Source: Polychytrium aggregatum | Lineage: Eukaryota > Chytridiomycota > Chytridiomycetes > Polychytriales | DNA: 64,000 bases | NCBI RefSeq assembly: GCF_025602895.1 | Contig: NW_026516309.1 | Span: 62,001-126,000 of the forward strand | Direction of reading: 5' to 3' | Shown: positions 1 through 64,000 of the stretch, piece by piece | How positions within the stretch are numbered: the first letter of the stretch is position 1 | Layout: every line of letters starts with the position of its first letter | Translations under genes and position numbers: made by a program | Notes under the pieces: model-generated | What the model saw: only the letters and a program-made list of their open reading frames with translations | Told to the model about the DNA's origin: nothing | The model's database searches: none

Positions 1-367
1 AGGCAACCCTGTCAGGGTGGTCGAATGAAGAGGACACAATTGGGCCATTGGAATTGGACAGAGATCGAGTGGGGAATATGACGATCCCTGGACACGAGTG
101 GATTGGGCGAAAGGAACTATCAGACTATACTGTCAATGCACTTGACACCGCGGTGATGGCCCACACAATGAATCGATCAGTGTTAATGGTACAGCACTGT
201 TTGTATATTGGACGTATTGGATGTCTTGAATGTATTGAATGTCAAGTACAACACCACTCGGCGATTGCGGCCTTATTGGAGCCACCTTGCAAGTTTAGAC
301 GCTCGGGTTGCATGTTTAGAGGTGCGACCCTACCCTTGGGATGTATCAATCGGGAGGAGCTCGGGGA
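1..367. other. 3' flank of SEL1 gene 1
   Basis: No gene is seen here. The stretch is A/T-richer than its surroundings and resembles the region downstream of the second SEL1 gene (about 29,890-30,075). Both hold an 'attggatgt' block, a 'cactcgg' block and then 'gggatcagggccacttgcc' at the end of the coding region. The two SEL1 genes therefore appear to have been duplicated together with their 3' flanks. Confidence 0.5.
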
Positions 368-1423
368 TCAGGGCCACTTGCCGAGGGACTTGAGACAATT
401 GATGGCCTCTTGGTCACCCTGATTTGCTGCCTTTCGATACCAGTAGACGGCTGTGTTGATCTTGGGGACACCATCGCCATTCTTGTAGCACGAGCCGAGA
501 TAATATTGGCCGTATCGATTGCCCAACTCAGCCGACTGACGAAGCCACTCGACTGCTTGGGCTTTATCCTCGGTAACCCCCTCTCCCCGGTGCAACAAAT
601 AACCAATCCCATACAATCCGTACGAGTTACCCTGGCTCGCTGCTTTACTATACCACTGGAAAGCTTCAAGTCTGTTCATCGACTTCCCCTTGCCTATGTA
701 GAAGCAGCCTCCAAGCCAGACCTGGCTATCGCTGTGGCCTTCGTTGGCGAGTTGTTCAAAGGTTTCCGCTGCCTTCTTCCAGTTTTGAGTGGTACCGAAT
801 CCCCTGACATGGCAGAGAGAGGCAAGATGTCGACAGAGCCATTCACGGTCCGATCCAAGGTGGCAGAGATTGAAGAACATGCGCGCAGCGGGGGTGTTTG
901 GTAAAGACCATTTGCCAACCACAAAGCACTGATCCTCATCAAGCTTGAACTCATCCGACTGGTTCTCTCGGATGAGCTTGATGCCTCTCGACTCGTCTCG
1001 CACGGTGCCCCGGCCGAGATAATGCATCCAGCCAAGCATTTGCTGGCTTACGGCGTGTTTCTTCTTTGCCAAATATCGGAAATCGTCAAATGTCCTGCGT
1101 TGGTTGTGGCGGGTACCCAATCCGTTGAAACGACATACCGTTGCCAGATGCTTACAAGGCCAAAGATAAGCGGATCTGGCATCGCATAATTTGAAGAATT
1201 CCTTCGCGGCTTCCGAAGTTGATTTGACTGGTATGCTTGGATCAATTGATCCAACCCCCAAGTTGAAGTCATCTGTTTTCGACTCGATAATGAGTTTATA
1301 GCCTTTGGGGATATCTGGATCGACTCCGAATCCATGGTAGTAGCACCAGCCCATCATCAATGTACTGATGGGCTTCATGACAGGATCCGACGAGATGTCG
1401 GAGACGGCTTGCCAGTCGTTCAT
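368..1423 (-). CDS. SEL1-repeat protein, C-terminal part
   Basis: This 351-residue frame is made largely of SEL1-like (TPR-related) repeats. Typical units are 'AFQWYSKAASQGNSYGLY' and 'AVEWLRQSAELGNRYGQY', and it ends in 'KSLGKWP'. SEL1 repeats form alpha-solenoid scaffolds for protein-protein contacts. It is clearly paralogous to the gene at 30,076-31,644, sharing 'REWLCRHLA' and 'CHVRGFGT'-like segments and the same C-terminus. The ATG at 1423 lies inside homology: the frame continues upstream as 'ELLSEEKYEAA' before a stop. The true start is therefore probably an exon further upstream, most likely the kinase-like segment next to it. Function beyond scaffolding is unknown. Confidence 0.75.
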   Translation of the reverse strand: MNDWQAVSDISSDPVMKPISTLMMGWCYYHGFGVDPDIPKGYKLIIESKTDDFNLGVGSIDPSIPVKSTSEAAKEFFKLCDARSAYLWPCKHLATVCRFNGLGTRHNQRRTFDDFRYLAKKKHAVSQQMLGWMHYLGRGTVRDESRGIKLIRENQSDEFKLDEDQCFVVGKWSLPNTPAARMFFNLCHLGSDREWLCRHLASLCHVRGFGTTQNWKKAAETFEQLANEGHSDSQVWLGGCFYIGKGKSMNRLEAFQWYSKAASQGNSYGLYGIGYLLHRGEGVTEDKAQAVEWLRQSAELGNRYGQYYLGSCYKNGDGVPKINTAVYWYRKAANQGDQEAINCLKSLGKWP

Positions 1424-1950
1424 CGCGGCTTCATATTTTTCTTCCGAAAGCAGCTCCCTTCAGGGTCGAGGTCGATACAGACGAGCTTTGGGTATTTGTA
1501 ACTTTCGTCAGCTCGGGGGCGCTTCTTGGGCAAGGTCTCAGGGGTGGGTTGTGTGGTTGAGTCTGCGTGACTGGCGCCAGAGTGGCGAAACTCTCGGAGG
1601 TTTGTTTCGATTTTGACAAACTTCGGACGTTGCTCGGGTTGCTGATGCCAACAGCGCTCGATAAGCGCCCATATGTTCTCAGGTATACCATCGAACCGAG
1701 TGGGACGGTCGTTAGTGACAGCTCGCTGGAGAACTTCAAATGCGCTGATCGGTTCGTTGTCGCTCGAGGGCCATAAGGGACCGCAATCCTTGAGAACCAA
1801 GCACAGCAGCATGGCGTAGGCGTAAACATTGGAGGGCTCGACATTGTGATTCGGGCCATTCTGCTTGATGATTTCGGGGGCAATGAATGCTGGGGTGCCA
1901 CTCATGGGAGCTCCAAATATCGCTGTGCCAATCAGCTCGACATTCTGCAG
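1420..1950 (-). CDS. Orphan protein-kinase C-lobe, probable N-terminal part of SEL1 gene 1
   Basis: The frame contains 'GTPAFIAPEII' (activation-loop end and APE motif), 'NVYAYAMLLCLVL' in the position of helix F, and 'IERCWHQQPEQRP', the subdomain XI signature of tyrosine-kinase-like kinases. No glycine loop, VAIK lysine, HRD or DFG motif can be found upstream before the neighbouring gene ends at 2199. This is therefore a C-lobe only. It overlaps the SEL1 frame by four bases in a different phase, so an intron or frameshift must join them. Kinase-SEL1 fusions are common in early-diverging fungi. This copy cannot be an active kinase as read and may be a truncated or decaying gene. Confidence 0.55.
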   Translation of the reverse strand: MQNVELIGTAIFGAPMSGTPAFIAPEIIKQNGPNHNVEPSNVYAYAMLLCLVLKDCGPLWPSSDNEPISAFEVLQRAVTNDRPTRFDGIPENIWALIERCWHQQPEQRPKFVKIETNLREFRHSGASHADSTTQPTPETLPKKRPRADESYKYPKLVCIDLDPEGSCFRKKNMKPR

Positions 1951-2198
1951 GTATACTCATGCTGCATCCGCTACAGGCATGTGTTTGGCAGAAAGTCAAT
2001 CTCAACGGATTCAATCTCTCAGAGTCGTATTCTCAGACAGCAATTGCCCGTACCCACTGCGGCCGAATGGCGAGCACAGAGAGTATATTGTTGACCATTA
2101 CATTCCACCGAGAAGATACCTCCATCGATCGATTGAGTTGGCCCGGTTCCAAGGAGTAGCCACTCCCCACAGCCCGCTGGTTTATTACCATTACACTT

Positions 2199-4829
2199 TC
2201 ATTCTCTTGGTGTCGAATCCGCTGGAACTGCCGGAAGCGGTCGTCGAGTCGGGGAGGTGGCAGAACGTGGCGGTGTGGCTGTGCGTTCTGGGCCGTCCAT
2301 GACTTCATTGCCAAGCGGACTGGATGGCTGGCTTGCAAAGCTTGGCTTGCTGGTTTCCTGAAGTCGCCGGATGGGGGAACTGAAGCGGCGGCCCTCTGAT
2401 TCTGCCTCTCGTGTGGTGGCATCGACCGAGTGAATGACGCCTTCAACAGATGTTCGCGAGCAGGGATCGGACACCTGCGCTTCACTTAGGCTGGCGTTCT
2501 GGCCGCTTGAATTGGCGCTGTTGCGGGTATGCTCCGCTTGACTTGCAGTGCTTGCAGTGCTTGGACGAGCGGCTGCGCTGCTCCGATGGCTCCCAGGCAT
2601 CGCTGTGTCCACCGTAATTCCAGTGGCAGCCAAAGACCGAGCCGATTGTTGTTGTGGAGGAGGCGGGGGTGGTCTCGAGGGAGACTTGACAGCTCGGCTC
2701 TCGAGAGTTTCCTTCGAGGCATTGGAGCCTGGCACTTCTGGGTGAGTTGCGGCAGAATCGGTAGCTCCATGAACGGCCATAGCAGAGACAGTGAACGCGG
2801 AATCATGCACTGCAGTACTTGGAACAGCAGCCGGTGCCTCTGGAGTCGTGGTTGCTGTAGCTCGCCGATTCTCTGCCTCAGCTACTTCCTCCAGCTTCGA
2901 CAAATGAGGGACCGAGCGTCGCGCTTGAAATCCAGTCAGAACCTGGGGAACAATGTTTGGAAAGCTACCGATGCGGCTGCGGGATATTGCCGGGCTCATT
3001 CGCGGATACTTGGTTTCCTCGACGGTATCGTTCCAGCGCACGTACATGGCTTGGACAGCGCCGCTGTATCCTGGAACAAAAGTCACCAGCAGCCGAGACT
3101 GCGAGAGCTCATTCCACTTCCAGTCTCTGTTCTCGTCAGTGTCGTCTGGAATGGAAAGTATAAAGATGTCGTGCACATGGTGCTCGAGAAAGCCGTGCAG
3201 ACCCGGGCCCCAATGGAACTCGAGATTGCCCTCGGGATTGAGGAAGACGGAGACTCCGTGGCAAAACTCGGTGTTTTGGTAGAAGCCAATGTAGTCGACC
3301 AGCGGACGGATCAGCCGCAACGAGCTGCCTGATGCCCCGGGTGTCAGAATCGGCTGCGGTTCAAGGTAGTGCTCCAGCGTTGCCGCCTTGGCGAGCTTGG
3401 CCCTTTGCACATCCTTGAGCCGCTCTATCCACGGAGTAGACATGTCCCCGTCGATGATCCAGTCGACGACTTGGTTGCAGAGTGCCAGTGCCATCATCGA
3501 CGGGCTCGTCGAAAGGACAATCACACCGCATCCTGCGATCGTCCATGTGCATATATTCGTCCGCGGGGTTGGTATTCGTCAGTGCCAGTAAAGTAACGAT
3601 ACTCGGCCTGTCCAATCGACCAGCACTGCCTATGCAAAGGAACAGCGCTCTGCCCGTGAATCTGGATCTTACCTTCATTCGGAAAGATGGCCATGCATGC
3701 TCTCCCGCTTCGGATGCCCACCCGATCCAGTCCTCGGTAGACACAGGTCTCCCAGCCCAGTCCCACGGCGGCTCCCTTCCATTCTGGAAAGTCGATAGCT
3801 TCGTCGCGAGGAATCACCCGCATCGGGCTCCAGAACTGCTGCAGGATCGAGCTGCTTATCAGCCACGCATCGTCATTCAGCTTTCCGCCATTGATCAGGA
3901 ACAAGAGCCACTGGCCCATGTCCATGGCGGTGCTCGAGAGCGAATCAAAGTGTGGCGACCGGAGAAACCCAGCAGGCGTGCTGGCACCGGCGGCCGATCC
4001 GGCTGCATCGGTCTCGGGCTCCGGGGCATGCAGAGGCTTCTCTATCGCTAGCGCCGGGATCGATCCTCGCTTTGCATCGGGCCTGGATATCTTGATGCTT
4101 GGGGTGGTGTGGTGGAGCCCCAGAAGGGACAGTACCTGCTCGTGCACCAAGCACTCGATCCCCTTGCCATGGTACTGATGTCCGGCAAGCTTCTGAAGCA
4201 GCAGCATGCCAATATCCGAACGGCGTGGGAATGTATGGGGCAGATGCCCGACCACAGGCACACGATCCAGCGAAGCAACGACCTCATCTACACTCCTTCG
4301 GAGCATTGCAATGCGGAGCGGGTGGTGCTGGGGCAGCCCGCAGCTGTTGGATGCAAGCTGGCCGAGGGTGAGCCCTGTCATGGTGCTGGATCGAACTGGG
4401 AGCCGGGAATGCGGAGACCAGGCCTGCACCGGCAGATCAAACTGGATGGCAAAGGCACAAGTCAGCACAGATCAGCGCAAGCGCTTCGGCAGCATCGATC
4501 GTGCAATCTCATGCATATTGGGCGGATCTTACCTCTTCGCCACTGCTCTCGAGCAGGCGGGCCAGCGCAACGGTCACGAACGAGTCCGTCAGACACCCAA
4601 TGTCAAAGGTTGAAATGTATTCGTCGACCGGGAGCGGAGCACAGCTGCCTGAGGGGTCGTCTTGGGAGCCGTAGCCTTTGCACAGCGTCAGGGCCGGAGA
4701 CTTGCCATCCGTTCGCTCGACAACAGCAACGGCACATCCTTTAACACCAAAAGCCGACAGGGCATCTGGCACCAGGGCGGCCAGGTGCTCGGCGAGAGCG
4801 GGTCGGGAGCGGGTCGGATGTGGATCCAT
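2199..4829 (-). CDS. Beta-lactamase-like (serine hydrolase fold) protein, catalytically degenerate
   Basis: Three exons (4829-4533, 4441-3673, 3532-2199) with donors GTAAGA join in phase to about 799 residues. The N-terminal two thirds follow the class C beta-lactamase/penicillin-binding fold: 'FDIGCLTDSF' at the SxxK position, 'MTGLTLGQLASNSCGLP' matching the 'LLTHTSGLP' segment, and 'GVIVLSTSPSMMALAL' as the last strand and helix. A DUF3471-like region follows ('DYIGFYQNTEFCHGVSVFL'). The C-terminal ~200 residues are Ser/Pro/Ala-rich and disordered. The SxxK serine and lysine read Cys and Asp, the YxN tyrosine is missing, and the HxG motif reads 'RSG', so hydrolytic activity is unlikely. 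A hydrophobic stretch ('VFLVFIALL') upstream near 4,850-4,910 may belong to an additional first exon. Confidence 0.7.
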
Positions 4830-5446
4830 GCAGTACTTGGAGATTGTCTTTGAGGGCCGCCAGAGCCTGCTTGATCGTCAAGCTGTCGAAGCAGGGCGAT
4901 GAAGACGAGAAAGACTGCACTCGGGTCGAGGGCCAGACCCAAGACGGCCATCCCACTTGCTTCCCGCAACCGTCCCGCCTCGCCCGCTGCCGCCGGGGAT
5001 CGTTCTCCTCCGCTCGCGTCCTTGGAGCTCCAGGGTCCACGGAGGCTGTTGTTCCAGGCCGCCGAGGCCCGAACGACACAGCGCAACTGCTTGGCGAGGT
5101 GCACTTGGATCCGCAAAGAGCCTCCCGTCGGCAGCAGGCTATCACTATCAATCATTGAGCTCCTGCACGCTTCGGAGTGCTTGGCCATCACGGTCGTAGC
5201 ACTGTTCATCGCCGTGAATCTGGCGGTCGTCTGCTGGGTCGTCTCGGGCAGAAGCACAGGCCCACGATGCTGCACACGTATCCAGGGAAGGTGAGTGCGT
5301 CGTCTGCAGTCGACCGGGGGCAGAGAGAGAATGCGGTATCGGCTCTATTGGCAGTACTAAACTCTCGTTTCTCACCATGCACCAGCACGCCGCCCACCCA
5401 GACCACAGCCGATGGTGGCAGCAGAGGCTCATTCGTACGGTCATCA

Positions 5447-6968
5447 TCAGAACCAAAAGCTGAGGCTGAAGCTCCTCGTCAGCGACCGGACGTAATGCCA
5501 CCATCCATGCTAAGGACAGAGGCCGAGCAGTAGATTGCCCGACGCGAACACATCGACAATCATCGAATCGCAAGCGGACGGGAGCCGAGTGGGAAACCGA
5601 ACGGAAATTGAATGGAAATCAGATGGGATATGAAGTGAGGGGCCTCCTGCCTGGGAAAGCCGACTTAGACGCATGTACGCTTACCGGAATAAAAAGCAGA
5701 TCGCCAGGACCAACGATGCATTCGACGTATTCGGCATTGGCAAACAGGGGATGGGCACCAAGATCTGGGCTCTCGATATCCACCTGAGACACAAGTGCAG
5801 TGCCATTGCGACAAGACCGTGGATGGCAGGCCACGCATGAGGAGGCACATTCTGACGATCAGCAATCGGCCGAATCGCACACACCACCGCAGCCAACGAT
5901 GCTTACTTGGCTCGTGTTCGACATTTTGCTGGCTTCGCCGAATGCGTAGAGCGAGGGCGACTCGTTGGGCGAATACAGTCGGAGGTATTTGATGCCCACA
6001 ACCTGCACGAATATGTTGTTTTTCGGATCGGTGTGCAGAGGCGAGCGAGTATCGCGAGGACCAAACCATGCGTTGATGGTAACGTGGCTGTCGATGCCGC
6101 TGTCGCTGTCGCTGTCCTCAGCCAGATCCGAGTCTGCCTCGCTGTCGGCGGCGGCTTCGACAAAGCAGTAGTCCGGAATGGCAATGTCGTTGGCAAGTGC
6201 GGGGAACTGCTCGAGCAGATTGTGCTGTGCCATATACCCGATCTCTCTGGCTGCAGGACTCGCTGATCCCGACGGCGATCCCAATGCCGATTCGTCGTCC
6301 GAGCCGAGGACGTACTGATCGACAAACTCACCAAAGCGCATGAGCTCCGGCCGCCACGATGGATCGGTGTAGCTGCGGCCGATCTCAACCGGGACTGTGC
6401 GATTGTTGCCGACGGCCCGACGCAGATAGCCGAGGTTGGACCAGGGCCTCGAGGAAAGCGCCGGCCAGAACGAAGCAGCTCCGCGGACAACGAAGGGCGT
6501 CGGCAAGGGATTCGACAGGTGGCCGGAGAACCAGTGCAGACTTGGAGGAGTCGAAAATTCGGCTGCAGAAAAGCGGATATGGGGTGCATCGAAGGATGTG
6601 TCGGTATCCGGGGTCGGTGCTGCAGCTCCACCAGGGAGGACAGTGCGGGTTGGATCGGGGAGACGACCAGTGTCTTGACAATCGCTGGAGAGAATCGCAA
6701 TCCATTCCGCGAGAAAGCCCTTGAGTATCGGGGCGCCGGAGATGATATGAGCAACGTCTAGCACCCTGAGGGCCTCGAGCTGACAGTCAACAGCGTTGCC
6801 TGGGTCTGGGTCTGGGTCTGGGATAGAGGTGGAGCCGCGGCAAAGGCTTTGCTTCAGAACTAGCATGGCCTTGACGGACGAAGCCAGCACGTACAGTTCC
6901 CTCAGGCGGCGATGTTCTGGTGAAGACGATGGATGATGGACGAGACTGTTGTGGGCTTTCGAAAGCAT
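5447..6968 (-). CDS. JMJD5: JmjC-domain hydroxylase, JMJD5/KDM8 type
   Basis: Three exons (6968-5907, 5783-5685, 5509-5447) join in phase 0 through GTAAGC donors and give about 407 residues, close to the family length of about 416. The JmjC core is well kept: 'WFGPRDTRSPLHTDPKNN' supplies the iron ligands H312 and D314. 'NTSQ' joins 'VDIESPDL' across intron 1, and 'LLFIP' joins 'HGWWHYVRSL' across intron 2, supplying the third ligand H392. Known family members are 2-oxoglutarate/Fe(II) arginyl hydroxylases acting mainly in the nucleus. An acidic insert ('SEADSDLAEDSDSDSG') precedes the core. The first in-frame ATG is at 6968, but the frame stays open upstream to about 7,100, so an upstream first exon is possible. 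Confidence 0.88.
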
Positions 6969-7395
6969 CTCGGTTGTGTCGAAGATGGCGCCGGACACAT
7001 CCTCCTCGGCAGGCTTGTCGAGCTTCAGGACAGAGATGCCCCTGTGGAGGGTGTCGATGTGTGGCGAGTCTATGCGAACGATGCCAAACGATGCAAACGG
7101 TTGGAAACAGCTCCGATCTCATGTCGGCGGGCAGAGCGACAAGACAGTCCCTGGGTGGGAGGTGAATGCTGCTGATGGGCGGATGCTATCGATGGTGCCC
7201 ACCATGAAAGCCGGAGATGATCTCCTCGAGGTGTTCGGCAGCCGAATCGAGTTTGGCAGCCCAGTCCGCGGGCATGCCTGCAGGCCGATGGATGTGAGTG
7301 CGGCGAGAGGGTGTGCGGGCGGGCGAGATGAGGCAAAAGCATGGCGATCTGGGCCAGATGCGCCTGGGAGCGGACACATGAGCATGATGGCATGT

Positions 7396-8687
7396 TCAAG
7401 CGGAGCGGGGAGCCCCACTCGCCTCCGAAAACATTGTATTCAGATAGTTTGCAAATCCCTCGGCCACCTTCTCCATATCCAGCTGGGTGTGCATCTTGTT
7501 GAGGCCCTGGAACTGTCGTCGCAGCCGCCGCAGCTCCGAGAGAGTGACTCCCTTGCTGGAGATGTGGACCTTGACCTTGGTCTTGGGCACCACCACATCC
7601 CCGCCGAACCAGCCGCCTTTCTGCGCCTCCAGCAGGGCATTGACGATCTCCTGGGTGGTCTTGTCCATCTCGTACAGGTAGTTGGTCTCGGTCGATGGTT
7701 TGACGACCGTCGACAGATTCGGCTGGGGCGGTCGTCGCAGCACAACAGCGTCGATGATGTCGGGGCCGAAGCGCTCGGTGAAGCTATCCGAGGCCAGCAC
7801 TGTGAACAGCGGGGCGTCCCATCGGTTGCGGGCATCGGGCTCTTCGAACCGACTGCACAGATCTTCGAAGAGCGCTGGATCGTAGGAATCGGCTTCGCGG
7901 GCGTTGTTCCAGCTGTCGGCCTGCTCCTTGGAGACGGCACAATGGACCTGTTCGGAATCCAATTGATTCGGCAGCACTGTCGGTCAGCATCGAAACCGCA
8001 GGATGGGCCTATGTAGCCGATGGAGGGCTGCAACTCGATCGGCCCACCGACCCCACTTTCATTTGCCCGGCGAATGCCTCGAGAATCCGTCCGAGGCCAT
8101 GCTGCACTTACGGCGCAATGCGGGGTGCCCAGTGCCCGCGCGACACAATAGAGCTGGTATCGGAAGCCCTTGATGTAGTTCATGCCATCGCAGATCACAA
8201 TGTCCTCCTTGGTCAAGTGGCGCTCGATCGCCGACATGAGAGCGCCGCGTGTCTTTTTCTCCTCTGTGGCGGCTGATGGAGCGACTGAGCTGTTAGCAGA
8301 CGACATCAGGGCATCGCCGGGACCGCATTCATTGAGATAGTGCGTTGATTTGCCCGTGCAGCAGAGCCTCGGCCGCACACCCTTGCCGCTCTCCATGATG
8401 GATCGTCCAGGATGTGCCTGCACTGACAGCGACGGGCTGCAATACCCACACTGGTAGGCCTCGTTCCGCACGAGCCCAAAGCTATCGTCGTTGAACAGCA
8501 GCACCTTGGGCCGCATCTTGGGGATCTCGGTGTTGCGCTTGGGATGCGCCGGTGTCTGGAACTGCTCGGGCAGCACACCGTCATTGGCGGCAAGATCGGC
8601 CAGGAAGCGCTCGAGATAGCTTTGCAGCTCGAGCGCCCTTGTTGTCTTTCCGCTCGACGGATAGCCGCAGAAGATGACCAGAGGCAT
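7396..8687 (-). CDS. KTI12: KTI12, Elongator-associated P-loop protein
   Basis: The protein starts with a Walker A motif in 'MPLVIFCGYPSSGKTTRALE'. It continues with 'EEKKTRGALMSAIERHL', 'IVICDGMNYIKGFRYQLYC' (the Walker B-like aspartate and the family's 'NYIKGFRYELYC' signature) and 'RFEEPDARNRWDAPLFTV' in the C-terminal part. Two introns are needed: one from about 8,450 to about 8,310, and one from about 8,110 to 7,948. The third exon begins at 7947. KTI12 binds the Elongator complex and is needed for wobble-uridine tRNA modification. The start ATG lies directly downstream (in the gene's direction) of a 15-base tandem repeat that therefore sits in its promoter or 5' leader. It is close to a head-to-head arrangement with the UBX gene. 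Confidence 0.9.
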
Positions 8688-8727
8688 GGCGTGAGTCGTT
8701 GCTGCCGATGCAGGGTGTTGGGAGACT

Positions 8728-8862
8728 TGGACGATCGACTTGGATGATCGACTTGGACGATCGACTTGGATGATCGACTTGGACGATCGACTTGGATGAT
8801 CGACTTGGATGATCGACTTGGATGATCGACTTGGATGATCGACTCGGACAATCGACTAGGAG
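8728..8862. repeat. 15-base tandem repeat between KTI12 and the UBX gene
   Basis: About nine units of 'gatgatcgacttgga' with single-base variants (gat/gac) run without interruption. The array lies 40 bases upstream of the KTI12 start codon, in the shared intergenic region of the divergent KTI12 and UBX genes. Each unit contains 'gatcgac'. Confidence 0.95.
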
Positions 8863-9067
8863 GAATTGCGAGTGATATGAACAACGGGCGAGAAGCAAGC
8901 GAGGAGCGAGCGAGCCCGACTCGCGTCTCGCTGGACTGGCCGTGGCGCATGTCGCGTGACATCCACATGACCGCCAGGTCGTCCATCCGCACCTCCCCGT
9001 CTGCGCTCCACAGACGTGTCTCCTTGCACCGAGATCGACCAGCAGCCACCCCGTCCCAACACACGCC

Positions 9068-11975
9068 ATGATCGAAAACCTGTCCGATCACCAGAAGCAA
9101 GTCCTCGGCGAGTTCCAGGTGCGCGGCGCATGCGCTCGGTCGACCACGCGGCTCTCCCACTGATCATCTGGTCCTTGCTCTGCGTCCAATGGTGCCAATG
9201 TCGGCATGCCGCCGCTCTCCACCAGTCGCTCACCGGGATTCAAGATCCAAATGAGGCGGCCACTCTCCTGGAAGGCAACAACTGGAGGATCGAGGTGGGA
9301 GACCATGCCATTCACATTGTCCAATGGCACCCTCAGAGCACGATGTCGGCGGCGGGATGTGCCCTGTCAATGATGGCTCTGATCCAGCCGCTAACGCTGG
9401 TACAAATGCAGGGTCTTCTCGACTTTTCGGAACCAAATGACTCGCCTTCGGAAGCGAATGCTCAAACATCTTCACGATCGTCCCCCCAGCGCGACCGAGG
9501 CGTGAGTGTCCTGCTTCTTGCGGCCGCGCTCCATAGCCAGCCCCTGCAGCATCGCTTGGAGGAGATTCGATTCGGTTGCTGATCATTATCACGACTCCGG
9601 CTGCGGTTGCGTGCAGCAATGGTCGCTGTTCGGAGTGGTGACGGCTCCCATCAAGTATGGCTTCCAGCTGCTCTACTCGGTCACTGTGTTTATCGGTATG
9701 TCTCGGGCTGGCTGCTCCTTCCTGTGGGATGGAAGGAGCTTTCATAGGATCCATCCGTGGCCGACATCGAGAACCCTGCTCGGCCGAGGGGTCGTGGGCC
9801 AAGCAGAGGATCCTGCAGTCGCTGATTTTGAACGAAATCCCCTTCGTGTCTCTTTTTTTCCTCCTTACCATCAGTCTCCCTGTTCTCGTTCCTGCTCTCG
9901 TTCCTCTATCCCGGAACTCCTGGGAGGCTAGGTTCGTCTCGGCGAGCCGCACCCAACAACAACGACCCACAGGCAGCCTCGGCCCGCTTCCTGCTCAACT
10001 TTGAGCAAAAGTACGGCTCGGTGCATCCGCCGTTTTTCCAGGGAACGTACACCCAGGCACTCGAAACGGCCAAGCGGGAGCTGCGGTACCTGTTGGTCCT
10101 CTTGCATTCCGAGGAACACGACGACACCGAGGCTTTCAACCGGTAAGGCCGCCGTCAATGGCCTAGATATCTGCTTCATCTGCATCCTCTGCCAACAAGG
10201 GCGGCTCCATGCGACCCGCTCTGGCGATGCACCGCTTCCCGCTGACTGTCCTGTGTCCCGCTGATCCACATCCCGTCGTCCGGTTGTGCATGACCGGACA
10301 CATCTATACACCTCGCTCGCACCGCCGCAGACAAGTACTCTCCTCTGATGTCATGACCGAGTTTCTCACCAGCCGGCGCTTTATTTTCTGGGCCGGAGAT
10401 ATTCGCGAATCCGAGGCATTCCAAGGTGCGTCTGCTTGCAAGAAGCGGTCTGGAGGTGCGCTTGCCATCAGCGTGCTAACCGTGCCGTTCCTGGACAGTG
10501 AGCAACGTTCTATCGGCCACGACATATCCATTTCTGGCCCTGATTGCGCTGCAAGGAACCCAAATGGTTGTTGTGGATCGAGTGGAGGGTAAGGGCCCGC
10601 GGACGCTCAATCGTCAGCGCAAAACAAGCCATCGGCAACAGCAAGTCGTGCAGTGTCCAAGGCGACGACCCCGCTGCCTGCGGGATTGTCGCCTGAACTT
10701 CAGGGCCTTTGTGGCCTCCCATGGATCAACAGGAGTTGCTCACGCATCTGCTAACCACTCGAACCTTGCCTCCCCCTTAGGACTGACGACGTCGGACGAG
10801 ATCATCCGTATTCTGGAGCGACACCTGGGTCGGCTGGACGCCCAGCTGGCTGCCGCGCGGATGGAAAGGTACGTTGCAGATCAAATGCTCTCCCTCAATC
10901 GTCGTGCAGCAGTAGCAGCAGCCTTTGCGAGACACCGTGTTCCTTTCTGATTTGCCATGTTCGTCGGCGGCCGCTCGGGAACATCCGCTCCACTTATCCA
11001 TCCAGGGAGCGACGCGAGCAGTCCCGGTCGATTCGTGCGCATCAGGACTCTGCCTATGAGGCATCTCTGCGCGCTGACCGCGAAAAGGTAAAGCACCGCA
11101 CTGATTAGGCAGAGACCCCGATACACTGCCCGCGCTGGACTCTGGACAACGGTGGCCGCGTATGGCGTATGATGCCGACTGACGTACGACAGCCCAAAAG
11201 CCGACCCCCTAACTTGCCTCTCGCAAACAGGAGCAAAGAGCCAGAGAAGAGCGCGAGCGACAGCGCAGAGAACTGGAGGAACAGGAGCGCGAGGCAAGGC
11301 GGAAGCAGGAAATGATCGAGGTGAGTAGTGGGCTTCGTATGCGGGATCGCGCGCGACATCGTGTTCGCCATCGTATGCAGTATCGTATCCAGTATCACAT
11401 GCGGTGTCGTATGCGGTGTCGTATGCGGTGTCGTATGCGGTGTCGTATGCGGTATCGTTCATCGCTGAAGCTCGAGCGTTTCGCTTTGATCCCCGTCATC
11501 TGCAACACATCCGGCTGGACTCGTTAGGAAAAGCGGCGCAGGATCCAGACGCTCCGGGAAAACTTTCCTTCCGAGCCAGAGGGCAGCGGCAGAGATGTCG
11601 CCAAGATCAGCATGCGCTTGCCCAATGGCGAGCGTCTTATCAGGCGCTTCCTTCCCACAGACAAGGTCCAGGTATGTCGGCGTGAGCGACCATAGACCCG
11701 CTGCGTTGCACTCATTATGTCTCCACAGCCATTCGACCCACTGACCACCGCTCCTGGTGTCATGCCCATTTGTCTGGTGCATATGCTGTCGTTCTCTGCC
11801 TCCGATCCAGCTGCTCTACGACTTTGTATCGATCCAAAACCTGGAGCCCATTCCCGAAGACAGCACCTTCATTATCGCCAGCACATTCCCGCGACGGGTA
11901 CTGGAGGACATGGATATGACCCTGGCCGAGGCCCAGCTGACCCCCAACGGCAGCGTCGCTGTCGAGGAAAAGTAG
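9068..11975 (+). CDS. FAF2: UBX-domain ER protein, FAF2/UBXD8 (Ubx2) type
   Basis: A chain of about eleven short exons reconstructs the whole FAF2 architecture. Exon 1 (9068-9118) encodes 'MIENLSDHQKQVLGEFQ' and exon 2 (9226-9294) completes a UBA domain ('DPNEAATLLEGNNWRIE'). Two exons (about 9,618-9,700 and from about 9,875) give a hydrophobic hairpin ('YGFQLLYSVTVFI' then 'SLFSFLLSFLYPG'). A thioredoxin-like UAS domain follows ('FEQKYGSVHPPFFQGTY', 'RELRYLLVLLH'), then a charged coiled coil (11,008-11,330), and finally the UBX domain with 'TFPRRVL' near the C-terminus (exons from 11,527 and about 11,811). Family members recruit p97/Cdc48 to ER membranes and lipid droplets for ER-associated degradation. 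One intron carries a 12-base minisatellite. Confidence 0.88.
11350..11459. repeat. 12-base minisatellite in a UBX-gene intron
   Basis: About nine units of a 12-base motif ('gtgtcgtatgcg', with variants such as 'atcgtatgcagt') lie inside the intron between the coiled-coil exon and the UBX exon. The last four units are nearly identical, suggesting recent expansion. Confidence 0.9.
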
Positions 11976-12681
11976 AAGCCCAAGCAGCTGCCACATGCGC
12001 CGTTCTTGGGCGAGCCGCACGATCTGAGGGATTGGATTCATGGTGGTTGGTTTGAAGGAGGAGATCTCGCCCGAAACTACCCTCCTCCCCCTTACCGGAC
12101 CAGGCAGCGAAATGAACACACTACACTTTACTCGGGCGGAAATGGGACACTTGCCCACAACCCATATGCCAGCATAGTCTGTGATGGCATGCATCCAACT
12201 ATGCCATAAGAAATACACCAGATCGCTTTGGCCGCCTCCGAGTGAAGACCGCCGGTCGCTCTCCGGTCTCCACAATCGACTTGCACACTGGTCTCGGAGT
12301 GCCAGCGGTGAATGGTGCTCTTGGGCACAGGCAACGTCTCTCAGGCTATGAATGATGGCATTGCACCGCACCACAGAATGGTCATGGCCAGCGCGCGACG
12401 ATATTGGGTAACAAAATACTTGATCAATGGTCATAATCAAGGTCCCGTTTTTAAAGGATCGCCTGTAATGGACCGCATTGTATTGGTTTAAATAATACAG
12501 AACGATCTATATGGGCAGGCCAGGCTGGTGGCAGAGCCTCGAAAGCCAGCGGTGCATGCATTTCCGACGAGCTTTGTCTGTTTGTGGGCTCAGATCGACA
12601 CCCATCTGTAAGGCAATCTCAGTGACAGAGCCAAACACACTTCACCCCCAATATTCATATCCTTGGCCCGATTATTGTTTT
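11976..12681. other. Intergenic region between convergent genes
   Basis: This lies between the UBX gene stop (11,975) and the stop of the membrane-protein gene on the other strand (12,682). No frame with homology or codon-like content was recognised. It must contain both 3' UTRs. An A/T-rich patch around 12,430-12,515 is the most likely polyadenylation region. Confidence 0.5.
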
Positions 12682-13590
12682 TTACTTGGTCTTCTTGGCC
12701 TTGGCGTTGGCCTTGGGGATCTTTTGTCGCGAGTCGCGGCCGATGGAGCCCGACCAGAAGACAACGAACAGGGTCGCAGCCAAGCCGACGACGACGGACG
12801 ACACAACGGCGGCATAGGAGCGCTTGACGGAGGCAAAGGCGGCACTGGCCAGGAAGCTGTCCTTGCCGCTATCCTCCTGAGCCAGGTACAGTAGGATGTT
12901 GGCGGTCTCGCTGATGCCAAAGAAGGCCGAGCCAAAGGGAATCAAGTTCAGGGTCTGAGCGACGCCGGGGAGCTTGGCGTACTTGCAGAACTTTGCGATG
13001 ATGACCGACGAGGCAACAGCCAGGGAGAGGGCATAGCTAACGTGCACAAAAGGCACGACCGAGACGCAGACAAAATAGAATGAGAAAGAAAAGGAGTGAG
13101 TGAGTGAGCGAGTGGAGGATCCGTGAGCAAACATGGCCGACACAGATCTCGACCGAGTCGAGACCCTGACGCGAGTGCTTTCAAGCGATCGATCGGCAGT
13201 GCTTCACGAGCAGCGCTGACGAGAGCGCGATGCAATCTCCTCTTGGCGACACCCATCGGGCTCCGACCAACGAGCACGATCGCTCTGCCGATGCTCTGCC
13301 GATGCAGCCAGGCCGACGACTCACACGAGGTTGATTCCCAGGAGGACCTTGTAGAGAGTGACATCGTTCTGGGAGTACGAGCCAAGGGCGGCCTTGAGAT
13401 CGGCAACGGTGTAGGAAGCAAAGTACTGCTGGAACGAGACGGGAATGGCATAGGGCACGGGGTGCTGCTCCGACACAATCAGCTTGGAGATCCGCACGAC
13501 CGCCGAGAGCGACAGACCAAAGATGGCCGAGGCGATGGTGAAGGACTTGAGGTTGGCGATGGAGGAAAAGCCGGAGGCCAGGGACGACAT
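12682..13590 (-). CDS. Four-helix membrane protein of unknown function
   Basis: Two exons (13590-13325 and 13036-12682) joined by a GTGAGT...TAG intron give 206 residues. Hydrophobic segments are near residues 12-35 ('IASAIFGLSLSAVV'), 85-105 ('YALSLAVASSVIIAKF'), 118-135 ('LIPFGSAFFGISETANIL') and 155-180 ('VVSSVVVGLAATLFVVFW'). The C-terminus is basic and ends in 'KKTK', which resembles a dilysine ER-retrieval signal. I do not recognise the family. The second half has 'FFGISETANILLYLAQED', which would make a useful search probe. Confidence 0.75.
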
Positions 13591-14209
13591 GGCGACGGAT
13601 GGGATGACGGGTGGGAGTACGAAGGGCGGGGACAGAGGGGCAGATCGAGGGGCGATCGGGTTTGTGCGGGACCGAAATCTTGCGAGGACGATGGCGGCGA
13701 GGGAAGGAGGAGGGGAGAGCCAGGCCAGCGAGTTTTTGGTGGAGGCCCCCAAAAGCACAAAAATGGCTGGTCGCTGAAAAGGGAATGGACGTGGCACAAC
13801 AGGACGGAAACGGATGCGGCCGAAACACGGACAGCAGCGAGGGTGGGATCGCTCAGGGGGAGCCTGGGAAAGATGTCGTCAACCCGATCGCTGAGTGCAG
13901 GGCGGTTGCGGGTGCGATTGCGGGTGCGAATGCGACTGCGGAGACCAGGGGGGCGATCGGCGATCGTCACTCGGAGGCAGCTTTGATTGCAAGCTATATT
14001 TTCGGATTTGGGTCAGCCCGAGAGGCACCGAGTCGTTCAGAGTGCCACTCGGAGGCGGCAGCGTCATCTACATCCCAGCGACTGCAGCACCGTCGCTGGT
14101 CGTCCTGCGGACACGGAATCACATCCCGATGCCGTAGAGCGGGTTGCGGGCCTCCGGGGGAGGTTGGTAGCGAGGGTAAGAGCCTGCCCAAGCGACGGGC
14201 GGGTCAGTG
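13591..14209. other. Intergenic region, no gene seen
   Basis: This lies between the start of the membrane-protein gene and the 3' end of the prephenate dehydratase gene. It is very GC-rich and contains short imperfect 'gcgattgcggg' repeats near 13,905-13,950. No frame looks coding on codon content or homology. Confidence 0.5.
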
Positions 14210-15901
14210 TCAACGATGCAGTCCATTCTGGAGTAGTGCCAACGAACATGCTTCGCTCCGGATCAACTGCAGCGACAACGGATAGCCCATACCGAGGATT
14301 CGGATGCTCAGGGCAAACTCCTCAATGTTCTTCAGCGCCTTGATCACCTTCTCGTCGGCGGTGGAGCCGTCAAAGTCGATGTACTGCAGCCAGAGTGCGC
14401 CGCGAGACCAACAGGGTTCAGTTGCTGCATCCCCGAGTGCTCTGTGACAGCAATTCAACAGCATCGACAGCGCAACAGCATCACCGCCAGAGCAGCAGAG
14501 ACAATCTCGGCACACTCACCAGCACGTACTCCCAGGGCTTGGCAAGCTTGATGGAACGGGTCGAAGGGCGAGACTCGACCTTGCAGATGCTGTTGGCCGA
14601 GTCTCTCCGTCAGCCCACAGGCTCAATCTCACACCGATGGACACTGTCCATGTCCCCATCGCAGGCGATCCCGCACTTACTTGATATCGCGCAGTGCAAA
14701 ACAGGACAGCGTCTTGAAGATCGCACCGCACTGATTCTTCAGCACAATCGAAATGCTTGTTCGTGGATCCATGTGACGCTCTGGTATGACGCTTGCACGG
14801 GCAATAACTACATAGCGCATGATGGTGTTGTCGTCGTCCTCGATGCCTTCGGTGATCACTTCGAGTCCATAGATAGCGGCTGCCCTGGCGCTGGCAATTG
14901 CAGCGCTGTCGAGGGGGAGGGATGCAGTTTAGGCAAGGGGCCACCAGCAGCGACAGCATCTATGATAGCCTCTGGCGATGAAGGGGGGACAGATCGCCAT
15001 CGTTCTGCCATTGCAGCCACTTCAACAAATCAATACCTGTGGAGACTGCCAGAGCTGGCAACCCAGGCAGCGCTGCCGGCCGTGTCCATCTCCTGGCTGA
15101 CTGCGACCCGCTGCTGCAGCTTGCTTATGAAGCGGCGACACTGGTCGATGGCATATGGATGCGACTTGATCTCGGTGATGGTCTCAAGAGAGGCACCAGG
15201 CACACCAACAAGACTGGACGGAATGAATGCAAGGGAGACCCACAAGTCGGGCGACCATCCCAGTCAGTGTGGATCTATCAAGCTGATCGGCCATCCCGGC
15301 GACACAGCCGGTCGGTAAGCTGCTCCACAGCTGTGTCGCTCCAGCAGCGACATCGATATGCAGCTTATCCTTCCTCAGCCGGCATCCTGACTGGCTCCAA
15401 CGCACACCGCTCGTCCGATAGCCCGACGCCCTCATGCCTTACCAGTGCTTCTCGTGATAGCAATATTCTCCAACAATGTACACGGAATACTGGTGCAGCA
15501 GATCATAGTTGTAGTGGAACGTCCCTGTGCTGGAGTTTTCTATGGGAACGACGCCGTAGGTCACAGCCTCGCTCTGGACTGCGTCAAACACCTGGAGACA
15601 GCGGGGGGGGGAAATCAAAGCAAATGCAAGAGCGGTTAGCGAGCCTGCACCGCTGTCAGGGTGAATGGATCCGCAGCATCGGCCCTGTCGGCGACAGCAA
15701 GTCGATATACGATGGCTATGGTGTGCAGAAACAGGGCATCTGCAGGTGGTGCTGACGCACATCGGCAAAGGAAGGGTAGCCACAGGTCTCAAAGTTGGAC
15801 GAGCGCAGCGTCGGGTCGGTGGAGAAGAGCTCTTCGACGGCACCCTCGGAATAGGCGCCTTTCTGGCCCTGAAATGCAATGCGGATAGGTTGGGCGGCCA
15901 T
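14210..15901 (-). CDS. PHA2: Prephenate dehydratase with ACT domain
   Basis: Several exons give the full enzyme. 'MAAQPIRIAFQGQKGAYSEG' is the N-terminal strand and loop of the PDT domain. 'YGVVPIENSSTGTFHYNYDL' carries the family signature, and 'SHPYAIDQCRRF' is the conserved SHP...QC segment. 'EDDDNTIMRYVVIAR' leads into the regulatory ACT domain, with 'CGAIFKTLSCFALRDI', 'KVESRPST' (the ESRP phenylalanine-binding motif) and 'YIDFDGST' through to the end. The enzyme converts prephenate to phenylpyruvate in phenylalanine synthesis, and the ACT domain normally gives feedback inhibition by phenylalanine. At least five introns are needed. The exon carrying ESRP spans about 14,592-14,517 and ends at a GTGAGT donor. 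The final exon extends about 15 residues beyond the usual end. Confidence 0.88.
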
Positions 15902-16371
15902 GCTGGATCGACTGAGATGTCCGGGAGGAGACGGAGGAGGAGGAAACAGGACCGGCTGCGTTCCTGATCGGCACCAGAGGGGGCTGGTGGCGGCAGCACG
16001 TGGAGAATGCAGGGGTCCTGGAGTGAATCATGATGGCGCTGTCAAGGCGCTGGGAGGTGATGCGTGAGATGCGATGCGCGAGATGGATCGCCAGTTTGAT
16101 GCCGAACATGACCGGACTGGACAGACTCGGGGACAAGAGTGGGCAAGAGTGGGCAGCAGGTGCGACTCATGACCAGACATTGGGAGCATCACTCGGAGCG
16201 TATCCCACAACTGTGTCGGGCCATGCAAAATATGGATATCACTATCAATTTTTTCCGGCCCCTCGTGGCTGCTCATCTCGAATATGAATACACGCTGTAG
16301 ACCAAGATGCAGCAAAAGTTGGAATCCGGCCATGGTCGGTTGACGGCATTTGGTATCGTCTTGAGCCAATT
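15902..16371. other. Upstream region of prephenate dehydratase
   Basis: No coding frame was recognised. It holds the promoter side of the dehydratase gene and leads into the foldback sequence preceding the Fanzor gene. Confidence 0.45.
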
Positions 16372-16463
16372 GACGGTGGTGGTGGGCAATTGGTGTGGAG
16401 GAATGACCAATTGTATCATTGTTGGAAGCTCCACTCCGATTGCGGACAAGAACCACCACCGTC
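16372..16463. repeat. Imperfect inverted repeat (foldback) upstream of Fanzor
   Basis: The left arm at 16,372-16,400 ('gacggtggtggt'...'ggtgtggag') pairs with the right arm at 16,429-16,463 ('ctccactcc'...'accaccaccgtc'). There are two mismatches and one six-base insertion, around a 28-base loop. It could be a small MITE, a transcript hairpin, or part of the 5' end of the Fanzor element. No matching copy was found on the 3' side. Confidence 0.6.
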
Positions 16464-16714
16464 TGAATCTCTCTGGTTGGAAACCTAGTCAAGCGTGGCT
16501 GTGTGTCAGCGAGATGGCATGATCGTTTGGCTATCAGGCAAGACTCACCTTGACAAGATGTCTTCCCACGACTGATTGAGCGAGCGATGCGTTTCTGGAT
16601 CTGAATCAAGGACGCCACTGCACAGTATCACTGCCAGCCCAAAATGCGCTGGTTTTGAGGAGATTCTTTCTTCCCCAAGAACAGAACCAGCCATCGTCGC
16701 TATTTTCTCGCCAG

Positions 16715-19315
16715 ATGACTCCCAAGAGAAAGACGCCCCCCGACCCCGACCCGGGATCACCCAATGACTCTCCTGTGGCCAAGAAACCCGTCATCAAATC
16801 GTGTCGTGCCTGTGGCCTGACCAACCATGTTAGGCCCTTCACCAAGAAGTGCACAGCCAGAATCGACAGCAGCCCTGCCTCGGTCGCTGAAATGGTCAGC
16901 CAAGCACCCAAGGTCCCTGTATGTGCCACGTACGGGGAAGAGGGTCATGCCAAAAGCAGCAGTTCATTGTGTACCAAGAAGAACCCACTCTGGAGCTCTA
17001 CCTTGCCTGACTGTGGCCCAAACGAGCAAGTCAAGGCCGACTACTCCACCGTCAAGTGCACCCTCGACGCCATCATCAAGAACGATGCCTTGCACGACAA
17101 GATCGAGGAGACTGTCCGGGCCATGACACACGTGCAGTACGAAGCATCTCGTCTCCTGGAGCTGCATCTCAGGCGGTGCTTGGACGAGGGCATCACTCTC
17201 CCCACTGTGTCGTCGAGTGAACCCGCGTTTGTTCGAAAGTGCTTCAATATGGTGCAGACAGGAACAGTGAGTGTCAGGACAAACACCCCGGAAGATGACA
17301 GGCACCTCCTCGACACATATGAGATGTATCGACGTGCATGGAGTGGATCGTGTATCCTGCCTCCAGTGTCCCTCCCAAAGGGTACTGGGTCACAGGTCCT
17401 TGGTTTGGCTGTCAAGGCCTATGCCGTCAACTGCGAGACCCACGTTCTCGATCGATACTGGTCCCTTCTACGCCGATTCTGCAATCTGGTCCTGGTTGCT
17501 CCCAAGGGTGTGAAACGGCACACACACGTCGACAAGTGCATGAAGCTGATGGAGAATCCCCTCTCCAAGACACTCCTCGTTGATCTGAGAAAATCCTTCG
17601 CCCACCATGCCGACCAGTTGTATGAGTTTCGGTACGAAAGCCACCAGGACCTGTACAAAGTCGTACCAATTCTGGCCAGTGAGGTCTCTCGCCTGACCCA
17701 CCTGAAGGAGGCCCTCTTCATGGTGGTCTTTCAGAAGATGATCATTCCCAGGCTCGTGAGGGATACCGATGTTCTGAAAGGAGAGCGTGGGCGACTGAAT
17801 GAGGAGATGTGTCGCTCTATCGAACGAAGGCTGCCTGACAAGCACAACGCACTCCAGACCCAGCACGAGGAGGTGTGCAAGCAGATCGCTGTGAACATGA
17901 AACGGATCAAGCGCATCACCGACCGGCTTGCCCAGACCAAGAAGCGCCTCAACATCCCTCGAGCACAGTGCACATTGGTCCCGCTCTGCGATGCCCGAGC
18001 CAAGTATGTCAAGCTCGACACCACAGCACTGTGGGAGATCCTTGGATACCAGACTGGCACTGGACTCAAGTGGGGCGACCTGAAGACCAAGGTCAATGGC
18101 ACCACAAAGCAAGAGACCTTCTGGCAGACCAACTTCAAGCTGGATCCGAGACTCTTTGGTGCCAGGGAGAAGGGGAAGCAGCTCTTTGGCTGCGAGATCA
18201 CCACCGATGGAGTCGGGTGCTCGATCACCACGCTCAGATACAAGATCCTGGAGAAGAAGGATCCTAATGTCAAACCAGAATCCACAGACAAGGACGACAA
18301 GACACCCAAGCTCACCCCCGAGAAGAAGATCCAGACCAGGGTCAGTCCCATTGACGACTCTCGATCCACATGGATCGGGATCGACCCTGGTGTGGGATCG
18401 ATCTTCACTGCTGTCATTCGAGCACCCGGTCAACCATCCATCCAGGAGCAAGACGGTGTCAAGGTGACCAAGGCACAGCGCGCCAACGAGAAGATCGTGT
18501 CGTTCTCCAACAAGGAGTACCAGCATCGATGTGGCACCACCCAGGCGACCAAGTGGATCCAGAGCACCCATAAGATCCTTGGTCTGCAGCAATGGATGAG
18601 CACCACACCAAGTCCCAAGATCCCTGGGGTGGCTTCATTCCTGCAATACATTCGCCATGTGTTCGATGGAGACATGCTGGACAAGCAGCTGTACTTCAGC
18701 CTGACCCGGCGACGGCGATTCAAGCGACTCGATCTCCACAGCAAGCGACAGCGCACCGTCCACGAGATGTGCAAGCAAGTCATTGACCAGGCACCAAAGG
18801 AGACCGAAGTGGTGATTGCCTTTGGGAATGTTTCGTGGAAACAGGGGAAGGGATACGCATCCAGTCCCAGGAGACTCAGGTTTGCCAAGTACTTTGAGCA
18901 GTTCCACCACCACCAGAGACGACCACCAGACCGACCCGTCTCCAAGATCCATGTGTGCTCGGTGAACGAGTTCAACACATCCCAGGTGTGCTCACATTGT
19001 CGGGAAGCCAAGCGACTCGAGAAGGTCGAGCATCTTGATATCGAGAAACCACACTTTGTCCGGAGCTGTGCAAGCTGCCATACGCTGTGGGATCGAGACA
19101 TCAATGCCTCAAGGAACATGATCTCGGTATGCCAGTCGATCGTCGCCACAGGGGATCGACCGAGTGTATTCAAGACTGTGCTTCCCAAACCAACCAAAAA
19201 CAAAGAGATTGCCAACGAAGACAGGAGTGCAATGCCATGGCCTACCCGCTGGGCCTACAAGTCAGTCAGTGGGCTTCAGAAGCCAGAAAGTGACTGTCCG
19301 TTTCTTTCTGGATAG
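16715..19315 (+). CDS. Fz: Fanzor: eukaryotic TnpB-like RNA-guided nuclease
   Basis: A single 866-residue frame without introns; the first ATG is at 16715 ('MTPKRKTPPDPDPGSPNDSP'). The basic N-terminus has a zinc-knuckle-like CX2CX4HX7C (C30, C33, H38, C46) and a second, degenerate one (C70, Y73, H78, C86). The long middle region corresponds to the wedge/REC part. The C-terminal third is the RuvC nuclease: motif I 'WIGIDPGVGSIFTAV' (D557), motif II region 'VVIAFGNVSW' lacking a glutamate, then 'VNEFNTSQVCSHC' with E752. A TnpB-type zinc ribbon follows (C759, C762, C785, C788), and motif III is 'LWDRDINASRN' (D795). Fanzors are guided by an RNA from their own 3' region and cut DNA. All catalytic positions appear intact, unlike the two relics in this window. 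The lack of introns among intron-rich neighbours fits a mobile origin. No transposase gene lies nearby. Confidence 0.93.
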   Translation: MTPKRKTPPDPDPGSPNDSPVAKKPVIKSCRACGLTNHVRPFTKKCTARIDSSPASVAEMVSQAPKVPVCATYGEEGHAKSSSSLCTKKNPLWSSTLPDCGPNEQVKADYSTVKCTLDAIIKNDALHDKIEETVRAMTHVQYEASRLLELHLRRCLDEGITLPTVSSSEPAFVRKCFNMVQTGTVSVRTNTPEDDRHLLDTYEMYRRAWSGSCILPPVSLPKGTGSQVLGLAVKAYAVNCETHVLDRYWSLLRRFCNLVLVAPKGVKRHTHVDKCMKLMENPLSKTLLVDLRKSFAHHADQLYEFRYESHQDLYKVVPILASEVSRLTHLKEALFMVVFQKMIIPRLVRDTDVLKGERGRLNEEMCRSIERRLPDKHNALQTQHEEVCKQIAVNMKRIKRITDRLAQTKKRLNIPRAQCTLVPLCDARAKYVKLDTTALWEILGYQTGTGLKWGDLKTKVNGTTKQETFWQTNFKLDPRLFGAREKGKQLFGCEITTDGVGCSITTLRYKILEKKDPNVKPESTDKDDKTPKLTPEKKIQTRVSPIDDSRSTWIGIDPGVGSIFTAVIRAPGQPSIQEQDGVKVTKAQRANEKIVSFSNKEYQHRCGTTQATKWIQSTHKILGLQQWMSTTPSPKIPGVASFLQYIRHVFDGDMLDKQLYFSLTRRRRFKRLDLHSKRQRTVHEMCKQVIDQAPKETEVVIAFGNVSWKQGKGYASSPRRLRFAKYFEQFHHHQRRPPDRPVSKIHVCSVNEFNTSQVCSHCREAKRLEKVEHLDIEKPHFVRSCASCHTLWDRDINASRNMISVCQSIVATGDRPSVFKTVLPKPTKNKEIANEDRSAMPWPTRWAYKSVSGLQKPESDCPFLSG

Positions 19316-19570
19316 ACTGTAAGTATCTCGCACTGTTGTGCATTTTGACAGTGGATGCCGGGTCGCCCATATTCTGGGCAGTCCACTTCGGGGTTGCCAT
19401 CCCTCTTGGGATGGTCGATGGGAGGTGTTTGACTCCCTTGTGCAAAGTGTGTGTGTGTGTGACGGCGAGAGGCTTCTCGCCTTCCCTCGGGGGTCTCTCG
19501 CCAGAGACTGCTCTTCTCGCCGACCGAGGTGGCTCCGAGAGCGCGTTTTTTCGTTCTCGCTCATTTTTTT
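19316..19570 (+). ncRNA. Candidate Fanzor guide (omega/f) RNA region
   Basis: Directly downstream of the Fanzor stop lies a noncoding segment with stacked hairpins: 19,397-19,414 (ccatccc/gggatgg around tctt), 19,420-19,437 (gggag/ctccc) and 19,464-19,481 (ggcgaga/tctcgcc). Further copies of 'tctcgcc' follow at 19,495-19,520. The segment ends at T-tracts (19,547-19,552 and 19,564-19,570) of the kind that stop RNA polymerase III. In known Fanzor and TnpB loci the guide RNA overlaps or follows the 3' end of the gene and its 3' end lies at the element boundary. Placement here rests on position and hairpins only. Confidence 0.45.
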
Positions 19571-20090
19571 AACATGAAATTTTTTCATAGTGTCAGGTAG
19601 AAAAATGCACCGATAGACACAGTGATAGCACTGACTAACGCCCAGTGTGGCGACTGTGAAGCAGCCGATGGCATGTCCAGAGCTGCCCATAGCATCATGC
19701 GAGCGCATCAGACGGCTCGTCTCTTGGACAGTGGTATCGCGTCGTCCTTGAGAAGACGATTCTGTTGAGGAGATGAGCAGGTGAGACTGTGGAGCGTCAC
19801 GATCATCGCACGCTCGGGCTCTTGTGGCTCGGGTCTGTGCATGAGTGCCGATGCTGAACACACCTTTTCGCTTGCCGGAATGGATCTTGGCGGCAGAAGC
19901 GAGGCGCTGGATCGGATCGGTGTGTCGGAGAACCTTTGGCGCACATACACATGCGTTAGCTCACTCGTCAGGCGCATCGAATGAGGCGCCTTCGGGAAGA
20001 ATCCAAGCTGGATTCTCAGAGCCTAAAAAAGGTCCACGCTGGGTTGGGTTGCGTTGGGTTGGGCGGGGTTTGGGCAAATCAGCCTCTTGC
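19571..20090. other. Intergenic region after the Fanzor locus
   Basis: This is an A/T-richer stretch after the T-tracts. The right boundary of the Fanzor element should lie here or just before, but no terminal repeat or target-site duplication could be recognised by eye. On the minus strand a frame from about 19,977 to 19,708 is open but has no supporting homology. Confidence 0.4.
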
Positions 20091-21420
20091 TTACTTTTTC
20101 TGAGTCTCCCGTTTGAGCTTGCCGATGGCGCTCTCCTTCACTTCTGCAGAGGCAACGACATTTCAACAGAGTGGTATCGAGAAACGAAATCAGTCAAACA
20201 AACGTCGATACGCTTGCACAGGCCCGCGGGCTGGTGATGTGCAGACCGGGAGCTAAAGCGACTTCAGGTGCAACAGTCCAGTCTGATAGGTCGGCTGGAC
20301 CAAAGAACTTACTATATGGGGACCCTCCCCATGACCGCCGCTGGATCAGTGGCGGATTCTTGATGACCTGCACCTTCTTTGAGTCGCGCACTTGCTCCAG
20401 CTCGCGGTTACGCTTTTGAAGCCGCTGCCCAAAGGCCGCCATCTTGGCTTCGTACTCTGCGGTCTTGGCCTGCGTGCATCCGGTTGCAGCGCAGCAATGT
20501 GTGGGTGCAGTCCAGAGTGGTGTGGAGAAAGGTGAGTACCCAGAAGCCAATGAAAGCACAGTGCACATGAACGCCAGCTGCGTGAGTAGATGCAACGGTG
20601 GGCTGGTGTTCGAGTGATGAAAGCTGTGCCACGGACGGTCGGATGCAATGAGATTCACAGACGGATCAAGGCCGATAGATCCGGGCGGCCGCTCGCTTTG
20701 GAAACGCACCTTGTAGAGCTCCCTCCAGCTCGTGCCTTCCAAGACCCGGCCGACGCCGAACTTTTTGAGGACGTGCGGTCTCCACAGCTCTGTTTGTTTT
20801 GAAGAAGACCATCGTTAGTGAGCAGAACCAGGGACCCGGATTTGAGCGAAAGTGGCGCTGCTTAGATGCAGTAGTGTTGGCTGTAGCTTGCTTGCAACGG
20901 GCGGGACGCACCATCGGTTTCCGCGACGATATGCTAGTGTGATTTCGAACCAGCCAAGAGTAGCATTGGATGATCAGGGTCAGTGGCGACCCATGTCTCT
21001 GCTGTGTTCCTGCACTCAGGGTAGCGACCGCATGAAAAAATCACAGAAAGAGCGTCATTGCCATTGCATCCTGATGAAGACTTACCGGATTGATCTGCTC
21101 CAGATATTGGAGCTGGACACACCCAGACACAATGAATGAGATATGCACGAGGCGCTGGTCAGCATAGGAACGGAGAAGCATCGGCTGATGCAGATCGCAA
21201 AGCAGTCGCTGTGGCGGTCTCCGGCATAGTGTGGCGACACAGGCAAGTGGGGTCGGCAGGAAGGTGCTGCCGAAGCAAACCGCCTCGACAGCATGCGCAG
21301 ATGCCGCCGAGTCTGTGAATGCTTGCCTGTTCACACGTCGCCTTTGAGAGTATCGGGATAACGAGGCGGTTGGGCAGGGCCTCCAGGTCGGAGAGGGCTG
21401 CGAAGGAGTTGGTTCGGCGT
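20091..21420 (-). CDS. ELOA: Elongin-A-like protein (F-box-like, BC-box)
   Basis: Exons reconstruct the conserved elongin-A core. 'LSDLEALPNRLVIPILSKATCEQ' ends at 21,327 and is followed by 'LQYLEQINP', which together match the family's 'LPxxLVxPILxxCTPEQLxxIExxNP'. An F-box-like exon follows at about 20,805-20,725: 'ELWRPHVLKKFGVGRVLEG', then 'TSWRELYK'. Next come a coiled exon ('YEAKMAAFGQRLQKRNRELE') and a basic last exon ('KLKRETQKK') ending in TAA at 20,091. Elongin A binds elongin B/C and helps RNA polymerase II elongation and ubiquitylation. The intron after 'TCEQ' has a GC donor (GCAAGC at 21,326-21,321). The first exon was not found: a good acceptor precedes 'LSDLEAL' near 21,400. 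Confidence 0.65.
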
Positions 21421-22043
21421 CGGTGTGATTGCGGTTGTGGTGGCGATTGTTGTTGCAGCGGTGTTGGTGGTAGTCGGGTAATGAGACAGGTGGGATGTGA
21501 CAGCCAAGACAATCGATGGGCCAAGCGAGCAGAGGCAGTGGTTAAGGGTGGGCGAAGAGCGTGGACGCTCAGGAGACATCCGCTCGAGCCTGGACTGCTC
21601 CTTCCATATGTCCCAAACGAAACCCGCATCGACGGCGCCGTTGCTGTAGCAAACGCAATCCGGACGACAGCCCGCTCGCCAGCCGCAGCAGAGGCCAGAG
21701 AATCGCAGCCCGACCATCGATGTGCCCTTGGAGTCTCCTCTGGCACAGCTGGACCAAGCTCGGAGGGGGCATGCGGATGCGACTTGGCTGGGTGGATGGG
21801 CAGGGACGGGCTTGGTGGTGCTGGGGAGAGACGACGAGAGGCGAGTTGGTGGATGTTCGACTGATTCTTGGGCATGCCGAGAAGCGTCTCGCCTGCGAGA
21901 TCGGGCCGAGGGACAGCGAGGACGAACGACAACCCCCTGGAACAGCCAACTGCCATCATTCGTGCTATGTGGTCTTGTGAGTACATGCTCTGAGGGCTCA
22001 TCTTTTATTACTCATTCCCGACCACAGCCACATCGACCAGGCT
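21421..22043. other. Region between elongin-A-like gene and small membrane-protein gene
   Basis: It should contain the missing first exon of the elongin-A-like gene on the minus strand, but no convincing start could be chosen. A 'tggtggtggcgattgtt'-like G/T-rich patch lies near 21,430-21,475. Confidence 0.35.
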
Positions 22044-22855
22044 CTACTGCTGTTTGAGGAGCTGCTGCTTCTGCAGCTCCGTCGGGATCTTTGGGACCTT
22101 CTTGATGATGCGGGGCTTGCGTTGGGATTCCTGGGCACCCGAAGCCGACCCCGAGGCCGACCCCGAGGTGGCATCGCTCTTTTCGCTTCCGGCAGGTGTC
22201 CTTCGCGATCGAGTGCGGCTCTGGGCAGCGGGGGGTTCGGCCGGCGCAGAGACAGGCTCCGGGGAGTCTGGGGTTGGCGACGAGCGAGACGGTGCGGGCC
22301 GGCTGCCTTCTCCAAACGGCAGCTTGCCCAGCTCCTCCAGCCGCTGGACAGTCGCTTCGTTGAGCTTACCGTCACGCTTGAGCAAAAGCAGCGTCTCAGT
22401 ATCCAGATCCTCGATCTTGACAGCACGCTTCTGCATGGCCGATCCGTAACGAGCCGTCAGATCAACCTGGGCGACCTCGTCGTCCTGGAGGCCTGCCGAG
22501 GCAGCATTGTGGATTCGCCTTCTCTTGGCTGCAGCGGAGGCATGGCCACCAGACATACGGAACCAGGGTCAGAGACAGTCCGCGATCGACAGTAGCAGTA
22601 GCATTAGCAGTAGCAGCAGCAGCAGAGGAAGGGTGTGTCGATACGGAATGAGTGCGGATCGACAAGCCTACGTTCTCTGTTGCGGATCCGCCAGTACGCA
22701 AATGCGACCAGGACCACAAAGACAAAGGAGCCGAGAACCGAGAGGGCTTCCAGACTGATGCCGATGCTGCCGGTGGATGGGGCCTGTCGGGTGCCAGCAC
22801 GGCCTGCCGTCGAGCTCGCTCTCGCAGAAGGCTTGGGCTTGGAAGTCGAGGGCAT
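22044..22855 (-). CDS. Small single-pass membrane protein, function unknown
   Basis: Two exons (22855-22672 and 22528-22044, donor GTAGGC, acceptor TGCAG) join in phase to 222 residues. A Ser/Ala/basic N-terminus precedes one hydrophobic helix at about residues 38-56 ('VLGSFVFVVLVAFAYW'). This is followed at once by a basic cluster ('RIRNRE' joined to 'KRRRIHN'), which implies that the long C-terminal part faces the cytosol. The C-terminal part has a short helical region ('TETLLLLKRDGKLNEATVQR'), a disordered Ser/Pro/Ala stretch and a basic tail ending in 'KQQLLKQQ'. The splice that removes about 140 bases restores one continuous frame, which supports the model. The family is not recognised. 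Confidence 0.65.
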
Positions 22856-23226
22856 ATCGGTCGCGGGCCAGACGAGGACTGAAGCAACAGCCCCCATCTG
22901 ATTCAGGCGAGCAGGCCAAATCGGGCAAGCGAACGAGCGAACAAGCGAGCAATCCATGCGGCAGACGGCTTCTCCAGCGTCCTCGCCCCAGGCCATCGAC
23001 TGTCCGCCGCAGAGGCCCGCTGAAGGAGCAGCGGTGCAAAAAAAAAAGGGTGCTATGCTAGCATGTATTGTGGAAAGGTCGGTGCGGGCAGCCATAGATG
23101 CCAAGGCCAGCAGTCACATTCGACGCAATCCCGCCGAAACAGCGCCGTCAGTGAATCGCACAGGTGGATGGGCTGGCGTGGGAAAGTCGCAGATCCAGGC
23201 GACTCCTGCCGCCAACAAAAACCGCA

Positions 23227-24911
23227 CTAGGCGCTCTGCTTCTTTTGAGCGATTTCGGCATCAAACACGATCGGGTCCCGAGGAGAGGGGCCGCCAAAGG
23301 ACTTGTCCTTGGGCGATTCGGTGACAGGGAGAGGAAGTCCCTGCTGGGCCTTTTGCAGATTCTTGGCATGGGAATAGATGATGCCGGCCGTGAACGCTGT
23401 AGCGGGGCAGCATTGGTCGACAATCGATCGACACGTCGAGAGATGCCGGCCAAGGGAGGGTTGCGTCGAAGAGGGTCAGACATACGCCGCGCAAAGCGCT
23501 GGTCAGCAAGTGCTCTGGTTCTGGTATAGATGGCGAACACATCCCACGACAGCATCGGCTCCCACCAACGAGGACACATTGCCAGATCGCACCGGATGAT
23601 CAGCAGCAGGTCTCCTGGAGCCCCGCGGCAGCACGCTCGTTGCCCAGCACTTACCAATGAGGACACCAAGGACGCCAGGGACGGTAACTGCATCGTCAAA
23701 GAAGATCATGCCGGCAATCGCAATCGGAAGCTTGTTGAGGGCACCCACCATACTGGAGGGAAGCAAACGAATCTCTACATTAATACCCTGCCGATAGATC
23801 CCGTTGCGACGATCAGCACCACGCCGCAGCCCGCATGGCTCACCTGTAGGTTGTGGAGGACGTCACTCGGACACACCAGCTGCTGCCGTAACTGATGGCA
23901 AACCCGCTGATGCCAGAGATGGCGAGGGCGATGGCGAGGCCCTGGAACTCGGACTGCCGCGAGGCATCCAGATCATCGCCCCAGTATCGATCGACGGTCT
24001 TGCGGTACTCGTTGCCCTCGGTCAGGAACGACATCACAACGAGGATCGGGATGGAGAGCAGGTTGTTGTAGAAGACCGTGTCGTTGTCCTTGAAGCCAAC
24101 CTCCTTGATCTTGCCTCGCATCATGAGGGCGTAGAAGGCCGTCGTGAGGCAGTTGGAGACCATCCATCCGTACGCAACAAAGTTGCTCGCCTCGACCTTG
24201 GCCTGTGCCTTGCCGCTGGCAATATCAGACGCCCCTGCAGACAGCCAGAATCGAGGGGTCGTTGGTCGTTGGTCGTTGGTCGTGCGAATCCGGGCGATCC
24301 ACAAGAGCGCACATCGGTCGCCCGGAACGGCGAATGGCGCATCGGATGCTGCTTCTCCCGATACGATCGAAGGGAGCAACATGAGCCTGCAGCGGCCCAA
24401 CGAGTGGCTCGCCGGGCTGCTCTCGGCCGTTCTGCTGCATCATTGCCGACGGGGCCCGAGATGCGCACTTACCAGCAATGACCGAGGACATGACCATCAT
24501 GATGAACGACAGGAGCATCAGCTTGGTAATGCGCGAGCCGTTGAACCACATCAGCTCGCCATAGGCGATCAGGATGATGGTGAGGTTCTTGAAGATGGTG
24601 AAGAGCGGGATGGACATGTACTGGAGAGCCTTTGAGCCGGTGTAGATCATGGCGACGAGAGCCAGCGAGACCACAAACCACTTCTTGGCCTCCTCGACCT
24701 TGAAAGCCCGGTGGGACGACCACTTGAGGGCGACAAACAGCTCCAGAATAATCACGCAGACGATCGATTGGATTGCCAGCACCAGGAAGTTCATGTTGAA
24801 CCTGTAGGACGACAGGACGACCTTGTTGGTGACGGTCATGAGGATCGACGAGCCGCAGTAGGCCAGGATGGCCGCGGGGGCGCCGGTCAGAAAGCTGGTG
24901 GTGACCGTCAT
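23227..24911 (-). CDS. VRG4: GDP-mannose transporter of the Golgi (VRG4/GMT type)
   Basis: Four exons (24911-24473, 24235 to about 23,840, about 23,757-23,655, about 23,400-23,227) encode a ten-helix nucleotide-sugar transporter. Signatures are '[20 protein letters not shown]', '[11 protein letters not shown]', '[18 protein letters not shown]' and the GDP-mannose-binding 'GALNK' motif in '[13 protein letters not shown]', followed by 'GVLGVLIG'. The intron before the last two exons cuts 'STTY' from 'SMVGALNK'. The short cytosolic tail ends in 'AQKKQSA'. The protein imports GDP-mannose into the Golgi for protein and lipid mannosylation and cell-wall building. One intron contains four copies of a 7-base repeat (ggtcgtt, about 24,254-24,282). 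Confidence 0.93.
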
Positions 24912-25671
24912 GGCTGGGCGTGCGGGAATCGGCGACAGCGACGGTGATGGCGACGGTGATGGCGATGGTGACGACGACGGAGGATAAAGAAGGCAAGAGG
25001 AAAATGCCGCCTGGACGGAGCGAGGAGCGGGCGAGAGCCGAGGGGCAGCCGAGAGCGTTCTCGCCAGCCGCACCGAGGCGAGCGGCAATTGGCGGGGAGG
25101 CGCGCAACCCGCTCTTTGTGCGAGCACACTCCGCCTTTGGCTGGGGCAAGCCATCGCAATCCATTGCAGCCAGGGATTCAGCACAGCCGAGAATACAGCA
25201 CAGCCAGGAATGCGCTTCAGCCAGGAATCCACGCAGGCAGCGATGCATCACACCGCAGCCGAGCTCTACTCGCTCGCAGACGAGCGTTCGTTCGCCGCGG
25301 ATGATGCAATTGGCCGGCCAGGCGAACGACTGCTCCACTTCCCACCGAATCGGCGCGACGGCTTGCAGATCAAGGCACCTTGCTCGCCTGGGGGTGGAGT
25401 CGGTGTCCAGGCCGCCGGGGACCACCGTTGGCGGGAGCCTGTCTTGTCCCGCATCCAGGGATCCCGCCGCTGGGTTCTTGTGTGCATCTCCAACTACTGT
25501 GCATCGTCCGTGCAATGAATTTGTTACTCCGGGTGTATTCGATTCATGCACACAGACGTTCCGTCGTATGGGGCTGCTCTGACGGACATAGTAATCAGCA
25601 TGATCTCTATCGGAAGCACAGGAACAGACCCGTCGTCTGTGTTGAGTGATGCACAAGCTCCCGCATGGCTG
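24912..25671. other. Intergenic region, no gene seen
   Basis: Upstream region of the GDP-mannose transporter and downstream region of LRR gene 1. A trinucleotide-like 'gacggtgatggc' run lies at 24,930-24,975. Imperfect 'cagcacagccaggaat' repeats occur at about 25,160-25,235. No coding frame was recognised. Confidence 0.5.
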
Positions 25672-27330
25672 CTAGTGGTGGATGCATATGAAGCTGGAGC
25701 TGTAATTGATGCAGATGCTGGGTCGCAGCGTCTTAACCCCGGCCACGTATGCAATGGCCAGCGGGTGCGGCTGGAACGATTTCGGAATGTGCAGGAACCT
25801 GAGCTCTGGGTAGAGCACGAGGGTGGCGGGGTCAAGTTCTTCAAAGCACGATTGCGTCGGCGGAAGCGCCAGCATCTGAAGCACCGGCATGTCCCGCGAC
25901 ATCTTGGCAAGCGTTGCCAACTGCTTGCAATTGGACATATTGAGGAACTTGAGTGACGGCAACGACGCCGTCATGCCCTCGGCCGTCTCCAACGATTCCG
26001 GGAAATCAAGGCTCTGCAGCGCCGCGAGTCCCGGAGTCATGCCAGTGAGGGTCTTGAGCTCACGGCAGCCGTACATGTTGAGAAGCACAAGTGCATCCAT
26101 TGACTCGGGCATCCCCTCGAGACTTTGCAGTCCGGGCGGAAAGGACAGCCGCTGCAGCATCGGGAGGCTGCGTGGCAACCCAGCGAGCGATCGGAGATGC
26201 TGGCACTTGGACATATCCAGGGTCACCAGCGCGTTCATGGACTCGAATGACCGACCAAAGCATTCCAATGACGGCGGGAGCGTCAATGTTTCGAGACCTG
26301 AATCGAGTGCCAGACCCTCGACCGTCTTGAGACTCTCACACTCCAGCAGGTGGAGATGCCGCAGCGCTGGCATGGCACCCGTTATGCCCACCAGTGTGTC
26401 CAGAGAGGGCGGAGGCCAGAATTCAGCCAGGCCGGGCATCCGGGGCACAGAGCTCCAGATCCAAGGGTGTCGTTGGGTGAGATCCGGCTCGACAACCTTC
26501 ATCTCGACAACGTCAGGCAGCTCCTCGGGCCACCCCGAGACCGATGAAAACGTGCAACCATAGAGACAGAGGTTGCGTCCCCGGAGAACCTGGAGGTGAT
26601 ATCGCTCGTGCGGCAGTAGGCGGGTCAACTCGTCGTCCTGGAGGAGTGGACTGTGTGGGAAACGAAAGACAAAGACGGGAAAGTCGGTCTGGCGGAGGGC
26701 ATCGCCGATGGTATGAGCGCTGTCGATGAGTCTGAAGCGATCATGGTCCCGGAGACGATCAGCCGACGCGTTCTTGATGAAGAGCGAGCCGAGCAGATCG
26801 CTGGGATACTCGACAATCTTTCCGGCTGCAGCACAGTAGGCTCGTATATGTTCGTGGAGGGTTTTGCTGAAGCAAATTTCTTGCCAGAGAGCAATTTCTT
26901 TCTGGTGAGCTGCCCCGGTTTGTGCGTAAAGCGGATCGCGGCGGTGGGTGTAGCAGTACAGCCCCTGGAGCACAGCAAGTCGATCGATGGTCGGGCCAAC
27001 GTCCTTGAATGTCGCTGCCGGAAGACGCAGCAGGCGCGAAAGGAGCCGATTCCAAACAAGATGGTGATTGAAGAATGCCCGGGATGGTCTCGACATCTGG
27101 CCGAGCCGGCTGAGCGTGAGCACATCGATGCTGTCGATGAAGGCGTCGGCGGTGGAGAGAATGATGATCATATCGTGTCCAGGCACAGACACCGGAACAT
27201 CAGAGACAATCATCGTGGGTGTTCTGCAACGGATGATCAGGACAAGACAGCAAGCGTTGTCGGCATCCAGGGCGATCGAGGGTGCTGATATGCACGGATC
27301 AGAGCCATGACCCCCCTCGTTTCCCGCCAT
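25672..27330 (-). CDS. Leucine-rich-repeat protein with F-box-like N-terminal module, paralogue 1
   Basis: A single 552-residue frame without introns starts at ATG 27,330. An N-terminal module ('DMIIILSTADAFIDSIDVLTL'-'SRLGQMSRPSRAFFNHHLVW') resembles a divergent F-box. It is followed by a helical linker containing 'AAHQKEIALWQEIC'. From about residue 280, LRR units of 22-24 residues recur in forms such as 'LETLTLPPSLECFGRSFESM', 'LVTLDMSKCQHLRSLAGLP' and 'LKFLNMSNCKQLATLAKM'. It is paralogous to the next gene (27,994-29,505) along its full length. The likely role is substrate recognition or scaffolding, as in F-box/LRR proteins, but this is inference. The lack of introns contrasts with the housekeeping neighbours. 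Confidence 0.75.
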   Translation of the reverse strand: MAGNEGGHGSDPCISAPSIALDADNACCLVLIIRCRTPTMIVSDVPVSVPGHDMIIILSTADAFIDSIDVLTLSRLGQMSRPSRAFFNHHLVWNRLLSRLLRLPAATFKDVGPTIDRLAVLQGLYCYTHRRDPLYAQTGAAHQKEIALWQEICFSKTLHEHIRAYCAAAGKIVEYPSDLLGSLFIKNASADRLRDHDRFRLIDSAHTIGDALRQTDFPVFVFRFPHSPLLQDDELTRLLPHERYHLQVLRGRNLCLYGCTFSSVSGWPEELPDVVEMKVVEPDLTQRHPWIWSSVPRMPGLAEFWPPPSLDTLVGITGAMPALRHLHLLECESLKTVEGLALDSGLETLTLPPSLECFGRSFESMNALVTLDMSKCQHLRSLAGLPRSLPMLQRLSFPPGLQSLEGMPESMDALVLLNMYGCRELKTLTGMTPGLAALQSLDFPESLETAEGMTASLPSLKFLNMSNCKQLATLAKMSRDMPVLQMLALPPTQSCFEELDPATLVLYPELRFLHIPKSFQPHPLAIAYVAGVKTLRPSICINYSSSFICIHH

Positions 27331-27333
27331 CAA

Positions 27334-27611
27334 TGCCTATTCGACCGTTAGCCCACCAATTCGAAGAGCCCGCACTTCAGGACGCAGGCAGCGGAAGCTC
27401 CCGCCACTACTTTGTACGCACTTGTGCGGGCACGAGCGACGGGCAAGGATGATCATGTTGTGCATGCATCGTCGTCGCCCGCGGTGCCGTGGGAAAGCTC
27501 TTGGGACGACGGATTGCATTCATACTGCCGCACGACGCTGGTACGCATGCCGGGACTAGAATCCGTGAATACTGGGACGCCAATATGCTAGTTTGACTCA
27601 TATACAGCTTG
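27334..27611. other. Spacer between LRR gene 1 and Fanzor relic A
   Basis: No gene seen. On the minus strand this is the sequence immediately downstream of Fanzor relic A. It should hold the relic's 3' noncoding part, but no hairpins matching those behind the intact Fanzor could be recognised. Confidence 0.45.
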
Positions 27612-27960
27612 TTCAGAACGAAACGGGACGGCGCCCCAGGGTGTCCCTCAAAGTGATTTGTATCCTCTGGCGAGCACGCCGTGCGATTGCTTCCTGTCCT
27701 GGTTGGTAGTCGCTCTGATTCGTTGGTTTGGGAAGCGTCGTCTTGAATACACCCAGTCGATCTCCCGCGGTGATCGATTGGTGCTGATATCGGCATGCGG
27801 GACTGTAGTCCATGCCTTGAACCATCTGGACAGCTTCATGGTTTCTCGATGTCAAGCTGGTCGGGTGGCTCGATTAATTTGGCGTCGAGGCACTGCGAAC
27901 ATGCTGCTTGGTCATGGTGGATGTATTCAGAGACCAGAAAACCCGGAATCCCTGATTCAA
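27612..27960 (-). pseudogene. Fanzor relic A (decayed 3' end)
   Basis: The minus strand carries pieces of the Fanzor C-terminus in several frames. 'CSQC' with '...DQLDIEKP' matches the first half of the zinc ribbon and the 'HLDIEKP' segment of the intact copy at 16.7 kb. After a frameshift, 'ITAGDRLGVFKTTLPKPTNQ' matches 'VATGDRPSVFKTVLPKPTKN', and the tail 'RRPVSF' matches 'DCPFLS'. The RuvC-III segment is eroded. The relic lies directly downstream of LRR gene 2, in the same orientation. Nothing upstream of the zinc ribbon is preserved. It is clearly inactive. Confidence 0.85.
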
Positions 27961-27993
27961 AAACAGAGTGTCCCATTTTGTTTCGGGAAAGAG

Positions 27994-29505
27994 CTACATC
28001 CGGCGTTGCAGCAGAAGGAGTCGCGGCATATCGACGTGTCTCAGTTTCGGAAATCTACCGAGATCGAACCCCTCAAGGCTATTAAGAAACCGGGGAAGCC
28101 GAAACCTCGACAAATGGGCCATGTTCTCCGGTAAACCATCCAAGTGGGCCAGCCTGGTACACTTAGACAGATCGAGACTTTCAAGCTTGTTGAGCGAACG
28201 GGGCAGGCCATGCAGGCTCTCGATCGAAGCCGGCACGAGCAGCGTCTCTAGCTTCGGCAGAGCCCCGGGCAGCCCCACCAGGCTGGTCACCAAGGTGGAC
28301 TGGTCCATGATGAGAGTCACGAGAGATTCCATAGATTGGGGCATATCTTCGAGGTTTCGGATCGTGGGTGGAAGCGCCAAGGACTCAAGCCCAGGCAACT
28401 CTGTCGGGAGTCCGGCCAGATTGCTGAGATTCCAGCACTGGGAAAGGTCCAGTGCCCGGAGAGATTTCATGAACTGAGGAAGCCCTTGCAGGGTTTCAAG
28501 AGATGGCGGCAGCGTCAGCTCCTTGAGCTTGGGCATGCGAGCGGGCAAGCCTTCGAGGCTCACCAGCTTCGTGCAGTTGCAGAGCTTGAGAGCGGTGAGG
28601 GACATTAACGGTTGAGGCATCGTTTGGAGAGATTCGATAGAGCAGGGCAGCGAGAGCTCCGCCACCAGGAGGTCGGGAGGCAGCTCGTTCCAGTCCCAGC
28701 TGAGCTTTGCTGTTGAAGACTCCTCAATCGAGAGGCTAATGATGCGGGACGGCGTGGCCCAGTCCGTAACGATCGAAGGTGTGCAGTTGTAGAGCATCAA
28801 TCGGAGCTTGGTTGACCTCTCCAGGTGGAATCGCTCATGGGGCAGCAGCTCGGTCAACTGGCTGTCGAGCAGGAAAGGATGATGCCTGGATCGCAGCATC
28901 ACAAACCGATTGCACTCGAACAGGCACGGATCATGCAGAATATATGCACTGTCGAGGAAACGAAACTCTTCGGCGCTCGTGAGGAGTTTCGGAGGCTGGC
29001 GGTGCCGACTGATGAGCGCCACCAGATCCCAAGGATATTCAAGCATCTTGTTCCGCAGGCCGCAGTAGTCCCGAATGCGAGAGCGAAGCATGTTGGATTT
29101 GTAGACCTCCCACCAAAGCTTGAGCTCCTTCTGGTGAGCGGCGGGCGATCGAGGGGAGTGCGGCGTCTGCCGGTTGATGTAGCAAAACAGGCCCTGCAGA
29201 GCAATCTTGCGATCGACCGAGGGATCGAGGCCGGCAAACAGGCTCTGGGTGATGCCAAGGAGTGGATTGAGGACGCATGCCCAGACCGAATGACAATCGA
29301 GGATGCGTCGGTGGTATTTGGAGGCTCGGATCAGTCTTGAAAGCGTCTTGGGGCTGAGGTTTGCGACAAAGGTGTCGTTGGTGATCAGGATGGTCAAGAT
29401 GTCGTGCTTTTCCAGAGCAGAGAACAAACTTGGCGGGGCACAGCTGGCGGTGTGGTTGTTGGCTGGGCCAAGGGTTCTGCGGATCTTTGAGGGAGGCGAC
29501 GTCAT
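27994..29505 (-). CDS. Leucine-rich-repeat protein with F-box-like N-terminal module, paralogue 2
   Basis: A single 503-residue intronless frame starts at ATG 29,505 ('MTSPPSKIRRTLGPANNHTA'). The N-terminal module ('HDILTILITNDTFVANLS', 'KTLSRLIRASKYHRRIL', 'VWACVLNPLL') and the linker ('AAHQKELKLWWEVY') match paralogue 1. They also resemble the start of the SEL1 gene 2 product. The C-terminal half holds about ten LRRs such as 'LKELTLPPSLETLQGLPQFM' and 'LRALDLSQCWNLSNLAGLP'. The tail is basic and ends at 27,994, only about 35 bases before the detectable end of Fanzor relic A. Confidence 0.75.
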   Translation of the reverse strand: MTSPPSKIRRTLGPANNHTASCAPPSLFSALEKHDILTILITNDTFVANLSPKTLSRLIRASKYHRRILDCHSVWACVLNPLLGITQSLFAGLDPSVDRKIALQGLFCYINRQTPHSPRSPAAHQKELKLWWEVYKSNMLRSRIRDYCGLRNKMLEYPWDLVALISRHRQPPKLLTSAEEFRFLDSAYILHDPCLFECNRFVMLRSRHHPFLLDSQLTELLPHERFHLERSTKLRLMLYNCTPSIVTDWATPSRIISLSIEESSTAKLSWDWNELPPDLLVAELSLPCSIESLQTMPQPLMSLTALKLCNCTKLVSLEGLPARMPKLKELTLPPSLETLQGLPQFMKSLRALDLSQCWNLSNLAGLPTELPGLESLALPPTIRNLEDMPQSMESLVTLIMDQSTLVTSLVGLPGALPKLETLLVPASIESLHGLPRSLNKLESLDLSKCTRLAHLDGLPENMAHLSRFRLPRFLNSLEGFDLGRFPKLRHVDMPRLLLLQRRM

Positions 29506-30075
29506 GGATGCCGGCGATGGGGTGCGAAAGTGGTTTGCAAAGGCTGCACAGCCAAAGCCGAGGCAAAGGCCAAAAGAAACGGTCAGCGGGCATGTTTGCA
29601 GCTGGTTCTACCACCAAGCCCCGGCGACAGCGCATACCTGGGTCAGGATGGGGGTGGTTTCGGCCAGGGCGGTGGTGATGGCGATCGATGTTGGGTTGAG
29701 GGGCAAGCCGGGAGCTATTTGTGAGCCGATGGCGCCAATCCGGGTCTGGAAACCTCCAGCGAACCGCAGGGTGGGATGGCCAGGGCGGGATGGCCAGGGG
29801 GTGACAGCCAGGAGGATATGACCACTTGGGCATATAAAGGTGGCCCGCGGCTTGGACGGGCGATCTGAAGGTATGTGGACAATCGATAGACGAAAATAGA
29901 ATATATTGGATGTAATGGATACCAAATAGAACATCACTCGGCTTTGCTGCTTCATCGATAACCGCTGTTTACTACCCATGGGTCTGGGATGGTTGTTGGT
30001 TGGGTTGCTTGGCTACTTGAATGTTCAGTGCTGCAACTTGGTTGTTCGGAGGTGGCACTCGTGCAGAACTGGGGA
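29506..30075. other. Intergenic region between LRR gene 2 and SEL1 gene 2
   Basis: No gene seen. The part from about 29,890 resembles window positions 1-367 downstream of SEL1 gene 1. A small direct repeat 'ggatggccagggc' lies at about 29,775-29,805. Confidence 0.45.
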
Positions 30076-31644
30076 TCAGGGCCACTTGCCGAGCATTTTG
30101 AGTTGGTTGATGGCATCTTGCCATCCCTGGTCGGCGGACCTGCGATACCAAAAGGCGGCGGTTTCAATGTCTTCGGGGACACCATGCCCATTCTTGTAGC
30201 AGTCACCGAGATGATATTGTCCATATCGATTTCCCTGTTCGGCAGACTCGCGATACCACTCGGCTGCCTTGGCGTAGTCCTGGGTGACTCCGTTTCCATA
30301 GAAGTAGCAGCAACCAACCATATACTGCCCATATGAATGACCTTGGTCAGCCGACTTGCTGTACCACTCGAATCCCTTCTCGCAGCTCTTTGATACACCC
30401 TGGTCATAGTAGAAACTTCCGATCCAGTACTGGCTGTCGCTGTGGCCTTCGTTGGCGAGCTGCTCAAAGATACTCGCTGCCTTCTCCTGGTCCTTCAAAG
30501 TGCCGAATCCACAAGTCAGACACAGAGCCATGAGATGTCTGCAAAGCCATTCACGGTCTGATCCCAGCAGGCATAGATTGAAGAACTTGCGGGATGCGGG
30601 TGAGTTGGATGAGGCTACGTAACCAATCAGGACACCCTCCTCGAGCTCGAACCCATCAGGCTTGTTCTCTCGGATGATCTCGACACCTTTCTGCTCGTCT
30701 CGCTCGGTGCCCCGGCCAAAGTAGTGCATCCAGCCAAGCATGTGGGTGGCGATGGGCTTGATGACTGGGTTGGTAGAGTGGGTGCTGACTTGCTGCCAGT
30801 GGTTGAAGGCGTCGACATCGCTCTGTTCGACACCATGAACGATGAACGAGAACCAGCCACGGAGGAACACCATGTGGAGTCGACCATCGTCACTGCCTTG
30901 GTTTGCAGCCTTGGAATACCACCCAATGGCTGTCGTGTAATCTTGATCGACACCTTCGCCATTCTCATAGCATCGGCCGAGAGCGATTTGGGCCTGAAGG
31001 ATTCCACGTTCAGCAAGACTGCGATAGAGCTCGGCGGCCTTGGTGTGATCCTGGTTGGTTCCAACTCCGCTGCGATAACACTCGGCCAGTTGGAACTGGG
31101 CCATAAAATGATCGGCTTCGGCGGCTTTCTCCATCCGGTAGAAGATTTCTTGCTGGATAGCCACCCGTTCGGAGGGGCCCACAGACCGCCATCCATACAG
31201 AGAGAAGCTCGCTTTCCATGCCAGGAGATACGATGCTGCGGCGTTGCCCTTATCGGCTTGGTCTTCGAGTCAGGATCGGTTGGCTGTCTTTTGATCGTCG
31301 CAGTGCAGCGAGAGGGCAATCTGGTCGCTCGGTGTGAGGCTTATCAGCATCTGTCCATTGAACTGGCACAGCCCCTCCTCCAGACACCAGATATAGAAGC
31401 GATCTAGCTTGGAGCTCAGGAGGGGCTCGGCACGCCTGCACACTCGAAGGAGGGTCTTGACGGTGTTGTGGTCGAGTGCGAGTTGGAAGCTCTCGTTGCA
31501 ACAGATGATGGTGAAGATATCTGGGTTGTGTTCGAGGGAGAGTTTGGCGATATCGGGCATCGACGAGGCTGTTCTGGCTTCAGCTTGGCTATGGTGAGTG
31601 GCAGGTGATGCTGTGGTTGATGCTGGCTCGTTGATGCTGGCCAT
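30076..31644 (-). CDS. SEL1-repeat protein 2 with F-box-like N-terminus, interrupted by one in-frame TGA
   Basis: From ATG 31,644 the frame encodes 'MASINEPASTTASPATHHSQ' and an N-terminal module ('PDIFTIICCNESFQLALDHN', 'TVKTLLRVCRRAEPLL') like that of the two LRR proteins. A TGA at 31,272-31,270 follows. The same frame then continues without further stops ('LEDQADKGNAAASYLL...') through about eight SEL1 repeats ('GFEWYSKSADQGHSYGQY', 'AAEWYRESAEQGNRYGQY') to 'KMLGKWP' at 30,076. Without the stop the product would be about 522 residues. The sequence around the stop reads 'tcctgactcgaa'. It may be a recent nonsense mutation, a sequencing error, or a readthrough stop. SEL1 repeats downstream show no decay. 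Confidence 0.72.
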
Positions 31645-32359
31645 GTTGACGGAGACAGGGAGGGAAGATGAGGGAAGCGAACGAAACTGGCGAGGTCGTT
31701 CGCATTCCCGATGGCCTTCTCTCCACCCCCAACCCAACACCGCCAATCACCGGCGGCCAGCGGTCGTCTGCCATCTTCGGTGGCCATCAACATCCATCCA
31801 CCATGCTTTCGACCCTGCCAGCAAGCTCGTCTTTCATTCAGGCAGCTCTTTGGTTCGCCCCGTTCTCGACAGCGACATTCCTGATCGGCCATTGACAATG
31901 ACAGCGCCGATCGCACCTTAACCCTCCTGGACCAGGATTGTGATCGCAGAGAGCACCAAAGATCGAGGTAGAGACCCGGTCGTCCGGGCCATCCCCTCGT
32001 CACCGGATCGCTCGAGCAAGACACCAGCCAAAGCCCACCTGGCGAGCTGTATTTCCCCGCCGCGCATGGTGCCTCCTTGCCTTTGCTCATCTCTATCGGC
32101 AATCTCGCTCGATTCCGATTTGCTTCCCTCGTATCTGCTGGTTCCTTCCTCAAAGCACCCAATGTCATCGTCGTTTACATGTACGTTCGATGCATGGATG
32201 TATTCTCCCCGGCTTGGGTCTCTGCATTTCTCGTTTGCTAAAGCTCTAGCACGGCGCAACAGCCTCGTTTCTTCGTTTGTCTGCTTCATTCCATTCAACC
32301 GTTTCCCGACTCGTCTATCCACAGCAAGCAAGTCGCCGGCCAGTCCGCTTCCAAAGCCC
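31645..32359. other. Intergenic region between divergent genes
   Basis: Shared upstream region of SEL1 gene 2 (minus) and the SPRY gene (plus). Both strands are open in several frames, but nothing resembles a known domain. The A/T- and C/T-rich run at about 32,220-32,300 is the probable core promoter and leader of the SPRY gene. Confidence 0.45.
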
Positions 32360-33296
32360 ATGGACTCGTTTGCCATCATCACCAACCATCACAAAGAGGC
32401 CCAGAGCTTCCGAAAGCAGTTTCCGCCCTCCAGCAACCAATTCCCAACCTCCGAGCAGGTCGAGCAGATCAAGCAGGCCGGGCTCATCGACGCATACCAG
32501 CTCATCACCGATCCCGCCTTCTTGGACGTCAGCTTCTATAGCTTCGACCAGGTGGTCTTCTCGGCCAGTGACCAGGATCGCACTTGTATTAGCCGGTGTC
32601 CCCTGATGCCCCTGCCGGGCCATGTCTACTGCTACTTTGAGGCCGAGGTGGTCATGCCGGACGACCTGCCCCTCGACGCAGCGATTTCGATCGGGCTGGT
32701 GGCCAATCCATATCCCCTGTTCCGGTTGGCCGGCGCCGACCCGTCGTCAACCAGCTACGTTCGGTGAGTCTCGAGGGTGTCCGTCTTGAGCCGCCCCGTC
32801 AAGCAATTGGATGGTTGCTCGCCGACTGGACAAGCACATCCATGCTCACACCACCACCCCCTCCATGTCTTCGTCATGCAGAAACGGAGAGATTCTCTCG
32901 AACGGAACGTTCATGCGAAGAGGACTCCCAACTTTCACCACCCGGACGACCGTCGGCTGCGGATACGACCCAGAGCTTGGACTGGGTATGGTTCCGGAGA
33001 AGCACTGGGACAGCGACGCACCAACAACCGACTCCTCGCCTGTGCTGCATCTCTAACTCCTTCCATCTTTCCTCATTTATCCGGCAGTGTTCTTCACCAA
33101 CAACGGCCGACTCGTGTCGTACTTCCTCTGTCCGGACCAGCGGGCTTATCATGCAGCCGTCAGTGCCAACCAGCCGTGTGTTTTGCAAGTCAACTTTGGC
33201 ATGAACCCGTTCTGCTACAATCTCAAGGATGAGCTCATGGCCAGGATGGTTGACAAGCCGCCCAGTTATGACGCTGCCATGTCCCAGCCCCAGTGA
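32360..33296 (+). CDS. SPRY-domain protein with C-terminal PPSY motif (SSH4/EAR1-like)
   Basis: Three exons (32360-32763, 32882-32985, 33088-33296) joined in phase give 238 residues. The SPRY/B30.2 core is visible as 'HVYCYFEAEV', 'AAISIGLVANPYPLFRLAG', 'TTVGCGYDPELGL' joining 'VFFTNNGRLV', and 'PCVLQVNFGMNPF'. Near the end is 'DKPPSYDAAM', a PPxY motif at residues 227-230 that binds WW domains of NEDD4/Rsp5 ubiquitin ligases. In yeast, SSH4 and EAR1 combine a SPRY domain and PPxY motifs to bring Rsp5 to vacuolar and endosomal cargo. Unlike those proteins, no transmembrane helix is visible here. It could therefore be a soluble adaptor. Confidence 0.75.
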
Positions 33297-33769
33297 ACCT
33301 GAATGCAAATGTATCTGAACCTCTGCGACTCCATCCCTTCAAAGAGCGACCCTCGGGCCCTCCGCAGTGCCTGCATTCCAGAGCCCGTTGTCGTCAAAGT
33401 CTCCTCCCGAATGCACCTCCGTGCAACTGCCAACTCTGCTTCCTCTTGCCCTCCGTCCCGCTCGATCCGTCCCGCTCGATCCGTGTCGGTTGTCTTGTCT
33501 TTATTCTCTTATGCCTTGCATCTCTCGCAAACTTCATGTTCTCGCTCTCTATGGTCTTGCGACTTTCTTGGCTGAACAACCGACCACCGCGACATCAAAA
33601 GAAAAGAGGGGAAAAAAGGAGGGGGAGTGAAAGTGAGGGAGAGAGATCGGGGGGGGTGGAGGCAGCGGGCAAAATATCCAGAGTACACATGCTCTGGACC
33701 CGACTGATAAGACTTTCGGGGAAATCGGAATCTCGGAATGTTGAGAGTTGAGGATCGGGGAGGGAATGC
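33297..33769. other. Intergenic region between convergent genes
   Basis: Holds the 3' UTRs of the SPRY gene and of the MAP kinase. A purine-rich run (about 33,595-33,665, 'gaaaagaggggaaaaaagga') stands out. No gene seen. Confidence 0.5.
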
Positions 33770-36742
<2,973 letters not shown>

Positions 36743-37440
36743 TGCCGCGAGATCTGGGTACAGCCAGCGAGCGTAGCAGGGAGTTTTGGCGCATGGGCAT
36801 ACGGTGAGAAGAGAAAATAGCTTCGCCCCTCGCTTCAGTCACGCATCTGCGCTGCAAGGCCGCCGGTGCTGCCCCTGCATCTCGCTTGGTCGCGGCCATT
36901 TGCTTCTCGGAGCATCGCCTCGGAGCGTCGCCTCGGCGCGCCGCCTGCGCGGTCGGGCAAGCTGCTCCACTTACCAGGCTGCTTGTAGGCACGGAGAAGG
37001 TTGGATCTGCAGGCGCAGGTGTGCCGGCGGTATTGACGAGACCGCAGTGGTAGCGTGGGAAAGGCGAGGGCTGTCGGCCAAGCGCAAGGGCACGGTGACG
37101 GCAGGCAAGGAAGGGTGATTGGAGACGATCACGTGGACACGGCCGCGAAAACGCAGAGGCGAGGCCGAGAGACGGGCGGGAGCGGCCCTCGGCAGAGCGA
37201 GAGCATGCTGCGAGAAGGCGACGAGTGTCGCGTGTGTGTGTGTGCTGATCATCCAAGAGAAAGCGCAAACGGCTGCGAGGGAAACGGCTTCTCTCCCAAC
37301 TGCACAGGACCACGCTGGATACGACGGCGATCGACAGAGGAGAGGTGCGACCGAGCTGATTGGGAGAACAAAGCAGCATTCAAAGACACCATCGCAACCG
37401 ACAGACGAGCGCACGTCCGCAAGCGAGCGAGCAGTCCACC
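36743..37440. other. Upstream region of the MAP kinase, no firm gene
   Basis: Both strands are open here. On the minus strand a possible exon ends at a GTAAGT donor near 36,968 ('PADPTFSVPTSSL'), but nothing homologous precedes or follows it. It is left unassigned. Confidence 0.35.
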
Positions 37441-38023
37441 AAGCACCTTCGGACCACACCTGCCAGACAATGTGCCGATCCTTCCGAGGCCCGATGCCGG
37501 GCCGATCCCGAGCATCTGCGCACCTGAATCGAGGCTGCGGCTTCACCGCACCGCCAACGACATCGTTTTCAGCACGGCCACCATCCACCGCGACACCGTC
37601 GGCGTCCGCAGCCTCGGCGTCGTCGTTTGCGAGAGAGTTCGGATCATCGCCGGCTTCACACGGCACTCCACGATGCGTACCGACGGGATGCCGCACTTCC
37701 AATGTAATGCTGTGCGGGCTGGCTGGCTGGGTGCTGGATGGTGTGGGGCTGCATCGGGACTGCGAATGGCGGGTCTCTGGGCCGTGCAGAAACGGAACTG
37801 GAGCGAGGGAGACGGACCAGACCAAGGCACCATCCGGGCGAGCCAAGGTCTCGAGACGGCGATGCACTCCATTGCCTTGCACTAATCACGAGCACCCCAT
37901 TGCCTCTCTGGCCCACAGACCCTCTCCTCGACTCTCGGTGTCGCCGATCTGGTGCCAAAAGCCAGAGGAATCTTTGCCCAGCTGACCCTGAGCGGCTACG
38001 GCGAAACAGGACCAGATCACTAG
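37441..38023 (+). CDS. Possible small gene of unknown function (two exons or more)
   Basis: A plus-strand segment reads 'LRLHRTANDIVFSTATIHRD' and continues 'VGVRSLGVVVCERVRIIAG' up to about 37,703, where a GTAATG donor is available. After an acceptor at 37,917-37,918 ('cccacag') a second segment reads 'TLSSTLGVADLVPKARGIFA', then 'QLTLSGYGETGPDH' and a TAG at 38,021-38,023. Both pieces have protein-like composition. The exact splice phase and start could not be settled and no family was recognised, so this is tentative. Confidence 0.3.
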
Positions 38024-39024
38024 CGCCTGTATGAGGTGGCAGAGACCTCGGGGAGCCTGCACAAGCCAATAAACACCGTCGATCGACAGAAACCAGCCGG
38101 ACAGCATGTGTCGTGTGTATTGGAGCGGCAACGGCCCGGGGAGCCGGAGCGAGGGAGGGGAGGGTGCGGCGACATGGCCAGCGACCGAGAGATCTGCCCA
38201 AGGGACTCTGGGCGAGCCGCGGGCGGCAGCATCCCAGAGGCCCTCCGGCAACGAGTTCCAAAAATTGCCCATCGCAAAGTAGTCGATGGGACGCGAGGTG
38301 TGCCCAATGATTCAGGGTTTGGCAGTGCTTACTCTCAGTCGACCTTCACGGACTAAGCCTGTCACCTCGGGAAAGAGACGGGTGGACAGCCATCGGCAGA
38401 GACGGAAGGACGGGCTTTTATAGGCGGGGCTGTGTGGCGCGTGGCTTGGCAGGTGCGTTGTCGGAATGAACAACCTGTCCATGATCGATCCGCATGACTG
38501 GCGGTGTGGTTGGCCTTGGGCAGATCTCATGGAATGCCTCGCAGAGTATATCGCAGAGTACACCGTGGAGTATATCATGGAGTATATCATGAGTATATCA
38601 TGGAGTATATCGTGGTGTATATCGTGGAATACCTCATGAAGCAAGGGTGTAGATGTCCATCGAGTCCACAGGGCTATCCAGACATGCGATCCGCGTGGCA
38701 TTCAAGCGCATCAATCAAACGCCAGGTCGCCCCACGGCATTCCATGAGCGCCGCCATCGATGGCAATCGCATTGGATCGTTAACAGCCGTTGCGTCGGCC
38801 CATCGCCGCTGTCGTTACCGGTGCTCAGCGCCGGCAGGCTCGTCGTGGGCTGTGTGTCTATCCATCCCATCGATCGGCCCACCGCTCGCTTCGCCCTTGG
38901 CACGCTGCCCCCGCTGCCCGCGTTGCATTTCTTGGCTCCCTCGATGGACCCTGGCCGACCTCCCGCTCTCCATCTTGCGCCTCTCCCCGGCTCGTCCCAT
39001 CCGTCGAGCTGCCCTGCTTCTGCC
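38024..39024. other. Intergenic region upstream of VPS5
   Basis: No gene supported. It holds the 12-base minisatellite at 38,540-38,636, and the promoter and leader of VPS5 (an in-frame upstream ATG lies at 38,944). Confidence 0.5.
38540..38636. repeat. 12-base minisatellite upstream of VPS5
   Basis: About eight units of 'catggagtatat' with variants (cgcagagtatat, cgtggtgtatat), one of them shortened by a base. The A/T-rich unit stands out from the GC-rich surroundings. Confidence 0.9.
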
Positions 39025-41703
39025 ATGGACGAGCAAGACATCCTCTCAAGCTCCGTGTGGGAGGACTACCGGCCCTCTCCGCCTGCATCGTCCAACATCC
39101 ATGTCTCGCTGCACTCGGTCGACTCGGGCTCCCAGATCTTTGGGGAACCCCCGCTGCCATCGTCGAGCCAGGGCCTGAACGAGTCTGCATCCGCCGCCGA
39201 CGGTGCCGTCTTTGCTTCGACCGAGGATCTCGCCGAGCCCAGCACCATCGCAAGACGAGCCGAGTCCTTCTCGGCCTTCCAGACAGACCAGCCCGAGTCA
39301 TCGGTGTTTTCGTCCTCTGCCTCGCTCGTCGAGCCTCAGTCGATCCAGCATCGGACCGAATCGCTGTCTGCGTTCGTCGTCGATGACCAGCCTGCTCACC
39401 CCGGCAATGGGATGCAGGCCGTGGCTTCTGTCTTTGACTCGAATGAAGAGCTCGTCGACCACCAGTCGGCCTCCGTGCTCAAGTCCGAGTCTCTCTCAGC
39501 CTTTGCGGGCCAGCCGTCCGAGGCCATCTACGAGTCCACCGAGGATCTCAAGGACCTGCCGCCGGACCACCAGAGCTCCGAGTCGCTCTCGGCATTTGCA
39601 ACTGGGGCCGATGCCCGCACTTCTGCTTTCTCATCCACTCATGATTTGGTCGAGCCAACAACCATCGCCACTCTCACCGAGACCTTTTCGGCGTTTGATC
39701 TGGCTCGCAGCAGCGACAACGTCTTTGACTCGACCACGAGCCTTCCCGAGCCCGCTGGTGCTTCCCGCACCGACTCGTTCTCAGCCTTCGATGTCTCCAA
39801 AGACCAGCCCGTTTTTGCATCGACGCAGAGTCTCAGGGAACGCGACCCTTCTCCCGCACCAATCTTTGACGATCCGCTGCAGGCCTTCTCGACGACAGCT
39901 GCAGCAAAGTACCATCCCCAAGCCGATCCCTGGATCCGCGACGATGCCCTTCTCGATGATCCGCTCTCGGCCCACACGCTTGGGTCGAATGCGGACAGGC
40001 ACTCGCCCACCAACCCCTCCTCTCACATCACTGCTGGCCTCGACAAGCTCCTGGATCCTCTCCGATCAAGTGTCGTCGACTCGCCTCTGCATCTGCACAG
40101 CGGGGCTTCGGGTGAACCGGCCCGCGCCATTCCTGCTACCGGGCAGCTGCACGGCGCCAGGCTCTCCGAAGGTCGAGAACAGCACGGTGTCCCATCGTCG
40201 TTTGTCTCCGATGCTGCCTCGATCACTCCAATTGCTCCATCGGACCGGGATGGCCGACGTTCCGAAGACGACGTTAGCGTCCACGAGACCGATCCCTTGG
40301 GCATCAACACACGCGCGGCCAAGTTTGTCTATGACGATAGCTTTTACGCCCATGCTTCGTCGACAGCCAGAGCGCCGGGCCCAAAGGTATATGGCATGGA
40401 TTAGACCCTTGTCGCAGCGATTGACTGCTGGGGGAATATCAACAAGGGAGGGGGATTCATGGAGCCGGATGTTGGTGCCACGTACTTGATGATAGCATCA
40501 AATATCGCTCGCTTGAATGTGAGCTCAGAGCAGCCCGCGATGATATGTGCAGCCATATTTCTCGGCGCAGTGGGGTGTGGGTTCAAAACAGGGGGGCAGC
40601 AGAGCTTACCTCACCGCTGTGACGACTGAACACCCCAGGACCCTCCGCGATCGGCCTATGGCGATACAGCGATACCGCAAGAAGCTTCTCCCAAGCGGCC
40701 TGATGGAAACGGCTACAGCTACGAGGTATCAGTCGGAGAGCCCCAAAAGGTGGGCGATGCCATCAACCCTCACATGATATACAAGGTTCGCACCAAGGTA
40801 AACGACAATGCGTGAGCACTTTGGCGTGATGCACTCGGCCCGTGCTGGCGACAGTTCTGTACGGTCAAGCAGCGTGTCGTCCACCGGAATAGACGATAGC
40901 CGTGGAGCACATCGCGTACGTTCCGAGCAGCGTCATTTGGCGAGCAGCTCACTGATGCCAACTGGATCCCAGACCAACGACCCAGCCTTCCGAAACGCCG
41001 AGTTCAGCGTCTCGCGACGTTACCGCGACTTTCTGTGGCTCTACAACCAACTCGTGAATCGGTACCCCGGAGCCATTGTCCCGCCTGTGCCCGAGAAGCA
41101 CGCACTCGGTGAGTCCTCAAGGGCACTTGCAATCCGAGAGCTTCGTCGCTCACGAGCCCGAGTGGATCAAACCGATAGCTTACCAACCGCCCGCCACCCT
41201 CCACGCCTTTTATGATTGCGCACGCCCAGGCCGTTTCCAGGACGAATTGGTCGAGATGCGCCGGTCTTCGTTTGAGCGCTCGCTCCGCAAAATGGTCAAC
41301 CATTCGATTCTCCAAAACGATCAGGACTTGCGTATATTCTTGGAGTCGGAGACGTTTGTGCACGACGTAAGTTGCAAATGCATGGCGAAAAGGTGTGAGC
41401 GGACGAATAAGTGCGGGCGAATCAGTCAGTCAATGTGGAGGACGGCGTGGGAGAGGGGAGGGGAAAACAAGCCGCCAACTTCCACATCATTTGTTGGTCC
41501 CACTGAACCTCAAGGTCACCCAAAAGAAGAGGGAAGAGTCCAAGGGATTTATGGGATTTTTGGGCGATGCCATGACCAATGCAAGCCAAACCTTTGTGAA
41601 GTACGTCGAAGTTGATCAGGTACGATCTCAGTCCATTTGCCGCCTGCTATCCGAGGCGCTCAAAGACGACCCGGCTTGGGGCGCGGCACACTCCCCTACA
41701 GCT

Positions 41704-41774
<71 letters not shown>

Positions 41775-43207
41775 TTAATCGCGCACAATCGCCGCTGGCA
41801 TTTTCCTCGATGCTACCTTTGATTGTAACCCAACCCGATGGACTGCAAACACTACCATTGTCGTGGCTATCGGCTACCATCGCAGTGGTTTGAGGATAAG
41901 AAACGACAGCTGGACATTCTCGAAACTCAGCTACGCTCAATGTCCAGAGCACTCGAGGCTTTGGTGAAGCAAAGGAAAGGTATCGCAGGCGTCACGCATG
42001 CTCGAGCGGACTGTTGCGACCTGGACGACTCGCTCTCGTTGTGTCGCAGTGGAGGATGGGTCTGTTCGAAGCACGCAGAACCGATCACGCTTGACTACGG
42101 CATAGTCGGTAACTTGGCTCTGAGCCCCAGAATCTCACTCAAACTCCGTATATGCCATACCACCACCCGACACAGAGATTGGCGCAGCCATGTCTGAGTA
42201 CGGCGAGAGCTTTGCCTCTGTCAGCAAGATCGACAGCAGTCGGCCCATCTCGCATAACATCCTGTTGATCGGCAACATATACAAGCAAGTCAAGGAAATC
42301 TATGATCGACAGGTGTGGAAGGATAGAGAGGGCCATTCATCCGCGCACAGCAGGTGGAATTCTCGTGTGGCGGATCCGGCCCGAGAGACACTGGATCGAC
42401 TGCGCTGAGTAGATGGATGGCCATGCGTAACTACATTCCCTTGAGTAGCAATCAGGGATTTCGGGTGGAGTATCGCTCTGACTGATCACTCTGATTGCCC
42501 GCTTCGCCGATGGCGGCACTTCAACAGGCAAAGCATGATATCAACCATCTTGTCATTGTCGTCGAGGAGTACATTTTGACCATGGGATCGGTCAAGGTAG
42601 GATCGAGACTGTGGGTGACTGGCGACAGTCCAAGGACCCACCTGCCGACGGGACTCATCTGCAACAAACCGGCAGATGCGCTTCTCAAGACGTGCCCACC
42701 CTGTCGCCATGCTTTTGCTCCGTCCCGTTCCTCACAGCTTGTCGCTACTCTTTGCTTCCAGACGGCGTTTGCTGCTCGCAGCCGGGCCTATTCGCACTGG
42801 CAGACATTCGAACAGCAATACTACCGCAAACAGGATGCTCTCGAGAAGCAGCGTGGGGCCAGCAAGCTCCGGTCAGACAAGATCCAGCAGGCGCAGAGCG
42901 AGCTGCTCGAGGTCGAGAAGCAGACGCGCCAGGCCAAGACTGAGTTCGAGACCATCTCGGCTCGGCTTCGGGCTGAACTGGAGTACCTTGACCAGGAAAA
43001 GATTGCCGACTTTGCCCAGGCGCTGCGGCTTTATCTCAGGTCGCTCCTGGAGAGCCACCAGGAGGTGAGTCGAGTCGAGTCGGTGCCGGTCGAGTTGGTT
43101 CGCTGCGCTGCTGAGCCGCTGAGCCGCTAACCTCGACAATGGACATGCTGCTTCTGTAGATCCAGCGACTTTGGGAGTCGTATTTCGCCTCGGCTGTCCC
43201 GATATAG
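39025..43207 (+). CDS. VPS5: VPS5/SNX1-type sorting nexin (retromer SNX-BAR)
   Basis: Exon 1 (39025-40386) encodes a long disordered N-terminus starting 'MDEQDILSSSVWED'. Exon 2 (40639-40797) opens the PX domain ('YSYEVSVGEPQKVGDAINPH', 'MIYKVRTK'). It continues with 'NAEFSVSRRYRDFLWLYNQL' and 'PPVPEKHAL', then 'FQDELVEMRRSSFERSLRKM' and 'QDLRIFLESETF'. The BAR domain follows in several exons: 'WFEDKKRQLDILETQLRSMS', 'HNILLIGNIYKQVKEIYDRQ', 'HWQTFEQQYYRKQDALEKQR', ending in 'LWESYFASAVPI' at 43,207. Vps5 pairs with Vps17 to bend endosomal membrane in the retromer pathway. The N-terminus contains six or more copies of an 'ESxSAF' repeat, which I do not know from other Vps5 proteins. Confidence 0.88.
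41702..41776. repeat. Hexanucleotide (tcctgc)n repeat in a VPS5 intron
   Basis: About twelve perfect units of 'tcctgc' lie in the intron between the exon ending 'KYVEVDQ' and the exon beginning 'WFEDKKRQ'. Confidence 0.95.
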
Positions 43208-44122
43208 CCTCCTGGGTTGGTCGACATGGACAGAACACAAGCCGCATGTGTCTCCATTTCTGCCTCAGGCAATGCAAACCACAGCGACAGCAGCAATGAT
43301 AGAAACAGCGACGATGGTGCCAGAGCGTACCAAACACGACTCGGACTTTGGTCACAGTACCCGCAACAAACGGACCAATAGCCCCCCCCTTCCGTTCCAC
43401 TATTGGTGGCAACTCTCTTCCCTGAATACATCCATGTTCATCCAGGGTATCCATCAGCAGCCACGGAGGAATCTATCACCTCCGATATCCTTCTTGATTG
43501 GAGTCATGGCAAGGGATTTGCCTTCATCCACAGAGCACTAGCTTTCATGCAACGGAGTCACAGCAACTGTGGGGCACGCAACATGATCATCGTCTTGAAA
43601 TCGGTAACGAAGAGTCCGGAGCAACTCAAGGTCACCACGACGAATCCTTCCACGTTGGGAATGGCCACTGTTGATTCTCTGGTGGACAATCTGCGGGATT
43701 TCAGTCGTCTTGAGTGACTCCACATCCAGAGCGTGCCAGTCCAGGCGACTATCAAGCTCAGGCGATCTACACTCCAATTCGATCACTCTGTCGCATCAGT
43801 AGTCCTGTCGCTGTCCACAAGTACTCGCAACCAGCACTGACACCAGACGAAAGAGTCGCATGGAGAATCCAAGATGGCTGTGATATTGACCAGGACAGAC
43901 AGTCAATTGCCCACAGGGCGACTGGGGCGACATCGGGGTATGTGGACGGGGTGAGAGTGGGACACATCGGCAAGCTCTGGATGTCGTGCACAGACTCCGA
44001 GGCGATAGTTCAGGAATGTGTGTCAGGGAGATGTGAAGCACCGTGCAAGTGAAGGACCATGGCTGTGCATGGGATGCACCATGAATGGCACTGCCAAACA
44101 TGCAGTGACCTCCATCACCGAG
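43208..44122. other. Intergenic region between convergent genes
   Basis: Between the stops of VPS5 and the NRPS-like gene. A 104-codon open frame at 43,403-43,717 on the plus strand lacks an ATG at its start and matches nothing recognised. No gene is called. Confidence 0.45.
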
Positions 44123-44796
44123 TTAGTTGTGGGTGTCGGGACGGAAGATGTTGGGCCGCGGGTGCTCCTCGGGTCTCAGCGGTGACGGAGCGTTCAGAGG
44201 AGGTGGCAGATACCCGATGTGGGTCAGGTACAGCAGCCCTCGCCCGGCGATCCTCCCGGCCTGGGAACCGAGGGCCGAATAGATCGACCGGGTGTTGGTG
44301 TTGTCGACCAGGAAGGACATGCTCAGGATCAGATGCATGAGCGTCGACATGGACGAGTCGTTGGTGAGCTGAGGCGTGAGGAGCAGAGACTTGAATCGCT
44401 CGCGGGTCTCGAACATGACGGACCAGCCAGAGGCATTGACAATCTCAAAGAGTCGAGTTTCGGTGATGACGCTGCGAGGTGGGCCGAGGGACAGGATGTG
44501 TGGGATGGTGGTGTGAGTGAGTGAGTGACTACCGAGGAATGGCACTCATCCTGCTGCCCTCCCAGTCCGCTTGCCACTCGGCTCGCTCGCTCATCTCACC
44601 TGCGCTCTGGGTCGCTGATGTGGAACACAAACTTGGGCAGGGCCACCTCGGAGGCAGCGATCGCAGCGACCACCTTGGCGACATGGTCGACTGGATTCAT
44701 GGTGATGGTCACGGGGGTGGCATTGGAGGGAGCGATCCCGATGCGGATGCACCCCTTGATATACTGCCAGATGTAGTCGTCCGAGTGGCACACTGA

Positions 44797-44881
<85 letters not shown>

Positions 44882-47800
44882 GGATGAGATGAGCTGCTGC
44901 ACCGCCACCACACCACCACACCACACCACCACCACACCACATTGCCATATCACATCCAGTGACTCACCTCCATAGACACTGTCGCTTGCAATCAGCGATG
45001 GTCGGATGATCGTCGCAGGCACTCCCCTCGATCGTGCCTTGTTGATCAGCTGTTCAGAGACCCACTTGGTCTGTGCATACCCGCCAGAGACGTTCCAGTT
45101 GGAATACACCCTCTCCTCGAGCGGCGTCCTTGCACCCCGTGCCATGGGAATCGCCCCGACCGCCGAGATGAAGTGCAGCGGCTTCAAGTGGTGGGTCGTG
45201 GCCAGCCGCAGGGCCGTCGCCGTGCCCAGGACATTCGGCCCCTTGAGCGCCTCATAGTCGTCGAGCCAGTGCACCTCGGCGCCGCAGTGCACAACCATGT
45301 CGGTCTCCTTGCTGATCTTCTTCCATCGCTTGTTGGTCAGTCCCCACTGGTCGAGCGACAGATCGCCACAGACACCAACGAGTCGCGGCTTGACATTGTT
45401 CACGAGGTAGTGCGTTTGCTGCGGGTTGAGGATCAGCTTCCTGGCTGTCTCAAAGATGCGGTCGATGGCAGCCTGGTCGCTCGCGGCTCGGACCAGACAG
45501 TAGATCCTGGCAGCAGGGAACTTGGCAGCCAGCTCGTACAGCAGGAACGATCCGAGGAAGCCAGTGGCCCCCGTCAGGACGATGCCGCGAGGCGACTCGG
45601 GAAAGACAAGTGGAGGGAGACCCTCGGCCGTCACACTCGCATCGTCGAGCCGGGCGGCCTCCTGGTCGAGGTCGACTGTCGGCGGCATCAGCGGGTGGTT
45701 GCCTTGGAGATCAATCACCAGCTGGGCGACATCGAGGGGCGTCAGGCCGTTCGAGAGCAGCATCATCGGCGAGATCTCGACATCGTACTCTTCCTTGATG
45801 GCCAGGGCCAGGCGGCCGACGCTCAGCGAGTCAAACCCAGCTCCGCTGATGCTGTAGTTGCGGCCGTCGAGAGAGGGAATCCCGAGGAGCTGGCTGCCGA
45901 GGCTGGAGATTGCAGCCGCGATGCAAAACAGCGGGGCCTCGCTGGGGGCGAGACGGGGATACACAACGGATCCTTGGTGCAGATCGTTGTTCTCGGCGAT
46001 CCACTTGATCTTCTTGAGGTCGCGCTTGCCAATCTCGGTCATGGGGATCTCGTCGAGCTGGAAGCAGTTGTGGATCGGCACCTTGGAGACGTTTGCAAGG
46101 CCAAGCAGATCCTGGGTCATTCGGATGATGTCGCTGGGCTCGGTGCGGGTCGTGGGGCGGGCCTGGAGAACATACAGCATCACGATCTTCTTCTCGGAGG
46201 TCTGGACAAACGCACAGTCGGCGATGGTGTGGCTCAGGTGCTGGACGACCAGGGCCTCGAGATGGTTCAGGTCGACATAGACACCGTTGACCTTGATCTT
46301 CTGGTCGAATCTGGAGTGATGGTGTGAAGTGAGGGAATGAATGATGTGAGTACTCGGGATACAGGAGCGGGACGTGTCGTCAGGGTACCAGATGTGCACT
46401 CGTCATCAATGAGAGTTGCAGCACCCGGCCATTGACCTCACCTTCCAACCACAGTGAACTCGTTCTCGCTGACCATCTCGACCCAGTCCATGGTGCAGAC
46501 TCGGGGCGAGCCGTCGCTGAGGAAGCCAAAGGAGGCCAGTCTGTCGTTGGGATTGGCATTGACAAAGTCGGGGTGGTTGCGGATGGGATGGTCGGGATCG
46601 ACGGCGTAGACGAGGACGCCGCTCTTGGAGACATTTTGATCAACGATATTGCCCTCCTCGTCAAAGAGGAGGCAGCGCACCCCAGGCTTGGCCTGCTTGT
46701 AGACTAGTTTATGTGCTTCGAGGATCTGGTTGACTGGTTGGAAAAACATCGCAGCGGCACCAATCAAGAGAGCCTGGAGGTTGAACTGAGAATGAATATC
46801 CTTGGAAATGTGTATCTGAAATGTCTGAATAGTCTCCTGTCACCCACCTCGCTCGATCCATATGCTGACATCAACTCTGCATTTGGAAGAATTTTTCTCG
46901 CGCGCTGAACAATGCTTGGAGACACGAGCTCCGAGCCCAAGCCGATCTTTCTCGTTTCTGTCCATTTGACATCGGGATTCTGATTCTGAGCAACACTGAT
47001 AATCATCTTCATGAGCGAGGGCGTCTGCGCATGGGTAAAGTAATGCGAATCATCCATCAGCATTGGTGGGACGAATTGCTTGCCGTTCTCAATGGCAGCT
47101 TACCAGATATAGATACGATACGCCATCGTCAAGCATTCTGATGATGCTCTTGATTTTGTCGACAGTGTTGGGTGTGGGCTGGGGGGTCCACAAAGATCCG
47201 TTGAGGTTCAAGGCGCAGAGCATCAAAGTGAAAGTTGCGACAAACGAAGGTGTCTGATCGCCATGCAAGTTAGTTCTCAATTCATGGATGGCTCGACGCT
47301 CTGTTGCACAGGATCATATAGCTTACCTGACACACTCCAATCTTTAAAAACATGTGCCCCAGAATGCTTCTGCCAGTTGTTGCACCAATATGAGGGAACT
47401 TGTATCTGAAGAACCATAAAGGAGTCTCAGAGAGTTAGAGACTTCGTTCAGTTGGAATCATCAAAGCGGTTGAAATGCCACGGGTCACTTACGTCTTGGG
47501 AATGCCTGTTTTCGTGGTTTGAGGAGCACCAACGAGGCACAGAGGTCAAACACACTTCCTGCTGATGTTTCGTTGTCCGTGTTCCGCTATCTCAGTCGCC
47601 ACCTGATGTTCGCCCAGGTTCATATTCTTCCTCTGTAGTTGGAACTTGGCTCGCTCGTCACCATTCTCAAACACCCACATACCAGTCGTTCCAGAGGTCC
47701 CCAAATAGGCGACAAAGTCGTCGAGGGGTTCACAGACTTCGAGAGACGGGTGTGGGATGTTGTCCAGCACCGGGAACGTGGTGGCATCGGCCAAAGTCAC

Positions 47801-48578
47801 TCCTATGGTGCGGCTAGGCTTGGTGTGGTGGTAGAGGATGTACTTGACCGCATGTCTGTCAAGTGTGGTTGTGGTTGTGGTGCAGGTGTCAGGGGCTCTG
47901 TAGAACAACTCAGGAGAGAGCTGGCTCGACTCTCACTCCAGCAAACGGCCCGCCTTTGCTCATGACAGCGATTGAAAGCATACCTCTCGCACAGGGCTTT
48001 GCGAGCAGCAGAGGGAAGGTTCAGCGCGAGATTGAGTGTCTTCCTGGATGCGAAAGACGATATGGGTGAGGCTCGTTCCCGTTGACAATGCCTCCTGTTC
48101 TGCCGGAGGGGCGCTCCACGATCGACGAAACAGAGCAGCCATAACCAGAACAGATCGCCGCACACCACAGCATCCCACCGCAACACATCAGAGATGCCTA
48201 CTTGCCGAGCATCCACACCGCAAACGAGTAGATCACCCAGCTGGCCTCGGCCTCGCAGAAGGTGCCGATGACCTCGTGGCCGTCGTTGTTCCAGCCAGGG
48301 AGGGCCTTGAGAGCCTGGGCGACCGAGTACGCCTGCTTCCACACACGGAGATAGCTGAAGCGCTCCGAGATGCCGCTCTCGTAGGTGTTGATCAGGAGGG
48401 CATCGGGTTCGTCGCGGGCGGTGTTGATGAGACACTCGACGGGATGGAGCCAGGGACCAAAGGGATCGGGCTGAGACGGGGTCGCTGGCTGTGAGGAGAC
48501 AGGGGTCTGGGCCTCTGGCGAGACAGGGGGCTCGGCATCGTCAGAGGGCTCAGAGGCCTCTTTGCCAGCCACGGGCAT
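44123..48578 (-). CDS. NRPS-like carboxylate reductase (adenylation, carrier, thioester reductase)
   Basis: About ten exons give an A-T-R enzyme starting '[18 protein letters not shown]'. The adenylation domain shows 'YLGTSGTTG' (core A3), '[12 protein letters not shown]' (A5), 'FLSDGSPRV' (A7), '[18 protein letters not shown]' (A8) and '[13 protein letters not shown]' (A10 lysine). The carrier domain has '[20 protein letters not shown]', with the phosphopantetheine serine codon at 45,827-45,829. The reductase begins '[19 protein letters not shown]' (NADPH-binding) and includes '[14 protein letters not shown]' (YxxxK) and '[15 protein letters not shown]'. Such enzymes activate an acid, load it, and release an aldehyde or alcohol. 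It is not LYS2: the carrier motif is 'FDSL', not 'GGHS'. No other biosynthetic genes adjoin it. One reductase intron holds a 6-base repeat. Confidence 0.85.
44795..44882. repeat. Hexanucleotide (gtgaga)n repeat in an NRPS-like intron
   Basis: About fourteen perfect units of 'gtgaga' fill much of the intron between the exon ending 'SVYGG' and the exon beginning 'CHSDDYIWQ'. On the gene strand it reads (tctcac)n, forming an extreme polypyrimidine-like tract before the acceptor. Confidence 0.95.
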
Positions 48579-49296
48579 ATTGGAGAGACGGGATGCGAAC
48601 GACAACGAGCCCGCCGATACCAGCAGCTCGGAGACGGTGCCAAGATGGCGATATCGACGACGGGGTTGGCTGCAGACGAGGCCGATGAGGACGAGGGAAA
48701 GGGGCAGAAAGGGGGCAGAGCAGATGCCGTCGGCTGTCTGGGCAAGAAGGTGCCGGCAACCCGCCGGCACAAATTCTCCTTGCAGAGTGTGCTCGCTCCC
48801 GGTCCACACAACTCGACCGAGGCCATCCATTCAACCGCCGTTGGCCGCAATCGCAAGGCGGTCCCAGCGACCCCCCCCCAGAGCATGACAGTCGTGCGAG
48901 CCCATGGCGAACGGATCAAGAAAGGGGGCGTTCGAGCGCGTCCTGGCTCTGCTTTCACTGCAAAAGGCCGGTTTGCTCGCATTCTGGCTCAACGGGATTC
49001 ACATGATGTTTGAAAGAGAACCCATCGATGTTCCACGGAACAGCCGGGTGGTTGTGCCGGGTCCAAGTTGTTGGTTCATGGTGCATGATCGGCCTGGCCG
49101 GAAATCAGGGCGCCCGCGTTCCGTATGGGCCGTCGCTCATGGTTAGAACATTGTTTCGGAGCTGCTGCTCCGACGCACTGAACAAGCATTCGCCCTGTGC
49201 ACCACGCACCGACTCGCAGCACACCAATGCACTCCCACAACTTGCTCCCAGACCGGCTCCACATGGCCACTCCCATTCTCGCTTGGTCAAGGCGAT
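48579..49296. other. Upstream region of the NRPS-like gene
   Basis: No coding frame recognised. It contains the promoter of the NRPS-like gene on the minus strand and leads into the tentative gene at 49,297. Confidence 0.4.
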
Positions 49297-49772
49297 ATGA
49301 GCCATCCGATTCGGTATCTCCCGGTAGACGAGCTCTTTCTCAATGTAGATAAACATATATTTGTCGAGACATTGCAGTTAATCCATGCCGTGAGGGAGTG
49401 AGTGATTTTGGCCGGGTACTGGAGAGTAGCAATTCCGGACGCACGAGCCCACACAGTGTCTTGAGTCAGTCGCTCCGTCAAAGCCGCGATGGATCCAGGG
49501 ACCCACATTGTGTAATCTGGAGGTGGGTGAGGCCAGCCGGTCATCTGAGCCAATACCCTGTTGATCAGGAGGGCTAGCGATGGAGGAGGCTGTTGTTTGC
49601 TGTTGTCTTCGGTGACGAGGCAGTCACAGACGGCGGCGATGCCCTGTTGCTGCTGAGTTCATATGTGCCGGCGACAACAGTGGGGCTGCAGCCTCCTCAG
49701 ACACTCGTGCTTGGCATCGAAACGCATGTGGGATCGGCGGGGAGCATGGTGCAGGATGAACCAAGGGCATAG
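49297..49772 (+). CDS. Tentative small two-exon gene, function unknown
   Basis: A first segment starts at ATG 49,297 ('MSHPIRYLPVDELFLNVDKH', 'IFVETLQLIHA') and meets a GTGAGG donor at about 49,390. A second segment after an acceptor at about 49,575 reads 'LLFAVVFGDEAVTDGGDALL', then 'LLSSYVPATTVGLQPPQTLV' and 'LGIETHVGS', and ends in TAG at 49,770-49,772. Both pieces have protein-like composition and the join is in phase. There is no family match, and the opposite strand is open too. Confidence 0.3.
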
Positions 49773-50379
49773 ATGAGCGAGGCGTTCGGGCTAATGGAGG
49801 AAGTTGCCACCATCAGCAGAAGCTTGCTGTATCCCACGGATCGAGAGGGTCGCCAAGCGAGTGTCGAAAGAGTGGCAGAGAAAGCCAAGACGGCGCCAAG
49901 AGTGGTAAATCCAAGACGATAGCTTGTGTCGCTCGCTGTCCGATCGCACGTTTCGGGGGAGCGATTGCACGTTCCCACAGAGGCTGCTGTCCGAGACCCG
50001 CGTGCCAAGAGCGGAGGGAGCTGGCGAGGCGAAGGAGCAAGATCGGGGCCGGAGCGAGACAGACCAGGGCGCAAAGCAGCTTGCGAGAGCGAGGAAGGTG
50101 GGCTTTGGAGAGCTGGGCTTTGTCGGTTGCGTTCAGCGGGTGCCGAAAAGTTGTTCTGGGAGGGTCGACTGCGGTTGCATCCACAGCAAAACGAAAGCCG
50201 GAGAGAACATATGCGATAGATACAAAGTAGATGCGAACGGAGGGCGGAGTCTGGTAGCAGCCCGGATGAGAGGCGGAAGAGGGTGGGTGCTCAGTGAGAG
50301 AGGCCCTGGCAGAAAGCTGGGGTCGCCGAGACAGGGCCCACACGAGCCGGAGGAGCCGCAGGCGGCACGGGCGAGGGAG
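49773..50379. other. Region without a supported gene
   Basis: Several overlapping frames are open on both strands. None contains a recognisable domain. It separates the tentative gene above from the membrane-protein gene ending at 50,380. Confidence 0.4.
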
Positions 50380-51015
50380 CTACCGCCGTGTCCAGACGCC
50401 GGCCAGCAGCAGTACATAGAGGCCATGGAGCCAACGGACCAGAAAGCCGACCATCAGGCCGACGGGAAAGAGCACAAAGAAGGACACGAGCCCCAGCAGG
50501 ATCAGCGGAGAAATGAGGATTTGAACGAGGTGGTCGGACCAGGCGACCATGGGGTCGTCCAGGCCCAGCCGAGCCGAGGGCAAGGCCGTGTGGGAAGGCA
50601 AAAGGCCGTGGGCGGAAGCACGATGGCCAAGCCGAGCGAGCACGGGCGACGGCAAGACCTCGGAATAGGAGAGCGAGCGCTTCGTCGAGGCTGTCGACAG
50701 AGACATGGAGGACGAAGAGGAGGGCTCATAGAGGCTGGGAAGGGACGACGGCAGCATCGTGGGAGGTGCTGGTGCTGGAGAGGCCAGCCGGATGGGCGAG
50801 GGCAGCGACGAACTCGAGACGGTACTTGACGGTGAGAACGAGCTCCGTCGCAGATGCTCTGGGTCGATGGCGATGATATGGCTGGCCGAGGCGGGGAGTT
50901 GGCCCGAGGCGATCGACGACAGAATGGGTGGATGGGACAGCGCCGAATAGTCGGGCGGTGGTGTGTTGGGGATGTGCAGCTTGGCGAGGACGGGCCTGGC
51001 GGATCGCGAGACCAT
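50380..51015 (-). CDS. C-terminally anchored membrane protein, function unknown
   Basis: A 211-residue single-exon frame starts at ATG 51,015 ('MVSRSARPVLAKLHIPNTPP'). The first ~150 residues are Ser/Pro-rich and probably disordered. The C-terminus has two close hydrophobic stretches ('ILISPLILLGLVSFFVLFPV', 'LMVGFLVRWLHGLYVLLLAG') ending 'VWTRR'. It is transcribed away from the next gene, which has the same layout (disordered Ser/Pro-rich N-terminus, hydrophobic C-terminal hairpin). No family recognised. Confidence 0.55.
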   Translation of the reverse strand: MVSRSARPVLAKLHIPNTPPPDYSALSHPPILSSIASGQLPASASHIIAIDPEHLRRSSFSPSSTVSSSSLPSPIRLASPAPAPPTMLPSSLPSLYEPSSSSSMSLSTASTKRSLSYSEVLPSPVLARLGHRASAHGLLPSHTALPSARLGLDDPMVAWSDHLVQILISPLILLGLVSFFVLFPVGLMVGFLVRWLHGLYVLLLAGVWTRR

Positions 51016-51950
51016 GGCGGAGGGTTATAGAGCAGAGCAGATGGAATGGAATCGATGGATGGATCGAGGGGCGGGCCAGAGAGGCGGCCGGCGAGGGCGG
51101 GTGCAGGGAGAATGAGGACGGTTAAGACGAGCGATGGAGGTCAAGTCCAAGTCGGCGACGAAGACGGATGGAGATGGGGACGAACGGCGGCGAAAACTGG
51201 AAAGGCCGCGGTGGCGTTGTGGGACGGCAAAACTTGTGGCGAGGCGGAGGTGGTTGGTGGGACGGGCGATTGATGTTCTGGAGGAGTTGAGAGCAGAGTC
51301 GCGAAGTATACGAGTCTGCGGTGCAGCAATGGAGTATGCGAGTTGACAGCAAGGCCATAAAGTATATGAGTCGGCGGTGGAGTTATCATCCGATTTGACA
51401 GGTGTTCGCAAGTTGAGCATTCATGGGCTGAGCATTCATGGGTTGAGTATCCGCGAGTTGAGTATTCGTGGGTTGAGCATTCGTGAATCGATGCCAACGA
51501 TGTCGCCGTGACCACCGGCGAGCCACCCGATCGTTTGACAAATCAATCAACCGCCGTTCGATTGCATCTCGCTGCCGCACACCCCCCATATCGCTCGATC
51601 GCATCTCGCTGCGACGCACTGCATCCGAATGACCCCTCTGGTCCGCCGCAGTCATCCGATGCTGCCCCCAACTCTCCACCCCTCACGGGTCTGCATCCTC
51701 GGTGCTGCTGCTGGCGCTTTTTCCCGCCCTCGGACAGCGCCGAGCACCCATGTGCCGGCATGATGAACAGCGCCCTGCTTGGACCTATGACGTCCAACCT
51801 ATAAAGCCACCGGCCTTGTCCATGAACAACTCAGGGCGAACGCTGCGTCGAATCAGCCCTCGATATTCCTGCTCCTCTGTCTTCTGCTTTGTCCGTGGCT
51901 GCTCCAGCCATATTCTGCTCTTTTCCAGCTCTGTACGATACATTCGCCCT
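51016..51950. other. Divergent promoter region with 15-base repeat
   Basis: Shared upstream region of the two membrane-protein genes. Apart from the tandem repeat at 51,411-51,486 no feature was recognised. Both flanks are A/T-poor. Confidence 0.5.
51411..51486. repeat. 15-base tandem repeat in a divergent promoter region
   Basis: About five units of 'tgggttgagcattca' with variants ('cgagttgagtattcg'). The core 'gttgagyattc' is kept in nearly every unit. Confidence 0.9.
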
Positions 51951-52526
51951 ATGCTCTCGGACGCTTTCCCAGCAGCCACCAAGTCTATGCCCTCGGTCGT
52001 GCCCGAGACGCTGCCGCATCTTGGCGACCCTGTGCGGCCACCCCACAGCGAGGTTTGTGTGTTTTCAGCTCGGCCAAAGGCCCGACCAAACGGCTTCCGC
52101 CATGCTCCGTCCAGCACACAACCCGCACCGGCCCGCAGCCACTCTGCTTCCGACACCGGGCCTGCCTCTACCTTGACGACAAGCTCGCAAGCCCACCCAC
52201 CTCGCATCGTCGTCCTCGTCGAGCCGTGCTGTCGTCGACTCGCACCTGCCGCCGAGGCCGAGGCCGAGCCCAAGCATCCGCTGCACACGCAACCATGGCT
52301 CAGCTGGCCGCATCTGACTCGAGACGAATGGGCAGGAGCAGGGATGCTCCTCGCCGTGGCCGGGGTGTCGACGGGGCTGTTCGTGATCCTGTTCTGGCTG
52401 GGCCCGCTGCTGATTGTGTTTGGTGGAGTCGTCAGCATCGGCTTCTGGCTGGCACAGGGCATCCGTGCTGTTCTGCGCATTCTGCAGGAACAGACGGACT
52501 ACGACACCGCCCCGCCCGAGCCATGA
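51951..52526 (+). CDS. Membrane protein with C-terminal hydrophobic hairpin, function unknown
   Basis: Starts at ATG 51,951 ('MLSDAFPAATKSMPSVVPET') and gives 191 residues; the frame is open further upstream but this ATG begins the first plausible protein. Residues 1-115 are Ser/Pro/Ala-rich. Two hydrophobic stretches follow ('GMLLAVAGVSTGLFVILFWL' and 'LLIVFGGVVSIGFWLAQGI'), then a short tail 'RAVLRILQEQTDYDTAPPEP'. The hairpin layout resembles ER- or lipid-droplet-inserted proteins. This is a resemblance of shape only. Confidence 0.5.
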   Translation: MLSDAFPAATKSMPSVVPETLPHLGDPVRPPHSEVCVFSARPKARPNGFRHAPSSTQPAPARSHSASDTGPASTLTTSSQAHPPRIVVLVEPCCRRLAPAAEAEAEPKHPLHTQPWLSWPHLTRDEWAGAGMLLAVAGVSTGLFVILFWLGPLLIVFGGVVSIGFWLAQGIRAVLRILQEQTDYDTAPPEP

Positions 52527-53807
52527 GTGCGAAGGGGATGCTGAAGATCCCGATGCCAGTCCCATCTGCCTGATACCCTCTTCGAATTGCAAGATCGATG
52601 CAAGTCTGATGCCGCAACCGCCGCCAGAAGGCCCCCGGTCGACCGCAGGATCGGTCCGGCCGGCCGCGTGGCTGCATGCAACTTGATCACCCGGCCTGTC
52701 TGTCTGGGTCGCCGTCTGGCAGCAAGCGCTGAGCTGACCCCCCATCCGCGCTGCGAACCTGCAGATGACCAAAGGCCACCCAGAGCCGCGCAATGCTCTC
52801 GCCCCCCCCCAAAAGCATGTCATGCGACGCTGCCGGCCCGACAGAGTCTCCCATGTCCCTGCAGTCTCTGTCCGTGCTGCGCACAGGGCGTGAATATACA
52901 TGATTCCAATCCGCAATGCCAGGACTGCCACAGCAGAAGCACGGATCAGCTCGGGTGGGGAAGACTGTGGCCCAAGGTGAGCAACAAAGCATTCTGTCGA
53001 GGCGGGTGCATCAGAGAGCCCTTGAGGGTCTTTTTTTTTTTTCCTTGGCCGGTGGTGCGCGCGGCCATCGGTTGAAATGCCCCCCCTTGCAGCATATCTC
53101 GCTGATACAGCGATTCGCTGTAACGCCGCATTCCGTCTGTGCACCACCGCCAGCGCCGTGATACCGGCCACACGCAGGCCATATCGAACCTGCCGACCCC
53201 AGCGCCGCCTGCTCTGGCCCTGGGTTTGCTCCCCTCTGCTTCCTCGGCGCCTCGCTCGGTGTGCATGCGTCACACCCGCGTGCACGTGAGTGTGGCGCTG
53301 ATTCAGGCTCCGCACTGTGTCCGGCGCCAGCGTTGCACAGGCGCTGGGGCCGCACAATCGTGTATGCCGGGTGGAATGCGTGCGACTTGTGTGCGACGTC
53401 AGTGCGACTGTTTGTGTCTGCCGAGGTGTCTGCGGACCCTGTCGCTGCTGTTTCTGTGGGGCTCTGGCCCTTGATCGGGCCCTCGCTCCGTTCTCGCCCG
53501 CTCTCGCGCCGTCTCGCTGCGTTCTCGCTGCGTTCTCTCATTGCCATTCGCATCTTTCCGTTGTCATCTTTGCCATCGCCGGTATCTCTTCTTGCCCCTC
53601 CATCGTCGCTGTCGCCGCCGTGGCCATCGCCGACCCCTTCGTCCGGCTGCATATTGCTGCAGTCCCGTCCTTGCATTCCGTTACAGCCCGATTTACTCGT
53701 TCCAGGATCGAGCGGCTTCTCTCGGCTGGCCTTTCCTCCGAACCCCATCTTTTTTACCCATCTGTCCGTACAGTCCCGTCCTGTCGCCGATCCCCGCATC
53801 TGTCGCC
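52527..53807. other. Long intergenic region, no gene supported
   Basis: Large open frames exist on both strands because stop codons are rare in this GC-rich DNA. None shows a domain. Mononucleotide runs (c at 52,801-52,810, t at 53,032-53,042) are present. The last ~300 bases, rich in 'tctcgc' and pyrimidines, are probably the promoter and leader of the FHA-RING gene. Confidence 0.45.
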
Positions 53808-56281
53808 ATGACTACCGAATCCGCCGTGCTTGTGCAGCTCTTTCCTTACAGCGCCGACGCCGTCGTCAACCCAAGTCGTCCCTGCGTCAAATTCCCGCCA
53901 TTCGAGCGTCTCCTCGTTCCTGGCACCCACCTCCGCATCGGCCGCAAGGTCGATCCCTCAAAATCCAAGCTCAAAAAGTCTTCCCTGCCCACCGTCCCGG
54001 ACCTTATCGAGCCCGCAGCGCCCCAGTCGAATCTCAGTGCCTCCCTCGGCACCAGCTCCGAGCCACACCCGCATCTCGCCGCCAACATCAATGTCGACCT
54101 CTCGACCTCGCCAGCCGCCGGCGGCTTGGTTGGTGCCGCCTCAACTTCGCCCGGATGGACTGGAGCAAACATGCCCTCGGCCGCAACCAAGGAACAGTCC
54201 GATGAGTCAGAAAACATGGTGGCATTCCGGAGCAAAGTCGTCAGCCGAGATCATGCCGAGCTCTGGCTCGACTACGACGGGAAGGTACGCTTCCAGCCAG
54301 TTTTTTGCCGGCCTCCCCAATGTGCATCAGACCATGTTGGGTTCAGTCTTGCCTCGTCCCTCTCGCCCTTCCCTGAACGACGAGGCGAGATGCATATGTC
54401 CCTGTCTCCGTGGCTATTGCCCTTCGTCACCGGATCATTTCGCTGCGAGCGGCGCCGATCAGTTTTGGTCGATGCCGCGATTTGTGGCCCTGTCCGCGCT
54501 CCCCTGCTTCTTGGCTCCAAACCATGCTGTTCCCGGTCGTGATTCGCTGTGGCTGCCTGTTGATGCGATTCGCCCGGCATGCTTCTTACCCTGCTCTGTG
54601 TCGCTCACACGTCTCCTCAGGTCTACTTGCGCGACCGTGGAAGCTCATCGGGCACATTTTTGAATCGCCTCCGTTTGTCGGCAAGCAGCAAAGAAAGCAA
54701 TCCATATCCGCTCAAGAGCAACGATGTTATCCAGCTGGGCGTCGACTACCAGGGCCGCCAGGAGGGTATGTGCCCCGTGGCTTACCATCAGCCGTGTCCC
54801 AAGGATACAGCTGCTACATGTGTCCCCCCAGACGTACATGGCACTGCTGGGCTTCGGCCGTGCTCGATACTGCCACGTCGGCCTGTCGTTCCAGGGGACC
54901 TCGGTATAAAGCTGCAGCTGTTCGACGAGAGCTTTCTCTAACACCCTGGCGGCTTGGACCACTCTCTCCCACTCAGATATCTACCGTGCTATCGGTATCA
55001 AAGTCTTCATCTCCGCCAAGATCAACAAGCCTATGGGCGATCCTTACAGGTGCGTAGGGCCTCGCCCTGGTTGGCCTTGCCCTGGTTGGCCTCGCCCTGG
55101 TTGGCCTTGCCCTGATTAGATTATCACTCTCTTTTGCTGGCAGACTCCGTGTTGCCCTAGCCGCCCTCGTTGGTGCCATGGGCAACTCGCACTCCGTCTC
55201 GGATGCCTGCACAGAGTGCTGTATATGCATCTCCAACCTCAACCCTGGCCAAGCCCTGTTCCTGGCCCCGTGCTCTCACTGCTTCCACTACAAGTGTGTC
55301 ATCCCCCTCGTCGACAACGGATACATGTTCCAGTGCCCGCTTTGTCGTCAGGTTGCTAACCTCGACGCCGCCGTCGGCGCCGACGACGACGTGCCGCAAA
55401 TCACCGACTCGTCTGTCCAGGAAGTCCTCGGCCTGTCCCAGCCTGGCTCCCATCCCGCTGCGTTGTCCGCAGCCGGACCAATTCCGTCGCCGCCTTCAGA
55501 GCGTGCACCGTCCTCGTATGCCGCTCAGCAGGCGATGGATCTGTCGACTCACTCCCCGTCGCCAGACTCTGAAGAAGTCGAGGGCGCCGAGGTCACCAAT
55601 GCCACCCGCTCGCTCGCCATCGAGATTCCCAACGCCGCCCGATCCGCCCTCCGCAGTGAAATGTCGCCCAGCACGCCGCTGTCGTCCGAAATCCTGAACG
55701 GCAACATGGGCTCGCACCGAAACACCTTTGTTCCGCCCGCAACACTGCTCTCGCAGTCCCTCTCTGACCGGCGCTCCGAGGATAGTCAGCGCAGCGGCAT
55801 CTTTGGCGGCCTCGCCACTTCTCTGCGCCGCAACCGCAGCGGCCGGAACGAGAGTCTTGGACGCCCCGTGCCTTCGCCGTCGGCGCCGACTCGGCTGGAG
55901 CGGAAGCTGACCCGGGTGATTGCCGAGACGCTTGCATCGTCTCCTCCGGACATTCTCGCAAAGTTTGTGCAAGAAAACGGCGACCTCCTCGAGGAGATTT
56001 TCGAAGAGTTCCCGGACTTGTTTTCGCAGCAACGTCGCATCCTGTTGCGGGATATGGTCGAGGAAGCCGAGCTGTCACACCCGCATGCCCTGAATGCCAT
56101 GGCGGCGACCCAGTCTCCTCCAGTGGCAACGTCGAGCCAGTCTCCAAGTGGCAGCGCGAGCCTCTCCCGATCGTTGTCGCCCCAGGCCGCCCACATACGG
56201 ACTCCTTCGAACTTGGGGCTCGTTCAGCGGGCAAAGTCGATGCTCAAGGGCAAATCCAATGGGGGTGATTCATCGCTATAG
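53808..56281 (+). CDS. DMA1: FHA-RING E3 ubiquitin ligase, DMA1/DMA2 (CHFR-like) type
   Basis: Four exons (53808-54284, 54621-54765, 54977-55049, 55144-56281) join in phase to 610 residues. The FHA domain is split by the first intron: 'RIGRK', then 'FRSKVVSRDHAELWLDYDGK' (residues 140-159), followed by 'VYLRDRGSSSGTFLNRLRLS' and 'LKSNDVIQLGVDYQG'. A RING finger follows at about residues 257-305 ('CCICIS', 'LAPCSHCFHYKC', 'CPLCRQ'). The C-terminal half is Ser-rich and disordered with one predicted helical part ('ILAKFVQENGDLLEEIFEEF'). Fungal Dma proteins restrain mitotic exit and septation by ubiquitylating phosphoprotein partners bound through the FHA domain. One intron contains a 15-base repeat. 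Confidence 0.88.
55059..55118. repeat. 15-base tandem repeat in a DMA-gene intron
   Basis: Four units alternating 'gcctcgccctggttg' and 'gccttgccctggttg' fill most of the short intron between exons 3 and 4. Confidence 0.95.
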
Positions 56282-56308
56282 CCAGCTTTAGATGCGTGGG
56301 ATACTCGT

Positions 56309-56339
56309 TTTCTTTCTTTCTTTCTTTCTTTCTTTCTTT
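56309..56339. repeat. (cttt)n microsatellite in the 3' UTR of the FHA-RING gene
   Basis: About seven units of 'tttc' directly downstream of the stop codon, followed by A/T-rich sequence likely to include the polyadenylation site. Confidence 0.95.
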
Positions 56340-56659
56340 TATTATTCCGTTATACTATTTTTTCGTTGGCCGGATGATGTCGTCTTGGTATATCTTTCTG
56401 GGCAACATCGTATGTATCATGTGGCAATCCCTCAATCTTGCCGGAGCCGCACGCCGCTCTCCCCAGCCCGAACAATGTCTTGACACCTCCCTCCCCTAAT
56501 CCGTCATACTTTGGACAAGCTGTAATTGCGCACGGCCCCTTTGCAGATCACTAGAATACCTTCCACACCGTCCACTGCCCAGCACACTGTCCCGCTGGAC
56601 AGCAGTGTACCCATTTTAAAACGGGGAACCCTGTTTGGAGTCTGGACCGTCGTTGATCT

Positions 56660-56820
56660 CCGGGTCTGAATACACACACACACCGCCCGGGTGTATTCAA
56701 GATGGGAAACAACAGCACGGCTTGCTCACCGAGGTCGACGAAAGTTCAGCAGACTTCGGGCCTCTGATGCCAGAGAAAGCAGACGCTGTCCCGTTTGTTT
56801 CTGGAATGACTCTATGTTTT
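56660..56820 (+). pseudogene. Fanzor relic B (internally deleted 3' end)
   Basis: The DNA at 56,691-56,815 aligns with the last ~130 bases of the intact Fanzor gene: 'gtgtattcaaga' at its start, and 'ccagagaaagcagacgctgt' and 'cccgtttgtttctgg' at its end. A stretch of about 45 bases present in relic A and in the intact copy is missing. The segment 'gcacggcttgctcacc' matches relic A better than the intact gene. A preceding 'gtctgaatac' also resembles relic A, suggesting a larger internal deletion before 56,690. No coding frame survives. Confidence 0.7.
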
Positions 56821-57085
56821 CTCTCTGCCCATCGCCATCCCTTGTTTGTCAATATACGGAGTCCACCCTCTCCCTCAAGGGCCACCGTCCGGCCTCTCCT
56901 CGCTGTGACTTTGCTTGATGTGTTGTATTATATGTGTTTGCGCTGAATCCATACAGGTCCGAACAGTGCATCTGCCAGCACACTCGGCGTTCCAGTGATG
57001 CACCAAGCCCGTCGCCCGCACGATCTGTTGACCGTACGGCACACAGGACGATCCCCGACATCCCGGCCCTTCTTCTCCGTCGTGT
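56821..57085. other. Spacer between Fanzor relic B and CPSF6-like gene
   Basis: No gene seen; it should contain the 3' UTR of the CPSF6-like gene on the minus strand. Confidence 0.45.
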
Positions 57086-60000
57086 CTAATCCCGTTCTCT
57101 CTCGCTGCGGCTTGATCGATGTCGGCTCGATCGGTATCGGCTCCTTGACTTGCCCGAGGAAGAGGATTCGCGCCGGTCGCTACTATCGCCGCCGCCCCGG
57201 GCCGACGAGGATCGCTTGATGTATTTGTCGCCGGTATCAAATGTTCGGTGGCCGTGGGTCTCGTTGCCACCAACACTGTCGTTGTGCGGGCTGCGACTTC
57301 GACTTCTGCTTCGGCTTGATCCTTGACTCTGGCTGCGGCCGACGATACGGATACCTCCGCCACCGCTGACGGCTGTTTGGCTGGCGGTCTGCACAGGCGG
57401 AGGCGAAGGCTCCATCATCCACCGGTCTTCATCGGGACTGGCATCGAGCCTGAGGTCGAGCGAGTCCGCTCCAAAGTCGTCCATGGGTGTGCCTAGAGCC
57501 ACGCCATGCGACGTCGATCGCTCGTCAGCGTCGCGCCTGGCTCGCTCCGAGTGGATTGACATAGTTTGGCTTGGAACCTGGCCCTGGCTCTGGCGCTGGC
57601 CTTGACTTTGGCTCTGGCTCTGGCTCTGGCTTCGGCTTCGGCTTTGGCTTCGGCTCCGACTTTGATGTCGCTCCTTGCGCGAACTGCTGCTACGATCGTC
57701 TCTTCGTGAGCTGCTGCCGTGATCGCTTGGGGCTCGCGCATCAGGCTCTCGCTCTTTGACGGCCATGTCGGATCGTTTTCGGTCTCGATCTCGGTCCCGG
57801 TCCCGGTCGCGTTCCTTGGGTCGATCATGCTCACGCTCTCTTTCGCGATCCCTGTCTCGATCCCGGTCCCGGTCCCGGTCTCGGTCTCGGTCTCGACCAT
57901 GTTCGCGTTCACGTTCCCGATCGCGATCGCGATCACGGCCACGGTCCCGCTCCCGGTCTCGTTCGCGGTCATGATCTTTGCGGCTTCGATCTTGCTCCCG
58001 GTCGCGATCTCGATCTCGATCCCGTTCACGGCCACGATCACGATCACGGTCGCGATCACGGTCTCGTTCACGATCTCGATCTCGCTCTCGTTCACGGTCC
58101 CTGTCTCGATCGGCTTTGTCGGATCCGCGATCATGTCGTGGGGAATCCAGAGTTGGTCGCTTTGGCTTGTCGCCGGCGTCGGCCTCGTCGGCGATGGACG
58201 CCTCCCGACCTTCTTCCCATTTGCGCTTTTCGCCCCGATCGTCGTCCGAGCCTAGGTTCTTGGAATCGGTTGCTCCGAGGGCGGGCCCTTCGCGCTCACT
58301 GCCTCCGGGCTCGTTTCCTTCGTCGCGACTGCGGTCAGACCATCGGCTTGGGTTCATAGGACCGCCGAAGCTAGGGCCGCCGTGTGGGCCTGCATTTCCG
58401 GGTCCGCCAAATGCCCTGTGTCATGCAAGGGGCGAAGGCAGCGCGGAGTCGTAAGGAGGGGGGGGGAGAGTAAGTCAGTCAGTCGCCTGTCAAATTTCAT
58501 ATACCCGCATGACTGACTTGCTGCTGATCGCTGTCATTGATGTGCCCACCGTTTGGCTTACATCACAAGCGCTGCGAACCCTCTCGCTCGATAAAGTGTG
58601 CTTCAACATCACCCACCCATCATGAACCCAGCTGCATCGCTCACGCCACAGCAACATGCCATCAGTCAGCCTGACTTGTCAACCGCCACCCACTCCTTGC
58701 ACATCCAACAGTCACCCGCGATCCTTACCTGCCACGAGGAGGCTGATTGATAAAGCTACCGCGTCCAAATCCGCCAGTCATCGGATCAAAGTCGGCTTCG
58801 ATGCCTTCAAATCCGGGTCCGTGGGGCCCACCTCGTTGCTCGAAGAAGCCTTGAGCTCCACGGGGGCCAAACTCGCCTCGCCCGAATCCACCCATGGGTC
58901 CAACTCCGGCAGCACCGCCGCTGCCACCACCACCGCCGCCGCCGCCAACACCAACACCTCCACGGCCAAAGCCTCCGCCCATATGCGGGAATCCTCCGGA
59001 ACCGCGAAACCGAGGATCCATTGGGCCGCCCATCATCATGGGCGATGGTTGAAAGTCGGCTTCAAAGAACCGCCCCGGCATCGAGCCATGACCAAAGTTG
59101 CCGTGGCTGGGAAGGAACGGAGCACCCAGTCCGGGAGGTCGAAAGTTGGGCGGCATGCCGCCGCGGCCCATAACCGGGCGAATTGCAGGCCCGCCGCGTC
59201 CTCGGTCCATGACGTCCGGTGCTCCCAGCATCCCAGGCATCGATGGCAGGCCATGTGGCGGCTGAATGGGCGCTAGACCGACCATGGATTGAAGTGGCTG
59301 CATCGGCTGCATCGGTTGCATTGGTTGCATGGACTGCATCGGCTGCATCGGTTGCATTGGCTGCATTGGCTGCAAGTTGGCGTGTGTGATTTTTGGCGGG
59401 GCGCTAACCTTGGGGATGCTATACTCCTTTCCTTCCTTCGTTCCAACGGTTCGGAATGGGCTACCTGACTGGTTGGGAGGACCAAAAGTGACGAGGGGTT
59501 TCCGACCGTGTATTTCACTGCGGAACGGTAAGTATCATTGAGGGCATCAGACGTTTGTGGAGCGGACAGATATGTACAACGAGATCAATGGTCCGGACAT
59601 TGAAGCTCGCGATGGCAGGAGCAGCCACAGAGGCAATACAGGTACAGAAGAGCTCCGCGCACACACCGCCGCGCCCACAACCACAGCGACTGCGAGCGCC
59701 GATAACAACACAGACTACTACATCGATGGTATCCGCAACAGCAAACAACGGCACTGATATACATGGGGTCTACACGACACTAAAATACACATCACAGTTC
59801 AGCCCACTGTCGCACTAAGCTACAGCCATGCTGTGATCGCCGCTGCAGCCGATCCGACTATCGCGGCATTCATGGATCTCGGCACCGGAGAGGAGGTGTT
59901 CACGGGTCACGTACATCTTATCGAAAAACTCCTTCGCGACGGCAGCAGACTCAGGGTTGGTGAATTCCAGGTATGCGATACCCTTGGACTTGCCGTTGAC

Positions 60001-61075
60001 ACGGAGTTCTTGGAACGTAATCTCCAGAGGCAGGACCTGGTCTCCGACTCCGGCATCGACACAGACTTGACGCAGATCCTCGTCCGTGGTGTACTGCACG
60101 CGTTGGCACGCGGTGCGAGACAGAAACGACCGAGAGTAGAGTGAACCGCGAGTCATCGGATTCACAGTTTGGGTGCGGGAGCCACAGTTGGAGATGTGAT
60201 CGGGGGAGATTCGGGTGGTTGTCCGCAAAAAGAGGAGCGGAAGGAGGCGAGTCGATGGAGGAGGGGTGGTATCAAGTTCCGGATTCCGTTTGCAGATAGA
60301 TTCATGGCGGGTCGAGATATTCCAAGTTTCAGTGTATCCGGTTGAACGTATAGGGAATGGCGGAGTGCAGACGATAAGAGGCACAGGGAGATCAGCCAGC
60401 GCCGCGCATCACGCACCAGGGTCCTTCCACCACACCCAGGGACAACGGCGTGTCCAGACAACCGCAGTCTGACTGGACAGACGATTGCAAGAGAGACTTA
60501 CCCAGGTGAGATCCTGCACAAACAGTGACCTGCTGCCGTTGCCCAAATGTGCGGGCTGCGATCGCGGCGGATGCGCTGCGGCACCAGTGTGCTTCTCCGG
60601 TACTGTTAGTGCCTCGGGGCTCGTGCTTGCGCTCGACGGATGTGGTTGCTTGGGATCATCCTCCAGGCGCCCTTCGCCGGATGCTCCTGCGTCTTCTGTG
60701 GCGGGCTTTGGTCTTGCATCGTCATCCACACCGGTGGCCTTGGGGCTGGATGCGGCAGGGTCTAGCGAGTCGGCGTTGCCGGTCAGGCTTTCGTTGTAGA
60801 TTTTCGTGGACTTTGAAAAGTCCCCATAGATGTCCTAGAGCAGGATAGGGCCCAGGATTGCGCGGATAGATGGAGAATAGGGCTGGTTGGAAGAGGGGGA
60901 GGCGAAATCTCTCCCGCGGCAGCATTCATGTCGGTGCGCTGGGACGACAAGCAGTCCTGTAGCAAGAGCCCAATGCACACCAGTGCGGTGTCAAACCAAC
61001 CTCGCCGTCGGCTCCGAACGAGCCGTAGGTCCCTCCGAGATCCTCGCCGTACAGATCAAAGTCGTCGTCGGCCAT
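57086..61075 (-). CDS. CPSF6: CPSF6/CPSF7-like mRNA cleavage factor Im subunit
   Basis: Exons in order give an acidic start 'MADDDFDLYGEDLGGTYGSF', a Ser/Pro/Ala linker, and an RRM ('SRSLFVQDLTW' joined to 'YTTDEDLRQVCVDAG', then 'VNGKSKGIAYLEFTNPESAA'). A Met/Gln/Pro/Gly-rich middle part (about 58,725-59,375) starts with (MQP)n. The last exon from about 58,400 carries a very long run of RD, RE and RS dipeptides ending 'SSRHRSSRSERERD'. The order RRM, proline/glycine-rich region, RS-like domain is that of CFIm68/59, which with CFIm25 selects poly(A) sites. Yeasts such as S. cerevisiae lack this factor, so its presence fits an early-diverging fungus. The RD/RE block (about 57,760-58,130) is repetitive and may vary in length. 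Confidence 0.8.
59301..59374 (-). repeat. 9-base coding repeat (Met-Gln-Pro)n
   Basis: About eight units of a 9-base motif (tgcatcggc and variants on the plus strand) encode Met-Gln-Pro repeats at the start of the Met/Gly-rich part of the CPSF6-like protein. Confidence 0.9.
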
Positions 61076-61473
61076 GATCGCCTTGGGGCGCTGGGCTCGG
61101 TGCTGGCGGTGGGGTGTGCTGGAGCGAGCAGAGCGGGTGCGTTGTCAAGGAAAGTTGCGGGATCTCGACAGAGTCGGGCGCTGGCGGCAGCAACAACCCC
61201 GCCAGCAAATGAGCGTTCATATGCCCTGTTTGGGATGGCTGTGTGGCCAGGAACACGGCGACCATGAGCAGCCCACCACCACAGGAATTCCCACCGAGCA
61301 AGCACCCCGACCCAACACCAACGCACAGAGTCAGCGGAGGTGTTGATTGATCGACACCAATATATTCAGGCGACAGGAGACGCCAGGCACTGGATATTTA
61401 GCCCTCCTTTGTTCCAGCTCTTCGACTCGCACACCGCTTGGCTTCGCAGCCGCCGCCGCCGCTCGCCAACAGT

Positions 61474-63142
61474 TCAGTCCATCTCAATTGTCGCGTTGCT
61501 GCAGTGCTCGCCCAGGTGCGGCGCTTGAATGGGTATTGGCTTGACTAGATCGTCGTCGCGGGGTTGCCTGGGCTCGGGCGCAGACTCGTATGGCTGTGCT
61601 GGAGGTAGCGACGGGAGAAGCTGGTCGGAGGACGGGTGCTCGAGAGCATCCTTGGAGAGCACAACGCCGAGTGTCGCCAGACTACTGATACGAGCCCCGA
61701 TCTCGACCTCACAGTCGTTGCGGACAATGATCACGGCGCATCTGCAGTTGTGGGCGAGATAGTCTACAGTACGGCGGCGAAGGAGCGAGGCGATGTCGGG
61801 GGACGAATGCGAATGCAGGTGAGTGTAAGGGCATGTGTAAATGCAAGCGGATGCGGTTCTGATCAGATGGAGTGCGAGGTCAGGCCAAGCACCGAGGCCG
61901 GGTATTTGGCGCTGTTGGTGTATATCAGTTCGGCCAAGGCAAGCGACATCGTATGTACCTGATACCGAGCCCATGAGTGCCCTGCCAAGTCCCATTGAAG
62001 ATCAGCCCCAAGACAATGCTCGGACCACCAGGCCACACAGCCCCGCAACAACTCAATGGCCCCGCTCTCCGATCTATGTGTGCTGCACCCAAGCGAGCTT
62101 ACCGCTTGAGGGCACTCATCCCACGCGAGCCTACGATCAGAGCATCTGCGCTCAGTTCGTGGACCTTGCGAGTGATCTCTTGGCGCGGATCGCCGCGCAT
62201 GGCGATTCCCTTGACTGCGATCTGTCCAGAATGATCAAAGGACACAAGGACCGCGAGTTGGCCTCTGTTCATCGCATTCGCATTGCATCGTGGCCGAGTC
62301 CAGCTCACCTGTCGTTGCTTGAGCGGCCTAGATGCTCTTCGCAGCAACCTGTGAGACTCCTCTCGATTCTGGTTCACCGGGTTCCCAGCGCGCGTCAGCG
62401 AGAGCATGAGCAAGATCGCTGCCGACATGTTTGTGCAGACCAGGTGGCCCTCACCTTTTCCTCGGTGCGAAGAATGTAGTCTGGCCCGCATCATAGATCC
62501 ATTTAGGTGACGCCATGGCAAGATTAGGAGCAGATCAAGCCAGCAGTGCGGGTTGCTGATCATCGTCAGCAGCAGACAGACACACTCGCCAGGCGAGTTT
62601 GCTTTGATTGTTGGGCAGGACCGGGCCGCCCGAATTGCGATCCCTGCATGACGGGCCCGGCAGCTACATGGCACATTATACTCGAACTACTGTACAGCCT
62701 CAACGTCCTCACCCTGGAAGTCCATATATGCGCTTCCAAATGGCCCCGGGAGCGTCACGATCGGGCGAACATTCACAAGCACCACCAGATCGCTCTCGGG
62801 CCGCAGGAAATTGTCCAGGCTCCACGAGAATGCCTTTTCGCTGTGATCTGCTCCGGCCGAGCGTTTGGATCGGCGGTCGATACGGAGATGGCGCAAATGG
62901 CTGGGTGAGTACTTCTCCTTGGCCGGCCCAGCTTCACGGACACGCTGTAGCCATCGCAAAGGATCAGTGCTGTCGGGTGATCAGCTGCGGCTGCTACCTG
63001 ACTTGTCCAGGGCAATGACGACCACTCGAGTGATGTTTTGCGGCGGCGGTGGAGCATAGAGCCCCTGTGATCCAAACGGCGATGACAGAGAAAGCTCCGA
63101 GTCGAGGATACCCGGCGCCGGTCCGTGCTGGGGCTGGGACAT
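61474..63142 (-). CDS. Universal stress protein (UspA fold)
   Basis: Exon 1 (63142-62998) starts 'MSQPQHGPAPGILDSELSLS' and reaches 'NITRVVVIALDKS'. Exon 2, from 62,847, reads 'DHSEKAFSWSLDNFLRPESD', then 'LVVLVNVRP'. Later exons give 'GDPRQEITRKVHELSADALI' with 'VGSRGMSALKR', then 'ALMGSVS', then 'DYLAHNCRCAVIIVR'. The ATP-binding signature G-x2-G-x9-G-S is visible as 'GSRGMSALKR'...'GSVS'. A Pro/Ser-rich tail of about 70 residues follows and ends at 61,474. USP-domain proteins bind nucleotides and respond to stress; the target here is unknown. Introns follow GT-AG, with GTAAGC after 'SALKR'. Confidence 0.8.
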
Positions 63143-63507
63143 TCCCGATCGTAGATATAGCGCTTGTTGCCGATTGCAAAGGACAGCGAGCAGGACAGAT
63201 GAGCAACGCAGACCGAGCGCAGGTTGTTTCGTCTCGGCGCCCGTCGGTGGGCGATCGATCGGGACGGGGAATTTTCACCCCCAGGGTCTCCCGCGCTGCT
63301 CCGTTGCAAGCGCTGATCCGAGCGAGGCCGCTGCAATCTGCCGCCGGATTGCTTGCGGAGATCATCCAATCGACTGCTGAGGGCTTTCTTGCTGCATTCG
63401 AGTGATCCAGACCGCTGAAATGATACTATATTGGTGGCCGAGACCGAAGCCTTGCGGCGAGAGATAGATATACAGACACCCTCCCGTCTCCTCCAGCGGC
63501 AAGTTTC
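63143..63507. other. Short intergenic region
   Basis: Upstream region of the universal stress protein gene and 3' flank of the LRR gene at the window edge. No gene seen. Confidence 0.45.
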
Positions 63508-64000
63508 TCATCGATTGAAGTAGATCTTGACCCTTGGGTTGTGGACCTTGAGTCGCTGGACGCTCGGGGACTCTCGTGCATGGGGCGGCAGATACAGCCG
63601 CCGGAGTGCAGCAAGCTCCAGGAGGGGCTCTACGTCTTGCACTGCTGTGCCGGAGAGATAGAGCCTCTCCAGTCGCCGAAGCGATGCAAGCGGAGCGAGA
63701 TCGCCAATGCCAGTATGATCCAGATCCAAAGTGTGCAGCCCAACCAGATGTCGCAGCGGCTCAAAGTCGACGATCCGACGACACCCGACCAGACTCAGCC
63801 GAGAGAGGTTGTCGGCAAAGAGCGGCAGCCACGATATATCGTCCAGGGCCTCTCGTGCCAATCGCTCGGAGGGGCTGCCATCCTTGTATGAGTGGCCAAA
63901 GCCGTTGATGATGCTGTAGTTGTGGTTTGGGAAATAGAGCTGCTGGTACCGAGCTCGTTCCTGGGTATCCTGGCTGTTGGCTTCAGGCCGAATCTCTTCC
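63508..64000 (-). CDS. Leucine-rich-repeat protein, C-terminal part (runs off the window)
   Basis: The open frame enters from the right edge ('EEIRPEANSQDTQERARYQQ') and ends at 63,508. It includes 'NLSRLSLVGCRRIVDFEPLR', 'LVGLHTLDLDHTGIGDLAPL' and 'LRRLERLYLSGTAVQDVEPL', which are classical 22-residue LRR units, ending in 'RVKIYFNR'. The repeats differ from those of the LRR paralogues at 25-29 kb and look like the bacterial-type/SDS22-like class. The 5' part and function lie outside the window. Confidence 0.75.
   Translation of the reverse strand, partial: EEIRPEANSQDTQERARYQQLYFPNHNYSIINGFGHSYKDGSPSERLAREALDDISWLPLFADNLSRLSLVGCRRIVDFEPLRHLVGLHTLDLDHTGIGDLAPLASLRRLERLYLSGTAVQDVEPLLELAALRRLYLPPHARESPSVQRLKVHNPRVKIYFNR

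Follow-up and report, generated by a model that had tools for sequence, protein, structure and literature searches.

A Fanzor1 gene in Polychytrium aggregatum

We analysed a 64,000-nt stretch of contig NW_026516309.1 (positions 62,001 to 126,000), hereafter the window, from the chytrid Polychytrium aggregatum, which PMC12115818 describes as a saprobe growing on chitin. The forward strand carries an open reading frame of 866 codons (16715–19315) that runs without a break from an ATG at 16715 to a TAG at 19313–19315, as a preliminary description of this DNA had claimed. Its proposal of a fungal Fanzor became more specific: frame translation, Pfam, sequence profile and fold identify a Fanzor of type 1, with an intact catalytic triad, in a chytrid genome. 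Both RuvC aspartates and the cysteine ribbon were where that description had placed them, with D557 of RuvC-I in a DPG motif (18383–18385), D795 of RuvC-III in RDINASRN (19097–19099), and C759, C762, C785 and C788 forming a four-cysteine TnpB-type ribbon (18989–19078; Pfam match and alignment). In a 16-row alignment of the catalytic region, which included 15 relatives of the window protein, D557 was invariant (16/16) and D795 nearly so, being absent from one truncated row. The usual place of the RuvC-II glutamate holds a glycine (G704, 18824–18826; 16/16 rows). The rearranged catalytic glutamate, which the preliminary description had missed, is E752 (18968–18970; 16/16 rows), six residues ahead of the first ribbon cysteine (C759) and aligned with the DEYKTSS stretch of SpuFz1.

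A rearranged RuvC-II glutamate is a Fanzor1 feature (PMC10711439), and the window protein has it together with D557-P-G in 16/16 rows, at spacings that exceed the search pattern of that paper. The protein also fits the Fanzor1 motif given in PMC3627910, D-X(125,275)-[TS]-[TS]-X-X-[C4 zinc finger]-X(5,50)-RD: D557 is followed by 197 residues, T755, S756, Q, V, C759, C762, C785 and C788, five residues, and R794 D795. Among 5.8 billion proteins we found 20 relatives, of which five were predicted P. aggregatum proteins and the closest of the other 15 were 33%–38% identical; a second search with the alignment as query added only three proteins. Sequence-profile comparison, as the preliminary description had proposed, placed the three solved Fanzor1s first (SpuFz1, 7e-48; PpFz1 of Parasitella parasitica, 2e-35; GtFz1 of Guillardia theta, 1.5e-21), and the mimivirus Fanzor2 L79 (1e-8) came behind all three. 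PpFz1 and GtFz1, which have solved structures, are 15%–16% identical to the window protein in the aligned part. The window protein has the Fanzor1 fold, and the three solved Fanzor1s ranked first by fold as well.

It is hardly conceivable that the gene is a contaminant of bacterial TnpB or Cas12 type or a member of another family. Pointing that way are single-sequence PDB matches that were just weak ones to Cas12m and TranC (E 0.18 and 0.65) and matches to the NCBIfam TnpB and Cas12f2 models that fell below cut-off; against these stand the rank of the solved Fanzor1s by profile and fold and the host genome itself, that of a 64.7-Mb chytrid. The Pfam scan gave a single match above cut-off, to the Cas12f1-like_TNB ribbon (E 3.5e-9), which together with the Fanzor1 profile and the fold rules out a non-TnpB identity. 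The preliminary description had named a lack of any RuvC-type match and a best match to a non-TnpB family as results that would speak against it; we looked for both and found neither. Elsewhere among fungi, a partial Fanzor1 relative (P0021) of Coemansia furcata matched the profile at E 4e-45. Three public P. aggregatum gene models (P0001, P0002 and P0007) fuse predicted host proteins, of F-box, AMP-binding/male-sterility and PKC-like kinase types, to Fanzor C-terminal pieces; these fusions are either errors of the gene models or the result of insertion into genes. The window also carries, on the reverse strand at 44591–46399, a gene for an NAD-binding reductase of male-sterility type that includes a carrier-protein site (E 2e-51), the same kind of gene as P0002.

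By alignment, the N terminus has two zinc knuckles, the first formed by C30, C33, H38 and C46 (16802–16852) and the second by C70, position 73, H78 and C86 (16922–16972). Position 73 (codon 16931–16933) is tyrosine in the window copy only and cysteine in all 39 other genomic copies that we fetched, relative to which T2, Y73, V706 and V810 are unique to the window copy. An allele of the window site on a second contig (C346), which is not among the 39, also has T2 but has cysteine at position 73. Since Y73 removes an otherwise constant zinc-knuckle cysteine, it is a caveat on the window copy being active, and the earlier statement that no inactivating change was found holds for the catalytic residues and needs this qualification for the knuckle. 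The codons of D557, E752 and D795 were present in all 40 fetched copies, the D795 codon lying behind an in-frame stop (codon 783) in seven of them.

The element and its copies

The gene is carried by a eukaryotic transposable element of 3,353 bp (16240–19592, forward strand) that runs from CACTAT to ATAGTG and has sharp borders common to 40 genomic copies. Comparison of ends across copies delimited a left terminal inverted repeat, CACTATCAATTTTTT (16240–16254), and a right one, AATTTTTTCATAGTG (19578–19592). Both ends were located in 36 of the 40 copies, with CACTAT on the left in 31/36 and ATAGTG on the right in 34/36; element alignments were confined to these 36, the other four being omitted. 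The terminal repeat pattern occurred 184 times genome-wide, and a reversed control pattern 0 times. At least 52 places in the 64.7-Mb genome encode a protein 76%–100% identical to the window Fanzor, which rules out a single-copy domesticated gene. This copy number is a lower bound because only 52 of 1,669 candidates were scored; 40 of the 52 were fetched with their flanks. Just left of the element, a prephenate dehydratase exon lies at 15439–15999 on the reverse strand (Pfam PDT, E 1e-11).

Elements that keep their ends and lack much of the interior were also found. With the last 148 bases of the element as query we obtained 160 candidates, of which 40 were scored, all 98%–100% identical. Nine sampled elements of 1,550–1,627 bp, which we call ghosts, have an internal deletion joining element positions 493–502 to 2294–2296, and in a 295-bp miniature the first 89 and roughly the last 177 bases are left.

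Counting ghosts, 23 of the 36 unique sites have an exact 3-bp target-site duplication; the window copy, with TAT on the left and TCA on the right, is among the 13 without one. The family thus has the CACTA ends and 3-bp duplication of CACTA elements, the duplication being absent from the window copy itself. Reading frames revealed no transposase gene inside the element, and its flanking bases differ from those of a CACTA family in the same genome (see below), so we call it CACTA-like only. Our best explanation, which we consider probable, is that this Fanzor1 gene sits in a transposase-less, CACTA-like DNA transposon of P. aggregatum. Fanzor1s are already known on DNA transposons of several superfamilies, and carriage by a transposon is likewise seen here.

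Selection and conserved noncoding parts

The Fanzor family is under purifying selection. Across the 25 of 40 copies free of in-frame stops, in which frameshifts may remain, dN/dS was 0.305, falling to 0.236 in codons 541–830; the other 15 copies have in-frame stops. Five otherwise different copies (L028, L029, L030, L034 and L040) have a frameshifted C terminus in common, without the ribbon and D795; judging from its sequence, this is an inactive version that has spread between copies.

We measured diversity and linkage in 27 copies at unique sites, the second copy at each site having been removed. Diversity was 0.121 at fourfold sites (95% interval 0.100–0.143), 0.027 in the 5′ leader, 0.025–0.026 in the 3′ noncoding part and 0.011 in a leader block of about 366 bp. 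Because diversity in the leader and the 3′ part is far below that of fourfold sites, both look constrained. The conserved leader (16360–16714, forward strand) contains a perfect 12-bp hairpin with arms at 16372–16383 and 16452–16463, and its fold was better than that of shuffled sequences (z −3.4; 0/100 shuffles as good); we looked for covariation in the hairpin and saw none. About 16 of the 36 aligned copies contain the block of roughly 366 bp; the window copy lacks it, and its place there is 16684–16685. Inspected by eye, the block has no clean splice borders of an intron, and short direct repeats at its junction favour deletion over an intron.

The 3′ noncoding end (19316–19592, forward strand) is a candidate omega RNA, by its position, its conservation and the precedent of Spizellomyces punctatus. 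A GT microsatellite near 19446–19461 splits it. Taken together with 20 bases of flank (19316–19612), the 3′ region folds better than shuffled sequences (z −2.8; 0/200 shuffles as good), and a 136-nt core alone folds more weakly (z −2.0; 9/200). In this fold, pairing involves 8 of the 33 variable columns and 43% of all columns, and the compensatory changes are too few for proof of a structure. A search of Rfam gave three matches, all far under the gathering scores of their families. If the omega RNA continues past the element, as Fanzor precedent suggests, the right flank (19593–19615, forward strand) would be the putative guide, perhaps after its first three bases.

Insertion sites and a predicted TAM

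At the 23 sites with exact duplications, position −4 was C or A in 23/23 and the first duplicated base was T or C in 23/23 (T in 19). Further left, position −6 was G or A in 20/23 and position −5 was A in 13/23, and the right side held little information. Random flipping of sites reached the observed left–right asymmetry in 0 of 5,000 trials, at positions picked after the profile was known and with the label +4 denoting the first base past the duplication. The window copy adjoins ATAT on its left (16236–16239, forward strand), which fits the C/A, T/C, A/C, N motif of the other sites and which we predict to be its TAM; no duplication matching it lies to the right of the element. According to PMC10432273, TAMs lie to the left of the element, and the conserved left-flank bases of S. 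punctatus belong to the measured TAM, CATA. By analogy, we predict for the P. aggregatum family a TAM near RA[C/A]T[C/A]N that ends in the target duplication.

The same motif could instead record the preference of an asymmetric transposase, an equal rival to which we give even chances. The duplicated bases belong to the transposase cut, and the CACTA sites described below are also non-random, with C first in 7/11 by hand count; against this, all information lies left of the element, and in S. punctatus the corresponding bases fall within the measured TAM.

Mobility and a CACTA family in the same genome

The preliminary description had suggested that the window copy might be recently mobile, which is not supported: its site is also filled on the second contig C346, the flanks differing at 0 of 2,245 bases, and it has no exact duplication. 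The C346 allele is 3,417 bp long and carries a frameshift near element position 2333. No empty Fanzor allele was found at the five sites searched, four of which were filled on a second contig and one of which had no second contig; the joined flanks of L034 match one locus only and are uninformative on an empty allele. These sites therefore do not show that the Fanzor element is mobile at present. The absence of empty alleles fits homing and fits an old, immobile family too. We regard it as rather unlikely that the family is old and now inactive and its selection signal historical. The filled sites, the in-frame stops in 15/40 copies and the missing duplication of the window copy would agree with such a history, but 25/40 copies are stop-free at pS of about 0.16 and the dN/dS given above, and the catalytic codons persist in 40/40.

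The same genome holds a CACTA family. The genome has 29 Transposase_21 matches, and one 5,681-bp element, with PF02992 and a sub-threshold DUF4218, occurs in 18 near-complete copies that are 98%–100% identical (for example, L046:1323–7003 and L047:2230–7910). Both tested sites have an uninterrupted empty allele elsewhere (340/340 bases at one; 339 bases against 340 at 100% at the other), so this family looks mobile now. One of these two sites is on contig C402, and the homologous C109 is without the CACTA element at that place; about 9 kb away both contigs bear a Fanzor element (L022 and L014). The last 13 bases of the CACTA element are the same as those of the Fanzor element. The family may be the helper of the Fanzor element or a cousin of that helper. 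However, its left end is CACGATG, and the first right-flank base was T in 0/11 CACTA sites (hand count) versus 19/23 Fanzor sites (Fisher p = 5e-6); with other flanking bases and another left end, it may not be the mover of the Fanzor element.

Element interiors are replaced at fixed sites

Ten pairs of the 40 copies occupy the same site, eleven with the C346 allele and twelve with a pair (L018/L057) in which one contig has a full-length element and the other a ghost between flanks that are identical at 200/200 bases. Across ten same-site pairs, C346 included and L017/L037 excluded because the left end was not located, the flanks had 18 differences in 23,461 bases and the elements 804 in 35,458, a rate thirty times as high. 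Element difference at shared sites was 2.3% overall, exceeding 2% in seven of the ten pairs and lying at or under 0.54% in three. Of 699 differences in eight pairs, 627 (90%) were variants found in other copies, and private variants numbered 0–26 in most copies and 75 in one. The first 120 bases of the element differed by 0.8%–0.9% between 11 same-site pairs versus 8%–11% in 150 random pairs, and the interior by 2.2%–3.6% versus 6.4%–10.9%. Interiors have thus been replaced while the elements stayed at their sites.

Linkage between variants decayed steeply. Among the 27 unique-site copies, r2 was 0.56 below 10 bp, 0.17 at 10–50 bp, 0.06 at 50–100 bp and 0.04–0.05 beyond, and beyond 50–100 bp it was near the value of about 0.04 that we estimate for 27 sequences by chance. 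The share of variant pairs with all four combinations rose with distance from 20% to 85%–89%. It strikes us as unusual for a transposon family that linkage among dispersed copies is almost completely lost within 100 bp.

Mixing of reads from different copies into mosaics during assembly or polishing would also give few private variants and linkage lost at about 50–100 bp, yet we consider such an artefact quite improbable. A CACTA subfamily of this assembly serves as a small control, with four sequences at low divergence: across 1.3 kb, its 11/11 variants stay linked at three dispersed sites. The 18 near-complete 5.7-kb CACTA copies at 98%–100% identity were assembled, and the 354 kb examined contain no N, which points to long reads. 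A full-length element and a ghost share one site with all 200 flanking bases equal, and the first 120 element bases remain site-faithful. Another explanation, ordinary ectopic gene conversion between repeats with no part for the nuclease, we put at about one in two. Fungi often show gene conversion between dispersed repeats, the 0.08% of differences gained by the flanks represents time for many events, and mosaics require no Fanzor cut. Against it, the CACTA family is without a sign of conversion over 1.3 kb, which is a weak point because that family is younger and only four sequences were compared.

Discussion

The P. aggregatum element is a new Fanzor1, parallel to SPu-1 of S. punctatus with its ghosts. 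As described in PMC3627910 and PMC10432273, SPu-1 is likewise a single-gene element of a chytrid Fanzor1 (SpuFz1, the best profile match of our protein) with inverted repeats, tens of copies, end-keeping ghost elements, conserved left-flank bases and no internal transposase. The two differ in their ends, with short CACTAT repeats and a 3-bp duplication here and, in the same sources, 30–33-bp repeats and TA in SPu-1. The P. aggregatum protein is longer (866 versus 633 residues) and, unlike SpuFz1, has two N-terminal zinc knuckles. Interiors are shuffled between copies in P. aggregatum, a point that the SPu-1 sources, where they describe the element, do not examine. With CACTA/EnSpm elements carrying Transposase_21 the family shares CACTA-type ends, 3-bp duplications and, in the case of the PF02992 family of this genome, the 13 terminal bases; it differs in having no transposase gene, and the sites of the CACTA family start with other bases.

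Two features did not turn up in the literature searched and may be new: a carrier of CACTA-like type, and free recombination among the copies. The words CACTA and EnSpm are absent from the main text of the source for Fanzor1s on several transposon superfamilies and from those of PMC10432273, PMC10711439 and PMC11423790, and the literature searched held nothing on Fanzor with Polychytrium or Fanzor with CACTA; Fanzor with EnSpm led to an algal genome paper whose passages on them draw no link between the two. That search was incomplete, and the CACTA link may be published.

PMC10432273 presents the role of eukaryotic Fanzors for their elements as an open question. The most likely mechanism, which we infer from this family, begins with a CACTA-type transposase encoded elsewhere in the genome, which would move the Fanzor element in trans. 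The 3′ end would be transcribed as an omega RNA running into the right flank, which would act as the guide, and the left-flank motif, about 5′-RA[C/A]T[C/A]N, would serve as the TAM. The Fanzor–omega RNA complex would then cut an empty site on the homologue or sister, and repair of the break would copy the element back or onto the other allele. Where other copies act as repair templates, interiors may be replaced and the ghost deletion spread while the ends are spared, although ordinary ectopic gene conversion alone may explain the interior replacement. That Fanzor in this way shapes the genetics of its own family, with RNA-guided cuts at TAM-bearing empty sites turning insertions homozygous (homing) and break repair from other copies keeping more than 50 genes in nearly free recombination, is a tentative proposal that we ourselves hold to be unlikely.

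If it is true, insertion sites would be fixed while nuclease cassettes, full-length or ghost, are exchanged between them, and the one-sided left-flank motif would be a footprint of TAM-dependent homing in nature. The fast loss of linkage invites asking whether the nuclease causes it, and the family yields testable predictions, namely a TAM, an omega RNA and homing where a site is empty. With a multicopy Fanzor1, many open genes, ghosts, an apparently mobile CACTA family and both haplotypes of many regions, the genome of P. aggregatum is a natural system for this question.
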